Shown here in pieces: positions 1-35,335 of a stretch of DNA of 35,335 nucleotides. Numbering within the stretch: position 1 is the stretch's first letter; each line of letters starts with the position of its first letter. Below the pieces are notes generated by a model that was not told the origin of the DNA, ran no database searches, and saw only the letters and a list, made by a program, of their open reading frames with translations. Source of the DNA: Muribaculaceae bacterium (GTDB lineage: Bacteria > Bacteroidota > Bacteroidia > Bacteroidales > Muribaculaceae); contig JAGATN010000042.1 of NCBI GenBank assembly GCA_017621225.1, positions 1-35,335 of the forward strand, given 5' to 3'. Position numbers and translations under genes: made by a program.

Positions 1-177
1 GATGGTGGCGTCGGGTCGTTTGACCACGGCACCCTTTTTGAACTCCTTGGAAGAGTTCAGGATGATGTCTGTTACGATGTAGCGAGTCTCGCCGTTGTGA
101 GCGACAGAGATTCTTACTTTGTTTCTGCCGCCCTTGACCTCTTTGGATTGGAGCACTACTGCGTTCAAAAGAGCCAT
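1..177 (-). CDS. Tyrosine site-specific integrase, N-terminal part (cut by window edge)
   Basis: Only the first 59 codons are present; the gene reads leftward out of the window from an ATG at 175-177. The visible peptide begins MALLNAVVLQSKEV, continues through KVRISVAHNGETRYI, and ends near KRPDATI. This resembles the N-terminal arm-type DNA-binding domain that precedes the SAM-like and catalytic domains in Bacteroidales tyrosine recombinases. The catalytic Arg-His-Arg-Tyr residues would lie outside the window, so activity cannot be judged. Its 5' end is about 160 bases from a 24-bp repeat at 338-361 that recurs at 1771-1794, the geometry expected of an integrase beside its attachment site. 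Family assignment is from recognition of the N-terminus only; another arm-domain recombinase subfamily is possible. Confidence 0.72.
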   Translation of the reverse strand, partial: MALLNAVVLQSKEVKGGRNKVRISVAHNGETRYIVTDIILNSSKEFKKGAVVKRPDATI

Positions 178-337
178 AATTTCGGACAATTTTCAGGAAA
201 TAAAATTAGCGAAACGGGTTGCTTTTGAGTTGTCGGAAACGCTCAAAACTCGCCGTCTCTGAATGGTATTACTAATTATTCCTTCTGAAATTCAATCCAT
301 TCAGCAATTTAGGTTCTTTTTTACCGCAGAGTTACTC

Positions 338-361
338 AAAAAACGCGATAAATCTGCACAT
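338..361. repeat. Left copy of 24-bp direct repeat (candidate attachment core)
   Basis: A 24-base sequence, starting AAAAAACGCGATAAA and ending CTGCACAT, is identical to 1771-1794. The match ends at both sides (337 c versus 1770 t; 362 t versus 1795 a). It sits upstream of the integrase start, between the integrase and the two-gene cassette. A perfect 24-base match 1.4 kb apart flanking AT-rich DNA beside an integrase is best read as a recombination core. No experiment shows this. Confidence 0.75.
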
Positions 362-407
362 TTAAGTTATTTTTTGTTTTTATCGACATTATGTGTTTTA
401 AAATTGT

Positions 408-425
408 TATCTTCGCAAGAAGATA
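408..425 (+). promoter_or_regulatory. GNRA-loop hairpin/dyad over possible promoter of the cassette
   Basis: TATCTTC (408-414) and GAAGATA (419-425) form a perfect 7-bp stem closed by the tetraloop GCAA, extendable by a G-U and a G-C pair (406-407/426-427). It ends 13 bases before the ATG at 439. Its left arm, TATCTTCG, also resembles a Bacteroidetes -7 element (TAnnTTTG) with one change. No -33 box at good spacing was found. It may be a DNA operator for autoregulation or an mRNA leader hairpin. Confidence 0.4.
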
Positions 426-438
426 GCCGCATAAAAAG

Positions 439-1218
439 ATGGAAGAATCCGGAAAAATAGAAATCAGAGTCATTGGACAAGTGGGCAATGATCCTTTATC
501 TCCCGAAAATTTCGATATTAGGGAGATAAAAAGTCTTTTTGATGTGGTTGAAACTTTGTTATATCCGAATCAAAAGAATAGCCGAGCGCCCATTACTTAT
601 TCTTTAGAATCAGGTTCTGTCAGGAATATTTTTAGAACGACTCGTCAAAGTGCAGCCGCATTTATTGCTATCGTCAGTTTAGTTCAGCAATCAGGATCAC
701 TTGACGGACTGGAATTGCCAACAGCAAGGGCACTCCATGAGGTTCAGAAATCGGCTATTAGGCATAATTTCACATATGAATTTGGAACTCCTTATAATGA
801 TGCGCCATCCTTGACTATATCTAAGGAAACGACTTATCATATTAATGAGGATTTATGGGCTGATGCCGAATTCTATTTTTATGGAGTTCTTGTTAACGCC
901 GGTGGAAAAGATAAAACCAACATACACCTTCTTACAAAAGATAAGGGATTGCTGACTATTGCCACTGAAAAGGAGTATTTACAAAGTTTTGAAAAAAATG
1001 TTTTGTATAAACATTTTATGGTTCGTGCGATAGGTCGTCAAAATATATTGTCCGGAGAACTTGATACATCAAGCCTTCAGCTATTACAATTATCAAATTA
1101 TGATCCGACTTATAATGAGCAGTATCTTGATAATTTGATAAAAAAGGCATCGCCCAAATGGACTGATGTAGCAGATGCGGATAAATGGGTATCTGAAATA
1201 CGAGGAATTAATGGTTAA
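439..1218 (+). CDS. Uncharacterised conserved-looking protein, partner of PIN protein
   Basis: A 259-aa protein with no signal peptide, no membrane segment and no domain I can name. It begins MEESGKIEIRVIGQVGN and contains SPENFDIREI (22-31), an ITYSLESGSVRNIF stretch and a central DAEFYFYGVLVNAGGKDK segment. The C-terminus is WTDVADADKWVSEIRG. The text is compositionally balanced and reads as a real folded protein. I have an unverified impression of similar hypothetical proteins beside PIN genes in other Bacteroidetes. It shares 8 bases with the downstream PIN gene (ATGGTTAA junction), so the two are almost certainly co-translated. It is much larger than the usual 70-100-aa VapB-type antitoxin, so an antitoxin, sensor or substrate-adaptor role are all only guesses. 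Codon use is AT-rich compared with the core genes. The next upstream ATG is not in a better context, so this start is retained. Confidence 0.8.
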   Translation: MEESGKIEIRVIGQVGNDPLSPENFDIREIKSLFDVVETLLYPNQKNSRAPITYSLESGSVRNIFRTTRQSAAAFIAIVSLVQQSGSLDGLELPTARALHEVQKSAIRHNFTYEFGTPYNDAPSLTISKETTYHINEDLWADAEFYFYGVLVNAGGKDKTNIHLLTKDKGLLTIATEKEYLQSFEKNVLYKHFMVRAIGRQNILSGELDTSSLQLLQLSNYDPTYNEQYLDNLIKKASPKWTDVADADKWVSEIRGING

Positions 1219-1726
1219 GAAAAAAGAAGAAACTGAATACAGTGTCATTCTTGACACAAGTTTTATGATTCGTTTATTAAATGAATCTGATAAACTCCAC
1301 TCTAATGCTTTGGGTTATTTCCGTTATTTTCTTGAACATAACATTCCAATGTATTTTTCTACAATCTCAATTGCAGAATATTGTGTTAAAGGAGATTTTC
1401 AAGATTTGCCATTCCAAAATATTCGAGTTTTGCCATTTAATATTTTTCATGCTAAAGAAGCCGGACGTTTTGCAAACACTATTTTTTCTGCAAAGGCAAA
1501 AAACTTGATTGAAATTCCGGATAGATTAATTATACCCAACGACTCCAAATTATTTGCTCAAGGTTCATTTGAAAAGGATATTCGATATTTTGTGACTGCA
1601 GATGTGAAATCAAAAAAGGTCATAGATGTGCTACGCATAGATTGTGCGGCAGGCATAGAGCATCTTGACATAAATATCCCACACACTACACATTATGGTC
1701 TACTCGACTTTGGTCCGGAACAATGA
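1211..1726 (+). CDS. PIN-domain protein (VapC-like nuclease fold)
   Basis: A 171-aa protein. The PIN signature is visible: VILDTSFMIRLL (first Asp, residue 15), STISIAEYC (Glu 56), a PNDSKLFAQ segment (Asp 111) and RYFVTADVKSKKV (Asp 131). Together these supply the acidic cluster that binds Mg2+ or Mn2+ in PIN ribonucleases. The start at 1211 is chosen because it gives an 8-base overlap with the upstream stop and is preceded by GAGG. An in-frame upstream start at 1175 would overlap the previous gene by 44 bases. PIN proteins of this length are commonly RNases in toxin-antitoxin or RNA-processing roles; the target here is unknown. The gene belongs to the AT-rich repeat-flanked cassette with the 259-aa protein and has no other partner. 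The last roughly 30 residues (LDINIPHTTHYGLLDFGPEQ) extend beyond the compact PIN core. Confidence 0.85.
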   Translation: MVKKKEETEYSVILDTSFMIRLLNESDKLHSNALGYFRYFLEHNIPMYFSTISIAEYCVKGDFQDLPFQNIRVLPFNIFHAKEAGRFANTIFSAKAKNLIEIPDRLIIPNDSKLFAQGSFEKDIRYFVTADVKSKKVIDVLRIDCAAGIEHLDINIPHTTHYGLLDFGPEQ

Positions 1727-1770
1727 AATTCGAGTAGAGGCCTGTGCTGTCAAACTCCTGAAAAATAGAT

Positions 1771-1794
1771 AAAAAACGCGATAAATCTGCACAT
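1771..1794. repeat. Right copy of 24-bp direct repeat (candidate attachment core)
   Basis: Identical over 24 bases to 338-361. It lies 44 bases after the PIN gene stop and 80 bases before the crcB start, so it marks the boundary between AT-rich cassette DNA and core-like DNA. If it is an attachment site, the intact chromosomal target would be the crcB upstream region. Confidence 0.75.
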
Positions 1795-1840
1795 ACGGTC
1801 TTTTTTATTCGGCCGGTATGGAAATATCGTGCTTTTTGCC

Positions 1841-1848
1841 TACTTTTG
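1841..1848 (+). promoter_or_regulatory. Possible -7 promoter element of crcB
   Basis: TACTTTTG matches the Bacteroidetes TAnnTTTG -7 motif and lies 26 bases before the chosen crcB start. No TTTG -33 element is seen at the expected distance, so the call is weak. Confidence 0.35.
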
Positions 1849-1874
1849 CGAGAGAATGCAAACGTTGGTATAGG

Positions 1875-2255
1875 ATGCTTAAAACTTTGGTTTACATAGG
1901 CGTGGGCAGCTGTTTTGGCGGTGTCGCACGCTATTTGTTGTCGCAATTGATACGCGAAAAGGTCGGTGCCGCATTTCCGTGGGGTACTTTCGTCGTTAAC
2001 GTGTTGGGATGTTTCATTATCGGTGTCATATATGGCATGATAGATCGCGGCTATCCGATGAGCAACGAAATGCGTGCATTCCTTACCGTAGGGTTTTGTG
2101 GCGGATTCACCACGTTTTCCACGTTCGTTTACGAAACGCACCAACTGCTGAGCACTTCGGGTTTGTTGCTTATGGCCGTATATGCGGGCTTAAGTTTCGC
2201 AGCAGGCCTCATTTGCGCATATATGGGGCAGATGCTGGTGCGAAATGTCTTATGA
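1875..2255 (+). CDS. crcB: Fluoride ion channel CrcB/Fluc
   Basis: A 126-aa integral membrane protein that exports fluoride as a dual-topology dimer in the cytoplasmic membrane. Family motifs are clear: GGVARYLLS near residue 15, PWGTFVVNVLGCFIIG (about 34-49) with the pore Asn, and GFCGGFTTFSTF (about 72-83), the phenylalanine-rich filter segment. Four hydrophobic helices fit the usual length of about 125 residues. An in-frame upstream start at 1818 would add 19 residues and place the candidate -7 element inside the gene. The ATG at 1875 gives the typical MLKTLVYIGVGS N-terminus, so it is preferred. It is a single gene. No fluoride riboswitch was recognised upstream, where the integration repeat lies. 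Confidence 0.93.
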   Translation: MLKTLVYIGVGSCFGGVARYLLSQLIREKVGAAFPWGTFVVNVLGCFIIGVIYGMIDRGYPMSNEMRAFLTVGFCGGFTTFSTFVYETHQLLSTSGLLLMAVYAGLSFAAGLICAYMGQMLVRNVL

Positions 2256-2310
2256 ACAACATTTCGAATGAGCCAAGCCGGATATTGGAATCCCAACGTT
2301 TGGTATGAAA

Positions 2311-2688
2311 TCATTGAACGGACATAATCTCAACTTCCGAGCTTTCCACTACTGCCGCCGTAGTATCTACTGCAACTTCTTCTACAACTACTACATCATC
2401 TTCTTCAGGTGCTGTATTGGAGTCGCCTGAATTGTTGTTGCTACCCTTTGTCATCTTTCTTTTAAAAACGAAGCAAATTTTCGCCGTTCTGGTATTCTCT
2501 TTTATGCCGGTTACATATTCCTTGTTGTCAAAAAGGCCTAAAAACAATATTATTGCTATGATGATGCTCGGAACCACACAGCCTATATTGACACATCCAT
2601 TACATCCTGAATGCAGCTCGTTCAAACTATCAATGAAGCGTTCATCCTGCGTTGGTTCAACTCGCCTGCCTTTTCTTATTTCGGTCAT
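2311..2688 (-). CDS. Small predicted membrane protein with acidic tail
   Basis: A 125-aa protein starting MTEIRKGRRVEP. It has one strongly hydrophobic segment, VVPSIIIAIILFLGLF, preceded by a Cys-containing stretch (HSGCNGCVNIGC). A basic KRKMTKG segment then leads into an Asn/Ser/Asp-rich region and a Val/Glu/Asp-rich low-complexity tail (EEDDVVVVEEVAVD). I do not recognise a family. The frame is open further upstream to 2814, but that extension runs into a long inverted repeat, so the ATG at 2688 is preferred. A 21-base hairpin (CCGCAA stem, 2701-2721) lies just upstream. Convergent with crcB. It could be a real lineage-specific inner membrane protein; a chance open frame cannot be excluded. 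Confidence 0.55.
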   Translation of the reverse strand: MTEIRKGRRVEPTQDERFIDSLNELHSGCNGCVNIGCVVPSIIIAIILFLGLFDNKEYVTGIKENTRTAKICFVFKRKMTKGSNNNSGDSNTAPEEDDVVVVEEVAVDTTAAVVESSEVEIMSVQ

Positions 2689-2772
2689 CTTGTACAAATG
2701 CCGCAAGTTGCTCAATTGCGGTATGTATAAATAAGAAACGTGAGCAACTTTACCATATCTATCGCTGACGGT

Positions 2773-2871
2773 CGTAGGAAGCCTGAAGATGAAGATATGA
2801 GAGTAGCAGCCCACGCTATATGGCGTGAGAACCGCTTTGATACTCTCTCATCTTCTTGAAAATTTCCTACG
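2773..2871. repeat. Imperfect inverted repeat of about 99 bp (hairpin or MITE-like)
   Basis: Three nested stems can be traced. CGTAGGAA (2773-2780) pairs with TTCCTACG (2864-2871) perfectly. GAAGATATGAGAGTA (2791-2805) pairs with 2841-2855 with 13 of 15 matches. CACGC (2812-2816) pairs with GCGTG (2823-2827). The transcript would fold into one long hairpin. No flanking target duplication was obvious. Confidence 0.6.
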
Positions 2872-2997
2872 TTTTCAGCGATGAAAGATAGCAAAACGCC
2901 TCTTGTTTGTCAAAATGTCGTGTTGGGATTTCTCCCAATCAATGGCAAAATTACGAAATTTTACTTCTTATGTCAATAGCTTGTGCAAAAAATAATC

Positions 2998-3025
2998 CGT
3001 ATTCCGTAACACGTATTCCGTAACA
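2998..3025. repeat. Two perfect tandem copies of a 14-bp unit
   Basis: CGTATTCCGTAACA occurs at 2998-3011 and again at 3012-3025 with no spacer. It lies about 75 bases beyond the 3' end of the endonuclease/exonuclease-family gene. No function is apparent. Confidence 0.8.
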
Positions 3026-3098
3026 TATATATTGTTAATACATTGCGGAATGCCTATTGTTGATATACTAACGACGTTGTCGCGCCTAACCGCGACGG

Positions 3099-3869
3099 TC
3101 ATTTGCGCTGCGTCGAGATGAAGGCCTGCACCACTACCGGACGATGGTCGGATGCCACTTTTTCGTCGATTACTTGCGATTCTATTACCGTTACGGTGGC
3201 CGCCGGCTGTGAATCTTTGTATGATGCTATGTAGTCGATGGTCCCGGTGGGCTTTGGCGACGGAAACGTGTTGCACTGCCGGTTGTTGAGTATGTTGAAC
3301 CGCTGTTGCAACTGTTTTATTACATCCGATTGGGGAGTGGCGTTTAGATCGCCTGCCACAAAAAACGGTTTGTTCGCTTCACGGGCTATTCTGTCGATTA
3401 TTTCGAGCGATGCAATTCGGTCGTCGGTCGTCAGCGACAGATGCGTGCAGGCAAATATGTAGTCGTTAAATTCGGCCACTATGATGGCGCGTTCCTCCTC
3501 GCGTCCCGGCAGCTTGAAGCTGCGTATGCTTAACGGTTTCGATTTCGAGACTATTCCAATACCGTATTTTCCGCCGTCATATTTTATAGCGGGAGCGAAT
3601 GAGGCATGCATTCCCGCATTGGCGGCTATTTCGCCCAATACGTATTTGTGCCCGCTTCGGTTTGTCACGCTGTCAATCTCTTGAATGGCGGCTACGTCGG
3701 GATTGCATTTGCGTATTACGTCGGCTATTCGTTTCGTGTCGAGAGTGCCGTCCATGCCTATGGCATTGTGTATGTTGTATGTCATCAATGTGACATATTT
3801 ACGGCTTTGTGCCGTCAGGCCGAAGCCCAACAATATGGCCAATGTAAATGAGGTGATGATTCGTTTCAT
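3099..3869 (-). CDS. Secreted endonuclease/exonuclease/phosphatase-family hydrolase
   Basis: A 256-aa protein with an N-terminal signal sequence (MKRIITSFTLAILLGFGLTAQS) and the complete DNase I-like fold signature. TYNIHN carries the metal-side Asn 32 and AIQEID the Glu 64. THLSL carries His 143, AGDLNATP carries Asp 174 and Asn 176, and ASDHRPV carries the terminal Asp-His pair (241-242). Enzymes of this superfamily cleave phosphodiester bonds in nucleic acids, phosphoinositides or sphingomyelin, so the substrate is open. Export points to the periplasm or outside of the cell. Length fits a minimal single-domain member. It lies downstream of lacZ on the same strand, but a terminator-like hairpin at 3919-3956 separates them, so it may have its own promoter in the 117-base gap; none was recognised. 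Confidence 0.88.
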   Translation of the reverse strand: MKRIITSFTLAILLGFGLTAQSRKYVTLMTYNIHNAIGMDGTLDTKRIADVIRKCNPDVAAIQEIDSVTNRSGHKYVLGEIAANAGMHASFAPAIKYDGGKYGIGIVSKSKPLSIRSFKLPGREEERAIIVAEFNDYIFACTHLSLTTDDRIASLEIIDRIAREANKPFFVAGDLNATPQSDVIKQLQQRFNILNNRQCNTFPSPKPTGTIDYIASYKDSQPAATVTVIESQVIDEKVASDHRPVVVQAFISTQRK

Positions 3870-3918
3870 TGCGTTAATGGGTTGATTGGAGTTTGTTTTT
3901 AAACAAACTTTTAAACAT

Positions 3919-3956
3919 TTCTGCCTCTCTGCAACAAATGCTGCGGAGAGGCAGAA
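3919..3956 (-). terminator. Hairpin terminator after the beta-galactosidase gene
   Basis: TTCTGCCTCTC (3919-3929) pairs perfectly with GAGAGGCAGAA (3946-3956). On the minus strand it follows the GH2 stop and leads into a T-rich stretch. A second palindrome (3890-3909, AGTTTGTTT/AAACAAACT) lies just beyond it. Confidence 0.6.
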
Positions 3957-3986
3957 GCTGATTTTGAGGTTATTAAGTATAGTTAC

Positions 3987-7100
<3,114 letters not shown>

Positions 7101-7162
7101 TTATTTTGGTATATATTTGTACTCTGTTCTTCGTATGGTGATGCATTGCACGTTTATCACAA

Positions 7163-7194
7163 CAAAGATAGCCTTTAAACTTCGATTATGCAAA
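7163..7194 (-). promoter_or_regulatory. Bacteroidetes-type promoter of the GH2 gene
   Basis: On the minus strand TTTG (7191-7194 complement) is followed by a 20-base spacer and TATCTTTG (7163-7170 complement), a close match to the sigma-ABfr consensus TTTG-N19-21-TAnnTTTG. It lies between the aminopeptidase stop (7212) and the GH2 start (7082), leaving a leader of about 75 bases. Confidence 0.75.
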
Positions 7195-7211
7195 TGTACG
7201 GTGCGATTGCC

Positions 7212-9008
7212 TCAGATGGATTCGGTTTTCTTTCTGAGCCATGCGTGCTCCTCGGCGGTGAGGTGGGGCGACAGGCTGTCGAATACGTGGTTGTGATAAC
7301 GGTTTATCCATTCGATTTCGGCCTGCGTAAGCGCCGATTTGTCGATCAGGCGCGTGTCGATGAAGCAGAGGGTGAGCGTTTCGAATCCGAGAAATTTGCC
7401 ATATTCGGTTTGGTCGACCTCTTTTATCAGTACCATGTTTTCGGTTCGTATGCCGTATTGTCCGGTACGATACATAGCCGGCTCGTCGCTCATCACCATT
7501 CCGGCTTCGAGTATCACCGGATTTTCTTCCATGCGTATGCTCTGCGGGCCTTCGTGCACGTTCAGGCAATGCCCTATGCCGTGACATGTGCCGTGGAGGT
7601 AATTTATGCCCGCATCCCACAACGCTTTTCGGGCAAATGCGTCGATGAGGCATCCTCGTATGCCTGCGGGAAATTTGCACATCGCAATGCCTATGGTGCC
7701 TTTGAGCGCGCACGTGAAGTCGGCTTTCATCTGAGGCGTCGGCTCGGGGCACAAGGCTATTGTTCGGGTTATGTCGGTGGTGCCGTCGATGTACTGTGCT
7801 CCCGAATCGAGCAGATACAGGCTGTCGCGCCCGAGCTCGGTGTCGGTTTCGGGGGTGGGCGAGTAATGCACCACGGCTCCGTGCGGGCCGTAGCTCGATA
7901 TCGTGGCGAAGCTATCCATTATGTATCCCGGTTGGGCCGATCGGAGCCCGGTGAGCTTGGCGGCCGCGCTCAGTTCGGTTACCCTACGTCCGTCGGCAAG
8001 CATCCGTTCGAGCCATATGTAAAATCTGGTCATTGCTATGCCGTCTTTTGTCACAGCGTTGCGAAAACCCTCTATCTCGGTGGGGTTCTTGATGCTTTTC
8101 AGATGGTTTGCCGGCGATATTCCGTCGACGACGGCGCATCCGGCGGGCAGCGCGTTGCGAATGCCGGTATTGGTGTGCGCGCAGTCGAGCGTAACTTTTC
8201 GGTATGAGTCGGGCAGCTTCGACAGATAGTCGTGAAATTGATTGTATGGGAGCGTTTTTACGCCGTCGGCCCTGAGGCGTTCGGATGCCCGGTCGGTCAG
8301 CTTTTCGGGGTTTATGAAAAGCACCGTTTCGGCGGGCGATACGAATGCATAAGCCACCGCGACGGGGTTGTAGGCAACGTCGCTGCTTCGTATGTTGAAC
8401 GTCCAGGCCACCTCGTCGAGCGCCGACAGGATGGTGCCTTGCGCGCCGCGCCGCATGGCGATGGCGTTGATTTCGTCAATCTTCTCGGGCGTTGATTTTC
8501 CGCTCGTTTCCAACGGCATTTCCATCACCTTGTTGTCGGGCAATGCGGGTCGGTCGGCCCATATCATGTCGATCAGCGATTGGGCGGTGTCGAGCTTTAT
8601 GCCGTGGGCCGAGAGCGATTCGCCGAGCGCGCGAGTGTCGCTTATGCTGTACGTCTCGCCGTTCAGGGCCACCGTTTGTCCGGGGCGTATGTTGTCGATG
8701 AGAAAATTGCTTATCGAGGGGGTGTCGGGCAACATTAGCCGATACAGCTCTATGCCGGTGCCTTCGAGCTGCGTGGCTGCCTGAAGAAAATAGCGTGAGT
8801 CGGTCCAGAGTCCGGCTTTGTCGGCCGTTATCACTACCGTTCCGGCCGAGCCGGTGAATCCCGAAATCCATTCGCGATATTTCCAGCAGTCGGCGGGATA
8901 TTCGCTCATGTGCGGGTCGGTGGTGGGTATTATGTATGCGGCGATGTCGCGTTGCTTCATGATATTTCGAAGGCTTGACAACCGCTTCGTTACGGCATTA
9001 TGGTTCAT
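7212..9008 (-). CDS. Xaa-Pro aminopeptidase (aminopeptidase P, M24B)
   Basis: A 598-aa cytoplasmic-looking metallopeptidase that removes an N-terminal residue preceding proline. It follows the three-domain plan of the large (human APP1-like) class: two creatinase-like N-terminal domains (about 5-155 and 158-315), then the pita-bread catalytic domain (about 320-535). The dinuclear metal ligands are all visible: Asp 401 in LDSGAQYIDG, Asp 412 in TTDITRT, His 480 in HGIGHCLNVHEGP, Glu 509 in MSDEPAMY and Glu 523 in RTENMV. The C-terminal region (about 545-598) is the family extension with ALTQAEIEWINRYH. No signal peptide. Divergent from the GH27 gene with a 117-base shared upstream region. A loose -7-like TTAGTCTTTG lies just before its start. 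Confidence 0.94.
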   Translation of the reverse strand: MNHNAVTKRLSSLRNIMKQRDIAAYIIPTTDPHMSEYPADCWKYREWISGFTGSAGTVVITADKAGLWTDSRYFLQAATQLEGTGIELYRLMLPDTPSISNFLIDNIRPGQTVALNGETYSISDTRALGESLSAHGIKLDTAQSLIDMIWADRPALPDNKVMEMPLETSGKSTPEKIDEINAIAMRRGAQGTILSALDEVAWTFNIRSSDVAYNPVAVAYAFVSPAETVLFINPEKLTDRASERLRADGVKTLPYNQFHDYLSKLPDSYRKVTLDCAHTNTGIRNALPAGCAVVDGISPANHLKSIKNPTEIEGFRNAVTKDGIAMTRFYIWLERMLADGRRVTELSAAAKLTGLRSAQPGYIMDSFATISSYGPHGAVVHYSPTPETDTELGRDSLYLLDSGAQYIDGTTDITRTIALCPEPTPQMKADFTCALKGTIGIAMCKFPAGIRGCLIDAFARKALWDAGINYLHGTCHGIGHCLNVHEGPQSIRMEENPVILEAGMVMSDEPAMYRTGQYGIRTENMVLIKEVDQTEYGKFLGFETLTLCFIDTRLIDKSALTQAEIEWINRYHNHVFDSLSPHLTAEEHAWLRKKTESI

Positions 9009-9099
9009 GGTTCAAAGACTAAAATGTGAAATTACGTGCAATTTTGTCACTGTGAATTACTATTGCCACAAATGTACGCAAAAATTCGTGATATTATGC

Positions 9100-9107
9100 T
9101 AATTTTG
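9100..9107 (+). promoter_or_regulatory. -7 promoter element of the GH27 operon
   Basis: TAATTTTG fits TAnnTTTG exactly and lies 18 bases before the first ATG of the alpha-galactosidase. A TTCG at 9085-9088 is a poor -33 candidate, so only the -7 part is called. Confidence 0.5.
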
Positions 9108-9125
9108 TGCTGAAAATAAAATCGA

Positions 9126-10730
9126 ATGCATATGAAAATTAAGAAAAACGTATATATGGCGGCTGCGCTTATGATTGCCGCATCGAGTGCATTGGCCGTC
9201 GATCCTCCCACTATGGGTTGGAGTTCGTGGAACACTTACAGGGTGAACATCAACGACAGCCTGATAGCGGGTCAGGCCGATGCCATGGTCAAAACCGGAT
9301 TGGCATCGGTAGGTTACAGCTACATAAATATCGACGACGGATATTTCGGCGGTCGCGACGGAAACGGCAAGCTCATATTTCATCCAAACCGTTTTCCAAA
9401 CGGTCTGAAGGGGCTCGTGGATCACATACACGGACTTGGGCTGAAAGCAGGCATATATTCCGATGCAGGCCGCAACACCTGCGGATCGTATTGGGATTCC
9501 GATACGCTTGGCGTAGGTGTCGGATTGTATGGTCATGATTATGACGATGCAAACCTGTTTTTCAATGAATTGGGCTTCGACTTCATTAAAGTGGATTTTT
9601 GCGGCGGTGACGCCAAGCAGAATTCCGAAAAGTTGGGCCTTTCGGAACGCGAGCGATACACCGAGATTTCCAAGGCCATACAGTCGGTGGGCCGCCCGGT
9701 GCGATTCAATGTGTGTCGGTGGGCTTATCCCGGAACGTGGGTGAGCGACGTGGCATCGTCGTGGCGCATGTCGACCGACATCAATCCTTCGTGGCGGTCG
9801 GTGCAGTCAATAATCGGTCAGAACCTGTATCTGTCGGCTTTTGCCGGAGGGGGCAGATTTAATGACATGGACATGCTTGAAGTGGGGCGCGGAATGACCG
9901 ACGAAGAAGATAAGACTCATTTCGGCATATGGTGCATAATGAGCTCTCCGCTTTTGATAGGTTGCGACCTTAACGGCATATCGCCCACTACGCTGGCGTT
10001 GCTGAAAAACGAGGAACTAATAGCGCTCAACCAGGATAAGCTCGGATTGCAGGCTTATGTGGCTAAAAACGATGGCTATGAGGCTTATGTGCTTGTAAAG
10101 GATATCGAAACGCTGCACGGCAAGAAACGCGCCGTGGCTCTGTATAACCCTTCGGATTCGAAGCGTACCATCTCGGTGGATTTCGCCGATGTCGAACTCT
10201 CGTCGCCTGTGGCGGTGCGTGATCTGTTTGAACATACCGATATGGGCAAAATGACGGAGTCGCTTTCCATCGAAGTGCCGGCACACGGATGCCGAATATA
10301 CGTGCTCGAAGGGAAGAAACGACTCGAACGTAAGACGTATGAAGCTGAAACGGCTTGGCTGAGCGCATATCAGGAGCTTAAGGATCATCGCGAAGTCAAT
10401 GCCCCCATTTTCGAGCGCGATAAGAGTTGTTCGGGAGGAATGAAGGTGTCATGGCTTGGCGCGTCGCCCGAAAATTATATGGAATGGCGCGACGTTCATA
10501 GCCAAAAAGGTGGCAACTACACGATGAACATAAGCTGCCTCTCGCCCGAAGATGGCGAAATGACCGTGTTGGTCAACGGCGTCGATGCCGGAGTGGTAAA
10601 GGTCGATGCCGCCCCCGGCGTGACCGTGGTTCCCGTCAAGGTTCGTCTTAAAAAGGGAAGCAATGTGGTGTGCTTGCGAAATGACAGCCGCAGGATGCCG
10701 CAGATCGACAAAATGGAATTATCCCGATAA
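9126..10730 (+). CDS. Alpha-galactosidase-like GH27 with C-terminal CBM-like domain
   Basis: A 534-aa protein with an N-terminal signal sequence ending near SSALAV; the ATG at 9132 (MKIKKN) is an equally plausible start. The catalytic GH27 barrel opens with PPTMGWSSWNTY and contains NIDDGYF and LKAGIYSDAGRNTC. The nucleophile is Asp 157 in FIKVDFCGG and the probable acid/base is Asp 218 in WRMSTDI. GRFNDMDMLEVG and SSPLLIGCDL are also family landmarks. A beta-sandwich domain follows. The last roughly 130 residues (from YEAETAWLS) look like a CBM35/CBM6-type carbohydrate-binding module. It removes alpha-galactosyl groups; some GH27 members are alpha-N-acetylgalactosaminidases or isomaltodextranases, so substrate is provisional. 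It heads a plus-strand operon and its TAA overlaps the mnmD ATG by one base. Confidence 0.9.
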   Translation: MHMKIKKNVYMAAALMIAASSALAVDPPTMGWSSWNTYRVNINDSLIAGQADAMVKTGLASVGYSYINIDDGYFGGRDGNGKLIFHPNRFPNGLKGLVDHIHGLGLKAGIYSDAGRNTCGSYWDSDTLGVGVGLYGHDYDDANLFFNELGFDFIKVDFCGGDAKQNSEKLGLSERERYTEISKAIQSVGRPVRFNVCRWAYPGTWVSDVASSWRMSTDINPSWRSVQSIIGQNLYLSAFAGGGRFNDMDMLEVGRGMTDEEDKTHFGIWCIMSSPLLIGCDLNGISPTTLALLKNEELIALNQDKLGLQAYVAKNDGYEAYVLVKDIETLHGKKRAVALYNPSDSKRTISVDFADVELSSPVAVRDLFEHTDMGKMTESLSIEVPAHGCRIYVLEGKKRLERKTYEAETAWLSAYQELKDHREVNAPIFERDKSCSGGMKVSWLGASPENYMEWRDVHSQKGGNYTMNISCLSPEDGEMTVLVNGVDAGVVKVDAAPGVTVVPVKVRLKKGSNVVCLRNDSRRMPQIDKMELSR

Positions 10731-11404
10731 TGGTAGTGAAGCCGTTTTCTGATCCGGAAGTGGAGATTACCGGCGATGGCTACGCCACGCTTTATCGACG
10801 CGATATCGACGAACACTATCACTCCACTAAGGGTGCGGTAGCCGAGAGCGCCCACGTATATGTCAATACGGGCTGGTTGCCGGTGGCGAAAGCCGCCACG
10901 GGCATAGTCAGGGTGTTTGAGGTGGGCTTCGGCACGGGGCTTAATGCCGCGCTGACGGCAGAGGCCGCGCTCCGATTGAAGGTGCCTACCGAATACCATG
11001 CCGTGGAGTTGCATCCGCTCTCGCAAGACATCGTGGCGCGGCTCGGATATGGCGAAGCGTCTCGATTTTTCGCCGATGTCAATGCTGCTTCGTGGGATGC
11101 GCGCGCGGAGATAAACCGGTATTTCACGTTGGTGAAGGCAAACGACGATTTTTTGACGATGAATTTGCCATCAGACCTGAACGTGGTGTACTTTGATGCG
11201 TTTGCACCCGAAAAGCAGCCCGAAATGTGGAGCGACGAGTTGTTCGAACGCCTGTATGGCGCGATGTCGCATGGCGGAGTCCTGACCACTTATTGCGCTA
11301 AAGGCGAGGTGCGCCGACGCTTGGTTGGCGTGGGCTTCGAGGTGGAGCGTCTGCCGGGGCCGCCAAATGGCAAACGAGAGATCATACGCGCAACGAAACG
11401 ATGA
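10730..11404 (+). CDS. mnmD: MnmD-type tRNA 5-methylaminomethyl-2-thiouridine methyltransferase
   Basis: A 224-aa stand-alone version of the MnmC methyltransferase domain. It carries out the last methylation of the wobble uridine side chain (nm5s2U to mnm5s2U) in tRNAs for Lys, Glu and Gln. Landmarks: TLYRRDIDEHYHS near the N-terminus, the SAM-binding motif FEVGFGTGLNAAL (63-75), AVELHP, and YFDAFAPEKQPEMW (154-167). The FAD oxidase half found in E. coli MnmC is absent, as in other stand-alone MnmD proteins. Its ATG shares one base with the alpha-galactosidase stop (TAATG), so translation is probably coupled. The C-terminus PPNGKREIIRA is typical of the family. Confidence 0.88.
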   Translation: MVVKPFSDPEVEITGDGYATLYRRDIDEHYHSTKGAVAESAHVYVNTGWLPVAKAATGIVRVFEVGFGTGLNAALTAEAALRLKVPTEYHAVELHPLSQDIVARLGYGEASRFFADVNAASWDARAEINRYFTLVKANDDFLTMNLPSDLNVVYFDAFAPEKQPEMWSDELFERLYGAMSHGGVLTTYCAKGEVRRRLVGVGFEVERLPGPPNGKREIIRATKR

Positions 11405-11419
11405 TAAAAACTATGCCAT

Positions 11420-12829
11420 ATGGATATGCGTGAGTTTGCCGAACGGATTTTTCTGAATTTGCCATACGACCCTAATTCTCAGCAAATACAGCTTATAGCG
11501 GCACTGGCTAAATTCTGTGCGTCCGATTCTGTCGGCGATTCGGTGTTTTTGCTTAACGGTTATGCCGGAACGGGCAAAACGTCGCTTACCGGAGCTTTGG
11601 TGAGGGCGCTCCGCGAGGTGAAAGTGCCGGTGGTGCTGTTGGCCCCCACCGGAAGGGCCGCCAAGGTGTTCGGCGCATTTGCCCGCCATGCGGCCTCGAC
11701 CATTCACCGCCGCATATACAGTCCGCCAAAGCCGGGCGTCATGGAATTTGCCGGCACGGTCAACGAAAACAATCTTCGCAACGCCGTGTTCATTGTCGAT
11801 GAGGCTTCGATGATAGGCGGTGCTTCGGGCGAACGCAACGATCTCCTTGCCGACCTGATTTATTACGTATATTCGGGCGAAGGGTGCCGGATGATTCTTT
11901 TGGGCGACACCGCGCAGCTGCCCCCGGTGGGGTGCGACGAAAGCCCGGCCATGAAAGTTGACGTGTTGCGCTCATTCGGGCTGAAGGTTACGCGTGCCGT
12001 GATGACCGAGATAGTGCGTCAGGGCAGGGCTTCGGGCATACTGGCAAACGCTACGTGGCTGCGCAAGGCCATGCTCGTCGATCCATTGCCGGAGCCGGTG
12101 GTGCACAAGCTGAAATATTCCGACGTGCGCGTGATGAGCGGCGAGGATCTCGCCGACGACATATCGGCATCGTATGCCGACGCGGGAGTCGACGAAACGA
12201 TAGTGATAACGCGCTCCAACAAGCGCGCCATGCTGTTTAATCTTGCCATACGGTCGAAGATACTTTATAGGGAGGAGGAGCTGTGTCGCGACGAACGGTT
12301 GATGGTGGCGAAGAACAATTATCTGTGGAGCGCAAAGGTGAAAGGGCTTGACTTCATAGCCAATGGTGACGTGGCCACCGTCAGCGCCATACATTCTACC
12401 GAGGAGAAATACGGGCTCCGTTTTGCCGATGTGACCCTGACGCTCCCCGACCGCGACATAAGCGTCGATTGCAAGATAGTGCTCGATGCCCTTACGTCCG
12501 ACTCTCCCGCGCTCGATCATGTGAAGTCGGGCGAATTGTATGCGGCGATACTCAACGACCCGGAGCTGTTTGCCTACGACGTTCCGATGTCGGTGCGAAT
12601 GAAAATGCTCCGCAGCGACCCGTACTATAATGCGCTTCAGGTAAAGTATGCCTATGCCGTCACGTGCCATAAGTCGCAGGGCGGACAATGGTCGGACGTG
12701 TATGTCGACATAGGATATGTGCAGCCTGAGGCACAGGGAATTGAATTTTATCGATGGCTGTACACGGCCGTCACGCGAGCTACACATAAATTGAGTTTTG
12801 TCAATCCGAATCTTAAAGTTATCGAATAA
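11420..12829 (+). CDS. RecD-like ATP-dependent DNA helicase (SF1B)
   Basis: A 469-aa helicase of the AAA_30 / UvrD_C_2 architecture seen in stand-alone RecD-like proteins. Walker A is GYAGTGKT (47-54). Motif Ia lies at LLAPTGRAAK, Walker B is FIVDEASM (124-131), and motif III is LLGDTAQLPPVG. The C-terminal block has YAVTCHKSQGGQW and YRWLYTAVTRATHKL, which carries the arginine-finger motif VI. Such proteins unwind DNA 5' to 3'. The long N-terminal extension of classic RecD2 is missing, so it resembles the short Dda-like group. It starts 15 bases after mnmD, so it is probably cotranscribed with it, a pairing with no obvious metabolic logic. Confidence 0.9.
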   Translation: MDMREFAERIFLNLPYDPNSQQIQLIAALAKFCASDSVGDSVFLLNGYAGTGKTSLTGALVRALREVKVPVVLLAPTGRAAKVFGAFARHAASTIHRRIYSPPKPGVMEFAGTVNENNLRNAVFIVDEASMIGGASGERNDLLADLIYYVYSGEGCRMILLGDTAQLPPVGCDESPAMKVDVLRSFGLKVTRAVMTEIVRQGRASGILANATWLRKAMLVDPLPEPVVHKLKYSDVRVMSGEDLADDISASYADAGVDETIVITRSNKRAMLFNLAIRSKILYREEELCRDERLMVAKNNYLWSAKVKGLDFIANGDVATVSAIHSTEEKYGLRFADVTLTLPDRDISVDCKIVLDALTSDSPALDHVKSGELYAAILNDPELFAYDVPMSVRMKMLRSDPYYNALQVKYAYAVTCHKSQGGQWSDVYVDIGYVQPEAQGIEFYRWLYTAVTRATHKLSFVNPNLKVIE

Positions 12830-12850
12830 TCAGTCGCTTTCAGCCGAAAA

Positions 12851-12883
12851 TTGCGATAATTATAATAAGTTTTGCTATCTTTG
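12851..12883 (+). promoter_or_regulatory. Promoter of the DHH phosphoesterase gene
   Basis: TTG (12851-12853), a 22-base spacer and TATCTTTG (12876-12883) approximate the Bacteroidetes promoter. The site follows the helicase stop at 12829. It would lie inside an N-terminally extended reading of the next gene, which supports the start at 12903. Confidence 0.6.
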
Positions 12884-12902
12884 CACGGATAAAAAGAGCT
12901 CA

Positions 12903-13946
12903 ATGTTAACTGATAAAATAAGTCACGACAAAGTTGAGGCGGTGAAAAACCTCATTGCCCGATCGGGAAAGATTGTCATAATATGCCATATGACTCCCGA
13001 CGGTGATGCCATGGGTTCATCGCTGGCTCTTTACGATTTGCTGAAGCGTAAAGGAAAGAATGTTTTTGTGGTGACTCCTGATATGCCTCCGCGCAATCTG
13101 ATGTTTTTGCCCGGCGCCCAGTCGGTGGTGGTGGGGTCGCGCTATCCCGACAAGGCCCACAATCTGCTTTTGTCGGCCGACCTCATAGTATGCCTTGACT
13201 TCAATTCGCTGCATAGGGTCGACAGGCTCTCGCCGTTCGTCTCGGGCTCGTCGGCAAAAAAGATACTTATCGACCATCATCTTGAACCGGAGAATTTTGT
13301 CGACGTGCTGATTTCGTGCCCCGAAAAGTCGTCGACGTGCGCGTTGCTTTACGAATTGCTCGGCCTGATGGGGATGAGCGAGGAAATGTCGCGCGAAGCC
13401 GCCGAATGCATCTACACCGGAATGATGACCGACACGGGCAACTTCTCGTACAATTCGAACGATCCGCAGCTATATCTCATAATAGCCGAGCTTCTGAAAA
13501 AAAGCATCGACAAGGACAGCATATACAACAAGGCGTGGAACACCAACTCATCGGGCCGATTGAGGCTGTGCGGCTATGCCCTGTATTGCAAAATGCAGCT
13601 TGTTCCGGAGCATAAAATGGCTTTGATAGCTCTGTCGCGCGACGAGCTCAACGAGTTCGACTACGTGAAAGGCGACACCGAAGGCCTCGTCAACAAGCCT
13701 TTGAGCATACCCGGCATTGAATATTCGGTGTTCTTGCGCGAGGATGAGCCCGATTACGTGAAAGTGTCGATGCGCAGCCTCGGCGACTTTCCGGTAAATA
13801 AAATCTGTTCCGACCATTTTGGCGGTGGCGGCCATCTCAATGCCGCCGGGGGTGAATTTCACGGCTCCATTGCCTCGGCAATGGGGTTGGTGATGTCGGT
13901 GCTTCCAGATTATGATGAATATTTGAATAATAACAACATAGAATAA
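12903..13946 (+). CDS. nrnA: DHH-family phosphoesterase, NrnA-like (oligoribonuclease/pAp phosphatase)
   Basis: A 347-aa cytoplasmic DHH-DHHA1 protein. The family motifs are intact: IICHMTPDGDAMGSS (26-40) with His 29, Asp 33 and Asp 35; VCLDF (about 96-100); LIDHH (122-126); TDTGNFSYN for the fourth metal-binding block. The C-terminal DHHA1 substrate loop is GGGGHLNAAGGEF. NrnA enzymes degrade 2-5-nt RNA oligomers and 3'-phosphoadenosine 5'-phosphate. Start at 12903 gives MLTDKISHDK and about 20 bases of leader after the promoter; the frame is open back to 12798 but would include the promoter. The DUF4827 lipoprotein gene and glmM follow on the same strand. Confidence 0.88.
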   Translation: MLTDKISHDKVEAVKNLIARSGKIVIICHMTPDGDAMGSSLALYDLLKRKGKNVFVVTPDMPPRNLMFLPGAQSVVVGSRYPDKAHNLLLSADLIVCLDFNSLHRVDRLSPFVSGSSAKKILIDHHLEPENFVDVLISCPEKSSTCALLYELLGLMGMSEEMSREAAECIYTGMMTDTGNFSYNSNDPQLYLIIAELLKKSIDKDSIYNKAWNTNSSGRLRLCGYALYCKMQLVPEHKMALIALSRDELNEFDYVKGDTEGLVNKPLSIPGIEYSVFLREDEPDYVKVSMRSLGDFPVNKICSDHFGGGGHLNAAGGEFHGSIASAMGLVMSVLPDYDEYLNNNNIE

Positions 13947-13960
13947 TAGTAAATTTGAAA

Positions 13961-14542
13961 ATGAAGATATCGTTTAAAGTTTTGATAATTTCGGTGTTTG
14001 CAGCAATGGGCATGGCTTCGATGAGCTCATGCAGCGACGGCCGCAGCTATGCCGAAATGCTCAGCGATGAAAACAAAATCGTAAATGTGTTTCTTGCCGA
14101 CCATCGCGTCATTACGGAAGTGCCTGCCGATACCGTGTTCGAGACAGGCCCCGACGCTCCCTATTATCAGCTCGACGAGGACGGCAACATTTACATGCAG
14201 GTCATAACTCCCGGATACGGCCCGAAAGCCGTGTACGATCAGGAAGTTTACTTCAGGTACACCCGATACAATATGTACTATTATCAGAATCCCGATGACG
14301 AAATAGTGGGTGGCGAAGGCAATTCGCAGACCATCGAAGCGGGCAACGCCTCGTTCCGCTACGACTCATTTCAGCTCCCCTCGTCGCAGCGCTGGGGCAC
14401 GGGATTGCAGATGCCTCTGAAGTTCCTTCCGCTGAATTGTGAGGTTAACCTCGTGATTAAGTCGACCCTCGGCATCACTTCCGAAATAGGAAGCGTAATG
14501 CCTTATCTGTACAATGTGCGATATTACAAACGTCAAAGCTGA
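13961..14542 (+). CDS. DUF4827-type lipoprotein
   Basis: A 193-aa exported lipoprotein. The N-terminus MKISFKVLIISVFAAMGMASMSSC ends in a lipobox-like SMSSC with the acylated Cys at 24, followed by SDGRSYAEMLSDEN. The remainder holds Tyr-rich beta-strand segments such as YFRYTRYNMYYY and a region RWGTGLQMPLKFLP. I recognise it as the DUF4827 family, found in Bacteroidetes beside glmM; function unknown. FKBP-like folds have been suggested to me only by the strand pattern, not by catalytic residues. A TTG at 13955 could extend it by two codons, but ATG at 13961 is preferred. It begins 14 bases after the DHH gene stop, so the two are likely cotranscribed. Confidence 0.78.
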   Translation: MKISFKVLIISVFAAMGMASMSSCSDGRSYAEMLSDENKIVNVFLADHRVITEVPADTVFETGPDAPYYQLDEDGNIYMQVITPGYGPKAVYDQEVYFRYTRYNMYYYQNPDDEIVGGEGNSQTIEAGNASFRYDSFQLPSSQRWGTGLQMPLKFLPLNCEVNLVIKSTLGITSEIGSVMPYLYNVRYYKRQS

Positions 14543-14577
14543 TCGACAACTAATTAATCTTATTAAATATAACTACC

Positions 14578-15966
14578 ATGTCACTAATTAAATCTATTTC
14601 GGGAATTCGAGGAACCATAGGCGGAGTTCCCGGCGATGGACTTTCTCCTTTGGACATCGTCAAGTTTACGGCTGCATATGCCACGTTCATAAGAAAAAAT
14701 ATGTCACGCACTTCTAACGTAATAGTTGTGGGACGCGATGCCCGACTTTCCGGCGAAATGGTTAGCGGCATCGTAGTGTCGACGCTTTGCGGTATGGGCT
14801 TCGACGTGGTAAACATAGGTTTGGCTTCTACTCCTACCACCGAGATAGCCGTGGTTGAAGAGAAGGCATGCGGTGGCATAATAATCACTGCAAGCCATAA
14901 CCCGAAGCAGTGGAATGCCCTGAAGCTTCTTAACGAAAACGGCGAATTTCTTAACGACGTTCAAGGCAAGGAGGTGCTTCGCATTGCTGCCGCCGACGCT
15001 TACAGCTTCGTTGAAGTCGACGACCTCGGCCATGAATTTGCAAACACCACTTACAATCGCCGCCACATAGAGCAGGTATTGGCTCTCAAGCTCGTAGACA
15101 CGGAAGCCATAGCTGCCGCCAACTTCACCGTGGCCGTCGATGCCGTCAATTCGGTGGGTGGCGTAGTGATACCCCAATTGCTTCGTGCCCTCGGCGTTAA
15201 GAACGTGATAGAGCTTAACTGCGAGGCTACCGGTAAGTTTGCGCACACGCCCGAACCAATCCCCGAAAACCTGACTCAGATATCCGACCTCATGAAGGAT
15301 GGCAAGGCCGACGTTGGCTTCGTTGTCGATCCCGACGTAGACCGTCTGGCCATCGTGATGGAAAACGGCGAGATGTTCGTAGAAGAATATACGCTTGTGT
15401 CGATAGCCGACTATGTGCTTTCGCACACTCCCGGCGCAACGGTTTCGAACCTCAGTTCGTCGCGCGCGCTCAGAGACGTTACCGAACGCCATGGATGCAA
15501 ATATTCAGCTTCGGCCGTAGGCGAAGTCAACGTAACCACCAAGATGAAGGAAACCGGCGCCGTGATAGGTGGCGAAGGTAATGGCGGCGTTATTTATCCC
15601 GAAGCTCATTATGGCCGCGATGCTTTGGTTGGCGTTGCTCTGTTCCTTACCTTGCTTGCCAAGAGCGGTAAGAAAGTGAGCGAATTGAAGAAGACGTATC
15701 CCGCCTATGCCATTGCAAAGAACAAGATAGAGCTTACTCCCGACATTGATGTCGATGCCATATTGGCCGAGGTGAAAAAGAAATATTCATCAGAAACCAT
15801 TACCGACATCGACGGAGTGAAGATTGACTTTGCCGACAGCTGGGTTCATCTTCGCAAGTCGAATACCGAACCGATCATACGCATATACTCCGAAGCTGCC
15901 ACGATGGAAGCCGCCGATGCTCTGGCCGAGCAGATAAAAGGCGTCATAGCTTCTATGACGGCTTGA
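14578..15966 (+). CDS. glmM: Phosphoglucosamine mutase
   Basis: A 462-aa alpha-D-phosphohexomutase that converts glucosamine-6-phosphate to glucosamine-1-phosphate, feeding UDP-GlcNAc for peptidoglycan and lipid A. Signature segments: SGIRGTIGG at the N-terminus, the phosphoserine loop TASHNPKQWN (Ser 106), the metal loop DPDVDR (251-256), the sugar-binding GGEGNGG and the phosphate-binding RKSNTEPIIRIY near the C-terminus. All four domains are present at normal length. The -NPK- after the active serine and the overall sequence fit the Bacteroidetes GlmM group; a related phosphomannomutase/phosphoglucomutase activity is the main alternative. It starts 35 bases after the lipoprotein gene and ends before a convergent terminator. 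Confidence 0.9.
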   Translation: MSLIKSISGIRGTIGGVPGDGLSPLDIVKFTAAYATFIRKNMSRTSNVIVVGRDARLSGEMVSGIVVSTLCGMGFDVVNIGLASTPTTEIAVVEEKACGGIIITASHNPKQWNALKLLNENGEFLNDVQGKEVLRIAAADAYSFVEVDDLGHEFANTTYNRRHIEQVLALKLVDTEAIAAANFTVAVDAVNSVGGVVIPQLLRALGVKNVIELNCEATGKFAHTPEPIPENLTQISDLMKDGKADVGFVVDPDVDRLAIVMENGEMFVEEYTLVSIADYVLSHTPGATVSNLSSSRALRDVTERHGCKYSASAVGEVNVTTKMKETGAVIGGEGNGGVIYPEAHYGRDALVGVALFLTLLAKSGKKVSELKKTYPAYAIAKNKIELTPDIDVDAILAEVKKKYSSETITDIDGVKIDFADSWVHLRKSNTEPIIRIYSEAATMEAADALAEQIKGVIASMTA

Positions 15967-16047
15967 TGCCATCGATTGGCATTGGAATGCCTCAAAGCAC
16001 TCTCGGTGCGGCAATGAAATGCATCGTGAGGACATAACATGATAAAC

Positions 16048-16082
16048 TGCGCCCGAATAGCTTTCTCAGCTTTTCGGGCGCA
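16048..16082. terminator. Convergent hairpin between glmM and the OmpA gene
   Basis: TGCGCCCGAA (16048-16057) pairs perfectly with TTCGGGCGCA (16073-16082) around a 15-base loop. It sits between genes that end toward each other and lacks a long T run, so it may act on both strands with help. Confidence 0.6.
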
Positions 16083-16167
16083 TTCATTCAGTCTAAAATT
16101 TTAATTTATGGAACGAATAATAAACAAAAGTCGAAAGGGGGTGCCTTACTTGACTGTCGGCAGTGAA

Positions 16168-17028
16168 TTACTGCTTGTCGGTTTCGGGCGCTTTGTCGAT
16201 TAGGTCGAGGAACTGATCGAGCTTTGGAGTTATTATTATCTCGGTACGGCGATTACGCTGTCGGCCGAGTTCGGACGTGTTGTCGGCAATCGGATTGTAT
16301 TCGCCGCGTCCGGCAGCCGTAAGACGAGCCGGGTTTATGTCGAAGTCCTTTTGCAGCACCTGTACCACCGATGAGGCTCTGAGTGTACTCAAATCCCAGT
16401 TGTTTCGGATGTTCGTGCGTGAAATGGGCACGTCGTCGGTGTTTCCTTCAACCAGCACGTCGTAATCGTTGTAATCCTTGATAATCTTCGCTATTTTGCT
16501 GAGCGTTTCCATTGCCCGGCTGTTTATTTCGTAGCTTCCCGACTTAAACAGCATGTTGTCGGCCAACGAAATGTACACTACGCCTTTGAGCACCTTAACG
16601 TCAACCTCCTTCAGCTCATCGGTGCTGAGCGATCGGGTGAGCTTGTTGGTTAGGGCTATGTTTAGCGAGTCGGACTTGGTTTTGGCCTGTACGAGCTGCT
16701 TTATATATGCATTCGAAGCATTGATTTCGTCGACGAGCTTCGAAATGTTCACGTTGCCCTGAGTGTTTTGGTTTATGCTGTTGTCGAGCGACTTCTGCAA
16801 AGCCGTATAGTTCTCTTTCAGCTCGGCATTGGTCTTTCGCGCATCGGCCAGCATAGCGTCGAGGCTTTTGATGCCGGTGCGGCTTTCGGCCAACGCAATC
16901 TGCGATTCGTCATATTGCTTTTTGAGCGAGTCATATTGACCTTGTAGCGTATGATATTTTTTGCTTGACACGCAGCCGCTCAGTGCTATCACAAGGGATG
17001 TTGCCAATAATAATAGTTTCGTTTTCAT
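16168..17028 (-). CDS. OmpA-family lipoprotein with coiled coil
   Basis: A 286-aa envelope protein. Signal peptide and lipobox LSGC place a lipidated Cys at 19. Residues about 25-140 are rich in Glu, Lys, Gln and Leu with heptad-like spacing (YDSLKKQYDESQIALAES and onward), predicting a coiled coil. The C-terminal OmpA-like peptidoglycan-binding domain (about 150-275) contains LFKSGSYEIN, VEGNTDDVPI, NNWDLSTLRA and a closing RQRNRRTEIIITP, which holds the diaminopimelate-contacting Asp/Arg pattern. It probably tethers the outer membrane to peptidoglycan. It is monocistronic here, divergent from the PAP2 gene and convergent with glmM. Confidence 0.88.
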   Translation of the reverse strand: MKTKLLLLATSLVIALSGCVSSKKYHTLQGQYDSLKKQYDESQIALAESRTGIKSLDAMLADARKTNAELKENYTALQKSLDNSINQNTQGNVNISKLVDEINASNAYIKQLVQAKTKSDSLNIALTNKLTRSLSTDELKEVDVKVLKGVVYISLADNMLFKSGSYEINSRAMETLSKIAKIIKDYNDYDVLVEGNTDDVPISRTNIRNNWDLSTLRASSVVQVLQKDFDINPARLTAAGRGEYNPIADNTSELGRQRNRRTEIIITPKLDQFLDLIDKAPETDKQ

Positions 17029-17117
17029 AATGATTTCGTTTGAAATTATGCCTTACGTAATTATAACAGATTATGCATTGCAATGGTTTTATGGCCGGTG
17101 ACATAAAATAAAATGCG

Positions 17118-17125
17118 TAAATTTG
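17118..17125 (+). promoter_or_regulatory. -7 element of the PAP2 phosphatase gene
   Basis: TAAATTTG fits TAnnTTTG and ends 9 bases before the ATG at 17135. It rules out a TTG start at 17123 and implies a very short leader. No good -33 box is visible. Confidence 0.45.
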
Positions 17126-17134
17126 CAGTCACGT

Positions 17135-17860
17135 ATGATGCGCAGATATTTCATAATGATGTTGTGCCTGATGTTGGCACCGGGGGCAGTGGCTTCGCCG
17201 TCCGATTCTACCGTGGTCGATAGGTTTGAGGCGCGGCAGCTCATATTGCCCGGTGCATTGGTGGCCGTAGGCGCATTCGGAGCCGCCAACGGGTGGATGC
17301 GTCATATCGACCGCGAAATCACCGATGCCATCGGCACCAACCACCGGTATGCGTGCAGCGATTACTTGCAATTCGTAGGCATCGGGGCCAATGTGGCTCT
17401 CGGATCCATCGGGGTGAAGGCGCGCCATTCGCTTCGCGACAGGGCGCTCGTGACCGCCACGGCGTGGGTAGCTCTCGAATGCATGGTTCAGGGCGTGAAG
17501 CGGACGGTCGACAGAAGCCGCCCGGATGGGACGGATGACAACTCATTCCCGTCGGGGCATGCCGCGCGCGCATTTCTGGGCGCGGAGCTGGTGCGGATGG
17601 AATATGGCACATGGTATGGCGCGGGCGCGTACGCATTGGCCGCAGCGGTGTCGACATTCAGGGTGTGCGGCATGCATCACTGGACGTCGGACGTGATTGC
17701 CGGCGCCGGTATGGGTATATTGGCGGCGCGCGTGGGCTCGTGGCTATTGCCGGTGGAGAAACGCCTTTTCGGCCTCTCCGACGATAGGGGAATGGTGGTG
17801 ATGCCCGTGTGCAACGTGGCCGAGCGGTCGGTTTCGATGTCGTTTTCCATGGCATTCTGA
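17135..17860 (+). CDS. PAP2-superfamily membrane phosphatase
   Basis: A 241-aa protein with an N-terminal signal/anchor and several hydrophobic helices. The three PAP2 catalytic motifs are complete: KRTVDRSRP (122-130), PSGH (139-142) and the Arg 176, His 182, Asp 186 block in FRVCGMHHWTSD. Such enzymes dephosphorylate undecaprenyl pyrophosphate, phosphatidylglycerol phosphate or lipid A. In Bacteroidales this group includes the lipid A phosphatases LpxE and LpxF, but the sequence alone does not separate these. The catalytic side is expected to face the periplasm. An adjacent second ATG at 17138 is equally usable. It is followed, after an intergenic gap, by ileS with its own promoter. Confidence 0.85.
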   Translation: MMRRYFIMMLCLMLAPGAVASPSDSTVVDRFEARQLILPGALVAVGAFGAANGWMRHIDREITDAIGTNHRYACSDYLQFVGIGANVALGSIGVKARHSLRDRALVTATAWVALECMVQGVKRTVDRSRPDGTDDNSFPSGHAARAFLGAELVRMEYGTWYGAGAYALAAAVSTFRVCGMHHWTSDVIAGAGMGILAARVGSWLLPVEKRLFGLSDDRGMVVMPVCNVAERSVSMSFSMAF

Positions 17861-17914
17861 CAACGCCGACGTGTTTTCTCATTCGCTTCGTATTCGCATT
17901 AATTTAGCTGATTA

Positions 17915-17946
17915 TTGCCAGTTGTCGCGATAATGTTGTATATTTG
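17915..17946 (+). promoter_or_regulatory. Promoter of the ileS operon
   Basis: TTG (17915-17917), a 21-base spacer and TATATTTG (17939-17946) match the Bacteroidetes promoter pattern, 40 bases before the ileS ATG at 17987. Confidence 0.65.
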
Positions 17947-17986
17947 CAAAAAAAATTGCAATATAGTAGAAAGTCAGACATTAGCG

Positions 17987-20900
17987 ATGAAGAAATTTAA
18001 CGAGTACGATAACTTTAATCTTTCGCAAATCAATAAAGACGTTCTCAAAAAGTGGAACGAGTCGAATCTATTCGAGCAGAGTATCAAAGAGCGCGAGGGC
18101 TGTCCCTCGTTCGTGTTTTATGAAGGGCCGCCATCGGCCAATGGCATGCCGGGCATACACCATGTCATGGCACGTACCATAAAGGACATATTCTGCCGTT
18201 ACAAGACAATGAAGGGCTTTCACGTAAAACGCAAGGCCGGATGGGATACTCACGGACTCCCCGTGGAGCTTGGCGTTGAAAAAGGCCTCGGCATAACGAA
18301 AGAGGACATAGGAAAGAAAATTTCGGTCGACGACTATAATGCAGCATGCCGTCGCGAGGTAATGAAATATACCAAGGAATGGGAGACTCTTACCAACTCG
18401 ATGGGCTACTGGGTTGACATGAACGACCCCTACATTACCTACGACAATCGCTACATAGAAAGCGTATGGTGGTTGCTCCGTCAGCTATACGATAAAGGCT
18501 ACCTGTACAAGGGATATACCATTCAGCCTTATTCGCCGGCCGCAGGCACCGGATTGAGTTCGCACGAATTGAATCAGCCGGGATGCTATCGCGACGTGAA
18601 GGACACTACCTGCATAGCGCAGTTTGCAATAAAAGATCCCAAGCCATCGATGACAGGGTGGGGACGTCCGTACTTCCTTGCATGGACTACCACGCCGTGG
18701 ACATTGCCTTCGAATACGGCACTGACCGTAGGCCCCGGCATAACGTATAACGTAGTTCGCACGTATAATCCGTATTCGGGTTCGCCCGTTACGGTTGTGG
18801 TGGCCGACGCCTTGATGAACTCCATATTCAATCCGAAGGCCAAGGATCTGACTCTCGACGAATACAAGAAGGGCGATAAGCTCATACCGTATCAGGTGGT
18901 CGATTCGATGCCCGGAAAAGATCTGGTGGGCATGAATTACGAACAGCTCATACCGTGGGTCAACCCCGGCGAAGGAGCGTTCCGCGTGATACCGGGCGAT
19001 TTCGTGACCACCGAAGATGGTACCGGCATAGTGCATACGGCCGGAACGTTTGGTGCCGATGACCTTAGGGTGTCGAAGCAAAACGGTGTGCCGCCGTTGC
19101 ATCTCATTGACAAGGATGGCAACATACGCCCGATGGTCGACCTCAAGGGCCGTTTCTATCGACTCGAAGATCTCGATGCCGACTTCGTGGCAAAGATGGT
19201 CAATGTGGATGAATATACACCCTGGCAGGGCCGTTACGTGAAGAACGCTTACGACCCGACGCTCGGCGTTGACGATGAAACGCTCGATGTGGCCATATGC
19301 ATGTATCTCAAACAGCGCGACATGGTGTTCAAGATAGAGAAGCACGTGCACAACTATCCGCACTGCTGGCGTACCGACAAGCCGGTGCTCTATTATCCGC
19401 TCGACAGTTGGTTCATACGCACCACCGCCGCCCGCGAAAGACTCATGGAGCTTAATCGCGACATAAAGTGGAAACCGCAGTCGACCGGTACCGGCCGATT
19501 CGGAAAATGGCTCGAAAACCTTCAGGACTGGAACCTTTCGCGCAGCCGTTACTGGGGTACTCCGCTCCCCATATGGCGCACTGACGACGCTTCGGAGGAA
19601 ATGTGCATCGACAGCGTTGAAATGCTTTATAATGAGATAGAAAAATCAGTCAAGGCAGGGTTCATGACGTCGAATCCTTATAAGGATCGCGGATTCGTGC
19701 CCGGCGACTATTCGAAGGCTAATTACGAAAAAATCGACCTGCATCGTCCGTATGTCGACGACATAGTGCTCGTGTCGCCTTCGGGCAAGCCCATGCGTCG
19801 CGAATTGGATTTGATTGACGTATGGTTCGATTCGGGTGCCATGCCTTATGCCCAGATACATTATCCGTTTGAAAACAAGGAGGGGCTTGATTCGGGCGAA
19901 CTGTATCCCGCCGACTTCATAGCCGAAGGTGTCGATCAGACTCGCGGATGGTTCTTCACCCTCCATGCCATAGGTGGAATGATATTCGACTCAAATGCCT
20001 ATAAGGCAGTAATATCAAACGGTCTCGTGCTCGACAAGGATGGCAATAAGATGTCGAAGCGTCTCGGCAATGCCGTGAATCCGTTTGAAGCAATCGAAAA
20101 ATACGGGTCTGATCCGTTGCGTTGGTACATGATAGCCAACTCCGCTCCCTGGGATAACCTCAAGTTCGATCCCGAAGGTGTGGTAGAGGCTTCGCGCAAG
20201 TTGTTTGCCACGCTTTACAATACGTACTCGTTCTTCGCATTGTATGCCAACGTTGACAATTTCGACAATTCCGCGCCTCAGATACCCGTCAAGGAGCGTC
20301 CTGAGATTGACCGCTGGATATTGTCGTTGCTGAATTCGTTGATAAAGGAAGTGGATGAGGCTCTTGAGGACTATGAGCCCACCAAGGCCGCCCGCGCCAT
20401 AAACGATTTTGTAAATGACAATCTGTCGAACTGGTATGTGCGCCTCAACCGCAAGCGCTTCTGGGGCGGTGGCATGAGCGACGACAAGCTTTCGGCTTAT
20501 CAGACTCTCTATTCGTGCCTCGAGACCGTAGCATTGCTGATGGCTCCGATAGCTCCGTTCTTTGCCGATCGTCTGTATTGCGACCTCGCTTCGGTGGGTA
20601 GCGGCGATGACAAGTCGGTGCATCTTGCAAAGTTCCCCTGTGTCGACGAAACCGTGATAAACCCCGATTTGGAAATGCGCATGCATTTGGCCCAGGTGGT
20701 AACGTCGATGGTGCTGGCACTTCGCCGCAAGGCAAAGCAAAAAGTGCGTCAGCCGCTGCAGAAGATTATGATACCGGCCGTAGACGCCGCGCAGCGTGAA
20801 GCCATAGAGTCGATGAAGTCGTTGATACTCAATGAGGTCAACGTGAAAGAGCTGATAATGGTAGATTCGGACAATGGCGTGATAGTTAAGCGCGTGAAGC

Positions 20901-21415
20901 CCGACTTCAAAAAGCTTGGCCCGAAGTACGGCAAGATAATGAAAGCTGTGGCCGCCGCCATTCAGGCAATGGATCAGGAAGCCATCAACGCTCTCGAACG
21001 CAATGGCCGCGCCACCATATCGGTTGACGGCAATGACGTGGACATCGACGTGGCCGACGTGGAAATAATATCGCAGGACATACCCGGTTGGCTCGTGGCT
21101 AACGAAGGTAATGTCACCGTGGCGCTCGACGTGACCATAACGCCCGAATTGCTCGAAGAAGGCATTGCACGCGACATAGTGAACAGAATACAGAACATAC
21201 GCAAGAGCCGCGACTACGACATAACCGACAAGATAGAGCTTGTTTTCGAGCCTAATGATTCGGCCGACTCGGCTTTGAAGCATTACTCGGACTACATAAT
21301 GCGTCAGGTGCTTGCCAATGATCTGCGCATCGAACCTCTTGCATCGGCTGAAGAAGTTGAAACTCTTTCTTTCGATGATATGAACGTAAATGTGAAAATA
21401 TCGTTAAGTAAATAA
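17987..21415 (+). CDS. ileS: Isoleucyl-tRNA synthetase
   Basis: A 1142-aa class I aminoacyl-tRNA synthetase that charges tRNA-Ile. It starts MKKFNEYDNFNLSQINKDVL. The HIGH-type motif is PGIHHVMAR (55-63), the large CP1 editing domain spans roughly 190-400, and KMSKR is at 688-692 in DGNKMSKRLGNA. The anticodon-binding helical domain follows (about 770-930), then a C-terminal extension. The WTTTPWTLPSNTAL editing-site segment is present. Length above 1100 residues fits the eukaryote-like IleRS group common in Bacteroidetes, which tends to be less sensitive to mupirocin; that is family knowledge, not shown here. A reading frame extension to 17915 would include the promoter, so the ATG at 17987 is chosen. 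Confidence 0.95.
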   Translation: MKKFNEYDNFNLSQINKDVLKKWNESNLFEQSIKEREGCPSFVFYEGPPSANGMPGIHHVMARTIKDIFCRYKTMKGFHVKRKAGWDTHGLPVELGVEKGLGITKEDIGKKISVDDYNAACRREVMKYTKEWETLTNSMGYWVDMNDPYITYDNRYIESVWWLLRQLYDKGYLYKGYTIQPYSPAAGTGLSSHELNQPGCYRDVKDTTCIAQFAIKDPKPSMTGWGRPYFLAWTTTPWTLPSNTALTVGPGITYNVVRTYNPYSGSPVTVVVADALMNSIFNPKAKDLTLDEYKKGDKLIPYQVVDSMPGKDLVGMNYEQLIPWVNPGEGAFRVIPGDFVTTEDGTGIVHTAGTFGADDLRVSKQNGVPPLHLIDKDGNIRPMVDLKGRFYRLEDLDADFVAKMVNVDEYTPWQGRYVKNAYDPTLGVDDETLDVAICMYLKQRDMVFKIEKHVHNYPHCWRTDKPVLYYPLDSWFIRTTAARERLMELNRDIKWKPQSTGTGRFGKWLENLQDWNLSRSRYWGTPLPIWRTDDASEEMCIDSVEMLYNEIEKSVKAGFMTSNPYKDRGFVPGDYSKANYEKIDLHRPYVDDIVLVSPSGKPMRRELDLIDVWFDSGAMPYAQIHYPFENKEGLDSGELYPADFIAEGVDQTRGWFFTLHAIGGMIFDSNAYKAVISNGLVLDKDGNKMSKRLGNAVNPFEAIEKYGSDPLRWYMIANSAPWDNLKFDPEGVVEASRKLFATLYNTYSFFALYANVDNFDNSAPQIPVKERPEIDRWILSLLNSLIKEVDEALEDYEPTKAARAINDFVNDNLSNWYVRLNRKRFWGGGMSDDKLSAYQTLYSCLETVALLMAPIAPFFADRLYCDLASVGSGDDKSVHLAKFPCVDETVINPDLEMRMHLAQVVTSMVLALRRKAKQKVRQPLQKIMIPAVDAAQREAIESMKSLILNEVNVKELIMVDSDNGVIVKRVKPDFKKLGPKYGKIMKAVAAAIQAMDQEAINALERNGRATISVDGNDVDIDVADVEIISQDIPGWLVANEGNVTVALDVTITPELLEEGIARDIVNRIQNIRKSRDYDITDKIELVFEPNDSADSALKHYSDYIMRQVLANDLRIEPLASAEEVETLSFDDMNVNVKISLSK

Positions 21416-21465
21416 GGAGGGTTGCTAAAATCGACTTATTTACTAATAATTTAAAGTTTACATCC

Positions 21466-21846
21466 ATGAGCGAAAAGACTCGTTATTCAGACGAAGAATT
21501 GCAGGAATTCAAAGAGCTGATACTTGATAAGCTTGCCAAGGCGCAGCGTGACTATGAACTTTTGAAGGCTTCCGTAACCAATTCGGAGGGAAATGACGTG
21601 GCCGATACGTCGCCTACGTTCAAAATACTGGAGGAGGGCGCCAACGTTCTCGGCAAGGAAGAAGCCGGACGATTGGCCCAGCGACAAATGAAGTTCATAC
21701 AGCATTTGCAGGCGGCACTCGTGAGAATAGAAAACAAGACTTACGGCATATGCCGCGAAACGGGCGAACTGATTCCGAAGGAACGGTTGCGCGCCGTTCC
21801 GCATGCCACGCTGAGCATCGAACAGAAAACACAAAAGAAAAAGTAA
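21466..21846 (+). CDS. DksA/TraR-family protein with degenerate zinc finger
   Basis: A 126-aa protein with an N-terminal helical coiled-coil region (about 10-90) and the DksA C-terminal segment GICRETGELIPKERLRAVPHAT. Only one Cys (96) remains of the four zinc-binding Cys of canonical DksA: the second CxxC position is Thr and the later pair is replaced by the SIE region. Cys-poor DksA-like proteins in which helix packing replaces zinc are known. It may bind the RNA polymerase secondary channel and modulate stress-related transcription. It lies 50 bases after ileS and 54 before lspA, in a gene order common in Bacteroidetes. Confidence 0.85.
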   Translation: MSEKTRYSDEELQEFKELILDKLAKAQRDYELLKASVTNSEGNDVADTSPTFKILEEGANVLGKEEAGRLAQRQMKFIQHLQAALVRIENKTYGICRETGELIPKERLRAVPHATLSIEQKTQKKK

Positions 21847-21900
21847 CAGGGCGCGCATAACTTAATATGCAGCCTGCTTAATCGTAAACCCTTCCCGCCG

Positions 21901-22542
21901 ATGAAGATGACCAAGGGCCTGTGGGCCTTATTGATAATTATAGTCGTATTGGTCGCAGACCAAGTGTTGAAAATATGGGTGAAGACTCACTTTTACTTAG
22001 GTGAGGATTTGCACATAACCGATTGGTTCCAGTTGCTGTTTGTAGAAAACAACGGCATGGCATTCGGCATGGAGATTGGCAGCAAGCTTTTTCTGACCAT
22101 ATTCCGCATAGTGCTGGTGTCGGGGCTAATATGGTACATGATTAAAATACGGTCGATGCGCGACGTGCCTACGGGATATATGGTGTGCATAGCGCTCATA
22201 ACGGCAGGCGCGGCAGGCAATATATTTGACTGCATGTTTTACGGGCTGCTGTTCAATAACCCGATTCCACCCGAAGTGGCAGTGGCGTTTCCGCCCGACG
22301 GAGGATATGCTTCGCTGTTTCACGGAAAGGTGGTCGACATGCTGTATTTCCCCCTGTTCAGCTTCGACTGGCCCGAGTGGGTGCCGATGATAGGAGGCTC
22401 AAACTTCCTGTTCTTTCAGCCGGTGTTCAATATAGCCGATGCCGCCATATCGGTGGGCATGGTGATGCTGATATTCTTCTATTCAAAATGCATTTATTTT
22501 GATCCCAGGCCTCAGAGCCAAAATGACGAAAGCAATGAATAA
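21901..22542 (+). CDS. lspA: Lipoprotein signal peptidase II
   Basis: A 213-aa inner membrane aspartyl protease that cleaves signal peptides of diacylglyceryl prolipoproteins. Four hydrophobic helices are visible (about 7-26, 63-83, 92-110 and 178-198). The catalytic Asp pair is in AAGNIFD (Asp 110) and FNIADAAIS (Asp 180), and VENNGMAFG is the conserved loop. It is longer than E. coli LspA (164 aa) because of an insertion between the two Asp residues (about 115-170, rich in Pro, Phe and Trp), a pattern I associate with Bacteroidetes. The downstream lipoprotein gene overlaps its 3' end, fitting a lipoprotein-processing cluster. Confidence 0.93.
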   Translation: MKMTKGLWALLIIIVVLVADQVLKIWVKTHFYLGEDLHITDWFQLLFVENNGMAFGMEIGSKLFLTIFRIVLVSGLIWYMIKIRSMRDVPTGYMVCIALITAGAAGNIFDCMFYGLLFNNPIPPEVAVAFPPDGGYASLFHGKVVDMLYFPLFSFDWPEWVPMIGGSNFLFFQPVFNIADAAISVGMVMLIFFYSKCIYFDPRPQSQNDESNE

Positions 22543-23356
22543 GTTGCCGTGGTTGATATTGACGGTAGTCATCGGATTGATGGCCGTGACTTTGCAGGGG
22601 TGTGAATCGACGCCCTCCGAAGTCATAGAGCCTGAAAAGATGGCTCGTCTGCTGGCCGACATACATATAGGTGAGAGCGTGGCCGAACTGGAACGCCGCT
22701 CATATCCCGACGATTCGACCAAGCAGGCTCTGAAGCAGGCAATATATGCACGTCACGGCGTGACCTCCGAACAGGTCGATACGTCAATGAAGTGGTATGG
22801 CTATCATCTCGACAAATATGTGGAGGTGTACGACCGCGTGATAGAGATGCTCGAAACTGACATATCCTATGCTCAGGATGTGGCGGGCGCGCAGAGCGAG
22901 TCGATGTCAAACATGCGCATCGAGCTCGAGGGCGATTCGGTCGACATATGGCCCGACATACGTTATCGTCGGTTTTCGCCGCAGATGCCTAACGATAACA
23001 TAATATTCAGCCTGAACTTCGATCGTAACTGGGAGGCGGGTGACGTGTATATTCTGAATGCCAAACTGTTTAATGCGTTAACGCCCACTACCATGTCGTT
23101 GACGGTGGACTATCAGGACGGCACGAAGGATTATGTCACGCTTGTTCGTCCGGGAAGCGGATGGCAGTCGATAAAGCTGGTGCTCGATTCGGTGAAGAAG
23201 GCTTACAACGTGTATGGTGCCATTTCGCATACGCCCGATCCCGACGAGGTGGCATACATTGATTCAATTTCGTTGGTGCGCGTGCGCCGCAACGAATATA
23301 ATCGCATTCCGTTGGTCAATCAGCGGTCGGCGTCGCATTCATATGGCGGAAATTGA
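22523..23356 (+). CDS. DUF4296-containing lipoprotein
   Basis: A 277-aa exported protein. With the start at 22523 (MTKAMNKLPW) a hydrophobic segment leads to the lipobox LQGC followed by ESTPS. An ATG at 22535, overlapping the lspA stop as ATGAATAA, is an equally good start. Residues about 35-120 (EVIEPEKMARLLADIHIGE through VEVYDRVIEMLE) match the helical DUF4296 family of Bacteroidetes, function unknown. A second half (about 140-265) of alternating strands, including FSLNFDRNWEAGDVYILNAK, looks like a beta-sandwich. It directly follows lspA, whose product presumably processes it. Confidence 0.82.
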   Translation: MTKAMNKLPWLILTVVIGLMAVTLQGCESTPSEVIEPEKMARLLADIHIGESVAELERRSYPDDSTKQALKQAIYARHGVTSEQVDTSMKWYGYHLDKYVEVYDRVIEMLETDISYAQDVAGAQSESMSNMRIELEGDSVDIWPDIRYRRFSPQMPNDNIIFSLNFDRNWEAGDVYILNAKLFNALTPTTMSLTVDYQDGTKDYVTLVRPGSGWQSIKLVLDSVKKAYNVYGAISHTPDPDEVAYIDSISLVRVRRNEYNRIPLVNQRSASHSYGGN

Positions 23357-23591
23357 CGATTCGATCATTAAACCTCCCTGCCGAGTCATGGCCAATGTAA
23401 TAGTGACGGGGGGCCGCAAGCATTGCAATTCGATAGCGGCATACGATGCCGACGCGCATTCGGTGTGCGTGACTCCTTTTGAGCGTGAAACGCATTCCAC
23501 GCTGTTTTTCTCGGGAACCATATACGTGGAGGCCGATGCCGATTGCGGAGGGCTGAAAGTGTCGCGTCAGCCTATCGAGGCTCTGCGGTAA
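23343..23591 (+). CDS. Small hypothetical cysteine-containing protein
   Basis: An 82-aa frame beginning MAEIDDSIIKPPCRVMAN, overlapping the DUF4296 stop by 14 bases and the 3' end of the convergent permease gene by 25 bases. It has four Cys and three His, no signal peptide or membrane segment, and ends VSRQPIEALR. Codons (TCG, ATA, GCC, GAT) look like those of its neighbours. I do not recognise a family. The short overlap with the gene before it favours a real, coupled gene; the lack of homologs I can name leaves chance possible. Confidence 0.5.
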   Translation: MAEIDDSIIKPPCRVMANVIVTGGRKHCNSIAAYDADAHSVCVTPFERETHSTLFFSGTIYVEADADCGGLKVSRQPIEALR

Positions 23592-24649
23592 AGGGCAAGC
23601 GCGATGATGGTGTATATGACGTTGGGAATCCACATGGCCACGATGGGCGACATGCTGCCCGAAATGGCAAACGATGACGTGACGGTGGTGAACAGGATGT
23701 AGCTGAAGCTAAGCACCAGGCCGATGCCTATGTTGATGCCCATGCCCCCTTTTACCTTGCGCGACGACAGCGACATGCCGATTACGGTAAGAATGAATGC
23801 CGCAGCAGTCATGGCGTAACGGCGATGATATTCTATCTCAAATGATTTTATGTTGGCTATGCCGCGTTGCTTCTGACGGTCGATGTATTCCTTCAGGGCA
23901 GGGGTGGTGAGCGTTTCGTGGTCGTTTTTCGAGATGAGGAAGTCGCGGGGCTCCATGGCTATCACGGTGTCGAGTCGGTTGCCGTGCTTTATCACTTCGC
24001 GCGTGCCCACGAAATCGCGTATCATGTAGTCGCGCACCTGCCAATTGTAAAGCGAATCCCATCGTATGCTTCTTGCCGTCAGGCGCGACACGAGTTTCTT
24101 GTCCTTGAACGACTCGAGCGAGAAGTTGTATCCGGTTTTGGAGTAGTTGTCGTATCGGCTCATATATGCTATTTCGCCCTTGTTCACCTGCATCTGTATA
24201 TTTGTGCCGTAATCCACGCGTTTGTTTTTCACATAGGTGTTGTAGTAGTCGATGCGCTTCACGTTGGCCGGCGGAATCAGGTATGCGCTGAGCACGTAGG
24301 TGAATATCGCTATCACGGCGGCCGAGAGCAGATAGGGGCGCAACAGTCGTCGGAAGCTCATGCCCGATGAAAGCATTGCAATTATCTCGGAGTTGTCGGC
24401 GAGCTTCGAGGTGAAGAATATCACGGCTATGAAGGTGAAAAGCGGGCTGAACTGGTTGGCAAAATAGAGCAGGAAGTTGACGAAATAATCGAACACCGTG
24501 GCCATTAACGGCGCTTTTATGAACGAATCGAGCTTCTCGTTTATGTCAAACATGACAACGATGGCCAATATCAGCATTATGGCGAATGCATACGTGCCGA
24601 GAAACTTTTTGATGATGTATCGGTCTAATATCTTTAACGGATTGTTCAT
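23567..24649 (-). CDS. LptF/LptG-family permease
   Basis: A 360-aa inner membrane protein of the YjgP/YjgQ family that works with the LptB ATPase to extract lipopolysaccharide for transport to the outer membrane. It has three N-terminal helices (about 17-34, 53-80, 103-125) with the family segment ILDRYIIKKFLGTY at the start. A periplasmic beta-jellyroll region follows (about 130-260), then three C-terminal helices in the last 90 residues, including the MTAAAFILTVIGMSLSSRK segment. Full length for the family. One LptF or LptG copy is present here; its partner is elsewhere. It starts 33 bases after the tgt stop, so the two are probably cotranscribed, and converges with the small ORF at its 3' end. 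Confidence 0.9.
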   Translation of the reverse strand: MNNPLKILDRYIIKKFLGTYAFAIMLILAIVVMFDINEKLDSFIKAPLMATVFDYFVNFLLYFANQFSPLFTFIAVIFFTSKLADNSEIIAMLSSGMSFRRLLRPYLLSAAVIAIFTYVLSAYLIPPANVKRIDYYNTYVKNKRVDYGTNIQMQVNKGEIAYMSRYDNYSKTGYNFSLESFKDKKLVSRLTARSIRWDSLYNWQVRDYMIRDFVGTREVIKHGNRLDTVIAMEPRDFLISKNDHETLTTPALKEYIDRQKQRGIANIKSFEIEYHRRYAMTAAAFILTVIGMSLSSRKVKGGMGINIGIGLVLSFSYILFTTVTSSFAISGSMSPIVAMWIPNVIYTIIALALYRRASIG

Positions 24650-24682
24650 TTCGCTTGATGTTTTAGAGTGGGGGATGATGAT

Positions 24683-25813
24683 TTACAAGCGGTGCGTTAC
24701 GCGTTCCACCATTTCCGCTTTCCAGCTCTTGAAGTCGCCTTCCATTATGTGTTTTCGAGCCTCGCCCGTGAGCCACAGGTAGAAGGCCAGATTGTGTATC
24801 GATGCTATCTGCAAGGCCAGGAGCTCGTTGCTTATGAACAGGTGGCGCAGATAAGCTTTCGAGTATGTGCGATCCACGTAGCTCGGCCCGTTTTCGTCGA
24901 TGGGCGAAAAGTCGTCGGCCCATTTCTTGTTGCGCATGTTCATTATGCCGTTGGCCGTGAACAGCATGCCGTTGCGTCCGTTGCGCGTAGGCATCACGCA
25001 GTCCATCATGTCGATGCCACGGTCGATGGCTTCGAGGATGTTGGCCGGAGTGCCCACTCCCATGAGGTAGCGCGGCTTGTCGGTCGGCAATATTTCGTTT
25101 ACCACTTCGATCATATCGTACATGGTTTCGGTGGGTTCGCCTACCGCCAGGCCGCCTATGGCGTTTCCGTCGGCTCCGAGGTCGGCGACGAATTTGGCCG
25201 ATTCGCGTCGCAGATCGGCATACGTGCATCCTTGCACTATCGGGAAGTAGGCTTGTTGATATCCGTACAGTCCTTCAGTCTCCTTGTATCGCTTCCATCC
25301 GCGCATCAGCCACCGATGGGTGAGGCCGAGCGATTTTTTAGCATAGTCGTAGTCGGCGGTGCCGGGCGGGCATTCGTCGAGAGCCATCATTATGTCGGCT
25401 CCGATGGCTCGTTCGATGTCGACAACGCCTTCGGGCGTGAAAAGATGTTTCGATCCGTCGATGTGCGACCGGAACCACGCGCCTTCTTCTTTCAGCTTGC
25501 GGTTTGACGATAACGAAAACACTTGAAATCCGCCGCTATCGGTCAGTATGGGGCGTTCCCATCCCATGAACTTGTGCAAGCCTCCCGCGCGGTTGAGAAT
25601 TTCTATTCCCGGCCGCAGATACAGATGATACGTGTTGCCCAATATTATCTGAGCTTTTATGTCGTTGCGCAGTTCGTGCTGATGCACTGCCTTCACGCTG
25701 CCGATGGTGCCCACGGGCATGAATATCGGGGTTTCGATGACGCCGTGTGCCGTGGTAATTATTCCGGCTCTGGCTTTGGAGTCGGGGGCTGTTGTCTGAA
25801 GTTCGAATTTCAT
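24683..25813 (-). CDS. tgt: Queuine/preQ1 tRNA-guanine transglycosylase
   Basis: A 376-aa TIM-barrel enzyme that exchanges guanine 34 for preQ1 in tRNAs with GUN anticodons. Key segments: GNTYHLYLRPG (59-69), LTDSGGFQVFSL (90-101) with Asp 92, FPIVQGCTYADLR, GGLAVGEP and GIDMMDCVMPTRNGR (266-280), with the nucleophile Asp. In the usual zinc site near residues 305-340 the three ligand Cys (CxCxxC) are absent: the text reads SYVDRTYSKAYLRHL, while the following His 340 (SIHN) is kept. I believe this occurs in other Bacteroidetes Tgt proteins. Promoter elements at 25818-25847 put the transcript start almost at the ATG. Confidence 0.92.
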   Translation of the reverse strand: MKFELQTTAPDSKARAGIITTAHGVIETPIFMPVGTIGSVKAVHQHELRNDIKAQIILGNTYHLYLRPGIEILNRAGGLHKFMGWERPILTDSGGFQVFSLSSNRKLKEEGAWFRSHIDGSKHLFTPEGVVDIERAIGADIMMALDECPPGTADYDYAKKSLGLTHRWLMRGWKRYKETEGLYGYQQAYFPIVQGCTYADLRRESAKFVADLGADGNAIGGLAVGEPTETMYDMIEVVNEILPTDKPRYLMGVGTPANILEAIDRGIDMMDCVMPTRNGRNGMLFTANGIMNMRNKKWADDFSPIDENGPSYVDRTYSKAYLRHLFISNELLALQIASIHNLAFYLWLTGEARKHIMEGDFKSWKAEMVERVTHRL

Positions 25814-25817
25814 GGTG

Positions 25818-25847
25818 CAAAAATACTAATAATTCGTCATTACCCAA
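25818..25847 (-). promoter_or_regulatory. Promoter of tgt (near-leaderless)
   Basis: On the minus strand TTG (complement of 25845-25847), a 19-base spacer and TATTTTTG (complement of 25818-25825) match the Bacteroidetes pattern. The -7 element ends 4 bases before the tgt ATG (25813), so the mRNA should begin at or within a base or two of the start codon. Confidence 0.55.
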
Positions 25848-25881
25848 TTACGTAGTATTATAAAAGCTTGCGCGGTGTGCC

Positions 25882-25922
25882 GAAAAAAAGAATGAGAGAC
25901 TGCCGTGGGGCAATCTCTCATC
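25882..25922 (-). terminator. Intrinsic terminator after the nucleotidyltransferase gene
   Basis: TGAGAGA (25893-25899) pairs with TCTCTCA (25914-25920), and TGCC (25901-25904) with GGCA (25909-25912), with one C-A mismatch between. On the minus strand the stem is followed by seven T residues (complement of 25883-25889). It lies 47 bases after the nucleotidyltransferase stop. Confidence 0.85.
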
Positions 25923-25968
25923 TTTTGCATACGTCTTAGTTTTTTTGTTTATTTAGGTATCCTGTCGA

Positions 25969-26871
25969 TTAGAATAGTTTATCGGGATACACGCCGTTTT
26001 TGTGAAGTTCGGCAAACTTGGCCACTACGCCGGGGCGGTCGGCTGCATAGGTAACGCCAAACCACTTGCTGTCAGTGTCGAGTACCTTAACCGATGCTTC
26101 GCCCGATTTAATGAGCGTGTCGATTGCCAACGGAATGAAGAATTCCGATTTGGGCGTGTTGAGATCCTTGTCGAGGAACTTCTTGAATTCGCGTTCGCTG
26201 TAATCGAAATAGTCGGGAGTGAAGCCCCAGAGGTTCATCGACACCGGAGTGTTGGGCTCGAGGGTCTGTTTAACGCCGTTTTCGTCAGTGAATACTATAC
26301 GGCCGTTTTCGTCGTAGCTTATGGCAGTGCGTTCAACCACCGATGCAAGATTGCCATCCTTGGTTTCGCATACGCCGCGAGCCACTGAACCGTTTTCGGT
26401 CATGGTGTTGCCTACGCGGAAGCCTACCATGCAGTAGTCGCCTGCCTTGTCGTGCGGACGAGACAGTTCGGCAGCAATCACTTCGAAGGCATTGCGTCCG
26501 TAGAAGTCGTCGGCATTTATTACGGCAAACGGTTCTTTGATTACGTCTTTGCCCATCAATACGGCGTGGTTGGTGCCCCAGGGTTTTGCGCGGTCGGCCG
26601 GACAGGTATAACCTTCGGGCAGAGCGTCGAGCGACTGGAACACAACTTCAACGGGAATGTGTCCTTCATATTTCGACAATATTTTTTCGCGGAAATCCTG
26701 TTCGAAATCTTTGCGGATAACGAACACAACTTTTCCGAATCCTGATTTCATGGCATCGTAGATCGAGTAGTCCATGATGGTTTCGCCGTGAGGGCCGAGC
26801 GGATCGAGCTGCTTTAGGCCGCCGTAGCGGCTTCCCATACCGGCTGCAAGAACGAATAATGTGGGTTTCAT
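25969..26871 (-). CDS. Nucleotidyltransferase family protein (sugar-phosphate type)
   Basis: A 300-aa protein of the GT-A-like nucleotidyltransferase family. LAAGMGSRYGGLKQL (8-22) is the NTP-binding glycine-rich loop, PWGTNHAV (97-104) and INADDFYGR (118-126) are the base and metal-binding segments, and SMNLWGF is the sugar-side strand. Such proteins join a nucleoside triphosphate and a sugar phosphate. Substrate cannot be fixed: it is shorter and divergent from classical GalU or RmlA. The 30-base gap to the upstream aldose epimerase gene indicates one operon, suggesting a role in galactose or hexose-1-phosphate metabolism. It is followed by a strong terminator. Confidence 0.85.
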   Translation of the reverse strand: MKPTLFVLAAGMGSRYGGLKQLDPLGPHGETIMDYSIYDAMKSGFGKVVFVIRKDFEQDFREKILSKYEGHIPVEVVFQSLDALPEGYTCPADRAKPWGTNHAVLMGKDVIKEPFAVINADDFYGRNAFEVIAAELSRPHDKAGDYCMVGFRVGNTMTENGSVARGVCETKDGNLASVVERTAISYDENGRIVFTDENGVKQTLEPNTPVSMNLWGFTPDYFDYSEREFKKFLDKDLNTPKSEFFIPLAIDTLIKSGEASVKVLDTDSKWFGVTYAADRPGVVAKFAELHKNGVYPDKLF

Positions 26872-26901
26872 TAGTTTAAATGAGTTAGTTTATTTAGTTT
26901 G

Positions 26902-27945
26902 TTATTTGGTTTTGAATGCAAATTCAATCGTCTGGTCGTATGTTTCGCCGGGCGCGAGTAGAGTGGAAGGGAAATTTGAATGATTCGGCGAGTCGGGCAT
27001 CGACTGGCATTCTATTGCAATGCCGTCGTAGTCGTCGTAGCTTCGGCCTGATTTGTTGGCGGGCGATCCTGCCAGCCAGTTGCCCGTGTAGACTTGGGCT
27101 GCCGGTTGAGTGGTCGATACTTCGAGCACACGTCCGGAAGGTTGGCTGGTGAGCGTGGCCACGTGCTGCATTTTGCCTTTCGACCATCCGTCGACTACCC
27201 AGCAGTTGTCGTAGCCCTTGCCATAGTTGAGCGCGGGGAAATCGGCCTTTATCTCCTCGCCAACGCGCTTGGGCGTCGTGAAGTCCATGGGAGTTCCCGC
27301 TACGGGAGCCATTTCGCCCGAAGGTATCAGTGTGTCGTCGGTCGGGAGGTATTTGCTGCATCCGAGCCACATGGTGTGGTCGAGCGCCGACCCGGCGTTG
27401 TGTCCTTCGAGGTTCCAATATGCGTGGTTGGTAAGGTTTACCACGGTCTTGGCATCGGTAGTGGCCGTGATGTGGAGCGTGAGCTTGTTGTCGTCGCTCC
27501 AGGTGTATGTGGCTTTCACTTCCATCGTGCCGGGGTATCCTTCTTCGCCATCGGGGCTCGTGCGGCTGAACGTAACGGTGTTTCCTTCGGCCGTGGCATC
27601 CCATATTCTGTTCTGGAATCCTTCCGGACCGCCGTGCAGTGCGTTGGGACCATTGTTGATGGCGAGGGTATATTCTTTGCCGTCAATCGTAAAATGACCT
27701 TTGGCTATGCGGTTGGCATAACGTCCGGGAACTTTTCCGGCGCAAGGCCCGTCGTAGAAATAATCTGCGGCGTTTGCATATCCCAGCACTATGTCGTCCA
27801 TGTGTCCGTTGATGTCAGGAACCACTACGCTTACTATTCCGGCACCGAGCGACGATAGGGTTACTTTTGCCCCCGATGCGTTTGTCAGAGTAAATAATGT
27901 TATGTCGCCCTTGGTAGATGGAACGATGCTTTTCTCAATTTTCAT
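26902..27945 (-). CDS. galM: Aldose 1-epimerase (galactose mutarotase)
   Basis: A 347-aa beta-sandwich enzyme interconverting alpha and beta anomers of galactose and glucose. Conserved parts: VPGRYANRIAKG (72-83), NALHGGPEGF with His 104, NLTNHAYWNL with catalytic His 174, YDNCWV with Asp 246, and GIAIECQSMPDSPN with the catalytic Glu 312. No signal peptide, so probably cytoplasmic. The frame is open upstream to 28047, but that would cross the terminator of the previous gene and a -7 element (27982-27989), so the ATG at 27945 is used. It forms an operon with the nucleotidyltransferase gene and complements the alpha- and beta-galactosidases elsewhere in the window. Confidence 0.92.
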   Translation of the reverse strand: MKIEKSIVPSTKGDITLFTLTNASGAKVTLSSLGAGIVSVVVPDINGHMDDIVLGYANAADYFYDGPCAGKVPGRYANRIAKGHFTIDGKEYTLAINNGPNALHGGPEGFQNRIWDATAEGNTVTFSRTSPDGEEGYPGTMEVKATYTWSDDNKLTLHITATTDAKTVVNLTNHAYWNLEGHNAGSALDHTMWLGCSKYLPTDDTLIPSGEMAPVAGTPMDFTTPKRVGEEIKADFPALNYGKGYDNCWVVDGWSKGKMQHVATLTSQPSGRVLEVSTTQPAAQVYTGNWLAGSPANKSGRSYDDYDGIAIECQSMPDSPNHSNFPSTLLAPGETYDQTIEFAFKTK

Positions 27946-27981
27946 TATTAAGTCAGGTATTAAATTTGTTTTTGTCTGATG

Positions 27982-27989
27982 CAAAGATA
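27982..27989 (-). promoter_or_regulatory. -7 element of the galM operon
   Basis: Minus-strand TATCTTTG (complement of CAAAGATA at 27982-27989), 36 bases before the galM ATG. The -33 region is not clear. Confidence 0.5.
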
Positions 27990-28032
27990 ATCTTTTTCGC
28001 AGTATTTTTATTGAAAAAATGAGAAAAAAAGC

Positions 28033-28068
28033 GAACGGCATCCTCATGTATTGTCGGATGTCGTTCGT
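28033..28068 (-). terminator. Terminator after the Spy-like gene
   Basis: CGAACGGCATCC pairs with GGATGTCGTTCG around a 12-base loop (11 of 12 Watson-Crick, one G-U). On the minus strand the stem is followed by a run of seven T. It lies about 60 bases after the Spy-like stop and before the galM promoter. Confidence 0.8.
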
Positions 28069-28130
28069 TTTAGTGTGTTAACGTAATTTTATTATGAGGA
28101 AAAGTGTGCCTTTTCGTGCTATGTCTGCGC

Positions 28131-28583
28131 TTATCCGTTGTGACGGTTTCCGCGCTTCTGGCCGTTTTTCATTCCCTTCATTCCGTCTTTACCCGGACGC
28201 ATGGGCATCATCGGTCTGTTGACGTATGAGTTTTCGAGGAATTGTACGTACTGCTCGGGAGTGAGCACCTTCTTTACTTCGGCAAGATACTTGGTGCGGT
28301 TGGCCTTTGCTTCTTCCATGGCCTGAATGCGGTCTTGGCGCTTAGCCTCTTTCTTTGCTTCCTTGTCTTTTTTCTTGTCGGCTTTTGCCTGCATCCAGGG
28401 GTTGGGTATTGCCTTGAGGGCTTCCTGCTGCTGTGCGGTAAGATTGAGACCTTCGAAAGGATTCATTGCTTTCATCATTTCTCTACCCGGACGATTGGCG
28501 TTCTTATCTGTGTTTTGTGCCGATGCGTTTACTGAAAACATCGAAGCTGTTACGATGGCTATGCCTAAAATGATTTTCTTCAT
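28131..28583 (-). CDS. Spy/CpxP-like periplasmic LTxxQ protein
   Basis: A 150-aa exported protein: signal peptide MKKIILGIAIVTASMFSVNASA, then a small helical region. Two LTxxQ-type motifs are visible, LNLTAQQQEAL (about 46-56) and VLTPEQYVQFL (about 106-116), joined by a strongly basic, Lys-rich helix (QAKADKKKDKEAKKEAKRQD). The tail is Met/Gly/Lys-rich (PMMPMRPGKDGMKGMKNG). The motif pair is that of Spy/CpxP periplasmic chaperones and related metal-response proteins; the function here is inferred only. A monocistronic gene with its own terminator. The upstream 276-base gap to serC shows no clear minus-strand promoter. Confidence 0.75.
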   Translation of the reverse strand: MKKIILGIAIVTASMFSVNASAQNTDKNANRPGREMMKAMNPFEGLNLTAQQQEALKAIPNPWMQAKADKKKDKEAKKEAKRQDRIQAMEEAKANRTKYLAEVKKVLTPEQYVQFLENSYVNRPMMPMRPGKDGMKGMKNGQKRGNRHNG

Positions 28584-28795
28584 GATTTGTGATTGTTATT
28601 TTTGTTTGCGTTATGTCGTTTTGACTCGTTTCGGGTGGCGAAGTTTAATCGGCGTTGCGATTTTTTGTTTTGTTAACTGCCTTTTACATTGCTTTGCGTT
28701 GTGGGTGCTTTGGCCGTTTTGGGGCCTTTTTTGAGCATTTAGTCACCCAAAACTGCTTGCAAACCGGTTTTGTTGAAAAAATTTTTGTCATTTCG

Positions 28796-28825
28796 TTTGG
28801 TAAATAGATAAAAATTGTATCTTTG
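28796..28825 (+). promoter_or_regulatory. Promoter of serC-serA
   Basis: TTTG (28796-28799), an 18-base spacer and TATCTTTG (28818-28825) closely match the Bacteroidetes consensus. The serC ATG follows at 28860, giving a leader of about 28 bases. Confidence 0.75.
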
Positions 28826-28859
28826 CCATCACTACACAAACCCTCAACAATTAATTTTT

Positions 28860-29930
28860 ATGAAAAAACATAACTTTTATGCCGGGCCATCAATATTGAG
28901 CCAGTACACCATCAAGAACACGGCCGACGCCATTCTTGACTTCGCAGGCACGGGCCTGTCGATTCTCGAAGTATCTCACCGCAGCAAGGAATTCCAAGCC
29001 GTGATCGACGAAGCTTCGGCTTTGGTAAAGGAACTCCTCGAAGTCCCCGAAGGCTATTCGGTGCTTTGGTTGGGTGGTGGAGCAAGCATGCAGTTCTGCA
29101 TGGTGCCTTACAACCTCCTCGTAAAGAAAGCCGCTTATCTCGAAACGGGCACATGGGCCGTAAACGCCATCAAGGAAGCCCGCTTGTTTGGTGAAGTCGA
29201 TGTAGTTGCATCGTCGAAGGATGCCAACTTCACATACATCCCCAAAAACTACGTGGTGCCTGCCGACGTCGACTATTTCCACTATACGTCAAACAACACC
29301 ATATACGGCACTGAAATTCGCAAAGATCCCGATGTACCCGTGCGCATGGTATGCGATATGTCGAGCGACATATTCTCGCGTCCGATCGACGTGTCGAAAT
29401 ACGACCTGATATATGCCGGCGCGCAGAAAAATCTTGCTCCCGCAGGCGTTACCATCGTAATAGTGAAAGATGACGCACTCGGCAAGGTTGACCGTCAGAT
29501 TCCTACCATGCTCGATTACCGCACGCATATTAATAAAGGTTCGATGTTCAACACTCCTCCGGTGCTCCCCATCTACTCTGCTTTGATGACTCTGCGTCAC
29601 TACAAGGAACTCGGTGGCGTGGCCGCTCTCGAAAAACGCGACCTCGAAAAGGCTGCCAAGCTTTACGACGCAATCGACGGAAGCCGCATGTTCGTGGGCA
29701 CCGTTACCGATGTCGCCGACCGCTCGATAATGAACGTTTGCTTCGTAATGCGTCCCGAATACAAGGAGCTTGAAAAGAGCTTCGTCGATTTTGCCGCAAC
29801 CAAGGGCATCGTAGGCATAAAGGGTCACCGCTCGGTGGGCGGATTCCGTGCTTCGCTTTACAATGCGCTCCCCATGGAAAGCGTCGACGTGCTCATCAAC
29901 GCCATGGACGAATTCCAGGCAAAACACTAA
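28860..29930 (+). CDS. serC: Phosphoserine aminotransferase
   Basis: A 356-aa class V PLP-dependent transaminase converting 3-phosphohydroxypyruvate and glutamate to phosphoserine, in serine and pyridoxine synthesis. It opens [15 protein letters not shown], has [16 protein letters not shown] (PLP phosphate cradle), [13 protein letters not shown], the Schiff-base Lys 190 in [13 protein letters not shown], and the C-terminal [20 protein letters not shown] substrate loop. Complete length. The start at 28860 is downstream of the consensus promoter; the frame extension to 28815 would include the -7 box. serA follows after 29 bases. Confidence 0.96.
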
Positions 29931-29959
29931 CGTTGTATCACTAAATAAACTATACTGTG

Positions 29960-30880
29960 ATGAAAGTATTGGTTGCAACCGAAAAACCGTTTGCGGCGGT
30001 GGCCGTCGACGGTATACGCAAGGTGATAGAAGATGCCGGCTACACGCTCGAATTGCTCGAAAAGTATACCGACAAATCTCAATTGCTCGAAGCCGTGGCT
30101 TCGGCCGACGCGCTGATAATACGCAGCGACGTCGTCGATGCCCAAGTGCTCGATGCCGCAAAAAATCTGAAGGTGGTGGTTCGTGCCGGTGCCGGTTACG
30201 ACAACGTTGACCTCGCTGCCGCTACCGCTCACGGAGTATGCGTTGAAAATACCCCCGGCCAGAACTCAAACGCAGTGGCCGAACTCGTGTTTGGCATGAC
30301 GGTGATGGCCGTGCGCAATATGTACAACGGCACTGCCGGCTCTGAGCTTAAGGACAAGACAATAGGCATCCACGCATTCGGACAGGTGGGTCGCAACGTG
30401 GCGCGCATAGCCAAAGGCTTTGGCATGAATGTGTCGGCGCTCGATCCTTATTGTCCCGACGAGGTGATAGAGCAGGCCGGCGTGAAGCCTATACACTCCG
30501 TCGAAGAATTGTATCGCAACAATAAATTCGTGTCGCTTCACATTCCCGCCACCGCCGAAACTCGCGGCTCGGTGGGCTACGACCTCATAAGCATCATGCC
30601 CAAAGGTGGCGTGCTGATCAACACTGCTCGTAAAGAGGTGATCGACGAGGCCGGACTGGCAAAGGCGCTCGACGAACGCCCCGACATCAAATATGTGGCC
30701 GACATTAAGCCCGACTCTGCCGACGAACTGAAAGCTCGCTTTGGCGACCGCGTTTTCTTCACTCCGAAGAAGATGGGTGCACAGACGGCCGAGGCAAACA
30801 TCAATGCCGGCATTGCGGCTGCACGACAGGTGGTCGATTTTCTGCGCGACGGAATCGACAAGTTCCGTGTAAACAAATGA
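29960..30880 (+). CDS. serA: D-3-phosphoglycerate dehydrogenase, ACT-less lysine type
   Basis: A 306-aa D-2-hydroxyacid dehydrogenase that oxidises 3-phosphoglycerate, the first committed step of serine synthesis; it is paired with serC upstream. It has the catalytic and NAD domains only, with no ASB or ACT regulatory domain. Landmarks: RSDVVDAQVL, VRAGAGYDNVD, ENTPGQNSNAVAE, a Rossmann GIHAFGQVGR (136-145), HIPATAETRG and NTARKE (221-226, catalytic Arg 224). Where most family members have the catalytic His (TPHIGGST), this protein reads TPKKMGAQT (268-276), placing Lys 271 at the His position. This corresponds to the type III lysine group described for Entamoeba. The GTG at 29957 is an alternative start; ATG at 29960 is preferred. 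Confidence 0.93.
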   Translation: MKVLVATEKPFAAVAVDGIRKVIEDAGYTLELLEKYTDKSQLLEAVASADALIIRSDVVDAQVLDAAKNLKVVVRAGAGYDNVDLAAATAHGVCVENTPGQNSNAVAELVFGMTVMAVRNMYNGTAGSELKDKTIGIHAFGQVGRNVARIAKGFGMNVSALDPYCPDEVIEQAGVKPIHSVEELYRNNKFVSLHIPATAETRGSVGYDLISIMPKGGVLINTARKEVIDEAGLAKALDERPDIKYVADIKPDSADELKARFGDRVFFTPKKMGAQTAEANINAGIAAARQVVDFLRDGIDKFRVNK

Positions 30881-30919
30881 TGCAGATGGCATTTTAATTA
30901 CCATTCATCATAAAGATCC

Positions 30920-30964
30920 GGTGCGGATCGGAGGCATTGCCACTCCGATCCGCACCAGTTTTTT
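30920..30964 (+). terminator. Strong intrinsic terminator after serA
   Basis: GGTGCGGATCGGAG (30920-30933) pairs perfectly over 14 bases with CTCCGATCCGCACC (30943-30956), with a 9-base loop, followed by AG and six T. It lies 40 bases after the serA stop and precedes the convergent outer membrane gene. Confidence 0.92.
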
Positions 30965-30984
30965 CACGTATGGCATGTGCGCCA

Positions 30985-33921
30985 TTATCTGCCTTTCTTG
31001 GGCTGCTTGTTCCAACGGTATTGGATGTGAAACAGCACGTAGGCGGGAATGACGTTGCTAACCGTTTCGGTGCGCGCCTGCGCATTGATGGTGTAGGTCA
31101 CGTTGGTGAGCTGGCGAAGGAGGTCGTAGGCATCGACCACGAACACCACGCTGCCGTTGAGTATCGACTTCGTGGCGCGGGCGTTCCACACCAGGTCGGT
31201 GGTGTTGAGCTGACGGTCGGTGAATCCGCGCCGCGTGTAGAGCGTCAGGTCGGTCGACAAGCCCCAGTTCATCGGCAAGTTAAGCACTCCCGATGCACCG
31301 TATTTTGCCGTCCACGACGTGAAGTCGGTGAACCCCTCGTCGCTGCTCGTGTAGCGGTTGACGCGCACGTCGGCATGCGCCGACAGCCTGTGCCGCCCCG
31401 TTTGCCAAGACATCTTGAACTCCTCGCCCAATGTGTGCGTCGCCACTCGTCGGCGTGGCGGCATAATGGCATAGTCGGCATCAGTTACGTCGGCACTGCC
31501 GGCTAAATCGATGCTACGTACATATTTGCCAATTGTCTTTGCCGATAAGCCGAAACGATTGCTTTTGCCGAAATTGGTATTGAATGTATGCGAAAGGTCG
31601 AAACTTCGGTTTCCATCCACATTGTATGGCCTATAATACGTTATGCCCGATGTCGGATTGTAAACGGCTCCTTGGGCAAATGCGTTGTCGATGGACTGAA
31701 ATTGAACCATGAATGTGTTTGACGTCAGATAATTGTTGCTTGAAAACGTGGCGTATGCAAATGCTACGTTTGATCTTGCAATCTTCAGGTCGGGATTGCC
31801 GAGCCTGACGTTAAGCGGATCGGTATCATTGACCACGTCTATCATCGACAGCATATCCTGCATTATCGGTTGCGATATGAAATTAATGGACAGGGATGTC
31901 TTTCCGATGTAGGTCGAGGTGTTAAGGCTGAGTCCGGCAAGAGAGTTCCATTGCTTTAATTTAGGTGCCTTATGAACCAGACCGTTGTAACGGAACGCCC
32001 TGTGTGTGATGCTGAACGGTATGGCCGCGTTGATCGACAAGGCGTGCCCGCCGATTTTTAAATTCATGTCGATTTCCGGCTCTATTTCATGGCTGTTTTT
32101 TGAAAAACGAGTATCGTAGCTTTGATTGCCGTTGATGTGTGACAGATATTCCTTGTTGGAGGGTAATACGCCTAACGGCAAATCGTTGGCAATTTTTTCG
32201 AGTTGATATAGATACGATGTCTTTGTGTCGTGCTCGATGTCGTAGGCGTATTTTATGTTCAGCTTTATGTCTTTGTTGAGTTTACGATTGTAAGACAACG
32301 ATGCCATTCCGTTCCACTCCCGGTTGGGATGCCCTTTTAAATGCTGATATTGAACGTCGTATGGCACGGGGTCGGTATGGCCGTTTATTTTAAATCGATC
32401 AAATCGATCGGATTTGTCGCCTGTGTATTTTCCGTTAAGCTGTGCCGTCAGCATATCGTCCGACTTTCCGAGTCGGATGTCGGATTTTAGGTCGATGTTG
32501 GCCGACAAACAGTTTCGACGGTCGAGCGTCTCGCTTATTTTTCGCGTGACGAGCGTGTCAACGGCACTTCCGCCATCGTAGATGCTTTCAACGGCTTCAC
32601 GGCTTATTTCTGACATTTTTTCGTCGAATAGAGCCGACGTTAGTCCACCTGTGTTGCGTTGATTGCGATATGAAAAATTGGGCGATGCCGTGAAGTCGAC
32701 ATTATCTCGAAGCTTGACAAACCAATTGTGTCGGGTTTCTATTTGCCACGAACGTTCTTTGGTGTCGGCCCAGGTGTATTTGTACGTATTTCCGTTGTCG
32801 AGGTAATTTTCGGTGTTTTCAAACGTCGACATGTCATTGTTGAGCTTCTTGGCGTTGACGCTCCCTTTCAATTCCCATTTGTCGCCGCTGCCGGTTGCAA
32901 AATAGGTGATGCCTCCGGCTTTGATGCTTTTCATCCCACCCAATGCCGCTTCGGGCGTAAGGCTGCCATCTTCCTCCCCGGGGGTGGAGTCGTCGTTGAG
33001 ATTGTTTGATGTGAAGTGAGTAGCAACCGAAACGTTGTCCGAAAACCACATGCCAAACAATTTGACCGAATATCGCCGGTGTGTGCCATATCCTCCCGAT
33101 GCGTTTACGATCCACCCCATGGAATATTGGCGCTTAAGCGTAACGTCCATCACATATCGGCTGTCGTTCATGTCTCGGCCCATTAGTTTGCTGCGGCGAC
33201 CTTGTTTGTCGTATGTCTTTATGTTTTTAACCATATAGGCTCCTATGTTTTTGAGCATCAGCTGGCGTTGGCCGTTAAACAAGTCCTTGCCATTTATCAG
33301 CAATTCGCTCACCTTCTTGCCGTTTACCGTTATTACGCCATCTTTTTTCAATTCCACTCCCGGCATCTGCTTAAGCAATCCGTCGAGCGTCGATCCTTCT
33401 GCCAGAATGAAGGCATCGGCGTTAAATATCAGGGTGTCGCCTTTATGGTAAAACATAACTTTCGATGCCGTTACGCTGACTTCGTTTAATGCTATTTCCT
33501 TGCGCTTGCGCGACATAAATATGGTGGAAAGCTCTATTTTGTCAACTCCCTCGGCCACGTCGACTATTATTCGGCGCGGCTCGAGGTCGCTTTGGCTTTT
33601 TAGCCGTCGTTCCGAATCGTCCATTGCCACCACTTTGGCCTCGTCAACCGATATGCGTATGGCATAGCGACCTGCGCAACCGTCAAACGTAATCTCTCTC
33701 AGTCTGCCATTGTCGTAACGTGACGTCATATGAGTTATTTTTGTGGAGTCTCCGTTGGTTGACAGCTTGAATATCTCGACCGACGGGTTGATTACTTGCC
33801 GTCGATTCAGATCATTGCATATCTTTAATTTAATGGTTATTTCTTTTTCCTTTGCATGGATAATGCCGATGCCGAATAACATCGCTATAAATATCAATGT
33901 TGTTCGTAATTGCATATGCAT
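30985..33921 (-). CDS. Outer membrane beta-barrel protein, TonB-receptor-like
   Basis: A 978-aa protein with N-terminal signal sequence (MHMQLRTTLIFIAMLFGIGIIHA). An immunoglobulin-like or carboxypeptidase-regulatory-like N-terminal domain (about 25-140) leads to a plug-like region: LNEVSVTASKV, then LDGLLKQMPGVELKKDG and VSELLINGKDLF. A long barrel region follows, rich in alternating aromatic strands (for example NFSYRNQRNTGG, YSMGWIVNASGG). This is the plan of the outer membrane beta-barrel (OMP_b-brl_3) family of Bacteroidetes, distinct from SusC. It ends QYRWNKQPKKGR, without a clear aromatic terminal residue. No SusD-like gene, regulator or TonB partner is adjacent, so the cargo is unknown. 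The second ATG at 33915 is an alternative start. A -7 element TAACTTTG (complement of 33940-33947) lies 19 bases upstream. Confidence 0.88.
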   Translation of the reverse strand: MHMQLRTTLIFIAMLFGIGIIHAKEKEITIKLKICNDLNRRQVINPSVEIFKLSTNGDSTKITHMTSRYDNGRLREITFDGCAGRYAIRISVDEAKVVAMDDSERRLKSQSDLEPRRIIVDVAEGVDKIELSTIFMSRKRKEIALNEVSVTASKVMFYHKGDTLIFNADAFILAEGSTLDGLLKQMPGVELKKDGVITVNGKKVSELLINGKDLFNGQRQLMLKNIGAYMVKNIKTYDKQGRRSKLMGRDMNDSRYVMDVTLKRQYSMGWIVNASGGYGTHRRYSVKLFGMWFSDNVSVATHFTSNNLNDDSTPGEEDGSLTPEAALGGMKSIKAGGITYFATGSGDKWELKGSVNAKKLNNDMSTFENTENYLDNGNTYKYTWADTKERSWQIETRHNWFVKLRDNVDFTASPNFSYRNQRNTGGLTSALFDEKMSEISREAVESIYDGGSAVDTLVTRKISETLDRRNCLSANIDLKSDIRLGKSDDMLTAQLNGKYTGDKSDRFDRFKINGHTDPVPYDVQYQHLKGHPNREWNGMASLSYNRKLNKDIKLNIKYAYDIEHDTKTSYLYQLEKIANDLPLGVLPSNKEYLSHINGNQSYDTRFSKNSHEIEPEIDMNLKIGGHALSINAAIPFSITHRAFRYNGLVHKAPKLKQWNSLAGLSLNTSTYIGKTSLSINFISQPIMQDMLSMIDVVNDTDPLNVRLGNPDLKIARSNVAFAYATFSSNNYLTSNTFMVQFQSIDNAFAQGAVYNPTSGITYYRPYNVDGNRSFDLSHTFNTNFGKSNRFGLSAKTIGKYVRSIDLAGSADVTDADYAIMPPRRRVATHTLGEEFKMSWQTGRHRLSAHADVRVNRYTSSDEGFTDFTSWTAKYGASGVLNLPMNWGLSTDLTLYTRRGFTDRQLNTTDLVWNARATKSILNGSVVFVVDAYDLLRQLTNVTYTINAQARTETVSNVIPAYVLFHIQYRWNKQPKKGR

Positions 33922-33939
33922 GAATTAGCTGTCTGTTTG

Positions 33940-33947
33940 CAAAGTTA
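33940..33947 (-). promoter_or_regulatory. -7 element of the outer membrane barrel gene
   Basis: Minus-strand TAACTTTG fits TAnnTTTG, 19 bases upstream of the ATG at 33921. No clear -33 partner. Confidence 0.45.
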
Positions 33948-33977
33948 GCGTTTTGTAATGATATTTACGTGTTTATA

Positions 33978-34118
33978 CTATACATTTTCGGGCTTTTTCG
34001 GCTTGTGTCGGTTTGATGTTCCATTTTGGAATATCAAGTTTGTTTTCAACTCGTCAAATTCGGCTTTGGTCAGCTGAAACATAAAATCATCGTTCCACGG
34101 CGGAGCGGATGGGGCGGA
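33978..34118 (-). pseudogene. Remnant of an ORF6N-domain gene
   Basis: On the minus strand the frame reads NDDFMFQLTKAEFDELKTN followed by LIFQNGTSN, then loses similarity (RHKPKKPENV stop). FMFQLTKEEFxxLKSQ followed by a TSxWGG segment is a hallmark of the ORF6N DNA-binding domain found in phage and mobile-element proteins of Bacteroidales. Only about 28 residues persist, without the upstream half of the domain or the PYAFTEQG block. The frame is open to an ATG at 34223, but that start lies in a promoter -7 box and the frame crosses a perfect hairpin, so it is not called as a complete gene. Confidence 0.5.
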
Positions 34119-34125
34119 ATCGCTG

Positions 34126-34214
34126 AAAATATAAAAGGAGGCTACTCTCATAGCCTCCTTTAATGAGTTTCCAATAGGTACAATTTCTAAGGTAAAAAAG
34201 ATTGTTTTAGGTTT
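34126..34214 (-). ncRNA. Candidate short RNA or attenuator leader
   Basis: A consensus-like promoter (34221-34253) is followed after about 50 bases by a perfect 11-bp hairpin (34134-34144 with 34151-34161) and a T-rich stretch on the minus strand (complement of 34126-34136). This predicts a transcript of about 90 bases. It contains AAAGGAGG close before an ATG that lies in the hairpin loop. It may be a free small RNA, a decayed gene leader, or simply a terminated orphan transcript. No family was recognised. Confidence 0.35.
34134..34161 (-). terminator. Perfect 11-bp hairpin with T-rich tail
   Basis: AAAGGAGGCTA (34134-34144) pairs with TAGCCTCCTTT (34151-34161) around CTCTCA. On the minus strand it runs into TTTTATATTTT, suiting termination of the promoter at 34221-34253 and perhaps of lpxH readthrough. 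Confidence 0.7.
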
Positions 34215-34220
34215 GTGCCA

Positions 34221-34253
34221 CAAAGGTATTCCGAAAATGTGGTATGTGGCAAA
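34221..34253 (-). promoter_or_regulatory. Promoter upstream of the hairpin unit
   Basis: On the minus strand TTTG (complement of 34250-34253), a 21-base spacer and TACCTTTG (complement of 34221-34228) fit the Bacteroidetes promoter. No intact gene follows within 250 bases. Confidence 0.6.
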
Positions 34254-34386
34254 CTATTTTATATGTTGTTAAACATCTTTTTTCAATAGCATAGCTTTTT
34301 TAAGGGTCTGTTAGGGCCGTCAGTGCTTTGACGTGTAAGCCGTTACTCGCTTTTGGCGAAGCTTTGGTCGGGGTTGTTAAGTAATG
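34254..34386. other. Short intergenic stretch after lpxH
   Basis: No gene or strong terminator was recognised. It is T-rich near 34280-34300 and contains a weak TCGC/GCGA dyad (34349-34362). Confidence 0.4.
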
Positions 34387-35151
34387 TTAAACCCCGCTTG
34401 CCGACTCGTTTTTAATGAATTTTATGCTGAAATTGGTTCCGTCGAACACTCCGTATGAAAATAGTTTGAATCCGTCGCCAAGCAATATCAGGCGGCTGTC
34501 GGTGCCTATTGGCATGTCGACTATTTTATGCCGATGTCCGAATACGAAGTAGTCTATGTGGTTTCCCTCGTCGAGCGTTTTCCTGGCAAATCGCACCAAC
34601 GGATCGTTGTCGGCAATGCCTTCAGTCGTGTCGGCTGTGCCCGTGAGGCGGCTGTGCGCCGACCAGCGGTGAGCGAATCCTACCGTCCATCGTGGATGTA
34701 TGGCCGAAAACAGTCGCTGGCAGGTTCGATTGCGAAACATTCGGTGCATGAATCGGTACGACCTACGAAGTTCGCCCACGCCATCGCCATGCTCGAGCAG
34801 AAAGCGCTTGCCGTCGATGATGCGTATGGCCGTGCCGTCTACCACCTCCATGCCTATTTCGGAGGGCAGATAGTCGAAAATCCATATGTCGTGATTGCCC
34901 GTAAGCCATGTTATCTTTACGCCTGAGTCGGCCAGTCGGGCCAATGCCCCGAAAAATCTTACGAAGCCTCGCGGCACCACGTCATGATACTCGTACCAAT
35001 AGTCGAGTATGTCGCCGAGCAGATATAGCTCTTTGGCATCGGCGGCTATGCTTTCGAGCCATGAGCATATCGTGCGTTCGTGCGCGCGGCGGTCGGCAAT
35101 GTAACCTGCGCCGAGGTGAAGGTCGGATATGAAGTAGGTGAGATGTCGCAT
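34387..35151 (-). CDS. lpxH: UDP-2,3-diacylglucosamine pyrophosphatase LpxH
   Basis: A 254-aa calcineurin-like metallophosphoesterase that cleaves UDP-2,3-diacylglucosamine to lipid X in lipid A synthesis, at the cytoplasmic face of the inner membrane. The metal-site series is complete: SDLHLG (Asp 10, His 12), LLGDILDYW (Asp 47), TGNHDIW (Asn 86, His 87), LEHGDG (His 121) and FGHRHK (His 207, His 209). The central helical lid (about 128-190) is present. Length is typical. It is possibly monocistronic; about 185 bases of upstream sequence reach the window edge without a recognised promoter. Confidence 0.92.
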   Translation of the reverse strand: MRHLTYFISDLHLGAGYIADRRAHERTICSWLESIAADAKELYLLGDILDYWYEYHDVVPRGFVRFFGALARLADSGVKITWLTGNHDIWIFDYLPSEIGMEVVDGTAIRIIDGKRFLLEHGDGVGELRRSYRFMHRMFRNRTCQRLFSAIHPRWTVGFAHRWSAHSRLTGTADTTEGIADNDPLVRFARKTLDEGNHIDYFVFGHRHKIVDMPIGTDSRLILLGDGFKLFSYGVFDGTNFSIKFIKNESASGV

Positions 35152-35335
35152 GTCTGTCGTGGCTGATGTAGTTGGGGGGATGTCGAGTCGTTTTAGAAAC
35201 TGTTTAAATTTATTTGTCGAAGGAATTGAGAGGATTTGTCAAGTAGATTTTTGATATTTATGAATGAGTTATGGGGTTCCATAATGACTGAATAAATATC
35301 AACAAGATGCTGACAAAGACCTCAATGACAAGACA
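35152..35335. other. AT-rich right-edge region, no supported gene
   Basis: No gene can be supported. On the minus strand a frame is open from the window edge for about 25 codons (ending IQSLWNPITHS) and could be the end of a gene lying to the right, but it has no recognisable motif. Confidence 0.4.

What the first reader, a model, noticed from the sequence alone, without database searches (positions are those of the whole stretch)
338..1794. Undescribed-looking two-gene PIN cassette in AT-rich DNA bounded by perfect 24-bp repeats
Seen: a 259-aa protein of no recognised family overlaps by 8 bases a PIN protein with a complete acidic cluster (Asp 15, Glu 56, Asp 111, Asp 131). Both sit alone between identical 24-bp repeats next to an integrase. 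Known: PIN proteins are mostly RNases, and VapC toxins usually pair with antitoxins of under 100 residues. Inference: a portable toxin-antitoxin-like or defence module with an unusually large partner. The partner could be inhibitor, sensor or RNA adaptor.
Basis: partly seen in the sequence, partly recalled or inferred. Interest (0 to 1): 0.75.

Follow-up and report, generated by a model that had tools for sequence, protein, structure and literature searches.

The report
Mobile two-gene PIN nuclease pair
A pair of overlapping genes, one for a probable RNA-cutting enzyme and one for an unusually large partner with a predicted nucleic-acid-binding fold, travels as a unit between Bacteroidota bacteria on several kinds of mobile DNA, and looks like an undescribed toxin-antitoxin or defence module.

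Summary
Gene A (439-1218, 259 aa) overlaps gene B (1211-1726, 171-aa PIN protein) by 8 nt, between the only exact 24-bp direct repeats in the window. It is a real, conserved two-gene family. Of 90 loci, 74 carry both genes intact. In 395 phylum genomes A occurs in 12 and B in 14, including all 12. The genes co-evolve (r = 0.91). The PIN acidic residues are invariant. A matches no described family; its AlphaFold model (pLDDT 81) has an OB-fold at about residues 140-222. The integrase next door belongs to another element ending at about 335. Best reading: a toxin-antitoxin-type PIN module with an OB-fold partner. A sensor- or adaptor-activated defence nuclease remains a live rival. No function was tested.

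The parts
338..361 (+). left copy of the exact 24-bp direct repeat
   Evidence: its 20-base core occurs exactly at only two places in the genome
1771..1794 (+). right copy of the 24-bp direct repeat, just upstream of a crcB-type gene (1818-2255)
368..1713 (+). stretch conserved at 85% DNA identity in L004/L005, i.e. the transferable unit with its upstream region
   Evidence: blastn
408..415 (+). TATCTTCG, near match to the Bacteroidota -7 box TAnnTTTG (L004 has TATCTTTG ending 24 nt before the start); implies a leader of about 19 nt here
   Evidence: TSS spacing from PMC6847099
439..1218 (+). gene A, 259 aa, no described family; presumed inhibitor or partner
856..1104 (+). A residues 140-222: predicted OB-fold domain holding the family signature WADAEFYFYG...GGK...N.H
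1117..1203 (+). A residues 227-255: two C-terminal helices, low confidence (blocks at pLDDT 49-61); candidate B-binding tail (inference)
1211..1726 (+). gene B, 171-aa PIN-domain protein, overlapping A by 8 nt; presumed RNase effector
1253..1255 (+). codon of acidic residue D15
   Evidence: invariant
1376..1378 (+). codon of acidic residue E56
   Evidence: invariant
1541..1543 (+). codon of acidic residue D111
   Evidence: invariant
1601..1603 (+). codon of acidic residue D131
   Evidence: invariant
1..177 (-). N-terminal 59 aa of a phage-type tyrosine recombinase, cut by the contig start; its element appears to end at about 335 and not to include A and B

Best explanation
A and B form an autonomous toxin-antitoxin-type module. 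B is a PIN-fold, metal-dependent RNase whose activity harms the cell. A is made first and B is translated from an overlapping start, so the partner precedes the nuclease. A holds B inactive, possibly with its C-terminal helices, while its OB-fold binds a nucleic acid (B's RNA target, A's own transcript, or invading ssDNA or RNA) and may set when B is released. Such a pair stabilises or protects the mobile DNA carrying it, which would explain its patchy spread in cassettes, phage, plasmid and tRNA-linked sites. Shown here: the pairing, the overlap, the invariant acidic residues, the predicted OB-fold, the mobile contexts, and a weak bias of gene decay. Inferred: RNase activity, inhibition by A, what A binds, and the trigger.
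For: Pairing: 74 of 90 loci have both genes intact; 12 of 12 A genomes among 395 also have B, broken in G116; A and B distance matrices correlate at r = 0.91 over 36 pairs, 0 of 2000 permutations as high. Acidic residues are invariant in 39 of 39 and 21 of 21. Partner first with overlapping starts in most loci. Decay bias: intact A with broken or absent B in 6 loci (L037, L056, L069, L072, L080, L089) against intact B with broken A in L075; L066 was also flagged, but by its coordinates its A runs into the contig start. P = 0.015 if hits fall by gene length, 0.125 by sign test. The pair brings its own promoter-like box into integron-type arrays; TA cassettes carrying their own promoters are described for the Vibrio superintegron (PMC11023631, passages). 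No conserved third gene: among 127 neighbour proteins the commonest Pfam family at E<=1e-5 occurs 3 times.
Against: A is 259 aa with a predicted OB-fold and no recognised antitoxin family. Toxicity and inhibition are untested. The decay bias rests on 7 loci, mostly MAGs, where frameshifts may be assembly errors, and is not significant by a plain sign test. A published two-gene PIN system, DS-5, needs both proteins and is judged probably not a TA system (PMC13092281, passages), so a PIN gene with a partner does not prove TA. B itself was not folded.
Confidence: 0.52

Rival explanations
1. A two-component defence nuclease: A is a sensor or adaptor whose OB-fold recognises phage or plasmid nucleic acid and switches on or delivers the PIN nuclease B; both proteins are required and B alone is inert.
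For: OB-fold predicted in A, many of its best structural neighbours being single-stranded DNA-binding proteins; the pair occurs in a phage-like contig (L121), another viral contig (L122) and a plasmid (L076); DS-5 is a precedent for a PIN gene plus partner that protects against phage and is probably not TA (PMC13092281, passages).
Against: No PADLOC match to A or B; of the 172 PADLOC families hit at E<=1e-10 by 127 neighbour proteins, the 25 shown (ordered by number of members) each match one protein only; A survives without intact B more often than the reverse.
Confidence: 0.3
2. An RNA-processing or regulatory pair of the mobile elements or host: A brings B to particular transcripts through its OB-fold, with no toxicity or defence role.
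For: OB-fold plus PIN is a reasonable RNA adaptor plus RNase combination (inference).
Against: Very patchy: A in 12 of 395 phylum genomes, no fixed neighbour, several mobile contexts; a housekeeping role would give wider, more vertical presence.
Confidence: 0.1
3. For the local anatomy: the 24-bp repeats are the recombination sites of a 1.4-kb non-autonomous element moved in trans by the neighbouring integrase, an AB cassette with its own att sites.
For: Exact 24-bp repeats flank AB and one touches the integrase element end.
Against: In G672 and G678 the same integrase end is followed, after a short A-rich stretch of partial similarity, by different host DNA without that 24-mer, so the 24-mer looks like target DNA rather than the integrase's own site; A and B have no match in 25 fetched loci around integrase-side matches (19 distinct places); no empty target site was found in 33 other genomes of the genus, where the crcB region aligns only in short pieces.
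Confidence: 0.3

Closest known systems
VapBC type II toxin-antitoxin systems
   Same: PIN effector with complete acidic cluster, two-gene operon, partner gene first, overlapping starts, mobile
   Different: partner is 259 aa with a predicted OB-fold; the antitoxin families that Makarova et al. 2009 pair with PIN toxins (RHH, AbrB, PHD, Xre, MerR, COG2442, COG2880, COG1753; passages, PMC2701414) do not include such a protein in the passages I saw
DS-5 (PIN nuclease plus DUF5830/AcrIF4-like protein; DefensePredictor)
   Same: two-gene system with a PIN nuclease and an uncharacterised partner (passages, PMC13092281)
   Different: no member of the A alignment matches DUF5830 in Pfam at E<=1; the two PIN proteins were not compared
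Toxin-antitoxin cassettes of sedentary chromosomal integrons (Vibrio)
   Same: two-gene cassette with its own promoter-like box in an attC array in several relatives
   Different: the window copy is not in an attC array; the arrays lie in Bacteroidota or Chlorobi MAGs without a recombinase over the canonical IntI cut-off (0 of 13 genomes)
OB-fold single-stranded nucleic-acid-binding proteins (Rim1/SSB, RecO, RPA, IF1)
   Different: 4-20% identity, no Foldseek match at E<=0.001; the N-terminal domain of A was not tested alone

Membership tests
VapBC toxin-antitoxin system | effector with PIN fold and four conserved acidic residues | tested here: met
   PF01850 in 34 of 39 members at E<=0.01; the window's own member is not among them (0 families, E = 0.01); D15/E56/D111/D131 invariant. 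The fold of B was not predicted.
VapBC toxin-antitoxin system | small partner (typically under 100 aa) carrying a known antitoxin DNA-binding domain | tested here: not met
   A is 259 aa; the 14 Pfam families that any of 44 members hit at E<=1 are weak (one or two members each) and include no antitoxin family; 0 of 22 match any NCBIfam family at E<=0.01
VapBC toxin-antitoxin system | partner gene first, overlapping or coupled to the toxin gene | tested here: met
   exception: 12-nt gap in the Bordetella plasmid
VapBC toxin-antitoxin system | toxin harmful alone and neutralised by partner | not testable with these tools
   bench test needed; decay bias 6 against 1 is indirect
VapBC toxin-antitoxin system | operon autoregulated by the partner | not tested
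   a palindrome-like stretch upstream of A in L009 was seen by eye but not tested
DS-5 type PIN defence system | partner with DUF5830 | tested here: not met
   DUF5830 is not among the 14 Pfam families that any of 44 A members matched at E<=1
Known anti-phage systems in PADLOC 2.0.0 | profile match of A or B | tested here: not met
   0 families for both window proteins at E<=1
Integron gene cassette (for relatives) | unit bounded by folded attC sites | tested here: met
   attC model R1 hits directly after B in 11 loci: L023, L029, L033, L037, L041, L042, L045, L046, L047, L066, L072 (weakest: L037 E = 0.03, L041 E = 0.001); both sides in L042, L046, L047, L072. R1 was trained on sites of L042, L045, L046, L047, L072. 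Stem covaries in 11 of 12 pairs. Only 3 of 8 sites fold better than shuffles.
Integron gene cassette (the window copy) | unit bounded by folded attC sites | tested here: not met
   no R1 hit in the window at E<=0.05
OB-fold protein (A) | five-stranded barrel with helix between strands 3 and 4 (definition recalled) | tested here: met

The most novel reading that the evidence does not exclude
AB is a previously undescribed, nucleic-acid-sensing PIN system. An OB-fold protein, often made from a leaderless GTG-started mRNA, binds single-stranded nucleic acid of an invader or of stressed cells and unleashes or guides a PIN RNase. The pair is traded between Bacteroidota through integron-type arrays run by long tyrosine recombinases that fall below the canonical IntI cut-off.
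Probability: 0.25. Interest if true: 0.78.

Novelty: new variant of a known kind. Interest (0 to 1): 0.6.

Why it matters
PIN nucleases are among the commonest toxin-type effectors, but their known partners are mostly small DNA-binding proteins. A stable pairing with a 260-aa OB-fold partner, carried by several unrelated kinds of mobile DNA across Bacteroidota and beyond, would be a new architecture for controlling a PIN RNase, and two genes make it easy to test. The predicted leaderless start ties it to an unusual mode of translation in this phylum, and its attC arrays point to an under-described integron world in Bacteroidota.

Tried and rejected
Housekeeping reading: rejected for patchiness (12 of 395) and lack of any annotation. 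Pair as cargo inside the neighbouring integrase element: rejected because the element end recurs in G672 and G678 with other DNA after it and A and B have no match in the 25 loci searched. Those 25 are 19 distinct places with matches to window 1-362, four longer re-fetches of such places and two target-like sites; several are under 2 kb. Defence-island membership: not supported (only 25 of 172 families were shown, each matching one of 127 neighbours). Shared phage record for window 1-1830: no DNA match; A has no match in 50,697 phage records and one in 72,556 plasmids. The 24-mer core has no exact match in IMG/VR. The third genomic copy of the core was set aside as a chance 3-mismatch match.

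Full report
WHAT IS IN THE WINDOW. Gene A (439-1218, 259 aa) and gene B (1211-1726, 171 aa) overlap by 8 nt and lie alone between two exact 24-bp repeats, 338-361 and 1771-1794. No other exact direct repeat of 24 nt or more exists in the window, and the 20-base core occurs exactly only at these two places in the 2.53-Mb genome. The stretch between the repeats has 35% GC against 51% to the right. On the left, 1-177 minus encodes the first 59 aa of a tyrosine recombinase, 52.5% identical to that of Bacteroides phage BF1-TP2. The contig starts inside it. On the right stands a crcB-type gene.

THE INTEGRASE IS PROBABLY NOT THE PAIR'S OWN. A stretch 96% identical to window 1-350, with the same integrase-side end, opens contig G672:C82. 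A 94% match to window 259-345 closes G678:C141. In both, close identity ends near ...ACCGCAGAGTT(AC); after a short A-rich stretch of partial similarity, different host DNA without the 24-mer follows. Neither A nor B has a match in 25 loci fetched around integrase-side matches, which are 19 distinct places, four longer re-fetches and two target-like sites, several under 2 kb. The integrase element therefore seems to end at about position 335, and AB to have been inserted separately beside it. The 24-mer looks like duplicated target DNA or a shared recombination core; I cannot say which. In L004 and L005 homology to the window runs from 368 to 1713 at 85% DNA identity, so the conserved unit is the two genes plus their upstream region.

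A CONSERVED PAIR. One scan of 84,980 species genomes with A gave 72 loci, by their titles mainly Bacteroidota, some Chlorobi and Ignavibacteria. Profiles of both genes were run over 90 loci: these 72, 12 loci of genome-wide hits, 5 viral or plasmid loci and one B-only locus, with a few duplicates. A and B are both intact (at least 90% of the model in one frame) in 74. A is intact with B cut by the contig end in 4, and with B broken or absent in 6. A is broken with B intact in 2, of which L066 is by its coordinates a contig-start truncation. The other 4 have both genes broken, absent or cut. In the same 395 phylum genomes A occurs in 12 and B in 14. All 12 A genomes have B, though it is broken in G116 and missing beside a second A in G112. 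The two B-only genomes hold a C-terminal fragment (G249) and a marginal match (G384, E = 6e-4). Distances between A proteins and between B proteins correlate at r = 0.91 over 36 pairs, with 0 of 2000 permutations as high and a maximum of 0.36. Distant pairs, 20-31% identical to A of the window, exist in a Bordetella bronchiseptica plasmid (L076), viral contig L122 and genomes G198 and G279, still A then B.

B. PF01850 (PIN) matches 34 of 39 members at E<=0.01. The window's own member is borderline: E = 0.01, below the curated cut-off, and not listed. D15, E56, D111 and D131 are invariant in 39 of 39 and in 21 of 21. No PDB sequence matches the profile at E<=1. B was not folded, because the machine was busy.

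VEHICLES. (a) Integron-type arrays. In L046, same-strand genes for a metallo-beta-lactamase-fold protein, DUF6155, DUF6843, a hydrolase, an unknown, AB, an unknown, an ArsA-type ATPase and an Lcl_C protein are separated by sites of about 135-150 nt with R''/R'-like boxes. A covariance model from 15 such sites has a 12-pair stem with both-side changes in 11 pairs. It finds 47 matches at E<=0.05 in 83 sources. Sites lie directly after B in L023, L029, L033, L037, L041, L042, L045, L046, L047, L066 and L072, and on both sides in L042, L046, L047 and L072. L042, L045, L046, L047 and L072 supplied the training sites; the others are independent, L037 and L041 being the weakest. Direct repeats between the upstream and downstream flanks exceed all 250 mismatched-pair controls (maximum 37) in 7 of 65 loci, the window among them with a score of 49. 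Weak results are listed under Tried and rejected. (b) Viral contigs L121 and L122, two of four IMG/VR contigs found with A; the terminase-like protein beside the pair in L121 is my reading of the sequence, not a family search. (c) A plasmid. (d) tRNA-linked sites: the upstream flank of L008 holds what reads as a tRNA gene, and L009 and L005 have tRNA-3'-end-like sequence nearby (by eye, no tRNA search run on them).

PROMOTER. In 37 of 66 loci an exact Bacteroidota -7 box TAnnTTTG ends 4 nt (32 loci) or 5 nt (5 loci) before A's start codon, which is GTG in 40 of 66. Among 404 control ORFs from the same loci, 13 show a box 2-9 nt before any ATG or GTG in the first 31 codons; with a relaxed box the counts are 47 of 66 and 41 of 404. 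Fisher P is 5e-26, or 2e-8 on 29 members under 80% identical, of which 11 have the box. In F. johnsoniae 4-5 nt is the distance from the -7 box to the transcription start, and 87% of transcripts have leaders over 10 nt (PMC6847099, section 14 read in full). In B. thetaiotaomicron about 3.7% of 5' UTRs are under 10 nt (PMC7366714, passages). A is thus predicted to be leaderless in many hosts. The Muribaculaceae-type loci L004, L006, L007 and L009 instead have the box 18-25 nt upstream; the window (TATCTTCG at 408-415) and L008 have no exact box.

FUNCTION. Partner first, overlapping start, RNase-type effector, its own promoter-like box inside cassette arrays (as for TA cassettes of the Vibrio integron, PMC11023631, passages), patchy mobile spread, and decay that hits B more than A (6 against 1; P = 0.015 by gene length, 0.125 by sign test) together favour a toxin-antitoxin logic. 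The OB-fold, the viral contexts and the precedent of DS-5, a PIN gene with a partner where both are needed and loss of the partner does not free toxicity (PMC13092281, passages), keep a sensor- or adaptor-type defence nuclease open. The antitoxin families of PIN toxins in the passages I saw of Makarova et al. (PMC2701414) include none like A. My paper searches listed no title or abstract start that describes this pair; I saw listings only, apart from the papers named here and passages of PMC10440598 and PMC3710099, which say nothing of such a pair. The library lacks most subscription papers and preprints.

SIDE FINDING. In 13 genomes whose AB loci had shown attC-like or repeated flanks, no recombinase passes the TIGR02249 (integron integrase) cut-off. 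Most of the best hits fall into two pieces that leave out model positions about 180-236; those of G741 and G742 run through but score far below the cut-off. Completeness of these genomes is not told. All six regions fetched around the best-scoring recombinases of five genomes (L161-L166) contain attC sites, several within 1 kb downstream of the recombinase. Of 12 short loci around such hits, six have attC sites. Four of the recombinases (578-593 aa) carry the R, K, H-x-x-R, H and Y that I know as catalytic; the one in L165 is shorter (open frame 399 aa). IntegronFinder 2 names one complete integron in Bacteroidetes proper, in Salinibacter ruber (PMC9024848, passages). Searches listed no title or abstract start on such recombinases.

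Noticed in passing
L161 7383-9164 with attC 9642, 11166, 12128; L162, L163, L164, L165, L166: Long tyrosine recombinases (open frames 546-603 aa; 399 aa in L165), below the integron-integrase cut-off of TIGR02249, lie in the same regions as attC arrays in Bacteroidota MAGs. They may be the integrases of a non-canonical integron type.
   Followed up: partly
L159 and L160: Shorter recombinases (open frames 326 and 322 aa) in two further genomes also lie beside attC sites, so more than one integrase type may serve these arrays.
   Followed up: no
window 1-337; G672:C82 start; G678:C141 end: Contigs break at the same integrase element end in three genomes, as expected for a repeated mobile element; its far end was not seen.
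   Followed up: partly
L014 11264-11653, L017 11295-11684: A second, weakly B-like ORF about 4 kb downstream of the pair in two Dyadobacter genomes.
   Followed up: no
L004: Contig binned as Candidatus Saccharibacteria carries the pair in flanking DNA that looks nearly identical to Bacteroidales locus L005, so it is probably a binning error.
   Followed up: no
L009 upstream of 6001: Palindrome-like TTATGTTTTAAAACATAA upstream of A in one Muribaculaceae locus, with similar stretches in L008 and the window; a possible operator (by eye).
   Followed up: no
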